A stretch of 64,000 nt of DNA from Limnothrix sp. FACHB-406 (GTDB lineage Bacteria > Cyanobacteriota > Cyanobacteriia > CACIAM-69d), in contig NZ_JACJSP010000004.1 in the NCBI RefSeq assembly GCF_014698235.1, positions 1 to 64,000 of the forward strand. Direction: 5' to 3'. Below are positions 1-64,000 of the stretch, in pieces; position 1 is the first letter of the stretch, and each line of letters begins with the position of its first letter. The notes under the pieces were generated by a model. The model saw only the letters and a list, made by a program, of their open reading frames with translations. It did not search any database and was not told where the DNA came from. Both the position numbers and the translations under genes were made by a program.

Positions 1-45
1 AATGAGCGTAACATTGGTGTACTACTTTTTGATTGTTTGGGGTAA
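1..45 (+). CDS. C-terminal tail of an upstream gene (partial)
   Basis: Reading from base 1, the frame gives 14 codons ending in VLLFDCLG and a TAA at 43-45. The stop lies inside the first arm of a strong terminator hairpin, which fits the real 3' end of a gene that begins outside the window. Too little is visible to name a family. Confidence 0.4.
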   Translation, partial: NERNIGVLLFDCLG

Positions 46-72
46 GAATTACATCTTCTTACCCCTTTTTTA
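39..72 (+). terminator. Rho-independent terminator
   Basis: A perfect 10-bp inverted repeat (GGGGTAAGAA at 39-48, TTCTTACCCC at 56-65) with a 7-nt loop is followed directly by six T. It ends the gene whose stop codon is at 43-45. The glycosyltransferase remnant downstream therefore has no readthrough promoter in view. Confidence 0.85.
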
Positions 73-80
73 TAACCTGA

Positions 81-281
81 ATCTGTCATTCAACACTTCT
101 GCAAAAATATCTTGATCAAGTTCCTGAACTGTTTGAGAATGTCAAAATTCTAGAGAATCCTGGAATTAATGCTGCACCCTGGAATTTAGATACTTATCCT
201 ATCAGTATTAAGAATCATCAAATTTTTATAGACAATAGCCCTCTAGTATTTTTCCATTTTCATGGACTGAAAGAGATTGCC
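81..281 (+). pseudogene. Truncated C-terminal remnant of a nucleotide-sugar transferase-like domain, in frame with the next CDS
   Basis: The frame of the following CDS stays open upstream to a TGA at 78-80 and encodes recognisable protein: QKYLDQ, then NAAPWNL, then FFHFHGLK. From memory of the family, these motifs sit in the C-terminal part of a cyanobacterial/proteobacterial nucleotide-diphospho-sugar transferase-like domain, where DQKYLD follows the catalytic core. The match begins abruptly at about base 102, some 30 bases after the terminator, and no ATG lies in frame before 282. I infer a 5' deletion that removed the start and the first part of this domain. The rest may still be translated as part of the fused protein below. 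Confidence 0.6.
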
Positions 282-2897
282 TTGGAAAGTTTTGACTTAG
301 GGATCAAGCTTTATGGTGTTGAGGGGTTCAATGATGCTGTAGCACTACTCTACCGAGATTACATAAACCTGCTAAAAACTATTAGCAAAAATCTTGAACA
401 TTTCTTACCTAAAGATCTAATGTTGGATAACATTCGCATTGAAAATAGATCAACAACGTACCAAGGCTCGATACTTTTTGATCAATCTGACATCAATTTC
501 GAAGTTGGAAAACAAAAAGAACATCCTGAATCCATGCTTCAAACTCAATGCGTAGTCCGAATGACAGTGATTGTTTCAGTCTACTGCTCAGAGTTGTTCT
601 TTGAAGGTTTGCTTAAGGATCTAGTGGCGCAAACCAGTTTTCGCCGAAAAGAAATTGAGCTTATTGTTATTGACAGCGCATCCCCAGAAAATGAACAAGA
701 GATTATTCGGCGTTTCATCGAGTTACATCCAGATCAGATACGCTACTACCGAAGTCACTCGAGGGAAACTATCTACGCTGCATGGAATAGAGCAATTCAG
801 GGGGCGCGCGGAAAGTACTTGATCAATGCCAATGCTGACGATCGGCTCCGACCAGATGCGATCGAGGTAATGGCCCGCTATCTTGATGAGCATCCTGATG
901 TCGCAATGGTTTATCCCTATCAGTTGATTACGGATATTCCTAACGAAACCTTTGAAACAACACAAGCCAATCGCGTCTTTAACTGGACAACTTTTAATCC
1001 TGAATGGTTAGCCCAGGGCTATAACCTTGGATCTCACCTGATGTGGCGAGCGTCTCTGCACCAAAAGTATGGCTACTTCCGACCAGATTTGAAGTCGGCT
1101 GGTGACTACGAGTTCGTTTTGCGAATTGCCAAAACTGAGAAGATTGTATGTATTCCTGAAGTTTTAGGACTGTACTACAACAATCAGCAGGGCTTGTCCA
1201 TGAATATCGCGGCCGCTCTACCCGAAACACGCCGTGTACAAGCAGAGTATGGCTTCCACTATAACGACGTACCCCTATATCAGACTCAGCTATCTAGTCA
1301 TTGCCGTGTTCTTGTTATTACCAATCTCTATCCACCCCAAGAACTGGGGGGGTATGGTCGATCGCTTGCGGATTTTGCTGCTGGGTTGCAATCCCGTGGT
1401 CACCAAATACATGTTCTAACCAGCGATGCACCTTACCTGGGTCGCACACCAGATCGAGAAGATGGCATTGATCGCCGCTTGCAACTGTGGGGAACCTACG
1501 AAGGTCAAACCCAAGAGTTGCAGGATCCTAACCAAATCAATGCGATCGTGGCCCATAACGATCGCATCCTGCGCGAGGTTTTGGCACAACTTCAACCCAA
1601 TCTTTGCCTGGTTGGTAATATCTCATTCCTCGGCCCGGCGATTTTTGGGCCTTTGCTAGAACAACAAATTCCGACAATTCATCACCTGGGGTTTGCCCAA
1701 GTTCCTTACCCACCAACCCTTGCTCCCCAGCACCCGCTCTATCACTTGGCCACCGCTAGCGAGGCCGTGGCTCAGGCGGTGCGAGATTCAGGGTTAACGC
1801 AACTGGCAACGTCAACGACTTATCCCGGCGCTCTGGTACGGCAATTTAGCCGGCCCACGCTGCCCCAGCGGGATAAACTCCGGATTTTGTACGCTGGTTT
1901 AGTGATTCAAAGCAAGGGGCCCCACACCCTGCTGGAGGCCCTGACCGTGCTGCAACAGCAGCAGGTGGACTTTGAATGCACGATCGCAGGTAATGCAATT
2001 CATGCGGATTATTTGGCGGCCCTGCGACAGTACCTGCAACAAACAGGGTTAGTCCATCGGGTGCGCCTGGTTGGCCATTTAGATCGAGCGCAACTGGCTG
2101 ACTGTTTTGCTCAGCACAATGTCTTTGTGTTCCCTTCGATTCAGCCGGAAGCTTTCGGGATTGTACAGGTTGAAGCAATGGCGGCCGGGCTAACGGTCTT
2201 GAGCACAGGGGTGGGCGGGGCTTCAGAGGTGATTGAATCCGGAGTGAGTGGTCTGTTATTCCCAGCCGGTGATGCGCTCGCCCTGGCTCAGGCTCTGATC
2301 AGTTTGCCGCAGGATGCAGAACGTTGGGCGCGCCTGGCCGCCACAGGACAAGCAGCAGCCTTTGCCAAATTTGACATTGAGCGATCAATTGACCAACTCG
2401 AACTAAAATTCGAGGAGCTATTGCGCCGAAAAGCCGAACTCAGCAGCCCTATGGTCCTTTCCATTCCCACCTCCCCTGCCACCGATCCCTACACCCAGTG
2501 GCTGTGCGATCGAATCACAAACGTTGTGCGGGTGTATGGACTTGACCCCAGTGATCAAAATACGCTCTCCCTGCTACGTAACTATCGCCAGATGATCGCT
2601 GAGTTTTGGTGTAATAGTCCTGCCGAGAGATTAGCCGATCTCTACGCTGGTCCTCCCGGCCAATTCCACCGGGAACTCTTAAGCAGCGGATTAGTTCATC
2701 ACCCCTTGACACAACTAGAGGTAATTCACCGCCGAACTTTGACAACTGCTTTGCAGAGGTCCCCCCTTCCCAGTCCTGAAGGTCTCAAAGCGTTTTTGGC
2801 AGTGATGCTCTATTTTACGCCGGGGCAAATGCGGGTAGCAGATGCGGCGAGTAAGCTTCCAGCTTGGTTGTTGCCTATTTATCAGCAGTATTTTTAG
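282..2897 (+). CDS. Multidomain glycosyltransferase (GT2 + GT4) with C-terminal repeat module, 5' truncated
   Basis: Probably transfers sugars during capsule, O-antigen or protein glycan assembly at the cytoplasmic face. From the TTG at 282, residues about 1-60 are the end of a broken upstream domain. Residues about 93-330 are a GT-A (GT2) domain with IVSVYC, IDSAS and the metal-binding NADD segment near 185. Residues about 340-690 are a GT-B (GT4) domain with LYPPQELGGYGR at its start and PEAFGIVQVEAMAAG (the E-x7-E region) near 622. Residues about 733-871 are the helical module repeated in the neighbouring genes, ending LPAWLLPIYQQYF. The start is uncertain: TTG 282 has no clear ribosome site, and the next in-frame ATG is at 420. 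Base composition changes from AT-rich (first kilobase) to GC-rich (GT4 and module), which suggests a mosaic gene. Substrates cannot be predicted. Confidence 0.8.
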   Translation: MESFDLGIKLYGVEGFNDAVALLYRDYINLLKTISKNLEHFLPKDLMLDNIRIENRSTTYQGSILFDQSDINFEVGKQKEHPESMLQTQCVVRMTVIVSVYCSELFFEGLLKDLVAQTSFRRKEIELIVIDSASPENEQEIIRRFIELHPDQIRYYRSHSRETIYAAWNRAIQGARGKYLINANADDRLRPDAIEVMARYLDEHPDVAMVYPYQLITDIPNETFETTQANRVFNWTTFNPEWLAQGYNLGSHLMWRASLHQKYGYFRPDLKSAGDYEFVLRIAKTEKIVCIPEVLGLYYNNQQGLSMNIAAALPETRRVQAEYGFHYNDVPLYQTQLSSHCRVLVITNLYPPQELGGYGRSLADFAAGLQSRGHQIHVLTSDAPYLGRTPDREDGIDRRLQLWGTYEGQTQELQDPNQINAIVAHNDRILREVLAQLQPNLCLVGNISFLGPAIFGPLLEQQIPTIHHLGFAQVPYPPTLAPQHPLYHLATASEAVAQAVRDSGLTQLATSTTYPGALVRQFSRPTLPQRDKLRILYAGLVIQSKGPHTLLEALTVLQQQQVDFECTIAGNAIHADYLAALRQYLQQTGLVHRVRLVGHLDRAQLADCFAQHNVFVFPSIQPEAFGIVQVEAMAAGLTVLSTGVGGASEVIESGVSGLLFPAGDALALAQALISLPQDAERWARLAATGQAAAFAKFDIERSIDQLELKFEELLRRKAELSSPMVLSIPTSPATDPYTQWLCDRITNVVRVYGLDPSDQNTLSLLRNYRQMIAEFWCNSPAERLADLYAGPPGQFHRELLSSGLVHHPLTQLEVIHRRTLTTALQRSPLPSPEGLKAFLAVMLYFTPGQMRVADAASKLPAWLLPIYQQYF
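2292..2545 (+). repeat. Direct repeat copy 1 (254 bp)
   Basis: This stretch at the end of the GT4 domain and start of the module recurs at 3837-4090 at a constant offset of 1545 bases with only about six or seven base differences by eye. The two copies flank the AT-rich gene at 2930-3697. Confidence 0.9.
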
Positions 2898-2929
2898 TAC
2901 AATCTCCTTGGAACAAGAGTCTAAGAAAG

Positions 2930-3697
2930 ATGGATATCGTTGTAGCAACAAGCATTGCGCCTAAAAACATTGAACTTCAAAAGCTTGCAATCAAGTCATG
3001 GCTAGACTTGGGCATCTCAGTTGTTTCATTAAACACAAATCAGGAAATTGAATATCTAACTCCTTTTTTTCGAGAGATTGAGTTTCTCAAAGTCGAACAT
3101 ACTGGTAAAAATATGTATGGAAAAGACTATGTATACCTAAACGATATAATGAATTACCTGAAGAAATACGGAACAGATATATGTGGATTGATTAATTCAG
3201 ATATATTTCTGAGAACTACTCCGCATTTTCTGAATTTGATATTACTTGAGTGCAAAAACTCCCTGGTTTTCGCCTCCAGATGGGATCTAAATCAATTAAC
3301 TGATGAACATGGCGAGCTTTTCGAGCTGGGCTTTGATGTCTTTTTCTTTGATCGCAACCTATTAAGTTATTTCCAGACCTCTAGATTTTGCCTAGGTGTC
3401 CCATGGTGGGACTATTGGATTCCTGCAACTGCAGTACAAAATCATCTTACGATTAAGTACGCGGTTACTCCTTTTGCCTATCATCTGAAGCATGACACAA
3501 ATTATGATCAACACATATGGATTCGAGCTGGTATGAAGTTCTTGAAAGATTACGACTCGAATGCATATGAATCATTGTCAAGACAAATCATGAACACTCA
3601 ACTCGCAAAAATGAATCCAATTATAAGCAACACTTTGAAGTGTATCTCTTTTAGGCTTTTATCGGAAGTTGAAAATTCAGCTATTAAAGTGTTTTGA
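2930..3697 (+). CDS. Small GT-A-like glycosyltransferase candidate, AT-rich
   Basis: Encodes 255 residues from the ATG at 2930. The start is preceded by a purine-rich AAGAAAG and begins MDIVVATS, a typical first strand of a nucleotide-binding fold. Around residue 90 the segment INSDIFL resembles the DXD-type site of GT-A enzymes. No signal peptide or membrane segment is seen. The gene is markedly AT-rich against its neighbours and sits between the two copies of a 254-bp repeat, which suggests separate acquisition. It starts 32 nt after the preceding CDS. The glycosyltransferase call rests on the SDIF motif, the N-terminal strand and the neighbours, so it could be another GT-A-fold protein. 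Confidence 0.6.
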   Translation: MDIVVATSIAPKNIELQKLAIKSWLDLGISVVSLNTNQEIEYLTPFFREIEFLKVEHTGKNMYGKDYVYLNDIMNYLKKYGTDICGLINSDIFLRTTPHFLNLILLECKNSLVFASRWDLNQLTDEHGELFELGFDVFFFDRNLLSYFQTSRFCLGVPWWDYWIPATAVQNHLTIKYAVTPFAYHLKHDTNYDQHIWIRAGMKFLKDYDSNAYESLSRQIMNTQLAKMNPIISNTLKCISFRLLSEVENSAIKVF

Positions 3698-3806
3698 AAC
3701 AAAATAGTGCTCGTGAAGTCAATGATAACAGTCTGACAGTAGTTATTCATCGCTCCAGTTTGTACCTGCTTCCCCTCAATGCCAATTCGAGAGTTTCAAA
3801 TAAATA

Positions 3807-5468
3807 ATGCCATGGCAAAATGGGGTGAGTTGCTTTGCTCTGATCAGTTTGCCGCAGGATGCAGAACGTTGGGCGCGCCTGGCTGCCATAGGACAAGCAG
3901 CAGCCTTTGCCAAATTTGATATTGAGCGATCGATTGACCAACTCGAACTAAAATTCGAGGAGCTATTGCGCCGAAAAGCCGAACTCAGCAGCCCTATGGC
4001 CCTTTCCATTCCCACCTCCCCTGCCACCGATCCCTACACCCAGTGGCTGTGCGATCGCATCACAAACGTTGTGCGGGTGTATGGACTTGATCCCAATGAC
4101 CAAAGCACGATTAACCTCCTGCGGGAGCTACGCCGCCAGACTGCCGAGCTTTGGAAGGCTGCGCCAGCGGAGCAACTCCCAGATCTTTACCAAGGCTCTG
4201 TGGGCCAAGCCTATCGCTCCTTGCTGCACAGCGGCTTCCAATCCCAGCCCCTCACGGGTGAAGAAGCCAACTACCTTCAAGCTCTCACTAATCAAGTGAG
4301 TCAGCATACCGTTCAACATCCGGTTGGCTTGCAGGCGTTCTTGGGGGTGATGCTGTATCTCCCCGCTGGCAAGATGAAGGTTGATCAGGCCCCAATGAAG
4401 CTTCCGGCTTGGCTGCTGTCGGATTATCAATCGGTTTTTGAGCCGCCTGGAACTGTAGAGCCGACCAGTGATCCACAGCCGATCGCCCCGCCAACCTCAG
4501 CAACCGCGCCCCTTCATCAGGACATGACCTTCCTGAATCGGTTGTTAGGCTGTGCCAATCTTTACTACATCGACCCCGAAGAAACCTCGATCGCAGAAGA
4601 GCTGCGGCTGATCCGTCAGCAGGTGGGGCAAATTTGGGCCCAAACGCCCCTTGAGCAACTGGAGTCTCTCTACAAGAGTGAATTTGGTCGCCGCTACTTA
4701 GCTCTGCTGGACAGTGGCTATCAAAACTATCCCTTACGCCCGGAAGAGGAGTCCGTTGTTCAGGAGTTGACGGGGCTGATCAGTCAGGGAATCGATCGCT
4801 ACCCGGGGCTGAATGCGCTGTTGGCCATCATGATGTATCTGCCACCGGGCAAAATGCAGGTACGGGACGCAGCCAATCGCTTACCGGCTTGGTTGCTGCC
4901 GGACTATCAGCGAATTTTTGAAGCGGATCAAGCGACAACTGCTCCCTTAGTGCCGTCCCCGCAACCAACCGTCCCCACGGCCGCCCCGGCTGCGGCTGCT
5001 CCACCCTCCGTGAGCCAGCCCCCCAATTTGGCGGAGGATATGGTGTTTCTGAACCGCTTCCTGGGCTGCTCCAATCTCTACGAAATCGACCCGGAAGATG
5101 GGGAAACGGTGGCGGAACTGCGCCAATTGCGACAACGGGTGGCTGAGTTTTGGCTGACGGTTCCTCCATCTCAACTGGAGGCTGTGTTCAACAGTGAACT
5201 GGGTCGCCGTTATGGCATGTACCTGAAATCAGGATTCCAACGGGAGCCGTTGACGGATGGGGAGCGGGAACTGCTGGTGAAGCTGGCGGAAACAGCAGCG
5301 CGTGGTTTCGAGCAGCCCGGTGGTTTGAATGCGTTCTTGGGCGCAATGATGTACTACGCGCCGGGACAAATGCAGGTGAAGGATGCGGCAACCCGTTTGC
5401 CCGGTTGGCTGTTCCCGCTGTACGCGGCGGTGTTTGAGTCCGAGGCTCAAAAAAAAATGACTTCCTAG
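3807..5468 (+). CDS. Protein with a GT4 C-terminal stub and three tandem copies of an unrecognised ~130-residue module
   Basis: Encodes 553 residues. After about ten unmatched residues (MPWQNGVSCF) the protein repeats the last GT4 segment of the first glycosyltransferase (LISLPQDAERW onward). Three modules follow at residues about 73-211, 236-371 and 409-545, separated by Pro/Ala/Thr-rich linkers. Each module contains a helix with R-x2-AE-x-W or similar, a Leu-Y-x-G-x2-Y-x2-LL-x-SG segment, PLT/R-x-EE, and an ending close to PGKMQV-x-DA-x2-LPAWLLPDYQ-x-FE. I do not recognise a named domain. It looks like a gene that lost its catalytic 5' part through the duplication at 3837-4090. The surviving modules are intact and may act as a scaffold. 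A stop codon lies in frame just before the start. Confidence 0.75.
   Translation: MPWQNGVSCFALISLPQDAERWARLAAIGQAAAFAKFDIERSIDQLELKFEELLRRKAELSSPMALSIPTSPATDPYTQWLCDRITNVVRVYGLDPNDQSTINLLRELRRQTAELWKAAPAEQLPDLYQGSVGQAYRSLLHSGFQSQPLTGEEANYLQALTNQVSQHTVQHPVGLQAFLGVMLYLPAGKMKVDQAPMKLPAWLLSDYQSVFEPPGTVEPTSDPQPIAPPTSATAPLHQDMTFLNRLLGCANLYYIDPEETSIAEELRLIRQQVGQIWAQTPLEQLESLYKSEFGRRYLALLDSGYQNYPLRPEEESVVQELTGLISQGIDRYPGLNALLAIMMYLPPGKMQVRDAANRLPAWLLPDYQRIFEADQATTAPLVPSPQPTVPTAAPAAAAPPSVSQPPNLAEDMVFLNRFLGCSNLYEIDPEDGETVAELRQLRQRVAEFWLTVPPSQLEAVFNSELGRRYGMYLKSGFQREPLTDGERELLVKLAETAARGFEQPGGLNAFLGAMMYYAPGQMQVKDAATRLPGWLFPLYAAVFESEAQKKMTS
3837..4090 (+). repeat. Direct repeat copy 2 (254 bp)
   Basis: Second copy of the sequence at 2292-2545, forming the start of the three-module CDS. 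Differences include GCC/GCT, ACA/ATA, GAC/GAT, TCA/TCG, GTC/GCC and GAA/GCA codons. After base 4090 the two genes stay homologous only at protein level, so the near-identity is a recent copy or conversion within older paralogy. Confidence 0.9.
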
Positions 5469-5494
5469 GGAACGCTGAGGCTGGCAGTCCTCAA

Positions 5495-6745
5495 TTGCCT
5501 GAGTTAACGGAGGTAGCTGGCTCCGAATCGGGGGCCAACGATCGGGCAGAGTCTGCTACACCGTCAGCCCCAGACCCCAATGCTGGGCTAATGAATGCTG
5601 AGGGTCGGTTTTGCCACTGGCGCGATCGCCCCTGGGACTCAGTGCGCCCCATCCAAACCTCCTTCCTGACGGGTAGCGACGCGGTGGCGATCGAGATGGC
5701 CGCTCGCAGCTACAGCTATCGGGGCATTCAGACCATCAAAAATCCTTTTGATTGGGCGCTCTATTCCCTGCTGCTCTGGGAACTGAAGCCGCGCACCATT
5801 TTTGAAATTGGCTCCTTTGCCGGGGGAAGCGCTCTCTGGTTGGGAGATCACCTGAATAATTTTGGAATTGATGGGCATATCTACTCGATCGACATCAACC
5901 CGGTGACCGATGTGAGCCATCCAAGGGTGACCTTTTTGGCAGGGGATGGTCGAGACTTGGGGCAAACCCTTTCGCCGGACTGGTTGGCCAGCCTACCGCG
6001 CCCTTGGTTAGTGATTGAGGATGCGGATCACTCCTACGGAACAACCATTGCGGTGTTGGAGTTTTTCCACGGCTGGCTGGAGCAGGGTGATTATGTGATT
6101 GTGGAAGATAGCCTCAGTGCCGGGAAGCCACTGCAAGCCTTGGAAGAATTCTTGATGGTTTGCGGGGATGAATATGAGATTGACACCTATTTCTGTGACT
6201 TCTATGAACGGAATATGACCTGGTGTCTGAACGGTTTCCTCCGCAAACGGACGACCGCTGGGGCGATCGCCCCTTCATTCCCGTCGCGCGAACTGGGAGA
6301 GCCGGGATTGCCAGAATGGGACGAGTTTTGGTTGAACTGGATAGATAGCTGCTTGGATCTTTACGAGCGATCGCCTGAACATTGGGGGGCCTTGGCAGAA
6401 CTCAGTAATGCTCGCTCTCGCTATGCCCATTACTGGAAGGAAGCGCCGATCGAAGACTTGCCGGTGATCTGGCAAAGCACCAGCGGACAAATTTATCAGC
6501 GGCTAGTGGCGAGTCGGTTTGGACAGCGGCCCATCCTGCCAACCGATCTCGATTTTCTGCTGACTTTTGTGGAATATTGCAGTGGTTTGCCGGAACCCGA
6601 ATCGGCCATCCGGACGGCATTGGTGGCCATCGCCTATCCAATTCCAGCGGTCGATCGCTCAGTGTGGGAGCGAATCTATCCTCAGTTACCTGATTGGTTG
6701 GCTCCAGCGGTAACCGCCGCTTTGGAAGCATGGCAGCGGCGTTAG
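5495..6745 (+). CDS. CmcI-like class I methyltransferase/hydroxylase-family protein with a diverged C-terminal module
   Basis: Likely an S-adenosylmethionine-dependent methyltransferase of the cephalosporin-hydroxylase (CmcI/RhmM) type, acting on a sugar or glycan in this locus. Counting from the TTG at 5495, the fold begins near residue 75 (YRGIQTIKNPFD). Motif I IFEIGSFAGGSALWLG is near 102, an acidic SIDIN strand near 130, and IEDADHSY plus VIVEDSLSAG, with metal- and cofactor-binding residues of this family, follow at about 175 and 205. Residues about 275-410 form a diverged copy of the module of the neighbouring genes (ARSRYAHYWKEAP, ending LPDWLAP). The TTG start is 26 nt after the previous stop. 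An in-frame ATG at 5591 (MNAEGRF) is an equally plausible start and removes only a low-complexity stretch. Confidence 0.8.
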   Translation: MPELTEVAGSESGANDRAESATPSAPDPNAGLMNAEGRFCHWRDRPWDSVRPIQTSFLTGSDAVAIEMAARSYSYRGIQTIKNPFDWALYSLLLWELKPRTIFEIGSFAGGSALWLGDHLNNFGIDGHIYSIDINPVTDVSHPRVTFLAGDGRDLGQTLSPDWLASLPRPWLVIEDADHSYGTTIAVLEFFHGWLEQGDYVIVEDSLSAGKPLQALEEFLMVCGDEYEIDTYFCDFYERNMTWCLNGFLRKRTTAGAIAPSFPSRELGEPGLPEWDEFWLNWIDSCLDLYERSPEHWGALAELSNARSRYAHYWKEAPIEDLPVIWQSTSGQIYQRLVASRFGQRPILPTDLDFLLTFVEYCSGLPEPESAIRTALVAIAYPIPAVDRSVWERIYPQLPDWLAPAVTAALEAWQRR

Positions 6746-6950
6746 CGACTGGATGAATAGCCGTTGATTCGCCCGCATGGTGGCGAACCCTGAAGATCTT
6801 TGGGTGCAGGTGGAAGCGGTGATTCGACTGCTAGATCAATTGCTAGATCAATTCGGGGCCCTGCTCCGTTGATCTGGGTTGGAACCGCTCCAGAAAACCG
6901 TTATTCTCGACTCGATCGCCCCCCAAACCCTCAACCAGCCCGCAACTCCG

Positions 6951-9900
6951 ATGGCCGACAATTCCCAGCCGCGTACCTACCACCAATGGTCGATCGCGAA
7001 CCGGCCCACCGCCGCCGACCTCGATCGCATGGCCACCACGGCGCGGCAAGGATTCCGCTACCGGCCGACCATCAGCATTGTGATGCCCACCTACAACACA
7101 CCGGAGCAACTGCTGATTGAGGCGATCGAGTCGGTATTGGCCCAGGTCTATCCCGATTGGGAATTGTGTATTGCGGACGATTGCTCCACCGCGCCCCACA
7201 TGCGGCCGCTGCTTGAGCAATATCAACAGCGCGATCCGCGAATTAAAGTCGCCTTCCGCCCTGAAAACGGTCATATTTCCCGTGCTTCCAACTCCGCCCT
7301 GGAGATTGCAACGGGTGAATATGTTGCCCTGCTGGATCATGACGATTTGCTTACGCCGGATGCCCTGTTTGAAGTGGCCTCGCTGCTGCAACTGCATCCC
7401 GATGCGGACATGATCTACACCGACGAAGACAAAATCGATGAAAAGGGGATTTTGTCGGAACCGACCTGTAAGCCGGCCTGGTGCCCCGACTCGTTTTTGA
7501 CGCGGATGTATATCTGCCACTTGACCGTTTACCGGCGATCGATTTTGACCCAGGTGAGTGGGTTTCGGGCAGGGTTTGAGGGCAGCCAAGACTATGACTT
7601 AGCCCTGCGATTTACGGAGCAGACCGATCGGGTCTATCACATTCCTCGGGTGCTCTATCACTGGCGGATTCACTCCGGATCGGCGGCGGGTTCCACCGAA
7701 GCCAAGCCCTATGCCTATGAGGCGGCGAAAAAGGCCTTGCGGGAGGCGATCGAGCGGCGCGGGGAACCGGGGCAAGTGGAAACCATCGCCAAACGACCGG
7801 GCCACTACCGAATGCGCTACCAGATCGCTGAGCGCAAATTGGTTTCCCTGCTGATTTTTGTGGGCGATCGTCCCGCCGACCTCGATCGCTGCCTGAACGG
7901 AATTGTTCGCCACACGGACTATGGCCCCTATGAGGTGCTGGCCGTGTTGGGAACCACCCAACCGGAGCCGGGCCTTTTGCAGGTGTTGCAACGGTGGCAA
8001 ACCCAGTTGGGAACCGATCGACTGCGGGTCGTGCCCTGTGAGGATTTCAATTGGGCTGCTGCTGCCAATCACGCGGCGCAACAGGCCCGGGGCGATTATC
8101 TGGTGTTTTGGGAAGATGGCATGGAGCCGATGGGAACCGCTTGGTTAACCCGTCTGGTGGAACAGGTTCAGCGATCGCGCATTGGCGTGGCTGGCCCCAT
8201 GGTGCTGGATCCAGAGCAGCAAATTGAACAGGCGGGCCTAACCTTAGGCCTCAATCCCGAGGGGCTTTGTCTCTATCAGGGTTTGGATACCAAGGTCTCT
8301 AACTACGCCAACCTAGCCCACATAGACCTGGCCAATAATGTTTCGGCCTTGCGCTGGACGGGGATGTGTTGCCGCCGATCGACCTGGGCGCGGGTGGGTG
8401 GTGTGGATCCGCGTTTGGGCATTTTTGCGGCGGATTTGGATTTCTGTTTGAAGTTGCGATCGGCCGGCTATCGCCATATCTTTGTGCCCGAATCGCGCCT
8501 GCGCCAGCACCACCCCCTGGCTTGGCAACATCAGCTCACGGATCCGGAAACCCAGCGCCAGGCGGCATTGCGGGTTTTGGAAACCAAGTGGGATCTCCAG
8601 TTGCGCTATGACCTTTGCTATAGTCCCGCCCTGGCCGGGTTGCTCGATCGCCCGGGATTTCGCCGGGACTACGAACGGTTGCAAGCCCAAACCATCCATA
8701 GCCAACAGCCCCTCGTCACGATCGCCATTCCCACCTATAACGGCCGGCGCTATGTTGATGAAGCCCTGGCCAGTGCGCTCCAGCAGAGCTATCCCCACTT
8801 GGAAGTGTTTGTCAGTGACGATGGTTCCACCGATGGGACGATCGAGCAACTGCAAACCGCAGCGGCTCAGGATCCCCAACGAATTCAACTGGTGGCGGGG
8901 CCGCAGGCGGGCATGGTGGCCAACTGGAACCACTGTGCGGAATTTGCGCGGGGCAAATATTTGAAGTTTTTGCACCAGGATGATTTGCTCGATCGCGACT
9001 GTCTGAAGGCCATGGTGGCCTTGGCGGAAAGCGATCCGGAAATTGCCCTGGTGTTTGCCCCCCGGCGCTTGTTGCTGGATCCGTCGGCGGCCCAGGATCC
9101 CGCTTCCCAACGGTTGGCGGCCGGCAGTGAGAACTTGCACCATGGTTGGTCGCACTTGCAGGCGGTGCAACCGGGGGTAGACCTACTGCGAGATCCGCGC
9201 TTGCTGCTGGCTCCCACGGATCCGACCAAGCTGGACAAGCTGAAACAGCTGTTTCAGGATCCGGTGGATCCTGTGGAAAAGGTGGGGCAAATCAACAAAA
9301 TTGGCGAACCGAGCGCGGTGTTGGTGCGTACCGATGCTCTGTTGGCCGTGGGTGGTTTTGATCCGGCCCTGAAGCAATTGGTGGATTTGGATCTTTGGTT
9401 GCGGCTGTTGGCCAAGTACAAGGTGGGCTTTATTGCGCGCCCCCTGTCCAGTCGGCGGATCCATGCCCAGCAGGTGACCCAGCTCAATTCGGCGGAGAAA
9501 GAGTTGGAAACCGATGCTCGCCGGTTTTATCACAAGCTGGTGGCGGCTCCCTGGTTTGATCAGCTCCATTCCCGATCGCAACAAATTGCTCAGGCAATGA
9601 CCAAGCATATGGATCGGCTGCTGAAATCCGAGCGGCCGCGCCTGGCTCCAGTTCCGGCGGGAACGGAGCGGCCCCTGTGGTCGGTGATGTTGCCGGTTTA
9701 TAACCCCGATCCGCAGCAATTGGCCTTGGCGCTGCAAAGTGTGTTGGATCAGGCCCTGCCGGCCGATCGAATGCAGATCGAGGTGTTGGATGATGCGTCC
9801 GATCGGGTGGATGTGCGGGCGATCGTGCAGCGGGTGGCGGGCGATCGGGTGCTGTATACCCGTCAGCCCAAAAATCGAGGACTGCTAGGCAATTGGCAGG

Positions 9901-12554
9901 ATTGTTTGAGTCGATCGTCTGGCCAGTGGGTGTTGTTGTTGCACCAGGATGATGGGTTGCTGCCGGGATTTGTGGAGCGGATGACCCGGGCGATCGAGCA
10001 GGCGGGCGACCGGGTGGGCATGGTGCTCTGTCGGCATCACCACATCGATCACCAGGGGCGAATTGTTTGGACTTCTGAACTGGAACGGGAAACGGCCGGG
10101 CCCGTGAGTGATTGGGTCGATCGGATTGCCCAGCGCCAACGGGTGCAATTTTCCGCCATGGTGGTGCGCCGCGCGGCCTATGAGGAATTGGGAGGGTTTG
10201 ACCCGGCGGCGGCTTCGGCGGCCGATTGGGAAATGTGGCAGCGCCTAGCCAGTCGCTGGGGTCTGTGGTTTGAGCCAGAACCCTTGGCGGTGTTTCGGCG
10301 GCATGACGGTTCCACCACCTCCAAACTCACCCGCACTGGGGCCAACATTGCCGACACTCGCCGCGCCATTGACCTGGCCCGCGCCTATCTCCCCACCGAT
10401 CGGCGCGATCGCCTGGCTCGCCGCGCCTTGCAGTACTATGCCCAATACGCGATCGGGGTGGCCCAAGACAGCCTGAAGCGGGCTGACTGGGAAACGGCGA
10501 TCGCGCAACTGCGGGAAGCGCTCCGTTGTGAGGATTCGATCGAAACCCGATCGGCCGTCATTGACTGTCTGTTGCAAACGGCTCCCGCGGCCCCGGACTC
10601 ACCTGCTCCGGTGGATCCGGCCCCGATCGCCCCCTTGACCACAACTGCCACAACTGCCACAACCGAGGAGACCCAAGCCCTAGTTCGGGACATTACCCCT
10701 CTGGCTTCCATGGTGGTGCTGTTTGTGCCCTTGGTGAACGAGGTGAAACAGGCCGTGGCCGCCTATCGTCAACATTCCACCGATCCCAAGGTGATTGAAC
10801 GGTTGCGGAATGCCCGTCGCCAATTGGCGGAACAATGGTTGCGAATTCCGTTCGATCGCCTTGATGAGGCCTACCTGGCCCGGTTGGGTCAAGCGAACAA
10901 GGCCCTGGTGGAAACGGACTTGCGCTATGAACCCTGGACCGCTGACGAGCGATCGTTCATTGAACCCCTAATCAGCAGCCTCCAGGGAGGCATCAAAACC
11001 CTGAGCCAGCTTCGCAACTTCATCATCCTGATGATGTATTGCCGGGCCTATCAACTGCCCTTGGAATATGGCGCGATTTACTTGCCCCAATGGTTCCTAG
11101 AGGCCTATGCCCTCTACATGCAGGAAGCCCCCCTCTATTTCCAAGAGGTGGGCGATGCCGATCGCTTTGCCCAGCACATCACCCGTTGGACTAACCAGGT
11201 CTATCGCACCAACGAAACGCGCCCTGAAGATGAGGTTTCCCAAAAACTGGCCCGCTGGCTGGCCTATCGCGGCACTTTCACGCCTTTGTATTTCACCGCC
11301 GACAGCCCAACGGATATCTATCGCAAGCGAGCGTTCCTGATTGCGAAAACCCTGAAGGATCAGGGCGAAGTGGTCGATTATCGGTTTGGGCCCAGGGATC
11401 CCCAGCGGCAAAAGCTGCGGGTGGGGATTTTGAAGGATCACTTCACGCCCCAAACGGAAACCTTCACCACCCTGCCCGCCTTTGAATATTTGGATCGATC
11501 GCGCTTTGAGATCATTCTCTATAGCGTCTTTGCCACCGGTCATCCCCTGGAGCAATATTGCGCCAGCCGCGCCGATCAGTTTGTGCATTTGCAAGGAAGC
11601 TTGGCCCAACAGACGGCCCGGATGCGGGCCGATGACCTGGATTTGCTGCTGATTGGCACGAACGTCACCATGGTGACCAATCCGATCACGGTGTTGGCGG
11701 TGCAGCGCCTGGCCCGAGTGCAGGTGATGTCCACCTCAGCACCGGTCACCACGGGAATGACCCATGTGGATGCCTATATTTCCGGGTCGCTGACGGAGAC
11801 CACCGATGCCCAAACCCGCTACACGGAAAAGCTGTTGGCGCTTGAGGGGCCGGCCCATGCCTTTAACTATGATGTGTTGCCCCAAACGGCGACGATTCAA
11901 CCCTCGCGGGCTTCCTGGGGAGCTACGGATCAAACCACGGTTTATATGTCCGGGGCCAATTTCAACAAAATTGTGCCGGAGTTGCGATCGGTCTGGGTGA
12001 AACTGCTGGCACAGGTGGCGGATTCGGTGCTGGTGCTCTATCCGTTCAATCCCAATTGGGGGCAAAATTATCCCGCGCAACCGTTCATCGATCGGTTCCG
12101 ATCGGACTTGGCCGCCGTGGGTGTGGATCCGCAGCGCCTAGTGATTTTGAATCCTTTGCCCACCATGGCCGACATTCGCGAGTGCCTGAAGCTGGGGGAT
12201 GTTTATTTGGATTCGTTCCCCTTTGCGGGGGTGAATTCCACGATCGATCCGTTGCTGGTGGGAATGCCGCCCGTGGTGGTGGAAGGGGTGGCGTTCCGAT
12301 CGCGGATGGCCTCGGCCCTGTTGCAATCGCTGCGAATTCCGGAGCTGATTGCGGCCGATGAGGCGGACTATCTGCAATTGGCGGTGCGGTTGGCTAAAAA
12401 CCGCGACTGGCGGCAGGCCTTGAGCGATCGCATCCGGCGGGCCATGGCGGCCAACCCGGTTTTCTTTGACAGTCGCCGCTATTCAACACTGATGGGGCTA
12501 GCCTTTGAGCAACTGTTTGCCGCTTGGCAACGGGGCGAGCTAGGGGCCCACTAG
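6951..12554 (+). CDS. Giant glycosyltransferase: four GT-A-type domains, linker module, C-terminal GT41 (OGT/HMW1C-like) domain
   Basis: Encodes about 1,867 residues from the ATG at 6951; an in-frame TTG at 6879 would add 24. Domain order: GT2 at about 40-285 (IVMPTYN, LDHDDLL); a second GT-A-like unit at about 295-570 (VSLLIFVGD, FWEDGMEP); a third at about 585-880 (IAIPTYN, FLHQDDLLD); a fourth at about 905-1150 (VMLPVYNP, LLHQDDGLLPG). The recurrent module follows at about 1250-1390, then a GT41 domain from about 1490 to the end. In GT41 the stretch FNKIVPELRSVW places Lys1673 where OGT has its UDP-contacting lysine, and DVYLDSFPFAG...STIDPLLVGMPPVV is the typical nucleotide-sugar region. 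GT41 enzymes transfer GlcNAc or glucose to protein. I infer protein or surface-glycan glycosylation with chain extension encoded in one polypeptide. No membrane segment is visible. Confidence 0.85.
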   Translation: MADNSQPRTYHQWSIANRPTAADLDRMATTARQGFRYRPTISIVMPTYNTPEQLLIEAIESVLAQVYPDWELCIADDCSTAPHMRPLLEQYQQRDPRIKVAFRPENGHISRASNSALEIATGEYVALLDHDDLLTPDALFEVASLLQLHPDADMIYTDEDKIDEKGILSEPTCKPAWCPDSFLTRMYICHLTVYRRSILTQVSGFRAGFEGSQDYDLALRFTEQTDRVYHIPRVLYHWRIHSGSAAGSTEAKPYAYEAAKKALREAIERRGEPGQVETIAKRPGHYRMRYQIAERKLVSLLIFVGDRPADLDRCLNGIVRHTDYGPYEVLAVLGTTQPEPGLLQVLQRWQTQLGTDRLRVVPCEDFNWAAAANHAAQQARGDYLVFWEDGMEPMGTAWLTRLVEQVQRSRIGVAGPMVLDPEQQIEQAGLTLGLNPEGLCLYQGLDTKVSNYANLAHIDLANNVSALRWTGMCCRRSTWARVGGVDPRLGIFAADLDFCLKLRSAGYRHIFVPESRLRQHHPLAWQHQLTDPETQRQAALRVLETKWDLQLRYDLCYSPALAGLLDRPGFRRDYERLQAQTIHSQQPLVTIAIPTYNGRRYVDEALASALQQSYPHLEVFVSDDGSTDGTIEQLQTAAAQDPQRIQLVAGPQAGMVANWNHCAEFARGKYLKFLHQDDLLDRDCLKAMVALAESDPEIALVFAPRRLLLDPSAAQDPASQRLAAGSENLHHGWSHLQAVQPGVDLLRDPRLLLAPTDPTKLDKLKQLFQDPVDPVEKVGQINKIGEPSAVLVRTDALLAVGGFDPALKQLVDLDLWLRLLAKYKVGFIARPLSSRRIHAQQVTQLNSAEKELETDARRFYHKLVAAPWFDQLHSRSQQIAQAMTKHMDRLLKSERPRLAPVPAGTERPLWSVMLPVYNPDPQQLALALQSVLDQALPADRMQIEVLDDASDRVDVRAIVQRVAGDRVLYTRQPKNRGLLGNWQDCLSRSSGQWVLLLHQDDGLLPGFVERMTRAIEQAGDRVGMVLCRHHHIDHQGRIVWTSELERETAGPVSDWVDRIAQRQRVQFSAMVVRRAAYEELGGFDPAAASAADWEMWQRLASRWGLWFEPEPLAVFRRHDGSTTSKLTRTGANIADTRRAIDLARAYLPTDRRDRLARRALQYYAQYAIGVAQDSLKRADWETAIAQLREALRCEDSIETRSAVIDCLLQTAPAAPDSPAPVDPAPIAPLTTTATTATTEETQALVRDITPLASMVVLFVPLVNEVKQAVAAYRQHSTDPKVIERLRNARRQLAEQWLRIPFDRLDEAYLARLGQANKALVETDLRYEPWTADERSFIEPLISSLQGGIKTLSQLRNFIILMMYCRAYQLPLEYGAIYLPQWFLEAYALYMQEAPLYFQEVGDADRFAQHITRWTNQVYRTNETRPEDEVSQKLARWLAYRGTFTPLYFTADSPTDIYRKRAFLIAKTLKDQGEVVDYRFGPRDPQRQKLRVGILKDHFTPQTETFTTLPAFEYLDRSRFEIILYSVFATGHPLEQYCASRADQFVHLQGSLAQQTARMRADDLDLLLIGTNVTMVTNPITVLAVQRLARVQVMSTSAPVTTGMTHVDAYISGSLTETTDAQTRYTEKLLALEGPAHAFNYDVLPQTATIQPSRASWGATDQTTVYMSGANFNKIVPELRSVWVKLLAQVADSVLVLYPFNPNWGQNYPAQPFIDRFRSDLAAVGVDPQRLVILNPLPTMADIRECLKLGDVYLDSFPFAGVNSTIDPLLVGMPPVVVEGVAFRSRMASALLQSLRIPELIAADEADYLQLAVRLAKNRDWRQALSDRIRRAMAANPVFFDSRRYSTLMGLAFEQLFAAWQRGELGAH

Positions 12555-12650
12555 GTGATTTGGACACGGCGATCGCAACCCTGGACTCACAACTGCTCTT
12601 GAACCCAGATTCTTGAGCGCCCTTCGTCAATCAACATTCGGGAGCACCTC

Positions 12651-13622
12651 GTGAAACTGGCTTTTATCATTGACCCGATCGAACGACTCGATCCGACCCA
12701 CGACACCAGCGTTGCCCTGATGGAAACGGCCCAACTGGCGGGCCACCAGGTTTTCATTACCCAAGCCACGGATCTGAGTGTGCGGGATTCCCAGGCCTGG
12801 GCCAAGCTGTTGCCGGTCACCTTGGCCCCCGTGACCCTGGGCGAAGGACGCTGGTTAGCCGTTGAGGACTGGTTCAGCTTGGGTGAAGCGCTGTGGCAGC
12901 CTCTGGAGGCCATGGATGCGGTTTTTATGCGCACCGATCCGCCCGTGACCGTGCCCTATCTGTACGCCACCTATCTGCTGGATTATGTCAATCCGGCTAA
13001 AACCCTGGTCATCAACCGCCCCAGCGGGATTCGGGCTGCCAATGAGAAAATGTATGCCCTGCAATTCACTTCGGTAATTCCCGAAACGATCGTCACCAGC
13101 GATCGGGAAATCATTCGGGCGTTTGTGGAGCGGCGGGGCGCGGCGGTGTTGAAACCCCTGGGCGGCAAAGCGGGCGAGGGCATTTTGTTTTTGGAGCCGG
13201 GCGATCGCAACTTCAATTCGCTAGTGGAAATCAGCACCCAGCGGGGTCAATTGCCGGTGATGGTGCAGCAGTTTTTGCCGGAAGCCAAGGCCGGCGATAA
13301 ACGGGTGATTTTGTTGAATGGCGAGCCGATCGGGGCGGTGAATCGGGTTCCCACCGGCAGTGAGTTTCGCGGCAACATGGCCGTGGGCGGGGCGGCCGTG
13401 AAGGTGGCCGTGACCGATCGCGATCGGGAAATTGCGGCCGCCTTGGCCCCCACCCTCCAGCGCGACGGGTTGATCTTTGTGGGCATTGACGTAATCGGCG
13501 GCTACTTAACCGAAGTGAACGTCACCAGCCCCACGGGAATGCGCGAGATCGATCGGCTCGACGGGGTGCGTTTGGGCGATCGGGTTTTGGATTGGTTAGC
13601 CCAAAATTCCCCGGCCCAGTAA
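12651..13622 (+). CDS. gshB: Glutathione synthetase
   Basis: Joins glycine to gamma-glutamylcysteine with ATP to make glutathione in the cytosol. The GTG start at 12651 has GGGAG about 7 nt upstream. The protein begins MKLAFIIDPIERLDPTHDTS, typical of bacterial GshB, and 323 residues is the usual length. ATP-grasp features include VLKPLGGKAGEGI near 165 and the C-terminal metal/ATP-binding segment EVNVTSPTG near 290. It follows the glycosyltransferase island by about 100 bases and has no obvious link to it. Confidence 0.95.
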   Translation: MKLAFIIDPIERLDPTHDTSVALMETAQLAGHQVFITQATDLSVRDSQAWAKLLPVTLAPVTLGEGRWLAVEDWFSLGEALWQPLEAMDAVFMRTDPPVTVPYLYATYLLDYVNPAKTLVINRPSGIRAANEKMYALQFTSVIPETIVTSDREIIRAFVERRGAAVLKPLGGKAGEGILFLEPGDRNFNSLVEISTQRGQLPVMVQQFLPEAKAGDKRVILLNGEPIGAVNRVPTGSEFRGNMAVGGAAVKVAVTDRDREIAAALAPTLQRDGLIFVGIDVIGGYLTEVNVTSPTGMREIDRLDGVRLGDRVLDWLAQNSPAQ

Positions 13623-13649
13623 GGCTGCATCGGCCCAACCCCCAGCGAA

Positions 13650-13907
13650 TTAGGGATGCTGGCAGCGATCCCAGCCTTCCAACACCATCAAGCTCTTCAC
13701 GGCTTCCGCTGTGGCCACCTCCGCGTGGCCCAGCCATTGAAGCCACTGTTGCCGGCCCAGGTTCGGATCGCTCAATTGACGGAGGGTACGTCGATCCCAA
13801 CGGAAACTTTGCCACCGATCGCCGGGTTCAGGAACCCAACCATCTAAGTCGGAACAGCGCTGAATTTGGCCGCTGACGGGGCCGAGGAGGGAAACATGGT
13901 AGGACAT
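13650..13907 (-). CDS. Small Trp-rich hypothetical protein
   Basis: Encodes 85 residues from the ATG at 13907 (MSYHVSLLG) to a TAA at 13650. The frame is open further upstream (to 14003), but the extra residues are Arg/Gly-rich and look non-coding. The protein is rich in Trp and Arg (GDRWQSFRWDRR, QQWLQWLGH), with no signal peptide or membrane segment, and I do not recognise its family. It lies convergent to gshB and downstream of mazG on the same strand. Protein-like composition supports it, but no good ribosome site is seen. Confidence 0.45.
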   Translation of the reverse strand: MSYHVSLLGPVSGQIQRCSDLDGWVPEPGDRWQSFRWDRRTLRQLSDPNLGRQQWLQWLGHAEVATAEAVKSLMVLEGWDRCQHP

Positions 13908-14080
13908 GACCAAGAGCAGTGCGGAACTCACACTGGCGAAACAGCTCCCCGAGGCCCGCTTGGGGCCGCGAGGGTGGCCTCGCCTTCGCGCGATCGGGGC
14001 CACATCCTCATGCTGCCATGGGTTTCAGGAATCGCCCGCCCTGATCATGACGCTTCCGGTGATCCCGGCCATAACTTCAG

Positions 14081-14132
14081 ATTGGCTTTAGATTTTTTGG
14101 ATTGGCTCTAGATTTTTTGGCTCTAGATTTTG
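14081..14132. repeat. 20-bp tandem repeat, about 2.6 copies
   Basis: ATTGGCTYTAGATTTTTTGG occurs at 14081-14100 and 14101-14120, followed by a partial copy (CTCTAGATTTTG) at 14121-14132. It lies just beyond the end of mazG, with T-runs in plus orientation. It is not a hairpin. Confidence 0.85.
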
Positions 14133-14167
14133 TGAATGGCAGCGGCCCCAATGGACAGTTGCTGAAC

Positions 14168-15037
14168 TCAAGCGGGAAATTGAAATTCCTGATTCTGAGC
14201 ACTTGATCCTTGACCGGATCCTTGGCCCAATTGAGCCTTCGCTTTCTGCCAAAGGGCTTCCAAGGTTTCAAGGCTGTACTGTTCCAAGGGGCGATCGCTC
14301 AGGGACTCCATCATTTGCAACCGCTGCACAAATCGCTGATTGGTTCCATGGAGCGCCGCCGAAGGGTCAATGCCCTGCCAGCGTGCCAATTGCACCACTG
14401 TGAATAGCAAATCGCCCAATTCCGAAGCCTGGTGTTCCGGGTCGCCTTGGGCGATCGCCCCTTGCAGCTCCGCTAACTCCTCGTGAAATTTCTCCCAAAC
14501 CCCCTCCAGGCTGTCCCACTCGAAGCCCGCCGCCGCCGCCTTTTCCGACATCTTCAGGGCTGCCATCAAGGGTGGCAAGCGGTTGACATAGCGATCGAGT
14601 TTGGCGCTGAGGGGGGGCGGTTGGTCGATCGGCTCCCCCTTTTCCGCAGCCTTAATCTGTTCCCATTGCCGATGCACCGCCGCCGCATCGGTGGCCTCAG
14701 CCTCGCCAAATACGTGGGGATGACGACGCACCAACTTATCGGCAATGCCGTTGGCCACCTGCCCTAAATCAAAATCCCCCGCCTCGCTGGCCAGTTGTGC
14801 TTGCAACACCACCTGAAGCAATAAATCGCCCAATTCCTCCGCTGTTTCCGCGCGATCGCCACTGCGAATTGCGGCCACGGTTTCGTAAGCTTCTTCCAGG
14901 ATGTAAGGCACGAGGCTTTCGGGCGTTTGTGCCAAATCCCAAGGACAGCCCCGCACCGGATCGCGCAACTGGGCCACCACATCGATCAAACGTTGCAAGG
15001 CTGTCAGGATTTCAGACGGGCGATCGAGCGAAGACAT
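14168..15037 (-). CDS. mazG: Nucleoside triphosphate pyrophosphohydrolase MazG
   Basis: Hydrolyses (d)NTPs to monophosphate and pyrophosphate, cleaning damaged nucleotides and possibly lowering alarmone levels. Encodes 289 residues from the ATG at 15037 (MSSLDRPSEIL); a TTG two codons upstream is less likely. Two MazG repeats are visible, each with an EE-x2-E helix followed by an ELGDLL metal-binding helix: EEAYETV...EELGDLLLQVV near 50-85, and FHEELAELQ...SELGDLLFTVV near 190-225. The segment RDPVRGCPWDLAQTPESL near 25 is the standard MazG signature. The C-terminus has a Gln/Gly/Ser-rich tail. Confidence 0.93.
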   Translation of the reverse strand: MSSLDRPSEILTALQRLIDVVAQLRDPVRGCPWDLAQTPESLVPYILEEAYETVAAIRSGDRAETAEELGDLLLQVVLQAQLASEAGDFDLGQVANGIADKLVRRHPHVFGEAEATDAAAVHRQWEQIKAAEKGEPIDQPPPLSAKLDRYVNRLPPLMAALKMSEKAAAAGFEWDSLEGVWEKFHEELAELQGAIAQGDPEHQASELGDLLFTVVQLARWQGIDPSAALHGTNQRFVQRLQMMESLSDRPLEQYSLETLEALWQKAKAQLGQGSGQGSSAQNQEFQFPA

Positions 15038-15254
15038 AGGCAACCATGCATCTGCTATGCATCGAGGAGAAAACCACTGCCAATCCTAACGGTTACCGCC
15101 CCGAAAAATTGCTGGCCGATACACCAATCCTGGGGAAGTCATCCTGTGCTAAGACCTAAACACCGGGTCTTGAGCATGTATTAAACAGGTGTTAAACATG
15201 CACGGAAATGTGTATTGAATGTGGATTCAATTGAATTTTTCCATTGGAGGTTTT

Positions 15255-15683
15255 ATGGCTCTTGTTTGGTCTGCAAAACGCTGGGCGATCGGTCTCAGTA
15301 CCCTGACGTTAACGATCACCAGTTCGATCGGCCTAACCATTGAAACTGCCCAAGGAACTACACCCTATGGCCCCGCCGTGGAGCATCCTCAAAATGCGGG
15401 TTACCAAGCAGAACAGCGCGGAGATTTTGATACTGCAATCATGAACTATCGTCGGTCTTTAAATGCGGCGGCTGGGTTGTCTGATCCCGTCTTACGCGAT
15501 TGTGGCGTGGCCGGTGCGGAAGCCAGGTTGCGAGGGGCCGAAGCCGCCAAGATCTATATTCAGCAACATGGGCGTTCTTCCGATCGGTTGAGCCAAGCTC
15601 GTGAACGCTCACAAGCCGCATTTCAGAATTATTGGAATGAATTTGATCAACGCCGTCCAGATTTAGTGAATGGCTGTCCCTAA
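15255..15683 (+). CDS. Secreted small hypothetical protein
   Basis: Encodes 142 residues from the ATG at 15255, chosen because GGAGG sits five bases upstream; an earlier in-frame ATG at 15219 lacks this. The first 35 residues are a signal peptide (KRWAIGLSTLTLTITSSIGL, cleavage near TAQG). The mature part has one TPR-like helical hairpin (AGYQAEQRGDFDTAIMNYRR), two cysteines that could pair, and a helical C-terminus ending NGCP. It is probably periplasmic. The family is not recognised, although short exported TPR-like proteins of this kind are common in cyanobacteria. Confidence 0.7.
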   Translation: MALVWSAKRWAIGLSTLTLTITSSIGLTIETAQGTTPYGPAVEHPQNAGYQAEQRGDFDTAIMNYRRSLNAAAGLSDPVLRDCGVAGAEARLRGAEAAKIYIQQHGRSSDRLSQARERSQAAFQNYWNEFDQRRPDLVNGCP

Positions 15684-15716
15684 ATCTTGATCATCGCAAT
15701 TCGTCGTAGCAATCTA

Positions 15717-15785
15717 TTGTGGTGACACCCAGTGGGCAGCGATCGGAAAGGGCGGCGATCGCTGACAGGCTAGGTGTCACCACAA
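15717..15785. repeat. 13-bp perfect inverted repeat with 43-nt spacer
   Basis: TTGTGGTGACACC at 15717-15729 is repeated inverted as GGTGTCACCACAA at 15773-15785. The spacer holds a GCGATCGC. There is no T-run after either arm, so it is not a normal intrinsic terminator. It could be the 3' structure of the preceding gene or the ends of a tiny decayed element. No target duplication was seen. Confidence 0.8.
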
Positions 15786-15854
15786 ATGCTTTGACTAACA
15801 CGACTGTTCGTCTCTAGATGCAGCCCTTAAATTCATACCCTATCCTGGACTGCC

Positions 15855-16673
15855 CTATCCTGGATTGCCCTCTGGGTTACTCGTTGCATCACTGCTCATG
15901 TCCGGCCCCTTCTTTTGGGATTCAGCATCGCCAGAGTTTTGCAACTGTTTCAAATGAATTTTATTCACCTGAATAATAAAACTTTCAACAGCTTCTTGCA
16001 GCTTGATGCGACGTTCCCGAGGCGGTAAATCGCTAAAGCGATAGGCATTCGTTACCCCAAGAATGAACTTCTCTAGCTCGGCTTCCAAAAACTCAACAGC
16101 CGTATTGGCAGCCACAGCGTTTTCCTGAAAAGGAAAAGACGTGGAAATACTTGTGACGATCGATGCAACAGCCGGGAACAGCACCGGTAACCACTTGAGC
16201 CAAGGAAGGCCAGTTTCTGTTTTATCTAGCAGCACCAAAATCGGTGTCACGCCCGACAACACAATGGTCGCTACCTGAAAGACATAATAAATAATTTGAG
16301 ACTGACTCCGCATGAGCCGATAGTCAGAAATCAAGTCCTCGCAATATTGAATTGCACGACTGCGCAACAAGTTGATTGATGCATCATCAACATCTTCATT
16401 GTCTGGATTAAACTGCCCGTAGAGAGATCCCTTAAAACTACTCTCCCGTTCGCGGGCCGCTTGGCGAACTGCCTTGCCAACACTTCGGTTCACCAACAAA
16501 AGAAAAACAATGAGACCTGTTGCTGCAAAGCTGGCTGGCAACATATTGGAGTGTGTAATTCCCCAAAGGTTGAAGCCCACAATGCCAACAGCACTGGTGA
16601 TTAATAGGGCTTGAATGGTGTCAAGAATCAGATAGACCTTGCGATCGCTTTGCGTTAACTCAGCAGTATTCAT
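15855..16673 (-). CDS. DUF4231 (SLATT-type) membrane protein
   Basis: Encodes 272 residues. Four membrane segments are visible: about residues 14-35, 42-62, 128-150 and 163-185. The central RSRAIQYCEDLISDYRLMRSQS and the distal FPFQENAVAANTAVEFLEAELEKF are typical of DUF4231, a family placed in the SLATT group of two-transmembrane-hairpin proteins. Published comparative genomics of nucleotide-based conflict systems proposes SLATT proteins as pore-forming effectors. Here the tail after residue 240 is hydrophilic and disordered. The gene is last in a minus-strand run, 260 bases after the Nudix-like gene, so co-transcription with it is possible but unproved. Confidence 0.75.
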   Translation of the reverse strand: MNTAELTQSDRKVYLILDTIQALLITSAVGIVGFNLWGITHSNMLPASFAATGLIVFLLLVNRSVGKAVRQAARERESSFKGSLYGQFNPDNEDVDDASINLLRSRAIQYCEDLISDYRLMRSQSQIIYYVFQVATIVLSGVTPILVLLDKTETGLPWLKWLPVLFPAVASIVTSISTSFPFQENAVAANTAVEFLEAELEKFILGVTNAYRFSDLPPRERRIKLQEAVESFIIQVNKIHLKQLQNSGDAESQKKGPDMSSDATSNPEGNPG

Positions 16674-16933
16674 GGCTCAAAACTCCAGAGCTAGATTCTT
16701 GTGTCCGAATGACAATGCATTTGGATTTGGGGCAATGGCTTCCGAGGTAATGATCAGGCTTAAAACCCAAATAACAACAATAATTTGCAGTGGGTTTTGA
16801 ATTGACTCCAGCTAATCGACTGCCACAAATCAAATGCAATTTACTGATTGGGATTGGTAAGTGATAGCCAACCCATCCTAACCAACCCAAGGCAACTGGC
16901 TAAGATTAACCAGCTCAATTCATTTACCTGACT

Positions 16934-18073
16934 TCAACAGCCAAGAAACTGAGTAATATAGTCCCTGGCTAAAAGGGCACTAGCTGCCCCGGCGGCTACG
17001 CAACAATGGGGCGCAAATTCCCCTGTTTCTTGAAAAGGTTGCGGATCGGTAATATCCCGCGAGCTTTCTTGAATGGTTGAGTTAGGGGTATATTCATGCT
17101 GAGAAAATTTGAGAGATGATCCATGGCGCTCAAACCACGTGCGATCGCGAATCCAAAGCAGTGCTAAAAACTCGGGACGTAGACAAAGCAAATCCATCGC
17201 AACCCCTGTGATCAGCAAAGTTGCTCCCCCATTGACCAATAGGGCTTGGAGATCAGCAATTTCAGGATATAAATTGACTGTTTGCTCTCCTTCTTCATGG
17301 TCAAATAATTCCTCCGCAACTTCTCGTAAGATCGTTGCTTCCAAGTTATAAGATTGCTGATCAAAAGGGTCAACACCCGTTGGCTGAAAGATCATCGACG
17401 GGACAATATGATACTGACCTGCTCCCTCAGCAACCTGTGCGGATCGCTGATGCAGAAAGTATCGATATTTATCCTTGGAATCTGTCTCAGAACTGGCATT
17501 TACAACAAAGCAACAGGAAATGGCGATCGCGGCACTGCGGTTGTGTCCTGTCCAGGTATCTTGCAGCGCCTCCTGCCCTCGGCGATCGCCATGAAGTTTC
17601 TGTCGCAAGGGCAAGGCTTGATAGCAGTCTTGGGGGGAAGCATCGAGCGGTAAGGTGGCGATCGCCTGCTCCAATTCAGCTTCCAAAATGGTGCAAGTAT
17701 TGACAGTATCAAAGTACGATCCCACGGTGCAGTGGAGGCGATCGCCCGCCAGAAAATCTTCAGCATCAGAAGCAGGCTTAAATCGATCCATAAAATCCAA
17801 TGCATAGGTTTTTCCATTCCATAAATGATTCCTTGTGCGTTGCATTTTCTCCAGTAACCAGCTACTGCTTGGAAATTGACCTGTTTCAAGCTTTAAGTTG
17901 CCCAAAACCTGCCTTGGACTTCGTGGTTTTTCAACCCAAGAGCATAGATTGATTGGATAAACTAAGCCTGTCCCACTGCGAAATAGGGACTCTTCACCAT
18001 AAAGCCATGCCAAAAAATTGATGGTCATTGCTTGACGAGACAAGGGTGAAGTAGAACAAGAGCTAGAAATCAT
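16934..18073 (-). CDS. Hypothetical protein with a degenerate Nudix-like motif
   Basis: Encodes 379 residues. The only motif I can name is ATILREVAEELF near residue 255, which matches the REUxEE core of a Nudix box. The glycine-rich part before it (IVPSMIFQP) is poor and the expected glycine after the box is Phe. This could be a divergent Nudix hydrolase or a non-catalytic relative. The N-terminal half has an SPRQVLGNLKLE segment and a Cys-rich strand (ISCCFVV). The C-terminus is hydrophobic and Cys-containing (HCCVAAGAASALLARDYI). The start is at 18073; MTINFLAWLYGEE at 18028 is an alternative. It lies 38 nt after a methyltransferase gene and is likely co-transcribed. Confidence 0.6.
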   Translation of the reverse strand: MISSSCSTSPLSRQAMTINFLAWLYGEESLFRSGTGLVYPINLCSWVEKPRSPRQVLGNLKLETGQFPSSSWLLEKMQRTRNHLWNGKTYALDFMDRFKPASDAEDFLAGDRLHCTVGSYFDTVNTCTILEAELEQAIATLPLDASPQDCYQALPLRQKLHGDRRGQEALQDTWTGHNRSAAIAISCCFVVNASSETDSKDKYRYFLHQRSAQVAEGAGQYHIVPSMIFQPTGVDPFDQQSYNLEATILREVAEELFDHEEGEQTVNLYPEIADLQALLVNGGATLLITGVAMDLLCLRPEFLALLWIRDRTWFERHGSSLKFSQHEYTPNSTIQESSRDITDPQPFQETGEFAPHCCVAAGAASALLARDYITQFLGC

Positions 18074-18111
18074 TGCAATGAAAAACTGCCGAAGAGGATT
18101 AACTGAAAAGA

Positions 18112-18903
18112 CTAAGGACTAGGACTTACTTGGCAATCTAAAATCAGGTGTGAAGAATTAATGCTATAGGATCCTGATTGATAGTCTCCCCAGGTTTTCA
18201 CGATCTGAAAATGATTAACTTGCAAGAGTGTCATAATCTCTTGCGGCCAAAAAATTCGAAGATCTAAATCTTCTTCCGCAAACTGAACACCATTTCGATA
18301 AAACATCAATGTCATTGTATGGATCTGGCTCCAGGCATGATACTGCCTCCGCCGTTTAATGGTCACCAAAGAGCCATCCTGAGGATCTGGAAACTGAGAA
18401 TAAGGATCAATTCGATCCGGATTTTGCAGGATGTCGAAAATATAGTAGGGATTTTTGAAATCTACGATGAAATGACCGCCAGGAGCTAGATGCTGACGAA
18501 CCCGACTTAAGCACTGCCGCACATCATCAAGACTATGCAAGTGGGTAAATGTGTCATAGGGAAAAATGATGAGGGAGAACTGAGTCTGAAGATCAAAATC
18601 ACGAACGTCTCCTTGAACCCAATGGGCTTTTTGGGATTTAGTACGAGCCGCATTGAGCATGGATTCTGAAATGTCGATGCCGGTGCAAAGAAAGCCTCCT
18701 TCTGCCAAATCAGCGGTAACCCTTCCAGTTCCGCAAGCCAGTTCCAAAATGGGACTGCCGTGAACTTGGGCGATCGACTGCCAAAATCCAATGTCTTGAG
18801 ATTGAACTGAGTGTCGATAGGATCCCTGAAAAATTAAGTCGTAAAAGCAACCGTTATAAAATAAATTTTGGTTGTCTTGATTCGTTAATTCTGAATGACT
18901 CAT
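18112..18903 (-). CDS. Class I SAM-dependent methyltransferase
   Basis: Encodes 263 residues with a good ribosome site (AAGGAG about ten bases before the ATG). Motif I ILELACGTGRVTADLA is near residue 53, followed by GIDISESMLNAART, the WVQGDVRDFDL strand near 98 and LIIFPYDTFTHL, all typical of Methyltransf_25-type small-molecule methyltransferases. The C-terminal half has the beta-rich lid of this family (RRRQYHAWSQIHTMTLMF). It lies 48 nt from the transporter upstream and 38 nt from the Nudix-like gene downstream, consistent with one operon. The substrate is unknown. Confidence 0.85.
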   Translation of the reverse strand: MSHSELTNQDNQNLFYNGCFYDLIFQGSYRHSVQSQDIGFWQSIAQVHGSPILELACGTGRVTADLAEGGFLCTGIDISESMLNAARTKSQKAHWVQGDVRDFDLQTQFSLIIFPYDTFTHLHSLDDVRQCLSRVRQHLAPGGHFIVDFKNPYYIFDILQNPDRIDPYSQFPDPQDGSLVTIKRRRQYHAWSQIHTMTLMFYRNGVQFAEEDLDLRIFWPQEIMTLLQVNHFQIVKTWGDYQSGSYSINSSHLILDCQVSPSP

Positions 18904-18951
18904 AATAGCAATTCTCCTTGAATTTGAAGCTAAAGATGTCGCGTAAAGCTA

Positions 18952-20160
18952 CTACGATTCGCCAGAAATTTCTGGTGTCTCTAGTGCCAAATCTTGACTA
19001 GTAGATGTATTTGATGGATTGGGAATTAGATTGGGACTATTGTTTTTGCTTCCTGTTGCTCCAGTGCCTGTTTTGGCTAGATAAATTCCGAGGGTAATTA
19101 GAAAGAAACCCAAAATATTAAGAGGATCAAGAAATTCACCAAACCACAACCAAGCTATGGCAGCAACAGGGGCTGGCTCTAGCAACAAAACAATGGTGAC
19201 AAATGTAGAAGAGAAATGCTTGAGGCTATAAACAATTAATCCATGGCCGGTGACTTCACTAATTAATGCGAGTCCAATGACTGCAATCCAACCCATGGTG
19301 CTAATGGGAAAGATGGTGCTATCGATCGCCCAAACAATCGGTGTTGCCAAGAGCAAACCAATGGCACAGCGCCATACTAAAATTCTTGAGGTTGAAAGAC
19401 GTTGCCGCAGTTTTTCAACGAGCAGGAAACTGGCTGCGTAAAAGACCGAGGAGAGCAAGGCTGCCCCATCTCCAAGCAAGGCGCTAGTGCCAAAAAGAGC
19501 TTCTTTGGGTTGAATCCAGTCACCGATCGCGAGGGTGATTGCCCCAACGACCGCGATCGCCAACCCACTCAAAAACCGTCGATCGAACCGTTGTCCCAAA
19601 AAAAGCCAACCCCCAAGGGCCGTGAACAGGGGAGGCATATTCGCCAACATTGCCCCATTGGCTGCGGTGGTGCTGGTGAGCGACCATGTCCACAAGTAAC
19701 GCCCCACAAGATGCACAAACCCCAGTGCCAACAACAGGTTGATGGTTGCCCAAGGTAGTTTTTGTTGTTGGCCTGTTACTTCTGCGGAAGAATGGTCGGC
19801 TGCTCCAGAATTTTGGGTAGTATGGCCACCTTCCGTTTTGCTTTCGGAAACTGCTGATGGAGGCTGTTCTCTTTGGAGCCAATTCAACCCCGTAAACGCC
19901 AGCGTTGCAATCCATAATCGATTAAAAACCGTTGCTTCTGCACTGATTTCTCGAATCGATAACTTAATGAAAATGGCTGTCGATGAGAGAGCGATTAGAC
20001 CCAAAATTAGCCACAAAAAAGCCAGTGATGAATGGCGATTGTTCTGATTTTGTGAATCAGACTCAGAAGTGGGTGGCTGGCTGGTGGACTGATTGGTGGT
20101 TGCTTCCTCTTTTGGATTGTCTGAATCATCACTGGGAGATGCTTGAGCTTCAGGGGTCAT
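18952..20160 (-). CDS. EamA/DMT-family transporter
   Basis: Inner-membrane permease of the drug/metabolite transporter superfamily. Encodes 402 residues, longer than the usual ~300 because of a Ser/Asn/Gln-rich hydrophilic N-terminus (residues 1-45) and a polar insertion of about 45 residues after the second membrane helix (EGGHTTQNSGAADHSS). The two EamA halves are clear: FLWLILGLIALSSTAIFIKLS, and a second half starting at GDGAALLSSVFYAASFLLV and ending FLITLGIYLA. Such proteins export amino acids, nucleosides or nucleotide-sugar-like metabolites. The neighbours suggest export of a product or import of a precursor of this locus. Confidence 0.88.
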   Translation of the reverse strand: MTPEAQASPSDDSDNPKEEATTNQSTSQPPTSESDSQNQNNRHSSLAFLWLILGLIALSSTAIFIKLSIREISAEATVFNRLWIATLAFTGLNWLQREQPPSAVSESKTEGGHTTQNSGAADHSSAEVTGQQQKLPWATINLLLALGFVHLVGRYLWTWSLTSTTAANGAMLANMPPLFTALGGWLFLGQRFDRRFLSGLAIAVVGAITLAIGDWIQPKEALFGTSALLGDGAALLSSVFYAASFLLVEKLRQRLSTSRILVWRCAIGLLLATPIVWAIDSTIFPISTMGWIAVIGLALISEVTGHGLIVYSLKHFSSTFVTIVLLLEPAPVAAIAWLWFGEFLDPLNILGFFLITLGIYLAKTGTGATGSKNNSPNLIPNPSNTSTSQDLALETPEISGES

Positions 20161-20257
20161 AAGGTTAAGCCACGGTTTTCAGGTTTGGATATGCCTTGCA
20201 GAAAAATCACAGCAAAAATGACACCCGCTAGCTTCGAGGAAGCTTGAATGATAGTTA

Positions 20258-20851
20258 CTAATCGACAACCGGTTCAGAACAAGATTCAACCGTAAAAGCT
20301 TCAAAGATGACCTCAAAGTGGGCCCGCTCCGGCGAAGCGCAAACGGGCCCCACCTGAACTGTAGGATCTTCGGGAAAATCCGCTAATCGTAATAGGGTGA
20401 ATTGCTCCCCATTCAGGGAATAGAGAATTGCAATTGCCTCATCTTTTCGGCGCACTTCAAACCAAACACGCTCTGGCTGCCCAGGAAGTGGTGCAACAGA
20501 CCAGTCCGAGCGATCGCGCGTTACGACTGCACTGGCGTATTGCACGCCTTCAACGTATTCGATTCCACACTTGAGCCAGTGAGTTTCACTTGCGCGTACC
20601 ATTAATCCGGCTTGATCATAAAGATCTTGATATTGCCCCGCAAAGCAAATGCGTGCTCGAAAGTTGCCGTTGACTGCGCCATGATAAAAGTGACCCGAAT
20701 CTCGAATGAATCCGTAGTGAGTAGTTCGCCAAAAATCGGATTTTAAGCCCGTTTTAACCCAAAGTTGACCATTGCGATCGCTCCATTCGTCTGGTGGATT
20801 GTGCCATTGCATAGTTGACCAGAAATTAGCTTCCGAAAAGCTGTTGACCAT
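20258..20851 (-). CDS. DUF1349 domain protein (concanavalin A-like fold)
   Basis: Encodes 197 residues that fill one DUF1349 domain: DFWRTTHYGFIRDSGHFY near 40-57, FAGQYQDLYDQAGLMVRAS near 72-90, WLKCGIEYVEGVQYASAVVT, and the final GPVCASPER...FEVIFEAFTVE strands. Related proteins have a lectin-like beta-sandwich and were once called regulation-of-enolase proteins. No signal peptide is present. It may bind or process a carbohydrate, given the sugar-enzyme neighbours. It lies 57 nt downstream of the epimerase gene and 97 nt upstream of the transporter. Confidence 0.85.
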   Translation of the reverse strand: MVNSFSEANFWSTMQWHNPPDEWSDRNGQLWVKTGLKSDFWRTTHYGFIRDSGHFYHGAVNGNFRARICFAGQYQDLYDQAGLMVRASETHWLKCGIEYVEGVQYASAVVTRDRSDWSVAPLPGQPERVWFEVRRKDEAIAILYSLNGEQFTLLRLADFPEDPTVQVGPVCASPERAHFEVIFEAFTVESCSEPVVD

Positions 20852-20908
20852 GAGCTAACCTGTCAAGATTTTTGATTCAAGAGCCATCGCATTCTAATCC
20901 TGTTAATC

Positions 20909-21985
20909 CTAAACCAAGGCCATATCTTCTCGCTTGGATAAACCCTCATAAATTTGAATTAAAATATCATCCAGACTATATTTAAAGTCCCAATCGGGAT
21001 AGTGATCCTTAAACTTCTGCACATCGCTGACCCACCAAATATGATCACCGAGGCGATTTTGCTCGCTGTAGCTCCAATTCATGGGCTTGCCCACAATTTC
21101 GCTGCTGCGGGTGATGGCCTCCATCATTGAGCAGTGGGAATAGCGGCTGCCGCCAGCGTTATACACTTCTCCACAGCGAGGATTTTGATAAAAATGCCAA
21201 AACATATTCACCAAATCATAGCTGTGAATATTATCGCGAACCTGTTTGGCCTGATAGCCGAAAACAGTGTAGTGACGACCGGTAATGGCACATTTCATGA
21301 GGTAGGCTAAAAAACCATGCAACTGGGTTCCAGAATGGTCGGGGCCAGTCAGACATCCCCCCCGAAAAATGCCTGTTTTTAAGCCATAGTAAATGCCATA
21401 CTCTTGCACCATGATGTCAGCAGCAACCTTGGAAGCTCCGAAGATGGTGTGTACAGAGCAATCAATGCTCATGGTCTCGTCAATTCCGCGTTCAAAATAG
21501 GGATGAGACGGTTCTAGTTCCCATCGAGTTTCCAATTCCACTAATGGATAGTGATTAATGGCATCTCCATACACATTATTCGTAGAGGTGAAAATAAACA
21601 CTGCTTCGGGGCAATGCTGGCGGGTCATCTCTAAAAGATTGAGGGTTCCATTGGCATTCACTGCAAAATCGGTTAAAGGTTCTGTTGCGGCCCAATCGTG
21701 AGACGGTTGAGCTGCTGCATGAATAATGATTTTGATGTCTGTGTTGTAGGTTTTGAAGATGCGTCCTAGGGCTGCTAAATCGCGAATGTCCTCGTTTTCA
21801 TGAATGTAGTGGGCAACTTCGGCTTGCAGTCGATCGCGGTTCCAGGCGGTGGAAGCTTCCTCACCAAAAAAGTAGCGACGTAAATCATTGTCAATGCCAA
21901 CCACTTGTAAACCCCGATCGGCCAGGAAGCGCACAGCCGCAGAGCCAATTAAGCCGGATGCGCCAGTTACGATTGCAATATCCAT
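20909..21985 (-). CDS. NAD-dependent epimerase/dehydratase (CDP-paratose 2-epimerase-like)
   Basis: Extended short-chain dehydrogenase acting on a nucleotide sugar. The start is set at the ATG at 21985, because [15 protein letters not shown] is the true first strand (TGASGLIG Rossmann motif); the 48 residues encoded upstream look non-coding. This gives 358 residues. The family resemblance ([30 protein letters not shown]) is to the paratose/tyvelose epimerase group. The usual catalytic Tyr of Y-x3-K is Phe here (IFGASK, near residue 180); I believe this substitution also occurs in close relatives, so it may be normal for the subfamily. It lies about 300 bases downstream of the fused SDR-aminotransferase gene. 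Confidence 0.85.
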
Positions 21986-22286
21986 AGTGTTCTGCTGAAA
22001 TTTCTTGTTCAGGCAAAGGGAAGCTAAGCGGCAAGGGCAATCAAAACCCGAGCAGGTGAATGACTGATTGAATTGGCGGCAAATTGACGGCCAAATTAAC
22101 CTGGTGATCAACTCGCGATCGCTTTGCATTCAAGTCACAATCAATGAACTGGTGATGAGCTAATGGGCAATCGACACCAGTTCAGTGCACCGATTAATTT
22201 CAAGTCATTCGTGAGCATTTCATGATTGCTTGATCTAGTCATGATCGGCAGTGAATTTCTGATCCACTGCCGATCGAACGGATTGG
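21986..22286. other. Intergenic region, no gene seen
   Basis: About 300 bases between the epimerase start and the end of the SDR-aminotransferase gene. The in-frame upstream extension of the epimerase runs to 22129 without protein-like content. A GCGATCGC lies near 22118. No hairpin with a T-run was found. Confidence 0.5.
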
Positions 22287-24437
22287 TTAGGACACTTGCG
22301 CGAGGGTCAAAACATCAGCAACCGATCGCGCCGCTAACTGCACCCGATCAATGTCTTTCGCATCCATTTGGCTGTGAATGGGGAAGCATAGCAGCGAATT
22401 CCAAACCTGATTCGTGACGGGCAGGGGATAGCGTGCATAGCTCTTAGCCCGTGCCAGGGTATGAAGGGCGGGGTTGAAGTATGAGCGACATTCCACCCCT
22501 TCTTCCCTCAGGGCGGTAATGACGCGGCTCAGTTCCCCTTGCTTGGCAACCGGCATCAACACTCCCAGGTTTTGGAAATTGGAAATCACGCCCTCAGGAA
22601 TTCGCTGGGGCATCAGGGCCCCGTGACAGGACTCCTGGAAGAAGGTGCGCAGTTGTTGGGCGTATTGGCGGCGTTGCTCAAGATTTTTGGGGAAGTGGCG
22701 CAGGACGTGGCGACCGGTGGCGGCCCGCAACTCATCCATTTTGGCGTTCATGCCCAAGCTCGATTCTGACAAGTTGTGATGGGCAATGCCGTGGTTACGC
22801 AACTGTCGCACTTGATTGAGCAAGTCCAAATCATGGCCAACCAGTGCGCCGCCCTCGATCGCTGGCAGCACCTTGGTTGCATGGAAGCTAAACATTTGCA
22901 GGCGCGGTTCTGCGGGAACCCGACGGCCATGGGTTTCAGTGCCAAATCCGTGGCAGTTGTCATAGATTAGCTCCGCCCCCGCCTGTTGACAAAGGGCAGC
23001 GATCGCCGGCAAGTCAGGCGTTACCCCGAACACATTCACCGGCACTACCACAGCAACATCCCGCTCCTGGTCAAGAATTTGCGCCAGGGCCGTGGGCGAC
23101 ATCGTAAAGGTTTCGGGATCGATGTCGCAGAAAATTGGCTCTAGACCCGCCGACTCGATCGAATTCAAAGTGGCAATGAAGGTATAGGACGGCAACACCG
23201 CCTTGCCTTTGCGCCCCAGCACTTGCATACCCAACGTCAGCGCATCCGCACCATTGCTCAAGACCACCACATCGGGCACGCCGAGATACTGGGCCAATTC
23301 CTTTTCAAAATTGTGCAAGTGGGGACCGCCGTTGGTGGCTTGCCCGGTGGCCAAAGATTGCTGGAAGGATTGGATGAGAACACTGTTGGGCGCAAAGTGC
23401 GGGCGCACCATGGGCACCACTGGAGGAGTATGGCTGGAACTGCGAGAGAACGCACCGCGACCGGCATCGGGGCTAAGCAGTCCCCAATAGTCGAGGGTTC
23501 GGCGCAACCCTTCCTCCATGTCAATTTTGGCTTTGAAGTTTAGGATCCGTTCCAGCTTGGACACATCAGGCACACGCACGGGAATTTCTTCAAATCCCTC
23601 GCCAAAAAATTGCTTTCCATCAATGTCTTCGGTTCCGGCTTTGTGGCCTGAGAGGCGAATCATAATTTCCGCCAATTCACGCATGGTAATTGGCTCAGGA
23701 CGGCCAATATTAACGGCTGAGTGGTTATAGCTACAGTCGGGACTGAGTTCAAGGGCGAGTCTTGCGGTTGCTTCTGCCGCATCGTCGATATAACAAAGGG
23801 TGCGCACGGCTTGACCGCCATCCACCAACATCAAGGGCAAACCGTCGCGAATTCTGCCCAGAAACTTACTGATGACACGTCCTTTTCCCGGTGCATCAAG
23901 TTGGGGGCCATAGATATTAAAGTATCGAACGGCGGCGGCGGTCAGTCCCAAACGGCCCAGGGCATAGGCGTAGTGTTCCCCGGTGGTTTTGGAAATGGCA
24001 TAGCTCCAGCGATGGTTTCGAGAAGTGCCATAGATGCGATCGCTATCTTCTTCCAGAATGCCGGTATTTAAGCCGTAGGTTTCGCTGCTGCTGGCAATTA
24101 AAACAGGGCGGTTATGCTTCAAGCAAGCCATTAAGACATTGCGCGTTCCCAAGATGTTCACATCCAAAACATCGTGGGGCCGAGTGACATATTCATCCAC
24201 ACCAACAACGGCCGCGAGATGAATCACTCGATCGCAGCGAGCAATCCAATGATCCATGCAATCAGCATCGAGAATATCGCCCGCGACGTTCTCAATTCGA
24301 TCATCAATATCAACTAGCCGACCGGGATCGTGGCGATCTAAACAAACCACTGACTTGCCCACACTCAGTAGATAGCGTGCGATCGCGCTGCCGACAAAGC
24401 CAGCACCACCCGTAATTAAAACGTCAAAATCTGCCAT
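22287..24437 (-). CDS. Fusion: NAD-dependent nucleotide-sugar SDR + DegT/DnrJ/EryC1 PLP aminotransferase
   Basis: Encodes 716 residues carrying two enzymes normally made separately. Residues 1-315 form an extended SDR with TGGAGFVGS at the start, ASSSETYG near 118 and the catalytic YAISK near 147, like UDP-glucuronate decarboxylases or 4-epimerases. Residues about 340-716 form a DegT-family sugar aminotransferase: NGADALTLGMQ near 395, the PLP-pocket Asp in LIYDNCHGFG near 487, and the Schiff-base Lys in FSFHATKVLP near 513. Together they could epimerise or oxidise and then aminate a nucleotide sugar, as in amino-deoxy-sugar pathways. The linker (residues 316-340) is Ser/His/Pro-rich. No frameshift or stop separates the halves. 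Confidence 0.92.
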   Translation of the reverse strand: MADFDVLITGGAGFVGSAIARYLLSVGKSVVCLDRHDPGRLVDIDDRIENVAGDILDADCMDHWIARCDRVIHLAAVVGVDEYVTRPHDVLDVNILGTRNVLMACLKHNRPVLIASSSETYGLNTGILEEDSDRIYGTSRNHRWSYAISKTTGEHYAYALGRLGLTAAAVRYFNIYGPQLDAPGKGRVISKFLGRIRDGLPLMLVDGGQAVRTLCYIDDAAEATARLALELSPDCSYNHSAVNIGRPEPITMRELAEIMIRLSGHKAGTEDIDGKQFFGEGFEEIPVRVPDVSKLERILNFKAKIDMEEGLRRTLDYWGLLSPDAGRGAFSRSSSHTPPVVPMVRPHFAPNSVLIQSFQQSLATGQATNGGPHLHNFEKELAQYLGVPDVVVLSNGADALTLGMQVLGRKGKAVLPSYTFIATLNSIESAGLEPIFCDIDPETFTMSPTALAQILDQERDVAVVVPVNVFGVTPDLPAIAALCQQAGAELIYDNCHGFGTETHGRRVPAEPRLQMFSFHATKVLPAIEGGALVGHDLDLLNQVRQLRNHGIAHHNLSESSLGMNAKMDELRAATGRHVLRHFPKNLEQRRQYAQQLRTFFQESCHGALMPQRIPEGVISNFQNLGVLMPVAKQGELSRVITALREEGVECRSYFNPALHTLARAKSYARYPLPVTNQVWNSLLCFPIHSQMDAKDIDRVQLAARSVADVLTLAQVS

Positions 24438-25191
24438 TTCAATAGCCTCGCCAGCGAAAATTGCTGAACCAAATAGCGGGATTATTTCAGCTCAATAATC
24501 CCTTGATCGTTTTGAAATTCAACCAAACGGAAACCCGACTTAACTTAAGCCTTGGAAGATTTTTCGAAGTGACTAGTTCAAGAGAGACAGCCCAACAATG
24601 ACTCTCATGGACGAAGCTTATTCGCTCAAGCAAGATGCTTGAGTCAAGACCTAGAAATTCCGACTGGAGGGGTGGAATGATCTTAGGTCTAATGCTGTTT
24701 AAAGGTCAGATTAACTCTAGGCTAAGACAATTTTGATCGCAAATAGAAAAAGCAGTGATTGTAATGAATCTTAATCTCTTGAATGGACTTAAAAATCGTG
24801 GCTCATCGATCAATTTAACGAGCAGATATCATTGGATACATGACCAAGGGGGTTGGGTGTTAAAAATCATACATTTGCCTTGGTTTTGAATAACTGAAGC
24901 TCAAGAATTTTGGTAAAAATTCTTCTGTTCAACTAAGGTGGATCGCTAACTAACTTCTTGAAGAAAAGTGTAGTTAATCTCCTAAGTCAGATCATCGCAA
25001 ATGAGGGGTTTGACCCCCTCAGATCCTCGACCTTTCAACGTCAAATCAAAGTTTTGTGAACCTGATCACCCATCCTAAGGCTCTATAACTGAAATTCTGT
25101 AAAAAATATTAAGTTCATCAATTGAAATTGTGTGCTTGAAGCGCTGTGCAAACTATGGAGAAAGAGTGGCAATGAGGGGATTGAAAAATAA
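24438..25191. other. Long intergenic region, no gene seen
   Basis: Contains no convincing ORF. It has an AT-rich stretch and two short hairpins: CTCAAGCA/TGCTTGAG at 24625-24643 (3-nt loop), and TGAGGGG/CCCCTCA at 25002-25021 (6-nt loop). Neither is followed by a T-run on the plus strand. The promoter of the minus-strand SDR-aminotransferase gene should lie just above 24437, but no clear -10 was fixed. Confidence 0.5.
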
Positions 25192-25217
25192 AGGCAAAGG
25201 GGATTAGTCCTTTGCCT
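25184..25217 (-). terminator. Rho-independent terminator of rdgB
   Basis: On the minus strand, AGGCAAAGG (25217-25209) pairs with CCTTTGCCT (25200-25192) over an 8-nt loop and is followed by TTATTTTT. It lies about 100 bases past the rdgB stop. Confidence 0.75.
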
Positions 25218-25316
25218 GCTGCGTATGCCGCTTGTGCTGTGGTGAATGTTGAGCTGGGGGGGTGAGGAGACGAGGTCGCTGGCCCTTGGGGTGGGGGTGA
25301 TGAATTGGCGTGGAGG

Positions 25317-25886
25317 TTACAGGGTTGCGAGTTGGGGCCGCAACAGGGTGATCGCCCGGCCGCGATGGCTCAGTTCATGTTTTTGGGCGGCAGACATTTC
25401 GGCGTAGGTGAGACCCAACTCAGGCATCAGAAAAATGGGGTCGTAACCAAACCCCTGCTCTCCCCGGGGGGCTGTGGTAATTTCACCGGGACAGATGCCC
25501 TCGGCTTCGGCGGCCACTGTGCCATCGGGCCGCACGACCACCAACGCACAAACAAATTGGGCCCGGCGATCGGGCTGGTTGGCCAGTTCGGTGAGGACGC
25601 GGTTGATTCGATCGGCATCGGTGACTCCATAGCGAGCGGAGTAGAGACCCGGTGCGCCATTGAGGGCATCGATCGCCAGGCCGGAATCATCGGCGATCGC
25701 CCATTCACCGGTTGCCAGGGCCACTTGGGTGGCTTTCAGGCGGGCATTTTCGAGGAAGGTTTGGCCCGTTTCTTCAATTTCTAGCTCCGGGGGCTTCAGG
25801 GCCAGTTCCCAGCCCAAATCATCCAAGTAGGCCTGTAGTTCTTTGAGTTTGCCGGAGTTTCCGGTGGCAACGACTAAACGGGGCAT
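25317..25886 (-). CDS. rdgB: Non-canonical purine NTP pyrophosphatase (RdgB/HAM1)
   Basis: Removes ITP, dITP and XTP from the nucleotide pool. The start is the ATG at 25886 (MPRLVVATGNSGKLKEL); the open frame to 25976 lacks family similarity. 189 residues is the normal length. Family motifs seen are ATGNSGKLKE (nucleotide binding) at 6-15, ADDSGLAIDALNGAPGLYSAR near 67-87 and EQGFGYDPIF near 145. A second nucleotide-sanitation enzyme, mazG, lies 10 kb away. Confidence 0.95.
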   Translation of the reverse strand: MPRLVVATGNSGKLKELQAYLDDLGWELALKPPELEIEETGQTFLENARLKATQVALATGEWAIADDSGLAIDALNGAPGLYSARYGVTDADRINRVLTELANQPDRRAQFVCALVVVRPDGTVAAEAEGICPGEITTAPRGEQGFGYDPIFLMPELGLTYAEMSAAQKHELSHRGRAITLLRPQLATL

Positions 25887-26091
25887 GGCGAAAAAAGAAA
25901 TTTCAGGATGGACAGAACTTCCCAATTGTCCCGATCGGGGGTGGTTTGGCAAAGGGCAACCAACGGTAATGACCACCCAAAAAAATCACCCGGGGATTAG
26001 CCCGGGCGAACCAAGTCCAGCAGGTTTGGGTTAAATCAAGAGCGCACGGTTGGTTTTGGGTGGGTGCGCCTGTGGGAATTGAGCAGCAACC

Positions 26092-27564
26092 TTAGGCGGC
26101 GGCAGCTTCGGCCCATTGCCGGGCCCATTCCAGGATTTCATGCACCCGATCGAGCGTGACGGCTTCGCAATAGAGCCGCAGGACGGGTTCCGTGCCGCTG
26201 AAGCGCACCATTAACCAATCGCCACTGGTTAGGCGGAATTTATAGCCGTCGGTGGTTTGGCAGTCGGTGACCGCTTGCCCGGCAATCGTTTGGGGTGGGT
26301 TGGCTTGCAGTTGTCCCAACAGCCGATCGCGGGCGGCCATGCTGGCCAGGGCTAAATCAATGCGATCGTAGGCATTGAAAAAGTTGGTTTTGGTTTGCAG
26401 ATCTCCGTAAAGCTCATTCAGGCTTTTGCCCGCTTTCACAACGGCTTCCAGCACATACAGGGCCGAGAGCAGCGCGTCCCGCTCGGGAATGTGGTTGCCA
26501 TAGCCCACGCCGCCGGACTCTTCGCCCCCAATCAACACCGGCACGCTCAACATGCGATCGGCGATGTATTTGTAGCCCACGGCGGTTTCATGAACCGGCA
26601 ATTGATACAGTTCCGCCACCTTGGGCATCAGGTCGGAGCCGCTGACGGTTTTAACCACTTCGCCGGTTTGCCCACGCACCACGGCCAGGTGTTGAATCAA
26701 AATTGGGATCAAGATCTGGGAGGTGAGAAATTCCCCAGACCCATCGATCGCGGCGATCCGATCGCAGTCGCCATCAAAGACCAGCCCCACGGCCAACTGG
26801 TCGGGATGGGTTTGTTGGTGGTCGCGAATTTGGGCGATCGAGCGGGTGGTGTATTTGGGCAACGGTTCCGGCGCGCCCCCTTCAAACAACGGATCGCGAT
26901 TGGTATTCAGCTCTTGCACGGCAACATCCAGCACCTTGCTGAGGCCGCCGGCCGAAGCGCCATGCATCGCATCCACAAACACCGCCAGCTTGCCATCGGC
27001 AATGGCAGCTCGGATGGCAGCAAGATCAACAAATTGCCGCAACGCTTCACAGTAGCCGCTTTCCCAAGGATTAAACGACTCGATCGGCTCCGGATGCTCC
27101 ACCACGGCCGGAACCGTTTCGGCCGCCAACATCGTCTCAATTTTTTGGGTCACCTCCGGCGACACGGAACCCCCAAAGGCTCCCTTGACCTTCAGACCCA
27201 AATAGCGACCAGGATTGTGGCTGGCCGTCAGGACGATCGCCCCAAGGGCCTGTTCATGGTGGGCAATCCAGCTAAAGACCGGCGTGGGGGCATAGCAGTC
27301 CGACAGCTTCACCCGATAGCCGATCGCCTGGATGGCTTCAGCGGCCACCCGCGCAAAATCTTCAGCCATGAACCGGCGATCGTAGCCCACCAAAATAGTG
27401 CGGCTGCCGGTGCTGGCCCCAAACTCCTGGGCCAACGCTTCCGCCGCCAGCGGGGCCACCCGAGCCACCCGCTCGATCGTGAAGTCCGCCGCAATTACCC
27501 CCCGCCAACCATCCGTACCGAATTTGATCGGGCTGGCCGCCGCCGCTCTCAACGATTGACTCAT
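26092..27564 (-). CDS. Phosphoglucomutase/phosphomannomutase family protein
   Basis: Interconverts hexose 1- and 6-phosphates, feeding glycogen and nucleotide-sugar synthesis. Encodes 490 residues from the ATG at 27564. The phosphoserine loop TASHNPGRYLGLK is near 115, the Mg-binding loop FDGDCDR near 266, the sugar-binding GGEESGG near 350 and the phosphate-binding FSGTEPVLRLY near 455: the four standard domains in order. Whether glucose or mannose is preferred cannot be told from these motifs. It could supply the glycan loci in this window, though it is not adjacent to them. Confidence 0.93.
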   Translation of the reverse strand: MSQSLRAAAASPIKFGTDGWRGVIAADFTIERVARVAPLAAEALAQEFGASTGSRTILVGYDRRFMAEDFARVAAEAIQAIGYRVKLSDCYAPTPVFSWIAHHEQALGAIVLTASHNPGRYLGLKVKGAFGGSVSPEVTQKIETMLAAETVPAVVEHPEPIESFNPWESGYCEALRQFVDLAAIRAAIADGKLAVFVDAMHGASAGGLSKVLDVAVQELNTNRDPLFEGGAPEPLPKYTTRSIAQIRDHQQTHPDQLAVGLVFDGDCDRIAAIDGSGEFLTSQILIPILIQHLAVVRGQTGEVVKTVSGSDLMPKVAELYQLPVHETAVGYKYIADRMLSVPVLIGGEESGGVGYGNHIPERDALLSALYVLEAVVKAGKSLNELYGDLQTKTNFFNAYDRIDLALASMAARDRLLGQLQANPPQTIAGQAVTDCQTTDGYKFRLTSGDWLMVRFSGTEPVLRLYCEAVTLDRVHEILEWARQWAEAAAA

Positions 27565-28000
27565 GAATCAAAAACCTCTGCTTTGTGCGCTGCAATACCG
27601 CTCAGATTGGGAATCTAGGACGCAAACGACTGGGGGCGATCGTCCTGGGCTACTTTGGCCGGGCCGATCGATCGCCCCCGTCCCTTCCGGATTTCCTGAA
27701 CCACCCCACCCCAACGCCGTGCGGGGTCGCCCCACGCAAGCCTATGTTAACAATCGGGTTAATTGGGTTTGCCCCCTCCCGATCGCCCCAGGGATCCAGG
27801 CCAATTCCTGACCTTGCCGGCCCCATCTCTCCGCTTCGCACCCGCCCCAAACCCGCCATTTTCGGCACATCCCCCATTTGACAACCCCAGAACAAATCGA
27901 CCATCATCGATTCGCGCGAGCCACACCCACCATCACCTCATCTTCAGCCTTCTCACGCATCGGTTCGCCCGCAGGACTGTAGCCCACCTTGGAGCGCCCC
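27565..28000. other. Divergent intergenic region, no gene seen
   Basis: Lies between the phosphomutase start (minus) and the RTX gene start (plus), so it should hold both promoters. A GC-rich inverted repeat (GGGGGCGATCG near 27627, CGATCGCCCCC near 27664) includes HIP1-type cores. The sequence is Pro-codon-rich by chance in several frames and none looks coding. Confidence 0.45.
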
Positions 28001-29599
28001 ATGGCCATCATTAACGGTAACAACCTTCCCAACCTCCTCACCGGAACCAACGACAACGACCAAATTTTTGGCAACGAAGGGAGCGACACCCTCATTGGCT
28101 TAGCCGGTAACGATGCCCTCCAAGGGGGCCGCGACAACGACATCCTCAATGGCAACGATGGCAACGACTTCCTGCAAGGGGGCTTTGGCAGCGACCAACT
28201 CTTTGGCGGCAAGGGAAATGACACCCTTTACGGCAACGAAGATAACGACTTGCTGGATGGGAACGATGGCAACGATCTGCTCTTTGGTGGCCAAGATCCC
28301 GACATCCTGCGAGGCAGCCAAGGCAACGACACCCTATGGGGCGACGTGGGAGCCGATACCCTCTACGGTGGCCAGGGCGATGACCTGCTGCAAGGCAACG
28401 AGGGCGAAGACATCCTATTTGGAGATTTGGGCAACGATGTCATCTTTGGTGGCCAGGGCAATGACCTGATTTTTGGCAGCCAAGGGAACGATCGGATTGA
28501 TGGCAGTCGAGGGGATGACGTAGTTTTTGGTGGCCGAGAAGCCGACACTATCAATGGCGGCGATGGTAACGATGATCTGAATGGCGACAGCGGGGCTGAT
28601 CTGATCCTGGGCGGCCGCGACCTTGACATCATCAACGGCGGCGAAGGCAGCGACACCCTCAACGGCAACGGCGATGCGGATACGATCAATGGCGGCGACA
28701 ACGAAGATGTGATCTTCGGCGGAACCGGGGACGATCGCCTGTCCGGGGATAACGGTAACGACACCCTGTATGGCAACCAGGGCAGCAACACCCTGATTGG
28801 GGGCAATGGCGGCGACACCTTCATCGTGTCAGGCCAAGCGGGTGGCGTTGACATCATTGCTGACTATGACTTCACCCAAGACCTGATTGGGTTCGAGGGC
28901 AACATTGCCTCGCGGGTGGTGGTGGTTCCGGGAACGGGGCTGAACGCGGCCGATACGTTCCTGACGTTGGTGGATACCAACAACACGGAGCGGCTGATTG
29001 CGATCGTGAAAAACAGCCAGCGCCTCAGTTTCCTCACCCCCGTGGGCACAGACACCACCACGGGCGGCGTGAGCGGCAGCACGGGCGGCACGGGCAGCAC
29101 CGGTTCCACCCAGCCCTCCACCGGCAATGACAATATTCAAGGCACGTTTGGGGATGACACGATCGATGCTTTGGATGGCAACGATACGGTCACCGGTTTG
29201 GGTGGTGCAGATTTGCTGAAGGGCAGTGGCGGCAACGATTTGATTGATGGCGGCGAGGGCAATGACTCCATGGAAGGGGGATTGGGGTCTGATACGTTGC
29301 TGGCCACGGGGGGAAGCGACTTCTTTATTTACAACACGCCCGCTGAAGGGGGTGATGTGCTGACGGACTTTGACCCCACGTTGGACAAATTGGTGATTCG
29401 GAGCACCGGATTTGGGGGAATTACGACCCTGCGGGTGTTCTCGGTGGATCCGGAGCGGGGCGGGTTTGCCTTTGTCAGTAGCGGCACGGGGGTCGCGTTG
29501 CAGTTCAACAACGGATCCGGCGTGCAAACGATCGCCACCTTCCCCAATGCGCCTGCCAACTTGTCCAGTAGTTTCAACAGTTGGGCCATCCTGGGCTAG
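28001..29599 (+). CDS. RTX-type calcium-binding repeat protein
   Basis: Encodes 532 residues from the ATG at 28001. Most of residues 10-275 are tandem glycine- and aspartate-rich nonapeptides of the GGxGxDxLx type, a beta-roll that folds on binding Ca2+ outside the cell. An acidic IIADYDFTQDLIGFEG segment follows. A Gly/Ser/Thr linker (TGGVSGSTGGTGSTG) at about 355-375 separates a second, shorter repeat block at about 380-440, ending in LTDFDPTLDKLVIRS. There is no N-terminal signal peptide. RTX proteins usually leave by a type I exporter reading a C-terminal signal, and no exporter is seen nearby. No catalytic domain is present, so a surface or matrix role is inferred. Confidence 0.9.
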   Translation: MAIINGNNLPNLLTGTNDNDQIFGNEGSDTLIGLAGNDALQGGRDNDILNGNDGNDFLQGGFGSDQLFGGKGNDTLYGNEDNDLLDGNDGNDLLFGGQDPDILRGSQGNDTLWGDVGADTLYGGQGDDLLQGNEGEDILFGDLGNDVIFGGQGNDLIFGSQGNDRIDGSRGDDVVFGGREADTINGGDGNDDLNGDSGADLILGGRDLDIINGGEGSDTLNGNGDADTINGGDNEDVIFGGTGDDRLSGDNGNDTLYGNQGSNTLIGGNGGDTFIVSGQAGGVDIIADYDFTQDLIGFEGNIASRVVVVPGTGLNAADTFLTLVDTNNTERLIAIVKNSQRLSFLTPVGTDTTTGGVSGSTGGTGSTGSTQPSTGNDNIQGTFGDDTIDALDGNDTVTGLGGADLLKGSGGNDLIDGGEGNDSMEGGLGSDTLLATGGSDFFIYNTPAEGGDVLTDFDPTLDKLVIRSTGFGGITTLRVFSVDPERGGFAFVSSGTGVALQFNNGSGVQTIATFPNAPANLSSSFNSWAILG

Positions 29600-30402
29600 G
29601 GCTGGGCGATCGGGTAGTAGTCGTAAATTTCGGCCAGGATCTCAGCCCAGTTGCGGGCGAGCAGTTCAATAATCTGTTCGCCCCGATCGGCCGCCGCCGC
29701 CGCCGTTGGGTCACCAATCACGCCACTTTGGCTCAGATCTTGAATTGTCCAGGCGTAGGTTAAGGCTCCCTTGGGCCCCAGTCGCTTGCCCGGATGGGTC
29801 AGGGGCATCTCTGCTTGGGCCCGTTGCATCCGCACCCGATCGGGATCAAGGGCCAACATCACGCAGGTTTCCGCATCGCCCGCGTGCATTCCCAGGGTTT
29901 CCGCCGGGTTCAAAAGGGGTTTGTAATTGGCCGATCGCCACACAAAACAGGAATAGGTCCAAAAGTCGGGATATCGCTCATGGAGATCCGTGGCGGAAAT
30001 ATCCAACACCTGGGGCTGTCCTCCATGGCCATTCAGCAACAGCAGTTTCCGAAAGCCCGATCGATAGAGGCTGTGGCCAATGTCCATCACCAAGGACAGG
30101 AGCGTGGTGGCGCTGAGGGAAATGGTTCCCGGCAGCGCCAGATGCTCGTTAGATTTGCCGTAGAACAACGGTGGCAGGGCATAGGCCACCACGTCAGGCC
30201 GTTGTTGATCGAGCCATTGGAGCGATCTCCCGAGAATTCCGTTCACGATCGCGCTGTCCACATTCAGGGGCAAGTGGGGCCCATGCTGCTCGATCGCCCC
30301 CACCGGCAAAATCACCACGGCCCGCTCCCGATCGGGCAAGGCCGCGATATCTTGCCAAGTTAGATAAGCAAAAAAGCGGTGTTCCGGAATGGGCCCATGC
30401 AT
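29596..30402 (-). CDS. Creatininase-family metal-dependent amidohydrolase
   Basis: Encodes 268 residues from the ATG at 30402 (MHGPIPEHRFF); the longer open frame to 30576 is Arg/Ser-rich and unlikely. Metal ligands of the creatininase/FAPy-deformylase family are visible: AIEQHGPHLPLNVD near 36-49, LNGHGGQ near 125 and HAGDAETC near 170. Members hydrolyse cyclic or formamide C-N bonds. The exact substrate (creatinine, formamidopyrimidine or other) cannot be told. Its stop overlaps the RTX gene stop by three bases (CTAG), a convergent arrangement. Confidence 0.88.
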   Translation of the reverse strand: MHGPIPEHRFFAYLTWQDIAALPDRERAVVILPVGAIEQHGPHLPLNVDSAIVNGILGRSLQWLDQQRPDVVAYALPPLFYGKSNEHLALPGTISLSATTLLSLVMDIGHSLYRSGFRKLLLLNGHGGQPQVLDISATDLHERYPDFWTYSCFVWRSANYKPLLNPAETLGMHAGDAETCVMLALDPDRVRMQRAQAEMPLTHPGKRLGPKGALTYAWTIQDLSQSGVIGDPTAAAAADRGEQIIELLARNWAEILAEIYDYYPIAQP

Positions 30403-30454
30403 AGGTGGCTCGTCCAAATCAGCATCAGCGGTTAACCCAGAGCCATGAGCGCCA

Positions 30455-32086
30455 TCAAGCTTCTGAAGTCTCAGAAGCTTCCGAAGTCTCAGTGCTGGGA
30501 GCGGCCTTGGCCGCCAAGGCCTGCTCAGCGGTGAGGAAGTCGATGAACTGGCGAGCCGTGCGACCCGATCGCCCATTGTGGCGCGTGGCCCACTGCAAAG
30601 CTCGGAACCGCAATTCTGCCCGATCGATCCCGAGATTGGCTAAATCAGCCAAATGATTCACGATTTCTAAATAGGTGTCTTGGTCGGCCGCCTCAAAGGT
30701 CAACGTCAGGCCAAAGCGATCGGCAAAGGAGAGCTTTTCCTGCACCGTATCCCAGGACTGCACCTCATCCGCATCGCTGGGCCGGGGGCGATCGGCAAAA
30801 TATTCCCGCACCAAATGTCGTCGGTTGGAAGTGGCATAGACCACCACATTCTTTGGCCGCTCCGTGATGCCGCCCTCCAGGCAAACCTTCAACGCCTTGA
30901 AGGCCTCGTCATCCTCCTCAAAGGACAAATCATCCACAAATAGGATGAATTTTTGGGGTGCGCTCCGCAGCAAGTCCACAATCTCCGGCAGATGATCCAA
31001 CTCTTGCTTGGCCACCTCCACCAATCGCAACCCCCGATCGCCATAGGCCGACAGCAGCGCCTTCACGAGGGATGATTTTCCCGTGCCCCGCGCCCCATAC
31101 AGCAACACGTTGAGCGCCCGGTGACCCGCCAACAGAAATTCCGTGTTTTGGATTAGTTGCGCCTTGGGGCCGTCATAGCCGGCCAGGTCGGGCAGATCGA
31201 TCGGGTCAGGATGGGTCACCGGCACAAGCTGCCCCGATCGCCAACGGAAAGCGCGGGACTCGCTGAACTGTCCCCGATCGGCCGCTGCCAAATAACGCAC
31301 CAAAGCTGGCGTGGCTGTCGCCCAGTCGTCCAGGTTGCGCAACTGGGCCCGGAGTGCGGCTTTTGGATTGGGTTTTGTTTCTGGTTTTGTTTCTGGCTCG
31401 GTGACGGCAGATTGATCCGACACATCGGATTGATCCGACTCGTTAGATTGATCCGACGCATCGGATTGATCAGGCTTATCAAGTTGATCAGGATCAGGCG
31501 CAGCCAATTGATCAGGCTTGTGATCGGGCTTGTCCAGTTGATCAGAGACATCAAGCGGATCAGATGCGTCGAGTGAATCCAATTCCATTTCTGAGTCAGC
31601 ACTGGGCCCACTCCAGGCCACTAGCTCGATCGCCCCACCCGCCAACTCCTGGGCCCACTGACAAGCCAAGGCCGGCTCGAACTGCCACAGTTGCTGAAAT
31701 GCCCGCAAATCATGGTCGATCGCCGCGATCGTGGCCTTGGGCAATTGCTCGATCGTCTTGCCTTTGAGCACCGGAGCCAACACCGCATCCACCGTTACCA
31801 GGCGATCGAGCAAATAATCGCCCCAGCTTTGGCCCGTGGTCATCAGCGCCCGAAACCAGCGCCCATAGGCCAACGTAATATCCGTCGCATCGCGCGATCG
31901 CTCCAGCACCGTTCCCAAAAACTGCGCAAAAGCCTTGCCCACTTCGTTATCCAACACTCCCGGCAACACCAGCAGCGAGGCCAGCAACCATTGCAGCCGT
32001 TCAGCCTCCTCCTGAATTTCCCGTAACCGACCGGGACTAATTTTCGGCCGCTGGGAGGATGGGTCGTCAGTCCGCAAGTAGGTCAT
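30455..32086 (-). CDS. DUF815-family P-loop ATPase with a low-complexity acidic linker
   Basis: Encodes 543 residues. Residues 1-180 form a helical N-terminal domain. Residues about 180-240 are a repetitive Asp/Ser/Gln/Pro linker (DQLDKPDQSDASDQSNESDQ). The DUF815 AAA+-like domain follows, with Walker A LLYGARGTGKSSL near 330, Walker B FILFVDDLSFE near 370 and the sensor-like VYATSNRRHL near 405. The C-terminus ends in repeats of SEASE/TSEAS. DUF815 proteins are widespread ATPases of unclear role. The linker length is probably variable between strains, because the DNA is built from GATCAG/GATCCG-type repeats. Confidence 0.9.
   Translation of the reverse strand: MTYLRTDDPSSQRPKISPGRLREIQEEAERLQWLLASLLVLPGVLDNEVGKAFAQFLGTVLERSRDATDITLAYGRWFRALMTTGQSWGDYLLDRLVTVDAVLAPVLKGKTIEQLPKATIAAIDHDLRAFQQLWQFEPALACQWAQELAGGAIELVAWSGPSADSEMELDSLDASDPLDVSDQLDKPDHKPDQLAAPDPDQLDKPDQSDASDQSNESDQSDVSDQSAVTEPETKPETKPNPKAALRAQLRNLDDWATATPALVRYLAAADRGQFSESRAFRWRSGQLVPVTHPDPIDLPDLAGYDGPKAQLIQNTEFLLAGHRALNVLLYGARGTGKSSLVKALLSAYGDRGLRLVEVAKQELDHLPEIVDLLRSAPQKFILFVDDLSFEEDDEAFKALKVCLEGGITERPKNVVVYATSNRRHLVREYFADRPRPSDADEVQSWDTVQEKLSFADRFGLTLTFEAADQDTYLEIVNHLADLANLGIDRAELRFRALQWATRHNGRSGRTARQFIDFLTAEQALAAKAAPSTETSEASETSEA
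31405..31562. repeat. Imperfect GATCR-type tandem repeat inside the DUF815 gene
   Basis: Plus-strand units such as TTGATCCGACNCATCGGA and TTGATCAGGCTTATCAAG recur in imperfect tandem. They encode the Asp/Ser/Gln linker on the minus strand, and unit length is a multiple of three so the frame is kept. Confidence 0.7.
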
Positions 32087-32391
32087 AGGCCAGATCTCGT
32101 TGTCTCAATGAGCAGGAGTTTGCACCGGGCAGCCACCTTCAAAAGCCATCAGCGGCGCGATCGCCCTAGCTGGAAGTGGCAACCAACAGCTTAACTGCCC
32201 AGAGATCGCTCGCAAAATGAGCCAGCACAAGAATCAATCACCGCCGGAACTAACCAGCCAGCGTTAAGCCACATCAGACCTCATCAACATCAGAACCCAT
32301 CAACACACAGGAGGGAGAACAACTCAACATTGCTCTCCCTCCCGTGGCGATCGACTGGATTCGTTTGGCGATCCCAGTTTTGAGACCCCGC
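32087..32391. other. Intergenic region with minus-strand hairpin
   Basis: About 300 bases before the DUF815 gene. Besides the hairpin at 32306-32346, nothing gene-like was seen. The DUF815 promoter should lie in the lower part. Confidence 0.45.
32306..32346 (-). terminator. Probable terminator of the small hypothetical gene
   Basis: GGAGGGAGA at 32310-32318 pairs with TCTCCCTCC at 32334-32342, extended by CAC/GTG outside one mismatch. On the minus strand it lies 50 bases after the stop at 32392. The following sequence TGTGTGTTG is only moderately T-rich, so termination strength is uncertain. Confidence 0.55.
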
Positions 32392-32727
32392 CTATTTTTT
32401 CAGGTCTTTAGCCATGCTGCGGAACGCATCCAAGTTGCGATCGGCCTTGCGGCGTTCCAGGGTTTCGCCGGCCGTGCTGGCCGGAGCGCTGCTGGTGGGT
32501 TCCGCAGCCTTGGCCTTGGGTTTGGCTGGTTGTTCAACGGGCGTAGTTCCCTTGGGGAAAGTCTTGTGGACTTCCACTTCCTTGCGCATCCGTTCAATGT
32601 CTCCGAAGGTGCGAGCGCTGTCAAAATCCAAGAAAAAGTCCTGGGTTTCCTTTTGGCGAGCGGGTTGGGGCGCGGGTGCTTCTTCTTTTTTGTTGCCGCC
32701 GAACAGGCCACGAATGAATCCGGTCAT
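32392..32727 (-). CDS. Small conserved-type hypothetical protein
   Basis: Encodes 111 residues from the ATG at 32727. It begins with a short amphipathic helix (MTGFIRGLFGGNKKEE), then the patch QDFFLDFDSARTFGDIERMRKEVEVHKTFPKG, an Ala/Pro/Lys-rich disordered linker and a basic helical end (DRNLDAFRSMAKDLKK). The central patch has the composition of a real folded or binding segment. I believe similar proteins occur in cyanobacteria but cannot name the family. No membrane segment is present. It is divergent from the PucC-like gene. Confidence 0.7.
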   Translation of the reverse strand: MTGFIRGLFGGNKKEEAPAPQPARQKETQDFFLDFDSARTFGDIERMRKEVEVHKTFPKGTTPVEQPAKPKAKAAEPTSSAPASTAGETLERRKADRNLDAFRSMAKDLKK

Positions 32728-33229
32728 GGTTGGATCTCGTTCTCTAAAGGTTTGGGCTGGAGTTGATGAGAAGTTTTAGACAAAACATTAATTTCTGTGA
32801 ACCAATTATAAGGATTTATTCTTCAAGAAATTTGGGTATTCCCCAAAATTCCGTCAGGATTTCGGGACTGAAGGGGAAGTTCCGGTGTGCCTTTTAAAAT
32901 TGGAGAGCGATCGCCCCGGCGAGTCGGCTGCAAAATTTGGGTCAAAACCTTTTATCAACCAGCTTAAATTTCAACCCAGATCCAAAAATCTCAACCCAGA
33001 TCCAACCCAGGAGCCGAGGTTTGTCATCGAATTCGATCGATTGAGGCGAAAATGGCTGATTTTCCTGGCCTAACCGCCTCAAACAAGAGGCTTAAGCCCC
33101 TTGCTCCCTAGGATCTCGCCTTGCTTCCTGGGATCTCGCGACGGCAGGATCAGAGGCTCACGAATCCGAATCACAGCCCTCAATCCACGATCCCAATCCA
33201 TCTTTGAATTCTCTGCCCTTCTTAGCACC
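32728..33229. other. Divergent intergenic region with repeats
   Basis: Holds the promoters of the small hypothetical (minus) and PucC-like (plus) genes. It contains a 15-bp direct repeat (TCAACCCAGATCCAA at 32971-32985 and 32991-33005) and one copy of a ~60-bp dispersed repeat at 33044-33103. The open frame from 33101 into the PucC-like gene is not convincing protein before 33230. Confidence 0.5.
33044..33103 (-). repeat. ~60-bp dispersed repeat, copy A
   Basis: In minus orientation this begins CAAGGGGCTTAAGCC and continues with GGCGGTT and GAAAATCA blocks that align with 49252-49311. The match is about 80 percent by eye with a one-base gap. Confidence 0.7.
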
Positions 33230-34732
33230 ATGCCTCCAGAGTCTCCCGAATCCACTTTGAATCCGTTGTCTCCTCCATTGGAGTTGCCCCCGCACCATGA
33301 CTTGCCCCAACAGCCCCCTAAGCTTTCCCTGCCAGTGATGTTGCGCTTGGGCCTGTTTCAAATGGGCCTGGGCATGATGTCGGTGCTCACCTTGGGGCTG
33401 CTGAACCGGGTGATGGGCAATGAGTTGGCCATTCCCCTGGATGTGGCGGCGGGGGCGATCGCCCTACACCAGTTCATTGCGCCCGCCCGTGTTTGGTTTG
33501 GGCAACTGTCCGATGCCAAGCCCCTGTTCCGACTGCATCGATCGGGCTATGTCTGGCTGGGATCGATGGTTTTTGCTGTGCTCTCGTTTTTGATTGTGCA
33601 GGTGATGTGGCAATTGGGCGCGGCCGTGGCGCAGGCGGGCGGTTGGTCTTGGGAGGGAACCACGGGCCTCTGGACGATCGCCCTTGGGTTGCTGTTTGCG
33701 GGCTATGGCCTCTCCATCAGTGCTAGTTCCACGCCCTTTGCGGCTTTGTTGGTGGACGTGTCCGACGAAGATGATCGATCGCGCCTAGTGGGGGTGGTTT
33801 GGTCAATGCTGATGGTGGGGATCATCATCGGGGCCATCCTGACTTCGATTCTCCTGAAACGGGCCGAAGCGGCCAACAGCCTCGCCGCTTTGCAAGGGGC
33901 CTTGAACCAACTGTTCATCATCGTGCCCGCGACTGTGGTTGGGTTGGCCTTTGCGGCCACCTGGGGTGTGGAAAAACGGTTTTCGCGCTATGGCCTGCGA
34001 TCGCACCTGGCGGAACGGGAAGACCAAATTACCCTCGGGCGGGCCCTGCGAATTTTGACCGCCAGTCGGCAAACGGGCATCTTTTTCGCATTCTTGCTAG
34101 CTATGACCCTGGGTCTATTTTTGCAAGAGGCCGTTCTCGAAAACTACGGCGGCGAAGTGTTCAACATGCCCCCTTCGTCCACCACGAGTTTGAATGCATT
34201 CTTTGGCACGGGAACCCTTTTGGGGTTGGTGGCCACGGGCTTTGGCCTGATTCCCCGGTTGGGCAAACAGCGCACCACAAAGCTTGGTTGTTTGCTGACG
34301 ATCGCGGCGCTGGGGCTAATCATCTTGGCGGGATTTTCCAGCAATCCCAATCCCGGGGCGATCGGGGCTAATCCCACGGTTTTGCAAGCGGCCGTCGGCA
34401 TTTTTGGCCTCACCTCGGGCATTGTCACCACTGGGGCCTTGACCCTGATGTTGGATCTAACGGCGGCGGAAACGGCCGGCACGTTCATTGGGGCTTGGGG
34501 TCTGGCTCAGGCCTTGGCCAAGGCCCTGTCTACCTGGTTGGGCGGCTTAATTTACCAACGGGTTGGGCTGGCGCTGTTTGGGCAACCGATCTATGGCTTC
34601 ATTACGGTGTTTGCGGCGGAAGCGTTGATGATGGCGATCGCGATCGGGCTGTTGTGGTGGGTGAATGTGCGGGAGTTCAAAACCGATTCCCAACAGGCGA
34701 TCGCCAACGTTTTGCAGGTGGAAATGGACTAA
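33230..34732 (+). CDS. PucC/BCD-family MFS transporter
   Basis: Encodes 500 residues from the ATG at 33230 (MPPESPES). After a Pro/Leu-rich N-terminus of about 40 residues the protein has roughly twelve hydrophobic segments. The first part (LRLGLFQMGLGMMSVLTLGLLNRVM, then APARVWFGQLSDAKPL) is characteristic of the PucC/LhaA (BCD) family. These proteins help deliver or insert (bacterio)chlorophyll into antenna or photosystem proteins; cyanobacterial members are thought to act on chlorophyll-binding proteins. It acts in thylakoid or plasma membrane. A strong terminator follows at 34894-34936. Confidence 0.9.
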   Translation: MPPESPESTLNPLSPPLELPPHHDLPQQPPKLSLPVMLRLGLFQMGLGMMSVLTLGLLNRVMGNELAIPLDVAAGAIALHQFIAPARVWFGQLSDAKPLFRLHRSGYVWLGSMVFAVLSFLIVQVMWQLGAAVAQAGGWSWEGTTGLWTIALGLLFAGYGLSISASSTPFAALLVDVSDEDDRSRLVGVVWSMLMVGIIIGAILTSILLKRAEAANSLAALQGALNQLFIIVPATVVGLAFAATWGVEKRFSRYGLRSHLAEREDQITLGRALRILTASRQTGIFFAFLLAMTLGLFLQEAVLENYGGEVFNMPPSSTTSLNAFFGTGTLLGLVATGFGLIPRLGKQRTTKLGCLLTIAALGLIILAGFSSNPNPGAIGANPTVLQAAVGIFGLTSGIVTTGALTLMLDLTAAETAGTFIGAWGLAQALAKALSTWLGGLIYQRVGLALFGQPIYGFITVFAAEALMMAIAIGLLWWVNVREFKTDSQQAIANVLQVEMD

Positions 34733-34755
34733 ACCGCTTGCTGCTGATGGCTGCT

Positions 34756-34788
34756 GAGTCGTGGCTAAGTCGTGGCTAAGTCGCGGCT
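34756..34788. repeat. 11-bp tandem repeat, three copies
   Basis: RAGTCGYGGCT occurs at 34756-34766, 34767-34777 and 34778-34788, with a degenerate fourth unit after it. It lies directly behind the PucC-like gene. Confidence 0.8.
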
Positions 34789-34893
34789 GAGTTATTGCCG
34801 AGTTACGGAATCATCAGCTCGGGTTGAGCAGGGTGGGCAATGTCCACCCGTCATCGATCGCCCAACGAGTCTGATCACCCCTGGAGAGAGGTG

Positions 34894-34936
34894 AATCATG
34901 GGGGCATCTTGAGCGAGATGCTCCCATGATTTTTGG
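34894..34936 (+). terminator. Rho-independent terminator behind the PucC-like gene
   Basis: AATCATGGGGGCATCT pairs with AGATGCTCCCATGATT (one G-T pair) around a TGAGCG loop and is followed by TTTT. A second, T-less hairpin (GGGTGG/CCACCC, 34831-34849) precedes it. Confidence 0.8.
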
Positions 34937-35644
34937 GTAAGAAGTTCTTTGCAGCCTGATCAAAAGTAGTTAAAAATCAATACAAAAATCCATAACCCTG
35001 ATAGTGTCAGCCAGAGCAAGTTCACGCAAATTAATGCGGTCTTTTGAAATTGAGAATCATCATCAATCAATAATCAAGGAGTAATTCAACAACCATCCAT
35101 GGACTCATCACTGACAATTGGATGAAATCAGAGTCTTAACCCCTATGGCTCAACCCAATTTCAGAATTCTGGGGATGGGTCTTTAATTGATAGTTGATCA
35201 GGATTAATTCCTAAATTGCTGGTATTGCGATTTACAAAATTTATCTTTTTTTGTAAAAGTTCAGACAAAATCCAAAGAAGTCTTAAGACATTCTTGGGAG
35301 ACAGTCATCCCGGGAACAATTCACGATAACTACATCTTAGGGGTGAATTTGTGGACGGAGGTTCCTACCAGCGATCGAGATCACACAGGATGGCGATCGA
35401 TTATCGACCGTAATGGCGATCCGGCTAACTAGCGCTCCGTGACGAAGATTGTTCGAGAACGCCGCTTCGGTCACTGAGCATTCAGAGGAGCCTCACTACG
35501 ATAGTTAGCATCAGGGCAGCTTCCCATCGATCCCTATTCCGGCCGCGCGCACTGGCGATCCAGGCTTAAAAACGAACCCATGCGGCGATAGATCGATAGC
35601 TATGCAGCAACTGGCGCATTGAGGGTGTTGGACTCGCTTGATTC
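34937..35644. other. Long leader/intergenic region before the sigma factor gene
   Basis: No protein gene was seen. The first 400 bases are AT-rich and include a TTTACAAAA/TTTTGTAAA inverted repeat near 35232-35260. From about 35338 the composition becomes GC-rich and locally self-complementary (for example GACGAAG...CTTCGGTC). This suggests a structured 5' leader or a small RNA, but no known RNA family was recognised. Confidence 0.45.
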
Positions 35645-37078
35645 ATGCGCATCTTCGGAGCGGTAGAGACTATGACTGCTATGCCTATCAACTTTTTCGA
35701 TTCAGATCAATTCTTTAGTAAATCGCCAATCGATTTGTCGCCTGAGTTGTCCAGTGGCCTGCTGGATGAGCAAGAAGACCACTCCGAAGAATCCCTTGAT
35801 TCCGGAGACCAGGATTTTGATGAAACGACTCTGGAAAATGAGCTGAGTGGCTCAGGATTTGAGGTTGAAGATTTGGGCGTAGATGATTTGAGTGCTGAGG
35901 ATTTGGGCACAGATGACCTCGGGGCCGATCGCCTTGAGGAAGAGGATGAGGACGTAAAGGCGGCCTTGGCCCAGGATGGCCGGCGCGATCGCCGCAGAAC
36001 CACCGATCTCGTGCGCCTATATCTCCAAGAGATTGGGCGTGTGCGTTTGTTGGGCCGGGACGAGGAAGTGACCGAAGCCCAAAAGGTGCAGCGATATATG
36101 CAACTGTTGCGGCTGCGGGAAACGGCCGCCTGCCCCGAGGAACCGCAACTGGAACGGTTGGTGAACTTGGTGGCTGTGCGCGATCGCCTTTGCGCCACCC
36201 TGGGCCATCGCCCCTCGATCGAGCGTTGGGCCCGCGAAGCCGGTGTGACCGTGCCGGAACTGAAGACCGATTTAAACAAGGGCAAAAACCGCTGGGCCGC
36301 CGTCGCCCAACTGACCCTGGCGGAGTTGGAAGACATCCAAACCCAAGGCACGCGGGCCAAGGAGCGGATGATCAAGGCCAACCTGCGCTTGGTGGTGTCC
36401 GTGGCCAAGAAGTATCAAAACCGGGGTTTGGAACTGCTGGATTTGATTCAAGAAGGAACCCTGGGCCTGGAGCGGGCCGTTGAGAAGTTTGATCCCACCA
36501 AGGGTTATCGCTTCAGCACCTATGCCTATTGGTGGATTCGCCAAGGCATTACTCGGGCGATCGCCACCCAAAGCCGCACCATTCGGTTACCGGTGCATAT
36601 CACCGAGAAGCTGAACAAAATCAAGAAGGCCCAACGGAAAATTTCCCAAGCCAAGGGCCGCACGGCCACCCTTGATGATGTGGCGGCTGAGTTGGATATG
36701 ACCCCCGCCCAGGTGCGCGAGGTGTTGATGCGCGTGCCCCGGGCCGTTTCGCTGGAAACGAAGGTGGGCAAGGACAAGGACACCGAGTTGGGGGATCTGC
36801 TGGAGGCGGATAGCGCTTCGCCGGAAGAGAACCTGATGCGGGAGTCGTTGCAACGGGATTTGCAACAACTGCTGGCACAACTAACCAGCCGCGAGCGGGA
36901 CGTGATTCAAATGCGGTTTGGCTTGGGTCACAGCAGCCCCTATTCCTTGGCGGAAATTGGGCGGGCGCTGGACTTGTCACGGGAACGGGTGCGGCAAATT
37001 GAGGCGAAGGCCTTGCAAAAACTGCGCCAACCGCGCCATCGCAACCAGGTACGGGATTATCTGGAAGCGTTGTCCTAG
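35645..37078 (+). CDS. sigC: RNA polymerase sigma factor SigC-like (RpoD family, group 2)
   Basis: Directs RNA polymerase to promoters; SigC-type group 2 factors in cyanobacteria act in stationary-phase and carbon/nitrogen responses. Encodes 477 residues from 35645; ATGs at residues 10 and 13 are also possible starts. An acidic low-complexity N-terminus (residues 30-110) precedes the family signature RRTTDLVRLYLQEIGRVRLLGRDEE. Region 2 follows with LRLVVSVAKKYQNRG and GYRFSTYAYWWIRQGI, then region 3 (RLPVHITEKLNKI) and region 4 with the helix-turn-helix SLAEIGRALDLSRERVRQIE. The assignment to SigC rather than SigA rests on the RRTTDLVRLYLQ start and ACPEEPQLERLVN region, recalled from relatives. 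Confidence 0.9.
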   Translation: MRIFGAVETMTAMPINFFDSDQFFSKSPIDLSPELSSGLLDEQEDHSEESLDSGDQDFDETTLENELSGSGFEVEDLGVDDLSAEDLGTDDLGADRLEEEDEDVKAALAQDGRRDRRRTTDLVRLYLQEIGRVRLLGRDEEVTEAQKVQRYMQLLRLRETAACPEEPQLERLVNLVAVRDRLCATLGHRPSIERWAREAGVTVPELKTDLNKGKNRWAAVAQLTLAELEDIQTQGTRAKERMIKANLRLVVSVAKKYQNRGLELLDLIQEGTLGLERAVEKFDPTKGYRFSTYAYWWIRQGITRAIATQSRTIRLPVHITEKLNKIKKAQRKISQAKGRTATLDDVAAELDMTPAQVREVLMRVPRAVSLETKVGKDKDTELGDLLEADSASPEENLMRESLQRDLQQLLAQLTSRERDVIQMRFGLGHSSPYSLAEIGRALDLSRERVRQIEAKALQKLRQPRHRNQVRDYLEALS

Positions 37079-37160
37079 GGCAATGTCTGCGGGTTGGTGA
37101 GCGCTGCTGCCCATTGGGGCGTTGGCCCCTTGAGTCCATGAATCATTCAGTCAATGAGTA

Positions 37161-37197
37161 ATAGAGGGGCGATCGATTAGTTCGATCGCCCCTCTAT
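37161..37197 (+). terminator. Probable terminator of sigC
   Basis: A perfect 16-bp stem (ATAGAGGGGCGATCGA with TCGATCGCCCCTCTAT) around a 5-nt loop follows sigC by 82 bases. The downstream GATTTGTTGGATTTTTT is T-rich but not a clean run. The gene on the other side is convergent, so it may serve both. Confidence 0.7.
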
Positions 37198-37329
37198 GAT
37201 TTGTTGGATTTTTTGGGCTGATTTTTGCTGGTTGATTTTTGCTGGTTGGCTGATTGGCCGTTGCTCGGAAACTGAGTTTCGAGACAAGACCAAGGCGGGA
37301 TGGGGCCGCGACCCGATCGCCCGATCGGG

Positions 37330-39141
37330 TTACCAGCTCGTCCAGTGGGCAAACAGGGAGAAGCGGCGAAGATTTTCAGGGCCGCCTTCGCTGGTGAAAC
37401 TCAGGCGATCGAGGCGATCGAACAGGGGCCGCAGGGGCACTTCCACCAACCGGAACAGGGGGATCAAGCGGCGCACCACTGGGCGGGCAGCGGGCCAGCT
37501 CAGGGTAACGTTGCCATCGTTGGGGACAGGCAGGGTGGTGACAACGGATTGCCAGAGGTGATCGCCCAGGAGGGAGGCTGTTTCATCGCGCCCCGCTTGC
37601 ACTGCTGCGGCCAAGGCGGGAACGGAGGTGGCTAAAATTTCGTAGTCTCCCACCGTGGCCCGGGCCCCTTGCACTTGGGTGCTGACTTGACCCGCATTGC
37701 GCCAACCCATTAGGCCGGCGCTGGACGGTGCGATCAGTTGCGTCCAAACGGTGGCTAGTTGGTCGCTGTCCAAGTTCAGGGTTCCGAGAGTCAGGCCCTG
37801 TTGTTTGGCCAGGGCATCAATTCGATCGAGTGCGGCGGCGGTTTCGGGAGTGCGGCGGGCCACAAAGACCCAATCGCCGGGAAATTCACCCAAGGCTCGT
37901 TCCGCTGCCCGATCGCCCACTTCCACAGGAATTAAGCCCAGGGCAAAATCTTCGGTGTTCCAGGCCAAAAGGTCGTTTTGCAAATTTAGCCCCGAATGGG
38001 TTGCCACCTGACTCAGCAGCGGGCCGATCGCCTGGGCGATGGGGCCGTCGCCCAAAATTTGCTGCCACTGTTGGGTGAGTTGTTGCAGGTTTGTGCCGCT
38101 GAGGGCAATGGTGGCGGTGCTGGGTAAATAGCGGGTGGCGGTGGCGGGTTCCGTGAGGGGAGATTCGGCCGCCACCAGGGTCAGGCCATCGGCCGCCACC
38201 CAAGCGGCCTCAGTGACCAAGCCCGATCGCTCGGCCTTCAGGGACAGGGTGGCGCTGTGGGCCGGCAGTGCGGCCAACCACTCGGCGGGTAACAGTGCTT
38301 TCGATCGGCGGCGGGTGGCGGTGGCGGGTTCTAGGAGTGCACCCAAGGCCGTGGGGTTCACGTAGGCGATCGCCAGTCGATCGGGCGGGAGCGCTGCCAA
38401 TTCCCGTTGATAGTCCGGTTCTCGCAACAGGCTCAAGTCAGCCGCTTGGATGTTGTTGATGGCATCCCGCAGGACTTTGGGATCGTTGGCAGCCAGCACG
38501 AAGCGATCGGCCACCAGGGCCGTGGCCAAGTCCGTTTGGGTCGAAACTCGGCCGCCCTGGGCCAAGCGTTTGGCCCAACCGCGTGGAATCAGATCCAACG
38601 CTTCCCCATGAACGATTTTTACGCCCTTGTATTGCTCAAAAATCAGGTTAATGCCGTTCAGGGCTTGTTTTTGCCAGAACAGTTGCAAGAATTCCCGGGC
38701 CCGATCGGGATCGTTGGCGGCCGCCGCCAGCAAATAGCCCGGCTCCCGGCCATTGTTGGGATCGCGATCGATGTCCACGGTGGTCACCGCCAGGGTCACT
38801 TCATCCCCCAGCCAGGGCTGCACATCGCGATCGTAGGTTAGGCCGCTACGGGTGAGCCAGGCATCGCGGGCCTGTTGCCATTCGTGGCGGGCCGCCCTGC
38901 GCCGACCCAAGGGCGCGATCGCTTGGCGCAAGGCCTCCACGCGATCGGGATTCACCAACAACGAAACCATGGCCGGAGCCTGTTTGGGGATCATCACAGC
39001 GGCTTCGGGCTGAGCATTAGCCACACCGTCCAACAAGCCCAGGGGGCTGTGGGTGGCAATCCAAACAGCTCCGGCGGCCCCGGCCGCCACCAGCGAAATT
39101 GCGATCGCCGCCAAAATTGAAAAAAACGCGCGCCCCTTCAT
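37330..39141 (-). CDS. DUF3352 domain protein, membrane-anchored
   Basis: Encodes 603 residues, almost all a single DUF3352 domain as seen in many cyanobacteria. Residues about 8-30 are one hydrophobic segment (SILAAIAISLVAAGAAGAVWIA), a signal anchor, so most of the protein should lie in the periplasm or thylakoid lumen. Characteristic segments are MIPKQAPAMVSLLVNPDRVEAL near 50, PWLGDEVTLAVTTVDIDRDP near 105 and GDWVFVARRTPE near 400. The function is unknown. It is convergent to sigC. Confidence 0.85.
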   Translation of the reverse strand: MKGRAFFSILAAIAISLVAAGAAGAVWIATHSPLGLLDGVANAQPEAAVMIPKQAPAMVSLLVNPDRVEALRQAIAPLGRRRAARHEWQQARDAWLTRSGLTYDRDVQPWLGDEVTLAVTTVDIDRDPNNGREPGYLLAAAANDPDRAREFLQLFWQKQALNGINLIFEQYKGVKIVHGEALDLIPRGWAKRLAQGGRVSTQTDLATALVADRFVLAANDPKVLRDAINNIQAADLSLLREPDYQRELAALPPDRLAIAYVNPTALGALLEPATATRRRSKALLPAEWLAALPAHSATLSLKAERSGLVTEAAWVAADGLTLVAAESPLTEPATATRYLPSTATIALSGTNLQQLTQQWQQILGDGPIAQAIGPLLSQVATHSGLNLQNDLLAWNTEDFALGLIPVEVGDRAAERALGEFPGDWVFVARRTPETAAALDRIDALAKQQGLTLGTLNLDSDQLATVWTQLIAPSSAGLMGWRNAGQVSTQVQGARATVGDYEILATSVPALAAAVQAGRDETASLLGDHLWQSVVTTLPVPNDGNVTLSWPAARPVVRRLIPLFRLVEVPLRPLFDRLDRLSFTSEGGPENLRRFSLFAHWTSW

Positions 39142-39413
39142 GCTTCTCGCTCGCCCTTTTTGGTGTTCGCTTGTGGCGGCCTCCCGCTTGGGTCGGGCTG
39201 CCTAGCCCGGCTCCATTATTCCATCTCGATCGCGGGCGGCCTGTGCAGATGCCTGTCTCGGTTGCAGTTAGCAACAAAATGTTGAAGTTGAGCCGTTGGG
39301 TGGCAAGGTTGCTGGGGCTGCTTCCCGATGATTTTCCCGGTTAGTTATTTTCCCAGCTAGTTATTTTTCTGGTGATCTGCCCGCTCAACGGTGACTCTTC
39401 AACATTGGCCGGC

Positions 39414-41255
39414 CTAGCGAATTTCCAGCCGATCGGGCCACCAAACATAGGTTGATCGGGGATCGTCATTCAAGAGCCACAACTGCGACGGTAACTGAGC
39501 CAGCGATCGCGCAATTAAGGGGGACTGACTCCAGCCCAACCGACTCCAGAGGGCTTGGCTCTTGTCCTCTAGCCAACTGAGGCCAAAGGGTTCCCGGCGC
39601 GGATATTCCGCCAACACCCAGTCTTTCCCCAGTTTGGCGGCCTTGGCGGCGGCGGCGATCGCCTGATCTAACCCCCCCAACTGATCGACTAAGCCCAAAT
39701 CTGCTGCGGCTTTGCCCGACCAAATTCGCCCCTGGGCCAACTCTTCCACCTTGGCCCGATCGATCGATCGCGACTGGGCCACATGATCCAAAAATCGATC
39801 GTAAGTCCAGTCCACCGACGATTGCAGCAGGGCCAGCTCAGCGGGCGTTTTGCTGCGGGTCACGGAGCCAATGTTGGCAAAGGGAGCCGTGGTGACCGCA
39901 TCCCAATTCACCCCATTGTTCTCGCCCAGTTTTTGGATATTGGGCAACAGGCCAAAAACCCCGATCGACCCGGCAATGGTGGTGGGTTCCGCCCAAATTT
40001 CCGTGGCCGGCGCAGCAATCCAATAGCCTCCAGAGGCGGCCACATCGCCCATGGAGACAATCACCGGCTTGTCTTTAGCCGCCAAGGACACCTCCCGAGC
40101 AATGATGTCAGCGGCGGTGGCGCTGCCACCGGGACTGTCAATTCGCAAAACGATCGCCTTAACATCCTCGTTTTTGCGCAACTTCCGCAGTTCCGTGGCG
40201 ATCGCGGTGCCATTCATCGCATCCCGCTCGCCGTCTGTGGTTTGGGTCACCATCGTGCCCGTGGCATAGAGCAAGGCAATTTCTTGGCCCGTTGCGTTTT
40301 TGCGCCGATCGCCCAATTTGCTTTGGGCTGCTTCCACGGTTCCCACTTGGCGTGCATAGTCAGCCACCGCAACCCGTTGGAAGGTGGGCTTGTTGTCTTC
40401 CCGATCGGCCAGCTTCAGCACCCGTTCAATCACCTGGTCGTCATAGGCCAGGCGATCGACCAAACCCAGCTTCACCGCCTGATCGGAGCGCAACAACCCT
40501 CCCTGATCGGCGATCGCTTGCAACTGGGCGATCGACTGTTTGCGACTTTGGCCCGTCGCCGTCAGCACCGTTTGCCACAAATCCTGAAGTAGGGCTGCCG
40601 TTTGGGCCCGATTTTCAGGGCTGAAATCCCGACGGGCAAAGGGTTCCACCGCCGACTTGAACTTGCCGGCCCGCACAAACTGTACCCCAATGCCATATTT
40701 TTCAAGGGCCCCGCTCCAAAAGGTGCTTTCGGCGGCCAACCCGTTGAACTCCAGCCCTCCCGCCGGATGCAACCGCGTTTCATTGGCGGCGGATGTTAGG
40801 TAATAGGTACGCTCGTCCCAATCCGTGCCATAGGCAATGACAGGCTTCTTTTTCCGAAACTCCAGAATGGCTTCCCGCACTTCCCGGAGGGTGGCATAGC
40901 CCGCGATCGGGCCCGTTCCGGCACTGTCGTAAAGATAAAGACCGGTGATTTGGCGGTCTTTGGCCGCCTGGGCCAAGGTGTCTAGCAACACCCTGAGGGG
41001 AATGGTTCGAGGGCGATCGCTGAGCCAGCGATCGATCGAGTCCTCTGCCTGGCCCGGCTCATCCCGAATCGCCAGCGACAGATCCAACGCCAACATCGAT
41101 CGCCCCTTGAGGGCCACTGGCTCCGAGGAGCTGGACAGGGCCGCCAAAAAAGTAATCAAACCAATGAGTCCCAGGAGGCTGCCACCTGCGAAGATCGTGA
41201 GGCCAACCAGCGTTCCCAGAATGCTCGCGATTGTTTGTTGTAAAAAACTTTTCAT
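39414..41255 (-). CDS. sppA: Signal peptide peptidase SppA, 67-kDa type
   Basis: Membrane-bound serine protease that degrades leftover signal peptides; in cyanobacteria SppA is also linked to light acclimation. The start is the ATG at 41255 (MKSFLQQTIASIL), giving 613 residues; the longer frame adds an Ala/Pro-rich stretch. There is one N-terminal membrane segment (about 12-40). The two SppA repeats are present: the N-terminal half carries the general-base Lys in VRAGKFKSAVEPF near 200, and the C-terminal half the nucleophile Ser in GDVAASGGYWIAAPA near 395. It is divergent from the large histidine kinase. Confidence 0.94.
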   Translation of the reverse strand: MKSFLQQTIASILGTLVGLTIFAGGSLLGLIGLITFLAALSSSSEPVALKGRSMLALDLSLAIRDEPGQAEDSIDRWLSDRPRTIPLRVLLDTLAQAAKDRQITGLYLYDSAGTGPIAGYATLREVREAILEFRKKKPVIAYGTDWDERTYYLTSAANETRLHPAGGLEFNGLAAESTFWSGALEKYGIGVQFVRAGKFKSAVEPFARRDFSPENRAQTAALLQDLWQTVLTATGQSRKQSIAQLQAIADQGGLLRSDQAVKLGLVDRLAYDDQVIERVLKLADREDNKPTFQRVAVADYARQVGTVEAAQSKLGDRRKNATGQEIALLYATGTMVTQTTDGERDAMNGTAIATELRKLRKNEDVKAIVLRIDSPGGSATAADIIAREVSLAAKDKPVIVSMGDVAASGGYWIAAPATEIWAEPTTIAGSIGVFGLLPNIQKLGENNGVNWDAVTTAPFANIGSVTRSKTPAELALLQSSVDWTYDRFLDHVAQSRSIDRAKVEELAQGRIWSGKAAADLGLVDQLGGLDQAIAAAAKAAKLGKDWVLAEYPRREPFGLSWLEDKSQALWSRLGWSQSPLIARSLAQLPSQLWLLNDDPRSTYVWWPDRLEIR

Positions 41256-41466
41256 GACGGCTGGCGGTGCAGGGACTAGGGCAGCAGGAACCAAAGCAGC
41301 AAGGTTGCGGATCACTGGCAATCCCTGCGAGCTTTTCTATGCTAGACCCAATCCTAGCGATCGCTGCTGGGGCTTGCGCGACAGAGGTTGACGTTGGCCG
41401 CTCATGCTGCCCTCTGCTTGCCTGCTTTTGTTCGCCTGTTTCGCCTGCCTTCCGAGATTTCCACCC

Positions 41467-44400
41467 ATGACCAACCCCGACGCTCCGCAATCTAGCGATC
41501 CGCAACCCGCCGGTGGCGATGGGGGTTGCGTGACGGCGACTTCGCAACCGTTGGAACCTCCCGTAACCCCTGAGGCAGCTTTACAACAGCTTGTGGCCGG
41601 GTTGCCCCTGCCGATCGCCCTGGTGGATGGCCAAGGGAGCTATTGGGCTGCCAGCCCGGCCTGGTTAACGGCGCTATCGCTGCCGGAAGCCACCCCCGGC
41701 CAATCGGTCATGACCCTTTGTCCAGAACTGGCCACCCTTTGGCAACCGGCCATTGCCCGAGCCAGTCAGGGGCAAACCATGCGCTCAGAGCAACCCCATT
41801 GGCTGCAACGGTCACCCCATCCGGGCCTTTGGTTGGAATGGGAGGTGGCTCCCTGGGGCAATGGCGGCCTTGGGCCGAACGATGCCGGGCACAACCTGGT
41901 TTGCATTTCCCTGCGGGTGGTGAGCGATCGGGTGGTGATGGAGCAAGCCTGGAAACAGCTTTTTATCCAATCGGGCAGTTGCCTTTGCACGATCAACAGT
42001 CAAGGGGAATTTCAATTTCTCAACGAAACCTGGGATCAGGTTTTGGGCTGGCGGGAAGAGGCGATCGGGCGGCCTTTCACCGATTACGTTCACCCGGACG
42101 ATCGCACCCGCACCCAGGCGGAAACTCACTTTTCACCCCAAGGAACCCCCACCCGCGTCCTGGAAAATCGCTACCGACGCAAAGACGGAACCTATCGTTG
42201 GTTTCGCTGGAATTTCTTTTGGGATCGGGCCCAGGATCTGATCTACGCCGTTGCCCAAGACATCACCGAGCGGCGCGTGCTGCGCTTGGCCCAAGAACAG
42301 GCCGACACCGCCTTGCGAGACAACAACGAGCGCTTCCGCACCATGGTGGCCAATGTTCCCGGCGTGATCTATCGTTGTTTGGGCGATCGGGAACGGACAT
42401 TGCTGTTTGCCAGCGAGGCGATCGAACATCTCACCGGTTACCGATCCGAAACCTTCGTTCAATATCGCAATCGCACCCTGCAAGACCTCACCCACCCCGA
42501 AGACCGCGATCGGGTGTGGACGGAAATTCAAGCCGCGATCGCCCAGCAGCAACCCTACCGCGTCGAGTATCGGCTTGGCCACGTCAGCGGCGAACTGCGT
42601 TGGGTGGTGGAACAGGGACAACCCAGCTTTAACCACAACCGACAACTGATGTGGCTGGATGGGGTGATTTTTGACGTAACCGATCGCAAAGCCACCGAAC
42701 AAGCCCTTCAGTCCTCAAAAAAGCGCTGGTCATCCCTGGTGCAACGCATCCCCGTTGCCATCATTGAATGGCTCTCCGATGGGCGCATCATCACCTGGAA
42801 CCGTGCCGCCACCGAACTCTTCGGCTACACCGCCGAAGACATGATCAATCAACCGTTCGATCGAATCCTGCCCGAAAACGAACAGCCCAAAGTCTATGCC
42901 CTGATTGCCGATCTGATGACCGGTCGTGGCGGCAGCCGGTTCCGCAACTACAACCGCACCCGCGACGGCCGCATCATCCTTTGCGAGTGGCAAAACGCCC
43001 CCCTTCGCAACGAACAGGGGGACATGATTGGCTGTCTGTCCATTGCCACCGACATCACCGCCCGCATCCTGGCCGAAGATCGCCTGCGCCAAAGCGAAGA
43101 ACGCTATCGCTGCCTGGTGGAAGCCATGGGCCAAACCCTCTGGCGCACCAACGCCGATGGAGAAGTGACCGAACCCATGCCCCACTGGGCCCACTTCACC
43201 GGCCAATCCTTTGCGGACTACTGCGGCCAAGGTTGGTTGATGGCCGTTCACCCCGACGATCGCGGTTACACCCAAGAAGCTTGGCAAACGGCCCGACAAC
43301 AGCGCCAGCCCTACAAAATTGAGCATCGGTTGCGCCGCGCCGATGGTGAATATCGCCACATGGTGGTGCGGGGTGTGCCCGTCCTGGAAGCCGATGGAAC
43401 CATTCGCGAGTGGGTGGGGGTGGACACGGACATCACCGAACGCAAACAGGCCGAAATTCGTCTGATGGAACAGGAGCGCACCCTGCGCACCGTGCTGGAC
43501 ACGGCTCCCCTGCTGATTTGGCTCACGGATGCTAAAGGGCGAGTGCAATTGGCCAATCGGCCCCTCTGTCAAACCTTTGGTGTCGAAGAATCCACCCTGC
43601 TGGCGGCCAATCACTATCAAGACGTACTGGGAGAAGAGTCCTGCCGCGTTTGTCTGCTGTCCGATCAACGCTGCCTTTCCCTCGGGAAAACGATTCAGGT
43701 TGAAGAGCAGTTTCCCAATTCGGCCGGCGAATTGCGTGATTTTGATGTGGTCAAAACGCCCCTGCGAGATCACACGGGCGCAATTACCGGATTGCTGTTG
43801 GTGGCGATCGACACCACGGAGCGCAAGCAAATTGAACGGGAACAACAGCGCCTGTTAGCCATTTTGGAGGCGACCACGGACTTTGTGGGAACCACCGACA
43901 TTCACGGCAACTTAACCTATGTCAACCCCGCTGGTTGCGCCATGTTGGGCTACAGCGCCGGGGAAATTTTGCGCTTGAACATTGCCCAGTTGCTCCACCC
44001 TTCAGAGCGAAACCTAATTCAAGAGCAGTTTCCCCAGTTGTTGCAGGAAGGCGTGTGGCAAGGGGAAGGCTTATTTTGCGATCGAGCCGGGAATCCGATT
44101 CCCGTGTCCCAAGTGGCTCTGGTGCATTACGGGCGCAATGGACAGGTGGAATATTTGTCCAACGTGGCCCGCAACATTGCAGCCCTGAAGCAGGTGGAAC
44201 AGGCCCTGCGAGATTCCCAGCACTGTTTGCAACGACAGGTGGAACGGGAGCGGCTGATTAACACCCTGTCAACGGAAATTCGCAAAAGCATTCATGGCTC
44301 CAAGGAACAGGTGATTGGGTTTGCCTTGGAGGAAATTCGCCTGGCCTTGGGGGTTGATCTAACGACCTTTGCCCTGTATGACCAACCGGTTCATGATCAA

Positions 44401-45858
44401 GTGCATCAACCAATTGATCAATTCAATCAGCTCAATCAGTTAGCTCAGCCACTGGAGGATCAGCAACTCGGTGAGCCAATTAATCAACAAACTGACCAGC
44501 CAATTGACCAGCAAGCTGACCAGCCGGCCACAGAAACAATATTGGTGACCAATTCAGCAACTGATTCAGCAACTGAAGTGTTGGCAGAGGGGGCTTGGAG
44601 CATCGTGGCGGAAGCGAGAGATCCGGCCATTCCCTCGGTGATTGGTACTTACCATGAGTCCCAGTTTGGCTCGTTGCTGGCAGGGCTAACCCGTATGGAG
44701 GTGGTGCAAATTGACGATGTGAAGCAACTGCCTTTGCGAGAGCGGCTAACCCTGTCGCGGATGAAGGTTCGATCGCTCCTCATGGTGCCGGTGCGAATTC
44801 ATGGCTCCCGAATGGCAGTAATTTCTTGCTTGCAGATGTCCCATGAGCATCGATGGCAGCCGGATGAGGTGGCGTTGGTGCAGGCGGTGGTGAATCAGGT
44901 GGCGATCGCTAAAAATCAGGCGGATTTGTTTGAGCGAACTGAAATGGCCGCCGCTGAAGCCCGGGCCAAGGCGATCGCCCTGGAGCAAGCATTGCGAGAA
45001 TTGCGCCTGACCCAAACCAAATTGGTGCAACAGGAAAAAATGTCGAGTTTGGGGCAGTTGGTGGCCGGGGTAGCCCATGAGATTAATAATCCCGTGAACT
45101 TTATTTATGGCAACTTAGCTCATACGGAAGATTACAGCAGAGATCTATTGCGATTAGTGGCGTTATATCGCGACTTTTATCCTGATTTAGAACAGCCGAT
45201 CGCTGACCTCATTGAGGAAATTGATCTGGACTTTTTGATGATTGATCTGCCCAAAATGCTTGATTCGATGAAATTGGGGGCAGAGCGAATTAAGGAAATT
45301 GTGCAATCGCTGCGGATTTTCTCACGCATGGATGAGGCGGAAATGAAGGTGGTGAATATCCATGAGGGATTGGATAGCACCCTGACGATTTTGAATGGGC
45401 GGATGAAACCGAAGAATAATCGGTTGGGTATTGAGGTAACTCGAGAGTATGGAACATTGCCAGAAATTGAGTGCTACGCGGGGCAGCTCAATCAGGTGTT
45501 TATGAATATTTTGGTCAACGCGATTGACACCTTGGAGGAACGAGATCAGCAGCGATCGATGGCGGAAATGCAAGCGAACCCGAGCCGAATTCGGATTATG
45601 ACGGAACGCCGGGGAGAGCAAGCGATTATTCGGATTCAAGATAATGGTCTGGGAATTCCGCAGGAGGTGCAGCAGCGGCTGTTTGACCCGTTCTATACCA
45701 CCAAGCCCGTGGGCAAGGGCACGGGGCTGGGATTGTCCATTAGCTACCAAATTGTGACCGAAAAACACGGGGGGACGCTGATTTGCGATTCGACCCCTGG
45801 GGCAGGCAGCACGTTTGAAATTACGATTCCACTCTGGCAGCCCAATGCGCCTTCTTGA
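41467..45858 (+). CDS. Large sensor histidine kinase with seven PAS domains and a GAF domain
   Basis: Encodes 1,463 residues from the ATG at 41467 (MTNPDAPQ); an in-frame ATG at 41404 adds a Cys/Phe-rich stretch that could be a weak signal. Seven PAS units follow one another to about residue 920, most ending in DITER/DVTDR-type PAC motifs. A GAF domain at about 935-1150 is interrupted by a Gln/Asp-rich insert (NQLNQLAQPLEDQQ, QPIDQQADQP). The kinase core has the phospho-His in [11 protein letters not shown] near 1204, a ~65-residue spacer with IDLDFLMIDLPKML, the N-box MNILVNAID and the G-box GKGTGLGLSI. No membrane segment is seen within the PAS array, so cytosolic sensing is likely. No adjacent response regulator is found. 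Confidence 0.92.
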   Translation: MTNPDAPQSSDPQPAGGDGGCVTATSQPLEPPVTPEAALQQLVAGLPLPIALVDGQGSYWAASPAWLTALSLPEATPGQSVMTLCPELATLWQPAIARASQGQTMRSEQPHWLQRSPHPGLWLEWEVAPWGNGGLGPNDAGHNLVCISLRVVSDRVVMEQAWKQLFIQSGSCLCTINSQGEFQFLNETWDQVLGWREEAIGRPFTDYVHPDDRTRTQAETHFSPQGTPTRVLENRYRRKDGTYRWFRWNFFWDRAQDLIYAVAQDITERRVLRLAQEQADTALRDNNERFRTMVANVPGVIYRCLGDRERTLLFASEAIEHLTGYRSETFVQYRNRTLQDLTHPEDRDRVWTEIQAAIAQQQPYRVEYRLGHVSGELRWVVEQGQPSFNHNRQLMWLDGVIFDVTDRKATEQALQSSKKRWSSLVQRIPVAIIEWLSDGRIITWNRAATELFGYTAEDMINQPFDRILPENEQPKVYALIADLMTGRGGSRFRNYNRTRDGRIILCEWQNAPLRNEQGDMIGCLSIATDITARILAEDRLRQSEERYRCLVEAMGQTLWRTNADGEVTEPMPHWAHFTGQSFADYCGQGWLMAVHPDDRGYTQEAWQTARQQRQPYKIEHRLRRADGEYRHMVVRGVPVLEADGTIREWVGVDTDITERKQAEIRLMEQERTLRTVLDTAPLLIWLTDAKGRVQLANRPLCQTFGVEESTLLAANHYQDVLGEESCRVCLLSDQRCLSLGKTIQVEEQFPNSAGELRDFDVVKTPLRDHTGAITGLLLVAIDTTERKQIEREQQRLLAILEATTDFVGTTDIHGNLTYVNPAGCAMLGYSAGEILRLNIAQLLHPSERNLIQEQFPQLLQEGVWQGEGLFCDRAGNPIPVSQVALVHYGRNGQVEYLSNVARNIAALKQVEQALRDSQHCLQRQVERERLINTLSTEIRKSIHGSKEQVIGFALEEIRLALGVDLTTFALYDQPVHDQVHQPIDQFNQLNQLAQPLEDQQLGEPINQQTDQPIDQQADQPATETILVTNSATDSATEVLAEGAWSIVAEARDPAIPSVIGTYHESQFGSLLAGLTRMEVVQIDDVKQLPLRERLTLSRMKVRSLLMVPVRIHGSRMAVISCLQMSHEHRWQPDEVALVQAVVNQVAIAKNQADLFERTEMAAAEARAKAIALEQALRELRLTQTKLVQQEKMSSLGQLVAGVAHEINNPVNFIYGNLAHTEDYSRDLLRLVALYRDFYPDLEQPIADLIEEIDLDFLMIDLPKMLDSMKLGAERIKEIVQSLRIFSRMDEAEMKVVNIHEGLDSTLTILNGRMKPKNNRLGIEVTREYGTLPEIECYAGQLNQVFMNILVNAIDTLEERDQQRSMAEMQANPSRIRIMTERRGEQAIIRIQDNGLGIPQEVQQRLFDPFYTTKPVGKGTGLGLSISYQIVTEKHGGTLICDSTPGAGSTFEITIPLWQPNAPS
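44385..44560. repeat. Low-complexity Gln/Asp-coding insert in the GAF domain
   Basis: Imperfect repeats of CCAATTGATCA and CTGACCAGCC encode QPIDQ and TDQP units inside the kinase gene. The frame is kept. Resembles the GATCA-type expansion in the DUF815 gene. Confidence 0.7.
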
Positions 45859-45939
45859 GGGGCTGGTAGCCAAAACGCTGGGCACTGGGCCTGATGGGGT
45901 GATGTGGGCCCCAATCAGCAGCCAAGGAGGAGACGCGAA

Positions 45940-46761
45940 TCAGGAGCCGATCGACTGGTGAGTCTGGGCAGCGGCTGGTAGGGGAGCCGGTGGAAATTGT
46001 CCCGATCGCACCTCTTGGCAGTAGGTTTCCGCCGCCGCAATCACCGCTGCTCCCAAATCCGCGTAGGTTTTGGCAAAAGGCGGGGTTTGGTCGCTCAAAC
46101 CCAACAGGTCGGCGGTCACCAGCACTTGGCCATCGCAGGCATTGCCCGCCCCGATGCCAATGGTGGGAATGGTGAGTTCTCGGGTAATGCGCTCGGCCAG
46201 GGTGGCGGGCACATGCTCCAAAACAATGGCAAACGCACCGGCCGCTTCTAGGGCGAGGGCTTCGGCCAGGATCCGATCGCCCTCAGCGGGGCTGCGGCCC
46301 TGTTGTCGATAACCCAGTTGATTCACCGATTGGGGGGTGAGGCCCACGTGGCCCATGACGGGAATGCCCGATCGCACCAACCGAGCCACGGTGGCGGCCA
46401 TTTCGGGATAGCCCCCTTCGAGCTTCACGGCCTGTGCCCCGGTTTCCTTCAGAATCCGACCGGCGGAGGCGATGGCTTCTGCCTCACTGGCTTGGTAGGT
46501 CAAGAAGGGTAAATCCACCACCACCAAAGCGCTCTCCACCCCACGGGCAACGGCGGCCGCGTGGTGAATCATTTGGTCGAGGGTCAGGGGCAGGGTGGTT
46601 TTGTAGCCCAGAGCCACCATGGCCAGGGAGTCGCCTACCAGCAGCAGATCAACCCCCGCGCGATCGAGCAGACGGGCCCACAGCCAATCCCAGGCCGTGA
46701 GAGCCGCGATCGGGCGACCCTGTTGTTTCCATTGCTGTAGCTGTTGAATGCGCAAGGCCAA
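45940..46761 (-). CDS. panB: 3-methyl-2-oxobutanoate hydroxymethyltransferase (ketopantoate synthase)
   Basis: Transfers a hydroxymethyl group from methylene-tetrahydrofolate to 2-oxoisovalerate, the first step to pantothenate and coenzyme A. Encodes 273 residues. The start is a TTG at 46761, supported by AGGAGA about nine bases upstream; no ATG gives a full-length N-terminus. Seen: [29 protein letters not shown] near 20-48 (metal-binding Asp), [10 protein letters not shown] near 110, [19 protein letters not shown]-like segment near 130 (here QLGYRQQG) and [18 protein letters not shown] near 195. A 17-bp tandem repeat lies 70-120 bases upstream. Confidence 0.95.
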
Positions 46762-46830
46762 ATTCAGTTCTCCTGTTGCCCGATCGCAACGGTTTGGTTC
46801 GCAACCCTGGACATTGCCTGATTCTTGGTC

Positions 46831-46880
46831 TAGACCGAAATTCTGTGTAGACCGAAATTCTGTGTAGACCGAAATTCAAC
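46831..46880. repeat. 17-bp tandem repeat upstream of panB
   Basis: TAGACCGAAATTCTGTG occurs at 46831-46847 and 46848-46864, with a third copy partly matching from 46865 (TAGACCGAAATTC). It lies 70-120 bases upstream of the panB start, in a position to affect its promoter. Confidence 0.9.
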
Positions 46881-46985
46881 CACAAAATTCAACCCCAAAG
46901 GCCATCAAGCTGATGGATGGGGGAGTTTAGACTTTGCCGGTCGATCGCCCGACTCGCTCTCTAGCGCTTAATTTGCATGAGCGCC

Positions 46986-47960
46986 CTAGGGCCGGCGACC
47001 CATTTGTTGCAAGCGCACCCAAGCACCCAGGCTACAGAGCACCACCACCCCGGCGAATAGTCCCAACGGTGGGCCCGATCGCTGCGGTCGCACCATGGGC
47101 TGCAATTCTCCGAAGCCATTGGCCGGAGCGTTGGCGGTGGTGGAATTTTGCTGAAAACGGCGCTCACTATCGGTGGGCAGGAGAGACGGCGCGGGGCTGG
47201 GGCTGGCGGTGTTCCCGATCGCCCCTGAAACCTCTGGGTTTTGCCCCACTTGCAACGGAATCACTTCCGCTGGGCGATCCATCTTCAGCAAGCGGACGAT
47301 CGCCACGCCGCCCACCAGCCAAAACAAAGCCCAAAACACAAATAGCCCAATCAAAACCCGCCCCCGCAACAGGCGTTCCAAAGCGGTCACCACCGTTGGC
47401 ATTTGGGCCAGCCAGGCCGGTGACGGCCGACGACGACGCGATCGACCGATCGGGGCGAGGGCCGTTGAGGTGGCCCCGGTTCCGTCACTCGATCGTCCGG
47501 GCCGACGATGGCGCGATCGCCCGCGATTTCCGAAGGTAGGATTGGGCTGGGCTGAATCCTGGTCGGCGGATCTAGATTGACTAGGTTGATCAGTGGGGTC
47601 TAGTCCAGTGCGATCCAGTCCAGCGCGGTCTAGTCCAATGCGACCTATGGAGATCGATCGAGGGCGCTTTGCACCAATGATCGAGCCGCTGCGATCAGGA
47701 TCGCCGGGCTGGGGCAGCGCCTCTGCTCTGGGTGCTGGTTCAGGCTTTGGGGCCGGTGTGGGCAGCGGTTGGGGCGATCGCGGCAACGGAGCCGATAGCG
47801 GCGGTGGCGGCCCATAGCGCGGCAACGGAGCGGGCGCGGCCGGCGGCATCGGGCGCGGCGGCAAGGCAGGCAACTGGGGCGATCCTCGCTTCAGGGCCGC
47901 ATCAAAAGGATTCGATTCCCCATCCGGTAAAGAAGATGATCGCGATGCTCCAGCCGTCAT
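46986..47960 (-). CDS. Pro-rich hypothetical membrane protein
   Basis: Encodes 324 residues. Residues 1-190 are disordered and rich in Pro, Arg and Ser (PPAAPAPLPRYGPPPP, RSRRRRPSPAW). Two membrane segments follow: about 205-228 (LIGLFVFWALFWLVGGVAIV) and about 295-316 (LGLFAGVVVLCSLGAWV), with a Pro/Ser/Asn-rich loop of about 70 residues between them that probably faces the periplasm. The family is not recognised. Its ATG directly follows the ddl stop (TAAATG), so it is likely translated by coupling to ddl, which hints at a cell-envelope or division role. Confidence 0.7.
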   Translation of the reverse strand: MTAGASRSSSLPDGESNPFDAALKRGSPQLPALPPRPMPPAAPAPLPRYGPPPPLSAPLPRSPQPLPTPAPKPEPAPRAEALPQPGDPDRSGSIIGAKRPRSISIGRIGLDRAGLDRTGLDPTDQPSQSRSADQDSAQPNPTFGNRGRSRHRRPGRSSDGTGATSTALAPIGRSRRRRPSPAWLAQMPTVVTALERLLRGRVLIGLFVFWALFWLVGGVAIVRLLKMDRPAEVIPLQVGQNPEVSGAIGNTASPSPAPSLLPTDSERRFQQNSTTANAPANGFGELQPMVRPQRSGPPLGLFAGVVVLCSLGAWVRLQQMGRRP

Positions 47961-49049
47961 TTACTGCGCCCCTTGTGCCACGGTATGACGTTCAATTGCT
48001 AGCGTTACCAATCGGTGTACTAATTCCGGAAAGGGAATTCCGGTCGCTTCCCACAATTGGGGATACATGCTGGTGGCGGTGAAACCCGGCAGCGTGTTGA
48101 TCTCGTTCAAAAAGATTTCGCCCGTGGCTTCCACATAGAAAAAATCAACCCGCGCTAACCCAGCACAATCGAGGGCTAAAAAAGCCTCCTTGGCCATGGT
48201 TTGCAGGCGATCGACCACCGGGGCGGGCAAGGCTGCCGGAATCACCAAATCCGCCGCCCCGTCGGAATATTTGGTGTCGTAGTCATAAAACTCGCTCTCG
48301 AAGGTGATTTCCCCAATCACCGAGGCGATCGGCTGATCATTGCCCAGCACGGCGCACTCCACCTCCCGTGGTTTGCCCCCCGCCGCCGCTTCCACAATGA
48401 TTCGTCGATCGAAACTGGCTGCACTGTCCAGGGCCGCTTCCAACTCAGCACGCGATCGGGCCTTGGCAATGCCCACGGAGGATCCGAGATTCGCCGGTTT
48501 CACAAAGCAGGGATAGCCCAAATCTGCTTCAAGCTGATCGCAAAGCTTCGGAAACACGCAAGGATTTGACCAAACTTCCGATCGAGTCACCAATCGATAG
48601 GCCACTTGCGGCAAACCCGCCTGGGCAAACAGCATTTTCATGGCGATCTTGTCCATGCCCGCTGCGGATCCCAGCACCCCCGACCCAACCCAGGGAACCT
48701 GCATCAGTTGCAACAGCCCTTGGACTGACCCATCTTCCCCATTAGGCCCGTGCAGCGTCGGAAACCACACATCCACCGTGCTGGCCTCGGGCGGAAATTG
48801 CCAGAGCGCCGCGCGATCGACGGGGCGATCGTCACTCGGCAACGGTTGCCCCGACTCCAAAACCCCTTGGGCCACCGCTGGCCCTTGCCAAAGTCCATCC
48901 TTTTGCAAATAGAACGGCAACACCTGATAGCGATCGCGATTGCTGTCTGCTTGCAGGGCCCGAGCCGCGGCCGCGGCCGATCGAATCGACACCTCATGCT
49001 CGCCCGATCGCCCACCAAACAACAGTCCAATACGCAGGGGATTGCTCAT
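47961..49049 (-). CDS. ddl: D-alanine--D-alanine ligase
   Basis: Makes the D-Ala-D-Ala dipeptide of peptidoglycan with ATP. The start is the ATG at 49049 ([13 protein letters not shown]); the frame extends to 49103 with unrelated residues. 362 residues is the normal DdlA-type length. Seen: [10 protein letters not shown] near 10-19, [12 protein letters not shown] near 93, the ATP-grasp lid [14 protein letters not shown] near 165 and the metal-binding end [13 protein letters not shown] near 325. Coupled to the downstream Pro-rich membrane protein. Confidence 0.96.
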
Positions 49050-49251
49050 GTTGCCAATCGTTCCATTCACCCAAATCAAGACCCGTTTGCCAGCAATGGT
49101 CAACGTAGCTACCAGTTAATCACAGGTTGCTAAGAGTTGTGTCTAGGTTGTGCCTAGCCCGCCATTCCCTGGCCATCCACCCCCAAGGGCATCAGGGCCT
49201 GTTGTCAGATCGTCCAAAACCCTGATTCCAACCTTAGTGGATCAGCGAAGA

Positions 49252-49311
49252 CAAGGGGCTTAAGCCCCTTGCTATGGCGGTTGAGGCATCGAAAATCAAC
49301 CGTTTTCACCT
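49252..49311 (+). repeat. ~60-bp dispersed repeat, copy B, with 18-bp palindrome
   Basis: The first part contains the perfect palindrome AAGGGGCTTAAGCCCCTT at 49253-49270; the rest (GGCGGTT, GAAAATCA, TTTTCACCT) aligns with the inverted copy at 33044-33103. A third, partial match (ACAAGGGGCTGAAACTCCTTG) lies at about 51991-52011. Confidence 0.75.
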
Positions 49312-49783
49312 GATTTCAGGAAATAACGACAGGCCTTACCCCCGATCGACCTCTGTGCCAAGATTTTTTAGCGAAATCCTCCAAAAAGCCCGCCTTTCCT
49401 AGGTTTGATGTAAATTTTCCTCTATCTTCCCTAGATTTTTACACTTGGCGAGTAAAGTCAAATACAACAACCCTAAACGCATTGCTAAATCTTGGTTTTT
49501 GCGGAATCGTCACTGCCCAGTCCGCTTCAATTCATTCACCCAATTCACTTGATTCACTTGATTCACTAATTTACCCAAATTGAATCACTTGAGTTGATTT
49601 GAATCGATTGGCATCCATTTGAATCGGTCTATGCTGATGAACCCCACTTGATAAAATTGCTTTGGCTCTAAATCTGGGCAAAAATTCTCGGCAGAAATCA
49701 TCAGCCAAACAATCTTTGGTTGCTAATCTTTGATTGTCAATCTTTGAATGGTGATTGTGGTCATGAATTGACGAATTTGGATT

Positions 49784-50017
49784 TCAGATCTGAATTTCAA
49801 TTTCCTCAAAAAATCCCCGCCTGAATTGCCCCACCGAGCGATCGCCCAAATCATCGCCCCAACCATAGTGACCATTAATCCATAATTTTTCAATTTCTCG
49901 AAAATGAAGCTTAATCAAGACTGAAATTAGCCTGAAAAATTGATCCAACTCCGTTGAGCCTTCAGGATCAATTGAGCCAGCTTTTCTCAGTGAAGTTTCA
50001 TGAGTCATGTTTCCCAT
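49784..50017 (-). CDS. Possible small hypothetical protein
   Basis: Encodes 77 residues from an ATG at 50017, or 74 from the one three codons on. It has a mixed charged/aromatic composition (FREIEKLWINGHYGWGDDLGDRSVGQFRRGFF) that looks more protein-like than the usual intergenic frame. The ribosome site is not convincing and no family is recognised. It would be divergent from the histidine kinase at 50060. Confidence 0.25.
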   Translation of the reverse strand: MGNMTHETSLRKAGSIDPEGSTELDQFFRLISVLIKLHFREIEKLWINGHYGWGDDLGDRSVGQFRRGFFEEIEIQI

Positions 50018-50059
50018 TGTGCCAGTCGTGCTTCACTCTCCTTGCAGGACTGATTCTCC

Positions 50060-51919
50060 ATGATCGCCAAGTCTCGTACCGTGCTGCAATCATCCCCTCC
50101 ACAGGATCCTTGGTCGCGTCCCCAATCGGCTGCCCGAGGAAATTGGTCACGGCGTTTGGCAGACCTCACGATCGGGAAATATCAACGACTCTTGAATCAT
50201 TTTTCGCGCGATTGGAGTATTGCACGGAAAGTGTGTTGGGCTTCTGGAACAGCAATTTTTACAGCCATTTTGGGAACCAGTGTTGGCCTATTTGTGGGCA
50301 ACCGCTATGCCGTCCAAACAGTGGCGGAAATTCGGGCTGCTGATATTCGCCAAGAGGAATTAGCGCACTTTGCAGACGACTGGATGGTCATTCTCAATTA
50401 CCCATTCGAGTCTTTGTACTTGTTGCGATATCCATCACAATTCCAAGATCGCCAACGACAACACCTCGATAAATTGGCGGAGTTGCGCCGAGAGTTGGTG
50501 GAATTCTCGGTCACTATGAAAGACAAAGAAGATGGAATCGATGCGGCTCAGTGGCAACAATTAATGAATCGCCTGAATGAGTCGATGCGCCACTATCAGC
50601 GCTTTGCTTCTCCCCTGTTACAGTCATTGACCCTTCGGCCGGGATACACGACTCAGGAATATGAGGTGGCCCATCAGACTCTGGTGAATTTTCTGGTGAG
50701 CGATTCCTATCGATCGTTCTATTTAGAACTGAACAGCATTCACCAGGAACTTTTGACTGTTGCGGAAAAAGTAGAAGAACAGGAAAATATTGGCACTGAC
50801 CAACTACAGGAAATTCGACAAATTCAAGCGCTGATTGTGGGTGGCAGTCTGTTCGTGAGTTTGCTGTTGGGAATTTTTCTGTCGTTAATGGCCGGCAAAA
50901 CGATCACAACACCCCTGTTGGAGCTGACTGAAACAGTTCAAAAAGTTACCACAGAGAACAACTTAAAATTAAGGGCATCGATTACCCAAGAGGATAGAAC
51001 CACTGCTGATTTATCCATGGCGTTTAATCAATTGGTTGAATGGGCCGATTTATATATGAGCGAGCTACACCAGGCTCAAAGTCGCCTCGTCCATTCGGAA
51101 AAAATGTCTAGCCTAGGCAAAATGGTGGCAGGCATTGCCCATGAAATTAATAATCCAGCGGGTTTTGTTTATAGCAATCTCTACCATGCCAAGAACTATG
51201 CCCAGGAGTTGCAAGCCCTAGTGGCGCTTTATCAAGAAGCCTATCCCAACCCTCCCCAACATTTGCAAGAGGCGATTCAAGAAAGCGATTTGGAATTCAT
51301 TCAAGGTGATTTAGATCGCGTGTTTTCTTCGATGGAAGTGGGCACTGGTCGGATTCGCGATATTGTGAAATCCCTGCGAGTGTTTTCGCGGCTGGACGAG
51401 GCGGAATTCAAAACAATTGATTTGCATGAGTCGATCGAGAGTGCCCTCACGATTTTGGGCTATCGATTGCGGGAGCAGAATGAACGTCCGGAAATTCAAA
51501 TTGTTCGTGATTATGGCCCTGTTCCCCCGATCGACTGTTTTGCAGGACAACTCAATCAAGCGTTGATGCATTTGCTGACCAATGCGATCGATGCCTTGGA
51601 TGAGCGTGATCGATCACGAAGCTACCAAGAATGCCTCAATCAACCGAGTCAAATTCGGATCGCCACAGCCCTGTCCGACTCTGAGCACCTCACCATCACG
51701 ATCGCGGATAATGGCCCCGGAATTCCCGAAGCCATTCAACCCAAATTATTCGATCCGTTCTTCACCACCAAGCCCGTGGGCATGGGAACGGGCTTGGGGC
51801 TAAGCATTACCTATCAAATTGTGGTGGAACATCATCGGGGACAACTGATCTGTCGATCGACCCTCAATCGAGGAACGGAAATCCTTGTGGTGTTACCGAT
51901 CCATCGCGCCAATTCCTAG
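50060..51919 (+). CDS. Membrane sensor histidine kinase
   Basis: Encodes 619 residues. Two membrane segments (about 55-78 and 258-280) enclose a helical periplasmic sensor of about 180 residues, of the four-helix or CHASE3 type. A HAMP linker follows (about 281-330), then a short coiled coil and the kinase core: phospho-His in VAGIAHEINNP near 360, a spacer with SDLEFIQGDLDRVF, the N-box LMHLLTNAIDALDE and the G-box GMGTGLGLSI. The core closely resembles that of the seven-PAS kinase at 41467, including the spacer. No response regulator is adjacent. Confidence 0.92.
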   Translation: MIAKSRTVLQSSPPQDPWSRPQSAARGNWSRRLADLTIGKYQRLLNHFSRDWSIARKVCWASGTAIFTAILGTSVGLFVGNRYAVQTVAEIRAADIRQEELAHFADDWMVILNYPFESLYLLRYPSQFQDRQRQHLDKLAELRRELVEFSVTMKDKEDGIDAAQWQQLMNRLNESMRHYQRFASPLLQSLTLRPGYTTQEYEVAHQTLVNFLVSDSYRSFYLELNSIHQELLTVAEKVEEQENIGTDQLQEIRQIQALIVGGSLFVSLLLGIFLSLMAGKTITTPLLELTETVQKVTTENNLKLRASITQEDRTTADLSMAFNQLVEWADLYMSELHQAQSRLVHSEKMSSLGKMVAGIAHEINNPAGFVYSNLYHAKNYAQELQALVALYQEAYPNPPQHLQEAIQESDLEFIQGDLDRVFSSMEVGTGRIRDIVKSLRVFSRLDEAEFKTIDLHESIESALTILGYRLREQNERPEIQIVRDYGPVPPIDCFAGQLNQALMHLLTNAIDALDERDRSRSYQECLNQPSQIRIATALSDSEHLTITIADNGPGIPEAIQPKLFDPFFTTKPVGMGTGLGLSITYQIVVEHHRGQLICRSTLNRGTEILVVLPIHRANS

Positions 51920-52610
51920 CACTAATCTGTCCTCCTAGAGGATGTCTGAAAAGCCAAAGTTGCTGCTCTGGATACCCCAGCAATCGACATAGACAAGGGG
52001 CTGAAACTCCTTGCCCCTAAAATAATTGGCGCTTCTATTGACGCTTCTACTAATGCTTGTGTCGATGCCTGGCCCGCACTAAAAGATACTTCTCAGACAT
52101 CCTCTTAGATGGAGGAGCAAGAGTCCTTTGGGCGATCGCGTGCCAATTTGATATCTGTCACTCATGATCAAGGGGCTTGATGAAACCTTTAAAAAGCCCC
52201 CAATGCTTTGGCCTGCAACTATTCGAGCGCGGTAAACTACCCTTAGAGCGGGTTTGAATTGAAGAATTGTCTTCCCGAGTTTTTTACGATTGATCGATAC
52301 GGTATTAACCATATAAGACAATCTCTACTCATAATCTGCCAAACCCAATAGGGGTTTAAGCTCTGCTCCAGTTTCGGTAAAGGTTTGATATGCAAGAACG
52401 CCAACAGTCGCCAAAGTCCTGAGGTTCGCAGCCCACATAGCTAGCAACTCGGCTGAGATTCAAGATCAGACGCTGCGCCGTAGTTGTGATTGCATTGGGT
52501 GGCTGGCGCTCCCAACTTTAGTTGTCCTGTTGTTGTGCCTCTTGCCTATTTAGGATCACTGGCCCATTGCCAATGCCCAAAGTCTCCCAATCCAAGGACT
52601 CAACGCCGTT
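51920..52610. other. Intergenic region before rnc, with MITE-like element
   Basis: Contains a 169-bp inverted-repeat element (51937-52105). A very short minus-strand frame at 52325-52438 looks like a gene tail (see rejected list). The remaining sequence up to 52610 shows no gene and should carry the rnc promoter. Confidence 0.5.
51937..52105. mobile_element. MITE-like element (non-coding, terminal inverted repeats)
   Basis: The ends AGAGGATGTCTGAAAAG (51937-51953) and CTTCTCAGACATCCTCT (52089-52105) are inverted repeats of 17 bp with one mismatch, enclosing 135 bp without a transposase. The end sequence resembles those of some IS5-family elements. Flanks read CTAG on the left and CTTAG on the right, loosely compatible with a YTNAR-type target site, but no exact duplication is present. 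It sits directly behind a histidine kinase gene. Confidence 0.6.
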
Positions 52611-53444
52611 ATGACCGCCTTTGCTCAACAGCCGTCTGGTTCCGAACGCCCTAGGGTGGTTACCTGGCCGCGACCTGCCAAATCCCTTGCTGTTCAGGAG
52701 TCGATCGCCCAAACGTCGCTGATGCCCCACTTGGTGCCGGAGCTGCCTCGGTTTAACTGCCAAAGCCTGTTGATTCAGGCCCTCACCCATCGATCGCTCG
52801 TGCGGGAAAATCCACGGCTGGGTGAGGATAACGAGCGACTGGAATTTTTGGGTGATGCAATTTTGACCTTTGTTAGTGGGGCTTATTTGTATCGCCGCTT
52901 TCCCGATTTGGGCGAGGACGAAATGACCCGGCGGCGATCAGCCCTCGTTGACGAAAAGCAACTGGCTCAGTTTGCGATCGCCCTGAATTTGGGTCAGCAA
53001 CTGCGCATGAGCCGAGGGGTTGAGCAGATGGGAGGTCGCCATAATCCCAACCTACTCAGCAGCGCTTTTGAAGCTCTGGTCGGGGCCTACTATCTCGATC
53101 AACATGGGGATGTGGAGATTGTTCGCCCCTTTGTGGAAGCCTTGTTTGACGCAGTGCCGATCGAAGAACTCCAGGCGCGATCGAGCCTTGATGTGAAAAA
53201 TCAACTGCAAGAATGGGCCCACAAATGCGGTCTTTCCTTGCCGAAATACAACACCCAAAAGATTGCCGGACAGGATCACAATCCCCTCTTTTCCTGCCAA
53301 GTTTCGTTGGGGTCTCGAATTTTAGGAACCGGTCAAGGCCGCTCCAAAAAAGAAGCCGAAAAATCCGCCGCCGCCGCTGCCCTGGAAACCCTCAACCAGA
53401 AGGCCACCAGCAGCACGAACGCGCCGCGAGCGGCCTTGGCCTAA
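52611..53444 (+). CDS. rnc: Ribonuclease III
   Basis: Cuts double-stranded RNA in rRNA maturation and mRNA decay. Encodes 277 residues from the ATG at 52611; the first ~35 residues are poorly structured, and an alternative ATG (MPHLVPELPRF) starts at residue 38, closer to the usual length. The catalytic signature NERLEFLGDAIL is near 80, the second acidic helix SAFEALVGAYYLD near 147, and the double-stranded RNA-binding domain starts near 190 (DVKNQLQEWAHKCGL) and ends in a KKEAEKSAAAAAL helix. Confidence 0.95.
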   Translation: MTAFAQQPSGSERPRVVTWPRPAKSLAVQESIAQTSLMPHLVPELPRFNCQSLLIQALTHRSLVRENPRLGEDNERLEFLGDAILTFVSGAYLYRRFPDLGEDEMTRRRSALVDEKQLAQFAIALNLGQQLRMSRGVEQMGGRHNPNLLSSAFEALVGAYYLDQHGDVEIVRPFVEALFDAVPIEELQARSSLDVKNQLQEWAHKCGLSLPKYNTQKIAGQDHNPLFSCQVSLGSRILGTGQGRSKKEAEKSAAAAALETLNQKATSSTNAPRAALA

Positions 53445-53561
53445 CGGGCTTAACTAGCTTTGGCGAACTAATTTGGGCGAACTAATGTGGGCTGTATTCC
53501 CAGGGAATTCGCACCTCAGGGCGATCGCCGCCCAATATGAACCCAATATGAATAGGTTGTC

Positions 53562-54917
53562 TTAGCAAAGAGCGGGCAACAAAGCCTCACCGGTCAAACT
53601 GAAGGCTCGTACCTCCGTAATTTTGACGGGGACAATTTTGCCGCGCAGTTCTGCAAAATCTCCCGCAAAGAAGGTCAATCGATTGCCATCGGTGCGGCCC
53701 ATCACCTGGCTCGGATTCTTCGGGTTCACATCTTCCACCAACACATATTCCGTGCGGCCAAAATAGCGCTGCGATCGCTCCGCCGCCTTAACCGACACCA
53801 GATGGTTCAACCGTTGCAGGCGATCGCTCTTGGTTTCCTCGTCCAACTGGTTGTCCCACAGGGCCGCAGGCGTGCCCGGCCGAGGCGAATAGGCCGCCGT
53901 ATTGAGCTGATCAAAGCCAATATCCTCAACCAGCTTCAGGGTGTTTTGAAATTGCTCCTCCGTTTCGCCAGGAAAACCAACGATCGCATCGGCGCTAATC
54001 GACGCATCGGGCATATAGCGGCGAATCGTGTCAGTAATTTGCCGGTAGCGCTCGTGGGTGTAGCCGCGCGACATGGCTTTCAGCACCTCGTTATCGCCCG
54101 ATTGGAACGGGATATGGAAATGCTTGCAAACCTTTGGCAGCTCGGCGCAAGTGCGAATCAGTCGCTCCGTGAAGTAGCGCGGGTGGCTGGTGGCAAAGCG
54201 CAACCGCTCAATGCCTGCCACGTCATGCACTTCCCGCAGCAAGTCCGTGAAGTTGTACTTATGCCGTCCGTCGGGCAAGCTTCCGGGCAAGTCGCGCCCG
54301 TAAGCGTCAATGTTTTGACCCAGCAAGGTCACTTCCTTGTAGCCCTGGCGACCCAACTCCTCCATTTCCCGGCGAATTTCCTCGGGATAGCGCGATTGCT
54401 CCACGCCACGCACCCCGGGGACGACGCAATAGGTGCAGCGCTCGTTGCAACCGTAAATCACGTTCACCCAAGCCGTAATTTGGCTATCCCGGCGGGGCTT
54501 GGTGATGTCTTCCATGATGTGGACGGGTTCCGTGGCCACCACCTGGCTGCCGTTGAACACCTGCTCCAGCAAGTCTTCCAGGCGATTGGCGTGCTGCGGC
54601 CCCATGATCAAGTCCACTTCGGGCACGCGCCGCAACAGTTGCTCGCCTTCCTGTTGGGCCACGCAGCCGGCCACCACGATTGTCAGGTCGGGGTTGGTTT
54701 GTTTGCGCTTGGCCTGCCGCCCGAGGTAGGAATAGACCTTTTGTTCGGCGTTGTCGCGAATTGTGCAGGTGTTGTAGAGAATCAGATCCGCTTCTTCGGG
54801 TTCTTCAGTCCAAGCAAAGCCCATGGTGTCGAGGATGCCGGCCATCCGCTCGGAGTCGGCCTTGTTCATCTGACAGCCGAAGGTGGTGATGTGGTAGCGG
54901 CGGGGTTGGTTGCTCAT
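53562..54917 (-). CDS. miaB: tRNA-2-methylthio-N6-dimethylallyladenosine synthase
   Basis: Radical-SAM enzyme that adds the 2-methylthio group to i6A37 in tRNAs reading UNN codons. Encodes 451 residues. The N-terminal MTTase domain shows its three Cys in [11 protein letters not shown] (near 15), [10 protein letters not shown] (near 50) and VAGCVAQQ (near 85). The radical-SAM cluster Cys are in [16 protein letters not shown] near 160. The C-terminal TRAM domain ends GEALLPAL. Motifs and length favour MiaB over RimO or MtaB. Confidence 0.95.
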
Positions 54918-55170
54918 GGCTCTGGCGGGGCGATCGAGACTCTTTATTCTAGAGCAGGATGTTTCGATTCAACCGTCGTTGATCTGGGCTTTGGTTGGAT
55001 GGTTCTCAAAACGCGAACTATGATTGACTTATGATTTTGCCAACTCTGTATCTTAATGACAACGTGATGTAATTCAAGTCAATGCCTGCGCCCCAACACC
55101 AACTGCGTCAAAAAAGGTGTTGATTTATGCAGAGTTTGTCTAAAAAGTACCAGTAACCTTTTTTGAAACC

Positions 55171-56718
55171 ATGAAAATTCTGAACAAAAAAGATAGTGCC
55201 ATTCTCTCTGCTTCAATCACAGCTTTTTTCCTGTTCTTCAATATGGTGAGTTGCCATCAGGGTAAATCTGTGCCTGAAACAACGCCAGCTAAAAATCCAG
55301 TAGATAGTTCAAAAAACCAGCAAAGATTTGACGGGATTAACATCACAGTTGCGACTATGGATAGACCAATTGGGGTAGGGGTTGAGCGCCGAACTCGTGA
55401 GTTTGAAAAACTCACAGGTGCCAAGGTCAATATAGTCACATTTCCTCAGAAAGAAGTTTTTCCATCTATGCAACGGGAGTTTTTGAATAAAACCAACCAG
55501 TATGATGTCGTTGTTTTCTCACCCCAATGGATGGCGGATTTTGTAGTGCCGGGATATCTGGAAAATTTAACAACTCGCGTTAAGGCCGATAGCCAACTGC
55601 AATGGGATGATATTGCGCCCTTTTTTCGAGATTTTACAGCCACCTATCAAGGGCAGATTTACGCTGTTCCGATAGATGGTGATTTTCAGATGATATACTA
55701 TCGCACAGATATATTAGAAAAAGCAGGGATTTCCCCCCCGCAGACATGGGATGATTATATTGCTATTGCCAAAAAACTTCACGGACAAGACCTCAATGCT
55801 GATGGTCAAGCAGACTATGGTTCTTGCATGGCTAAACAGCCAAACCACGTCAGTCATCAGATGCTGTGGTCGGTAGTGTCTCCATTTCTCCAAAGCAAAG
55901 GAACAAAGGAAGGAGCATTTTTTGATCCCGAAACAATGAAGCCATTAGTAAATAATGCCGCCTTTTCTAAAGCCTTGGATATCTATAAAGAAACGACCAA
56001 ATATGCGCCACCCAAAGAATTGACTTTGAACCTAGATGGAGCAAGAAAATTATTCTTGGATGGACGTTGTGCGATGACTGTAGATTGGGGCGACGTTGGT
56101 ACATTAGCGATCGATCCAACTCTCTCGAAAATACTGGATAAAGTTGGCGCATCGATCTTGCCGGGTAGCAAAAAAGTACTCGATCGCAAAACAGGCAAAC
56201 TAGTAGCCTGCGATAAATTTACTTGTCCCTACGCGATCGATGGCGTTAATCACGCACCCTATGGGGCAGTAGGTGGATGGGTTGGCGGGATTAATGCCAC
56301 AGCCCAACCGAAAGTTAAAGATGCTGGCTATGCTTTGATTTCCTACATCAGTCAGCCCACCCAATCGAATGTTGACGTAACGATTGGCATTACTGGTTTT
56401 AATCCTTACCGAGTATCGCAATTTACCAATCGCGAAACCTGGTTAAAGGCAGGTATGAAAGAAGCCGCAGTTAGTAAATACTTGGGTGGGATTTCTGTAA
56501 GTTTAAAAAATCCCAACATGGTCTTAGATCTGCGTGTACCGGAAAGCGCTCTCTATCAGCGAGAAATTTTGGATGCTGCACTGACAAATTTTCTCGCAGG
56601 CAAGTCAAATCGTCAGGAAACGATGCGGAAAATCGAGCGAAAGTGGGAGGAAATTACAAATCAAACGGGTCGAGACTCTCAATTAAAAGCTTACCGAGCA
56701 AGTTTAGGAATTGAGTAA
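55171..56718 (+). CDS. Solute-binding lipoprotein (family 1, sugar-type), paired with the next kinase
   Basis: Encodes 515 residues. The N-terminus has a lysine-rich start, a hydrophobic stretch (SASITAFFLFFNMV) and a possible lipobox VSC near residue 28, so it is probably anchored outside the cytoplasmic membrane. The mature part is a two-lobe periplasmic-binding fold: TREFEKLTGAKVNIV near 75, YDVVVFSPQWMADF near 110, YAVPIDGDFQMIYYRTDILEKAG near 165 and AVGGWVGGIN near 365. A Ca-loop-like DLNADGQADYG occurs near 210. No ABC permease or ATPase gene is seen nearby. It ends 18 nt before a hybrid kinase, so I infer it presents ligand to that sensor. Confidence 0.88.
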   Translation: MKILNKKDSAILSASITAFFLFFNMVSCHQGKSVPETTPAKNPVDSSKNQQRFDGINITVATMDRPIGVGVERRTREFEKLTGAKVNIVTFPQKEVFPSMQREFLNKTNQYDVVVFSPQWMADFVVPGYLENLTTRVKADSQLQWDDIAPFFRDFTATYQGQIYAVPIDGDFQMIYYRTDILEKAGISPPQTWDDYIAIAKKLHGQDLNADGQADYGSCMAKQPNHVSHQMLWSVVSPFLQSKGTKEGAFFDPETMKPLVNNAAFSKALDIYKETTKYAPPKELTLNLDGARKLFLDGRCAMTVDWGDVGTLAIDPTLSKILDKVGASILPGSKKVLDRKTGKLVACDKFTCPYAIDGVNHAPYGAVGGWVGGINATAQPKVKDAGYALISYISQPTQSNVDVTIGITGFNPYRVSQFTNRETWLKAGMKEAAVSKYLGGISVSLKNPNMVLDLRVPESALYQREILDAALTNFLAGKSNRQETMRKIERKWEEITNQTGRDSQLKAYRASLGIE

Positions 56719-56736
56719 TTGTCAGGAGTAAAGTCT

Positions 56737-59055
56737 ATGTTGCACTGGAATCTGAGCACGAAAGTGATTGCTGCTTACTCAGGCTTAATTGCCCTGATGA
56801 CTGGTGTGCTCACCACGACTCTTTATTGGCAGTTTAGCACCGCCCAGCAGCAAGCAATGCGCGATCGCCTATTGGACATACTCAGTCTAACAGTACCAGG
56901 AATTGACAGCGACTATCATTCGCTCACTTTAACCCCGAATGATACGGATAAACCTTATTACACAATTAATCTTACGACGCTTAAAACTGTTCAAGCAACT
57001 ACCAAAGAAATCACTCGTATTTATACTCTTCGTCCGCAAGATAATGGTCAATTTACAGTTGTCTTAAATTACGCTCCCACATCAAAATCGTTGATATCAG
57101 TAGGCGATCGTCTAGTGAATTTGACTCCAATTCTCCTATCACAAGGAGCGCCTCTCTCTCAACCCAAAGTTGAGAAGGAGTTTTTGAGTAATGAGGATGG
57201 AAAGCTCGTATTGCATGGGTACGCACCCATCAAAGATCAATTCGGTCGATTAGAGGGAATTTTAGCAATTGAATTAGATGCCAGTTCGATCATGCGAACC
57301 CAAATGATAGGGGGTACGATTGCGCTGGGCATTTTCTTGATAATCCTAGCACTCACAGTTGCCATCGTTCGCTGGTTGGCGCGCTCGCTAATTGTGAATC
57401 GAACTCTGCGCCTAAATGCAGCCGCCAAACAAATTGCAGCCGGGGAATGGCATCAATCTCTAGTGGTTGATAGTGAAGATGAATTGGGAGAATTAGCCAA
57501 GTCTTTCAATTACATGGCGCAACAGCTACAAAACTCATTTACAGAACTCGAAGAATATTCGCAAAAACTAGAACAAAAAGTCAATGAACGAACTGTAGAA
57601 CTAGAGCAAGCCAAATTATTGGCGGATTCTGCTAACCAAGCTAAGAGCGAATTTCTTGCCAATATGAGCCATGAATTGCGGACACCGCTCAACGGCGTGT
57701 TGGGCTATGCCCAAATTTTGGGGCGTTCCAAAGCCTTGCCCGATAAAGAGCGGCATGGGGTTAACATCATCCATCAATGTGGTTCCCATCTGCTGACCCT
57801 AATTAATGACATTTTGGATCTGTCCAAAATTGAAGCCCGCAAACTAGAACTGGCCCCAACGGCAGTGCACTTACCCTCCTTGATCCAAAGCGTGGTGGAA
57901 ATGTGCAAGATTCGGGCTGAGCAAAAAGGCATTGAGTTTGTCTATCAGCCTAGTTCTCGGTTGCCCGATGGCGTTGCCACTGATGAAAAGCGGTTGCGCC
58001 AGGTGCTGATTAATTTGTTAGGCAACGCCATTAAGTTTACGGATCACGGAACAGTGACACTGCGGGTTGATGTGTTGCATTGCTCCGAGACCCAGGCATC
58101 CTTAATCGTTCAGGTTATTGATACGGGGGTGGGGATTGCTGAAGCAGACTGCACCAAACTATTTCAGGCCTTTGAGCAGGTGGGCGATCGCCACAAGCAA
58201 TCTGAGGGCACCGGTCTGGGTTTGGCGATTAGTCAGCGGATTGTGCAGTTGATGGGGGGGCAGATCCAAGTCAAGAGTCAATTGGGTGTGGGCAGTGAGT
58301 TTTTCTTTACGCTCGACCTACGATTAGTGGAAGACTGGGCTAAACAGCAAGGGGGACTAGAAGGGAGCGATCGCATTGTGGGCTATACCGGCGATCGGCG
58401 AACGATCCTGATTGTGGACGATCGCTGGGAGAACCGGGCGGTCTTGCTGAACCTCTTAGAACCACTAGGCTTTAGGGTGATCGAAGCCCAAAACGGACGG
58501 GAGGGATTATCCTGCCTCCAATCTGAACAGCCCGATCTCGTGGTGACCGATCTATCAATGCCCGTGATGGATGGGTTTGAGTTCTTAAAGCAGATCCGAA
58601 CCAGCACCCAGTTTCACCAGACTAAAGTGATTGTCTCCTCGGCCTCAGTCGCTCAGTTGGATCAAGACATGGCACTCAAGAGTGGGGGTGACGACTTCCT
58701 AGGCAAGCCTGTCGATGCCCAGGCATTGTTTGAGCTATTGTCTGCGCATTTGAATGTGGCGTGGATCTACGAACCCCCAACTGATGCTTTAGATCAGGTG
58801 GAAGTTAGCACCACTGATTGGATTGCGCCCCCCTACGAGACTCTATCAGCATTGTTGGTCTTAGCTCGACAAGCTAACATCAAAACCCTACGTGAACAGT
58901 TGGAGCATTTAGTCCATACCGATCAACGGTATACCTCCTTTGCTGAACCGCTGCTTCAGCTTGCCCAGCAGTTTCAGGCTGAAGAAATTGAGGACTTGCT
59001 ACAACAATATTTAGAAAATCGGGTAGTACCTCAAAAGACTCAGTTGAAAGGTTGA
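56737..59055 (+). CDS. Hybrid sensor histidine kinase 1 (HAMP-HisKA-HATPase-REC)
   Basis: Encodes 772 residues from the ATG at 56737, with AGGAG eight bases upstream; an in-frame TTG at 56719 is less likely. Membrane segments lie at about 10-35 and 190-215, enclosing a periplasmic sensor of about 155 residues. HAMP is at about 215-270, then a coiled coil. The phospho-His is in [12 protein letters not shown] near 312, the N-box NLLGNAIKF near 430 and the G-box GTGLGLAIS near 490. The receiver starts near 550 ([14 protein letters not shown]) with the phospho-Asp in [12 protein letters not shown] near 603. The last ~90 residues are helical without an obvious Hpt His. From 57721 the DNA is nearly identical to the second hybrid kinase. 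Confidence 0.93.
57721..59014 (+). repeat. 1,294-bp duplication, copy 1
   Basis: Matches 61929-63222 without gaps at a constant offset of 4,208 bases, about 97 percent identical by eye. It covers HisKA, HATPase, REC and the C-terminal helices of the two hybrid kinases. Confidence 0.95.
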
Positions 59056-59211
59056 TTAGCATAGCTCAATATCTCTTAAATTAAGACCTAATGAGCTTGA
59101 TAGTCCTCAATCAGTCAACTATAATGACCCTCTAGACTCATAAATTATGATAGTAAATATCGTCGTTTATCCACTCAATTTTCAAACGCTATTTGCCTGA
59201 GACCGGTTGTC

Positions 59212-60636
59212 ATGCTTAACCGACGCCACTTCACTCGACTCTCTCTATTTAGCTTGGGGTTGGGATTAGCAAACTGTACGACCCCTACCAAAAAGTCCCC
59301 CAGTAACTCGGTTAAATCTCGCTTCGATGCCGATCTAACCATTTGGTGGGAACAGGGTTTTTTACCAGAAGAGAACGAGAGAGTTACTCAGATTGTTCGA
59401 GGGTGGGAGAAGCTCTCTGGTTTGACCGTGAACTTGAAGCTATTACCTGTAGATCTCATTGATCAGCAACTTTCTCAGTTGGTAACTGAACCGGGCAACC
59501 CCCATATTCCTGATATTGTTTATTCCGTTGGACTTGATACCAACCTGGCACCGAAATTGGCATGGCAGGATCAATTATTCGATCTATCAGAGGTAATTCT
59601 ACCCATTAAAGACCGCTACACCCCCGTTGCCCTTTTCCATGTGAACTACCGAAACCAGGTGCGAGGGGAACGGGGCTACTATGCCCTTCCCTTGTGGCAG
59701 GCAGAAGACTACATCCACTACTGGGGAAACTTAGTAGAAACAATTGGTTTCAGCCCAGCCGATGTGCCAATGACCTGGGAACCTTTTTGGAAGTTTTGGC
59801 AAACGGCACAAACCCAGTTGCGATCGCGCGGCTATCCCGACATTTATGGCATAGGGTTATGCATGTCATCCATTGGGTTCGACACCTATACCTCATTGAT
59901 GATGTTTCTCGATGCCTACAATGTCGAAGTCGTCACCCCTGAGGGGGAATTTTCACTCGAAGATCCCCAAAATCGGCAGCGGATGATTGCCGCCCTAGAC
60001 GAATTCACTCGCTTTTTCACAGAGGGTTATGTCCCTCCTAGCGCCTTGGAATGGACTGGAGGAGGTAACAATAGCAGTTTCATCGATGGGGACATTTTAA
60101 TGACACAAAATCTCACCCTCTCGATTCCACTAACACAACAATTACCTGCCAGCCAATACAACCAAGATGCAGCTAGACGGTATCAGCAAATTGTTACGAT
60201 CGAGCGGCCTCAAAAGCCAGATGGCACCAACTTGTTAACGCGCAAGGGCATCAAACAAGCCATTGTGCCGAAAGCCTGTCCACACCCAGAAACGGCCAAA
60301 AATTTCCTAGCTTATTTAGTTGAACCCAAAAATATTAATCAGTTGATCACAGGCTTTAAGGGGCGAGTCATGCCTGTGATGCCCCAGTTGTTTGAGAACT
60401 CCCTCTGGAGCAATACTTCTGATCCTCATCTGGCAGCAGCCTTAAAGATTTACAATCGCCCCAGTTTGATTCCCTACGAAGTCACCCACCCTGCTTTCAG
60501 TGAAGTGCAAAGTCAACAACTCTGGGCAAAAACTGTTCTCAAGGTTTTGCAAGACAAGGACTCTACCACTGAAGCTAGTGATTGGGTGATTAATCAGATC
60601 AAAACCATTTGGACTAAGTGGGAGCAATCCATATGA
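59212..60636 (+). CDS. Solute-binding lipoprotein (family 1), paired with the second hybrid kinase
   Basis: Encodes 474 residues. The N-terminus has a twin-arginine-like [16 protein letters not shown] and a lipobox ANC near residue 22, so export as a lipoprotein, possibly by Tat, is likely. The binding-protein fold shows [17 protein letters not shown] near 45, the hinge strand [16 protein letters not shown] near 160 and [11 protein letters not shown] near 385. It is only distantly similar to the first solute-binding protein, so the two probably bind different ligands. Its stop overlaps the next kinase start (ATGA), which strongly suggests joint translation. The Tat call rests on an imperfect motif. 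Confidence 0.88.
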
Positions 60637-63266
60637 AACGTTGGCTCAATCAAAGCCTACTAACCCAGTTAGTCAGCTACTTTTCATTACTGTCGATTGT
60701 CACCATCAGTGCTGTTGCAATCAGTTCATACTTTCAAGCGCAGGACTCGTTAGAGACAGAAGTTGTTAATCAACTCACAGTCGCTGCACAGCTCAAAACC
60801 TCTCAGTTGAACAAATGGGTTAAAGACCAATTGCGCGACATTTCATGGCTCAGTCAAGACAGTAAAATTCAAACAGCGATTAATACTTTGCTGACGACCG
60901 AGCCAGCCCAGCCGGCCTATCAAGCAGCCCGCCAAGCACTGAACCGATATATTGCTGAGTTGACCGCGATTAAACCCAATTTGCGCAGCATTCGGATCAC
61001 CCGCAACAGTGGATTTGTGGTCTTTGCTTCCGATGACCCAACCCTCGAAGGTAGATACCGCCCCCTGGGCGATCCAGCAACCTACTTTACCCGCGATCGC
61101 CTAAATGTAGTGGTTCCCCATTTTTACATTTCTCCCAAGACGCAAAAGACAGCCATTACTGTTGCAACACCGATGATGGACAGTCAGGGTGAGCGGATGG
61201 CCGCCCTCGTCGTTGATTTAGATCTAGAAGAAGTGGATAGGCTAATTCGCGACAATACAGGTTTGGGCAAGACCGCAGAAACCTACCTGGTAGGTCGCGC
61301 CAAAGGCAAAACAGTTTTTATCTCGAAGCAAACCCCATCAGTAAACGCGAGTGCTGCACCCAACACTGAAAGCATCACTAGCGAAGGCATTGAATATGCG
61401 ATCAACCAACAAAGTGGCTTTGGTCGCTATAGCAATTATCAAGGGGTGCCCGTGGTCGGCGTTTATCGTTGGCTACCTGAGCAAAATTTGGCCCTCATCG
61501 CTGAAATTAGCCAAGCCCAAGCCTTCTTACCGGCTCAACAATTGGCCAGAAATATTCTGTTGATTGGGTTTCTGTCTTCTGGGGTACTTTTGATTGCGGT
61601 TTATCTCCTATCCCGACGCATTACCCGTCCAATTTTGGCAATTGGCAATGCAGCCACCCATCTGGCTGCCGGGGATTTAACCCAAACCGTGCCTGTGCTC
61701 ACAGAGGATGAAGTGGGTAAGCTCGCTCAAACGTTTAATCAAATGGCGGGCCAGCTTAAGGCATCGTTTAGCACCTTGGAGCACCGTGTGGCAGAGCGCA
61801 CTGCTGAACTGGCCCAGGCGAAGGAGCAAGCTGATGCGGCAAACCAGGCCAAGAGTGACTTTTTGGCCAACATGAGCCATGAATTGCGCACTCCATTAAA
61901 CGGAATTTTGGGCTATGCCCAGATTCTTGGGCGTTCCAAAGCCTTGCCCGATAAAGAGCGGCGGGGGGTCAAAATTATTCACCAATGTGGTTCCCATCTG
62001 CTGACCCTAATTAATGACATTTTGGATCTGTCCAAAATTGAAGCCCGCAAACTAGAACTGGCCCCAACGGCAGTGCACTTACCCTCCTTGATCCAAAGCG
62101 TGGTGGAAATGTGCAAGATTCGGGCTGAGCAAAAAGGCATTGAGTTTGTCTATCAACCCAGTTCTCGGTTGCCCGATGGCGTTGCCACTGATGAAAAGCG
62201 GTTGCGCCAGGTGCTGATTAATTTGTTAGGCAACGCCATTAAGTTTACGGATCACGGAACAGTAACACTGCGGGTTGATGTGTTGCATTGCTCCGAGACC
62301 CAGGCATCCTTAATCGTTCAGGTTATTGATACGGGGGTGGGGATTGCTGAAGCAGACTGCACCAAACTATTTCAGGCTTTTGAGCAGGTAGGCGATCGCC
62401 ACAAGCAATCTGAGGGCACCGGTCTGGGTTTGGCGATTAGTCAGCGGATTGTGCAGTTGATGGGAGGGCAGATCCAAGTCAAGAGTCAATTTGGTGTGGG
62501 CAGTGAGTTTTTCTTTACGCTCGACCTACGATTAGTAGAAGACTGGGCTAAGCAGCAAGGGGGACTAGAGGGGAGCGATCGCATTGTGGGCTATGCCGGC
62601 GATCGGCGAACGATCCTGATTGTGGACGATCGCTGGGAGAACCGGGCGGTCTTGCTGAACCTCTTAGAACCACTAGGCTTTAGGGTGATCGAAGCCCAAA
62701 ACGGACGGGAGGGATTGTCCTGCCTCCAATCTGAACAGCCCGATCTCGTGGTGACCGATCTATCAATGCCTGTGATGGATGGGTTTGAGTTCTTAAAACA
62801 GATCCGAACCAGCAACCAGTTTCACCAGACTAAAGTGATTGTCTCCTCGGCCTCAGTCGCTCAGTTGGATCAAGACATGGCACTCAAGAGTGGGGGTGAC
62901 GACTTCCTAGGCAAGCCTGTCGATGCCCAGGCATTGTTTGAGCTATTGTCTGCGCATTTGAATGTGGCGTGGATCTACGAACCCCCAACTGATGTTTCAG
63001 ATCAGGTGGAAGTTAGCACCACTGATTGGGTTGCGCCCCCCTACGAAACCCTATCAGCCTTGTTGGTCTTAGCTCGACAAGCTGACATCAAAACCCTACG
63101 TGAACAGTTGGAGCATTTAGTCCGTACCGATCAACGGTATACCTCCTTTACTGAACCGCTGCTTCAGCTTGCCCAGCAGTTTCAGGCTGAAGAAATTGAG
63201 GACTTGCTGCAACAATATTTAGCAGATTTAGAGAATGTTGATGGGGGAGTAGTTCATGTCAGATAG
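60633..63266 (+). CDS. Hybrid sensor histidine kinase 2 (dCache-HAMP-HisKA-HATPase-REC)
   Basis: Encodes 877 residues from the ATG at 60633, which overlaps the previous stop. Membrane segments lie at about 12-35 and 300-325. The periplasmic part (about 35-295) has dCache-type features, such as [18 protein letters not shown] near 120 and [20 protein letters not shown] near 270. HAMP follows (about 330-385). The phospho-His is in [12 protein letters not shown] near 416 and the receiver Asp in [12 protein letters not shown] near 708. The catalytic and receiver halves are a near copy of hybrid kinase 1, while the sensor half is unrelated. Its stop overlaps the start of the next gene by 11 nt. Confidence 0.93.
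61929..63222 (+). repeat. 1,294-bp duplication, copy 2
   Basis: Second copy of 57721-59014. Differences are mostly third-position changes, including a cluster near the start (GGGGTTAACATCATCCATC versus a version with AAAATTATTCACC). Shared upstream similarity fades toward the coiled coil, marking the recombination edge. Confidence 0.95.
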
Positions 63267-64000
63267 TATCAAAATTCTCGTGGTGGATGATACGCCCGCC
63301 AATCTAGAAGTGGTTACTGAAACCCTGTCCTTGGCAGGATATGCCACCTCCACAGCTATCAGTGGTGAGCGCGCCCTCAAGCGACTGCAAACCTACATCC
63401 CCGACTTAATTTTGCTAGATGTGCAAATGCCGGGGATGGATGGATTTGAAACCTGTCAGCAGTTGAAGGCGAATCCGGTGACTGCTCATATCCCCGTGAT
63501 TTTCATGACTGCTCTAACGGATATAGATAGCAAAGTCAAAGGGTTTTCGCTGGGGGCTGTCGATTACATCACCAAACCGTTTCAAGAAGCAGAGCTGTTG
63601 GCACGGGTGAATACCCATCTGCAACTCAGTTCTTTAACCAAACAGCTTGAACGTCGGGTTGAAGAGCGAACTGCTGAGTTGCAATTAACCCTAGACCAAC
63701 TGTCGCGATCGCAATTGCAACTCATCCAGGCTGAAAAAATGGCTGCCTTGGGTAATCTGGTGGCTGGAGTTGCCCATGAAATCAACAATCCGATTGGGTT
63801 CCTCAGTGGCAGCATCCGCCATACCAAGGACTATGCAGAAGCCTTGCTGGAGCATCTGAGTCTATACCAGCAACAGTATCCCCAGGCTGTTCCGCTGATT
63901 CAAGAGCATGCCGATGATATTGATTTGGAATTCTTGAGCGAGGATTTTCCAAAAGTACTGGCCTCGATGAAGAAGGCTACGGAGTGGATTACATCCATCA
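63256..64000 (+). CDS. Response regulator-histidine kinase, 3' truncated by the window
   Basis: Starts at the ATG at 63256 inside the end of hybrid kinase 2; 248 codons are visible with no stop. Residues 1-120 form a receiver domain: [14 protein letters not shown] at the start, phospho-Asp55 in [13 protein letters not shown] and the conserved Lys near 105 in YITKPF. A coiled coil follows ([13 protein letters not shown]), then a kinase core beginning [20 protein letters not shown] with the phospho-His near 174 and the same IDLEFL spacer as the kinases at 41467 and 50060. It may receive phosphate from the two hybrid kinases and pass the signal on. The rest of its domains lie outside the window. 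Confidence 0.88.

What the first reader, a model, noticed from the sequence alone, without database searches (positions are those of the whole stretch)
282..12554. Unnamed ~130-residue module shared by four neighbouring glycan genes
Six copies are visible: C-terminus of the GT2-GT4 protein (about 2480-2894), three tandem copies (about 4023-5440), C-terminus of the methyltransferase (about 6330-6730) and the linker before GT41 (about 10700-11115). Shared features are an R-x3-AE-x-W helix, a G-x2-Y/H-x-x-LL-x-SG segment, PL-x3-E, and an ending near PGKMQV-x-DA-x2-LPAWLLP-x-Y. Having the same module on two glycosyltransferase classes, a methyltransferase and a scaffold-like protein suggests a docking or acceptor-recognition domain that holds one pathway together. 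The all-alpha domain that precedes GT41 in HMW1C enzymes is a possible relative, but this is untested.
Basis: partly seen in the sequence, partly recalled or inferred. Interest (0 to 1): 0.75.

Follow-up and report, generated by a model that had tools for sequence, protein, structure and literature searches.

The report
Uncharted helical domain on cyanobacterial glycosyltransferases
A previously unlisted ~145-residue helical protein domain occurs on several sugar-transferring enzymes in cyanobacteria, and gene neighbourhoods in related genomes suggest that it brings those enzymes to a cell-surface protein that is sugar-coated before being exported.

Summary
Six copies lie in four neighbouring genes of a Limnothrix-type genome, and a profile of the three tandem copies alone finds the other three at E 1e-15 to 1e-46. 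No Pfam or NCBIfam family covers the domain. It folds confidently in silico (pLDDT 92, pTM 0.87; all helices) and has no match in the PDB.

Across cyanobacteria (56 of 390 genomes) I counted 187 copies in 94 proteins. Of these, 54 sit 93 ± 5 residues before a GT41 catalytic domain and mark a distinct GT41 subfamily; most others are C-terminal tails or free two-copy proteins. A relation to the HMW1C all-alpha domain was tested and not found, but the position is the same.

The "scaffold-like" three-copy ORF is a decapitated GT4 gene: the 69d relative has an intact 900-aa GT4 plus three copies. Many genomes have a single copy, so copy-to-copy docking cannot be the general function. In picocyanobacteria and Planktothrix relatives the genes sit beside a type I secretion ABC exporter (21 of 24 genomes; 0.31 expected), often with an RTX protein. 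That linkage is absent in the window's own genome.

Best reading: an acceptor-recognition domain for glycosylation of exported surface proteins. The function is inferred.

The parts
282..2897 (+). GT2-GT4 protein with one copy of the domain at its C-terminus; the frame is open from base 81, with a fragment resembling the end of another glycosyltransferase
   Evidence: Pfam GT2 95-228, GT4 356-689; frame 81-2894
2463..2894 (+). domain copy 1 (C-terminus of GT2-GT4)
   Evidence: E 1.5e-46 with a profile of the tandem copies only
2292..2559 (+). 268-base direct repeat, first copy (end of GT4 and start of domain)
   Evidence: 96.6% identical to 3837-4104
2560..3836 (+). insertion relative to Limnothrix 69d, carrying a variant end of domain copy 1 and an unassigned ORF (2864-3697)
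   Evidence: colinearity with L038 is broken here; no Pfam hit for the ORF
3807..5468 (+). three-copy ORF: C-terminal part of a GT4+three-copy gene, 93% identical to the end of the intact 900-aa protein of Limnothrix 69d
3837..4104 (+). 268-base direct repeat, second copy
4008..4448 (+). domain copy 2
4500..4931 (+). domain copy 3 (the copy modelled: pLDDT 92.2, pTM 0.87, eight helices)
5013..5447 (+). domain copy 4
5495..6745 (+). CmcI-type O-methyltransferase with one domain copy at its C-terminus
   Evidence: PF04989 71-216
6296..6736 (+). domain copy 5 (C-terminus of methyltransferase)
   Evidence: E 4.5e-15
6879..12554 (+). four GT2 stretches, domain copy 6, 90-residue connector, GT41 catalytic domain
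   Evidence: Pfam
10698..11132 (+). domain copy 6, of the pre-GT41 class
   Evidence: E 1.1e-18; class by tree
11133..11402 (+). 90-residue connector between domain and GT41 fold, of constant length in 54 proteins
   Evidence: 93.1 +/- 5.0 residues
11403..12542 (+). GT41 (GT-B) catalytic domain
   Evidence: PF13844; PDB profile hits to SPINDLY and OGT at E 1e-29 to 1e-36 and to HMW1C/NGT at E 1e-10 to 1e-11

Best explanation
The module is an undescribed ~145-residue all-alpha domain that defines a cyanobacterial subfamily of GT41 protein glycosyltransferases and has been copied onto other enzymes of the same pathway. Shown by computation: its boundaries and predicted fold; its fixed place 93 residues before the GT41 fold, where OGT and SPINDLY carry TPRs and HMW1C/NGT its all-alpha domain, both of which bind the acceptor protein; a second class of C-terminal or free-standing copies; and, in two to three lineages, neighbourhoods with a type I secretion exporter and RTX proteins. 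Inferred: the domain binds the unfolded acceptor polypeptide, probably a type I-secreted, RTX-like surface protein, in the cytoplasm. The pre-GT41 copy presents the acceptor to the first transferase; C-terminal copies on GT4, GT2 and methyltransferase proteins tether the extending and modifying enzymes to the same acceptor; several copies in tandem raise avidity; the free two-copy proteins of picocyanobacteria act as adaptors beside TPR-type GT41 enzymes.
For: Domain on GT41, GT2, GT4, unassigned GT-like and methyltransferase proteins or alone, never on an unrelated enzyme among the proteins scanned. 54 copies lie 93.1 +/- 5.0 residues before the GT41 fold; GT41 domains with the domain score 367 bits or more against the subfamily profile, those without it 165 or less, apart from one ORF that seems split by a frameshift. 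TPRs and the AAD at that position bind acceptors (PMC9715652; PMC10507012). The cNMP-binding ABC exporter, 1-4 per genome, lies within 11.5 kb of a module gene in 21 of 24 genomes, 0.31 expected; neighbours include HlyD, a PPIC-type isomerase and RTX proteins. SwmA and oscillin are RTX proteins reported to be glycosylated (PMC3034196). Single-copy genomes exclude module-module docking as the general function.
Against: In the window's genome (Limnothrix) the exporter lies on another contig (G000:C2) away from the module genes, and Limnothrix 69d and G026 also lack the linkage. Upstream of the 69d cluster are amino-sugar genes, which fit LPS or polysaccharide as well. Most of the long multi-copy genes (L116-L121, L158-L161) have no exporter or RTX gene in reach. 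The linked genomes come from only two or three families, so they are not 21 independent cases.
Confidence: 0.48

Rival explanations
1. Docking domain: copies bind each other or a common partner and assemble glycosyltransferases and methyltransferase into one complex.
For: Same domain on four adjacent genes and three enzyme types; in other lineages the tail copies are fused to the same polypeptide as the GT41, which links the parts functionally.
Against: Genomes with one copy only, and picocyanobacteria whose copies all lie in a single protein, leave no module partner; the three-copy 'scaffold' of the window is a truncated GT4.
Confidence: 0.2
2. Glycan-binding or chain-positioning domain for an exo- or lipopolysaccharide pathway, binding the growing sugar chain rather than a protein.
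For: Partners are GT2/GT4 enzymes and CmcI-type methyltransferases; amino-sugar genes upstream in Limnothrix 69d.
Against: The fixed partner is a GT41 fold, whose characterised members glycosylate proteins; in two lineages the neighbours are a type I exporter and RTX proteins, not polysaccharide exporters.
Confidence: 0.15
3. Structural or oligomerisation domain of this GT41 subfamily with no recognition role, copied onto neighbours as a dimerisation unit.
For: Constant spacing to the catalytic domain; TPRs of SPINDLY also form dimers.
Against: Does not explain free two-copy proteins in genomes without a module-bearing GT41 or the linkage to the export locus.
Confidence: 0.12
4. Strongly diverged form of the HMW1C/NGT all-alpha domain.
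For: Same position and length: about 245 residues before the GT-B fold in both; all-helical.
Against: hhalign probability 0.15-0.3% against four cyanobacterial HMW1C-type proteins; no PDB fold match for the isolated domain; none of the listed best 50 PDB matches of domain plus GT41 is HMW1C. PF18254 is absent from the window's genome and PF18071 gives no match there or in the copy-bearing relatives listed; among copy-bearing genomes the one match (G305, below cut-off) is in a separate HMW1C-type protein.
Confidence: 0.05

Closest known systems
GT41 O-GlcNAc transferase / SPINDLY
   Same: GT-B catalytic domain of GT41 with a helical N-terminal region directly before it; profile hits at E 1e-29 to 1e-36
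   Different: no TPRs in the domain; ~145-residue single domain plus a 90-residue connector; copies also occur detached from the GT41 fold
HMW1C / N-glycosyltransferase (NGT)
   Same: cytoplasmic GT41 enzyme of ~620 residues with ~245 residues of helices before the GT-B fold; in AaNGT that all-alpha domain binds the acceptor (PMC10507012)
   Different: no sequence relation of the N-terminal regions, no HMW1C_N/HMw1_D2 match in the window's genome, no fold match
Cyanobacterial RTX surface glycoproteins exported by type I secretion (SwmA, oscillin)
   Same: RTX proteins and a type I exporter are neighbours of the domain genes in picocyanobacteria and Planktothrix-type genomes
   Different: these are the presumed acceptors, not relatives of the domain; identity of any neighbour with SwmA or oscillin was not tested

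Membership tests
GT41 glycosyltransferases (catalytic part of ORF 6879-12554) | GT41 catalytic domain above the Pfam cut-off | tested here: met
   PF13844 95.5 bits, cut-off 25; PDB GT41 hits
GT41 glycosyltransferases (catalytic part of ORF 6879-12554) | catalytic and UDP-binding residues in place, activity on protein | not tested
   residues not mapped onto a solved structure; no assay possible
OGT / SPINDLY | TPR superhelix before the catalytic domain | tested here: not met
   no TPR family in the domain region of the window protein
HMW1C / NGT | HMW1C_N (PF18071) and HMw1_D2 (PF18254) | tested here: not met
   no match in the window's genome; hhalign probability 0.15-0.3%
HMW1C / NGT | all-alpha domain fold | tested here: not met
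   Foldseek of the module model: best PDB E 1.7, no HMW1C entry
Any described Pfam/NCBIfam domain (the module itself) | match above the curated cut-off | tested here: not met
   no family at E<0.05 in the module of window proteins; EAD2, DUF6027 and Propep_M14 appear below their cut-offs in relatives

The most novel reading that the evidence does not exclude
A cyanobacteria-wide cytoplasmic protein-glycosylation kit in which one interchangeable helical acceptor-binding domain is fitted to GT41, GT2, GT4 and methyltransferase enzymes, or used alone as a two-copy adaptor, to build a methylated glycan on type I-secreted RTX surface proteins such as those needed for gliding and swimming.
Probability: 0.35. 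Interest if true: 0.8.

Novelty: new variant of a known kind. Interest (0 to 1): 0.6.

Why it matters
Cyanobacterial RTX surface proteins needed for gliding and swimming (oscillin, SwmA) are reported to be glycosylated (PMC3034196), but I found no paper in the library that names the enzymes responsible. This domain marks candidate enzymes, adaptors and acceptors in one gene neighbourhood, so the question can be tested by single gene removals in tractable picocyanobacteria. It would also be a third kind of helical domain in front of the GT41 fold, after TPRs and the HMW1C all-alpha domain, with a fold that has no match in the PDB by Foldseek.

Tried and rejected
HMW1C all-alpha domain homology: rejected on sequence and fold; position only. 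Viral or plasmid origin: no relative in viral contigs, plasmids or phages, no viral fold match. Independent scaffold gene: rejected, truncated GT4. Fold search of the domain+GT41 model: uninformative for the domain, because the model is only moderate (pLDDT 71.6) and GT41 entries dominate the list. A 28-row alignment was too divergent for the collection scan, so a 12-row one was used; that scan is therefore biased to the tandem class. PDB sequence hits of the six-copy profile (best E 0.004, a designed propeller protein) were judged chance. Paper searches for this domain in Planktothrix or for HMW1C in cyanobacteria gave nothing relevant.

Full report
Observation. Six copies of one sequence module are present in four consecutive + strand genes. 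BLASTP between the translated genes gives E 1e-8 to 1e-84 between copies. A profile made of the three tandem copies alone finds the other three, and no other window ORF, at E 1.5e-46, 1.1e-18 and 4.5e-15; leave-one-out profiles give 2.5e-40, 1.3e-20 and 7.3e-15; shuffled ORFs give none. Invariant across the six are R, W, G, Y and the P-x-W near the end. A seventh copy lies elsewhere in the same genome, at the N-terminus of a 640-residue GT41-like protein.

Identity of the host. The window begins at the first base of contig C4.

The domain itself. No Pfam or NCBIfam model covers it and a profile finds no credible PDB chain by sequence. AlphaFold2 on copy 4500-4931 with 64 rows gives pLDDT 92.2 and pTM 0.87, eight helices and no strand. 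Foldseek finds no match below E 1.7 in the PDB and none below 2.9 among viral models. No library of predicted cellular proteins was available, so fold novelty is claimed against the PDB only.

What the three-copy ORF is. DNA comparison with Limnothrix 69d shows window 1318-2559 and 3837-6743 colinear with one stretch of that genome, in which a single 900-residue protein holds GT4 followed by three copies. The window has an insertion at 2560-3836 and a 268-base direct repeat at 2292-2559 / 3837-4104 (96.6%). The ORF 3807-5468 is therefore the C-terminal part of a split GT4 gene, and the 'scaffold-like' label does not hold. Because this is near a contig end and beside a repeat, misassembly cannot be excluded.

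Distribution. 56 of 390 sampled cyanobacterial genomes have the domain; the collection scan returned cyanobacteria only, with a narrow pattern; viral, plasmid and phage collections gave none. In the loci fetched I counted 187 copies in 94 proteins: 54 directly before a GT41 domain, 69 elsewhere in GT41 proteins (nearly all C-terminal), 64 in proteins without GT41. The interval from domain to GT41 is 93.1 +/- 5.0 residues (n = 54). GT41 domains with the module score 367 bits or more and those without it 165 or less; the single exception is an ORF that seems split from its module by a frameshift. In 68 of 76 proteins the last non-pre copy ends within 25 residues of the C-terminus. A tree of 182 copies separates pre-GT41 copies from tail copies: 11 label changes in all, shuffled mean 93.8, though many inner forks are weak. 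Pfam of the partners: GT2, GT4, GT41, CmcI-type and other methyltransferases, or nothing; the N-terminal half of L041:9929-12559 has no Pfam hit but looks like a GT8-type enzyme to me.

Relation to HMW1C. Four cyanobacterial HMW1C-type proteins served for comparison; one exceeds the PF18071 cut-off and three match it weakly. Their GT-B part aligns with ours at 99.7% probability over positions 243-622 against 249-609, so both have about 245 residues in front. Those N-terminal regions do not align (0.3% and 0.15%).

Neighbourhood. All 17 picocyanobacterial loci with the free two-copy protein have a cNMP-binding ABC exporter or an RTX protein near it, with GT4_3 and GT41 neighbours in the locus scanned in full (L104). 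Nine single-copy loci of Planktothrix-type and related genomes (L138, L140-L146, L148) have the same exporter next to the domain gene; in the two cassettes read in full (L177, L178) there is also a PPIC-type isomerase, a HlyD protein, a methyltransferase-glycosyltransferase and an RTX protein. The exporter occurs 1-4 times per genome, and in 21 of 24 genomes one lies within 11.5 kb of a domain gene, against 0.31 expected for random placement. These are only two to three families, so the independent evidence is smaller than 21 cases. In the window's genome the exporter locus is on contig C2, with the isomerase, HlyD and a methyltransferase-glycosyltransferase 46% identical to that of the G305 cassette, but without a domain gene; Limnothrix 69d and G026 also lack the linkage.

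Mechanism. Known: in SPINDLY the TPRs, and in NGT the all-alpha domain, bind the acceptor chain immediately before the GT-B fold (PMC9715652; PMC10507012). Known: SwmA and oscillin are RTX proteins reported to be glycosylated, and type I secretion is the common export route of RTX proteins (PMC3034196). Inferred: this domain takes the acceptor-binding role in a GT41 subfamily, and its extra copies bring further enzymes to the same acceptor. Module-module docking as a general function is excluded by genomes with one copy only, and by picocyanobacteria whose copies lie in a single protein. Docking to a common non-module partner is not excluded and is not sharply different from acceptor binding. 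I put the acceptor model at about one half.

Verdict. Observation confirmed and extended; docking and HMW1C kinship not supported; acceptor recognition favoured but unproven. New variant of a known kind: a GT41 glycosylation system with an undescribed accessory domain.

Noticed in passing
window 27989-29599 (+): RTX calcium-binding protein (12 HemolysinCabind stretches), about 15 kb from the module genes; a possible but untested acceptor.
   Followed up: partly
window 2292-2559 and 3837-4104: 268-base direct repeat (96.6%) flanking an insertion that splits the GT4+three-copy gene, close to a contig end; could be a real rearrangement or a misassembly.
   Followed up: partly
window 2864-3697 (+): ORF of 277 aa inside the insertion with no Pfam or NCBIfam match; its start overlaps the end of the GT2-GT4 gene.
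   Followed up: no
window 6746-6878, compared with L038:9445-11250: Limnothrix 69d has a TPR-GT61 gene between the methyltransferase and the GT41 gene; it is missing in the window.
   Followed up: partly
L174 (G000 contig C2, 220500-240000): Exporter locus of the window's genome: PPIC-type isomerase, C39/cNMP-binding ABC exporter, HlyD and a methyltransferase-glycosyltransferase, but no module gene.
   Followed up: yes
L124, L125, L126, L132: HMW1C-type N-glycosyltransferase relatives in cyanobacteria; one is above the PF18071 cut-off, three match weakly.
   Followed up: partly
L043:1277-3998: Module ORF and GT41 ORF overlap in different frames, as if one gene were split by a frameshift.
   Followed up: no
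L133:3380-9042: Amino-sugar genes (DegT-type aminotransferases, epimerase, acetyltransferase-like) upstream of the Limnothrix 69d cluster, hinting at an unusual sugar in the glycan.
   Followed up: no
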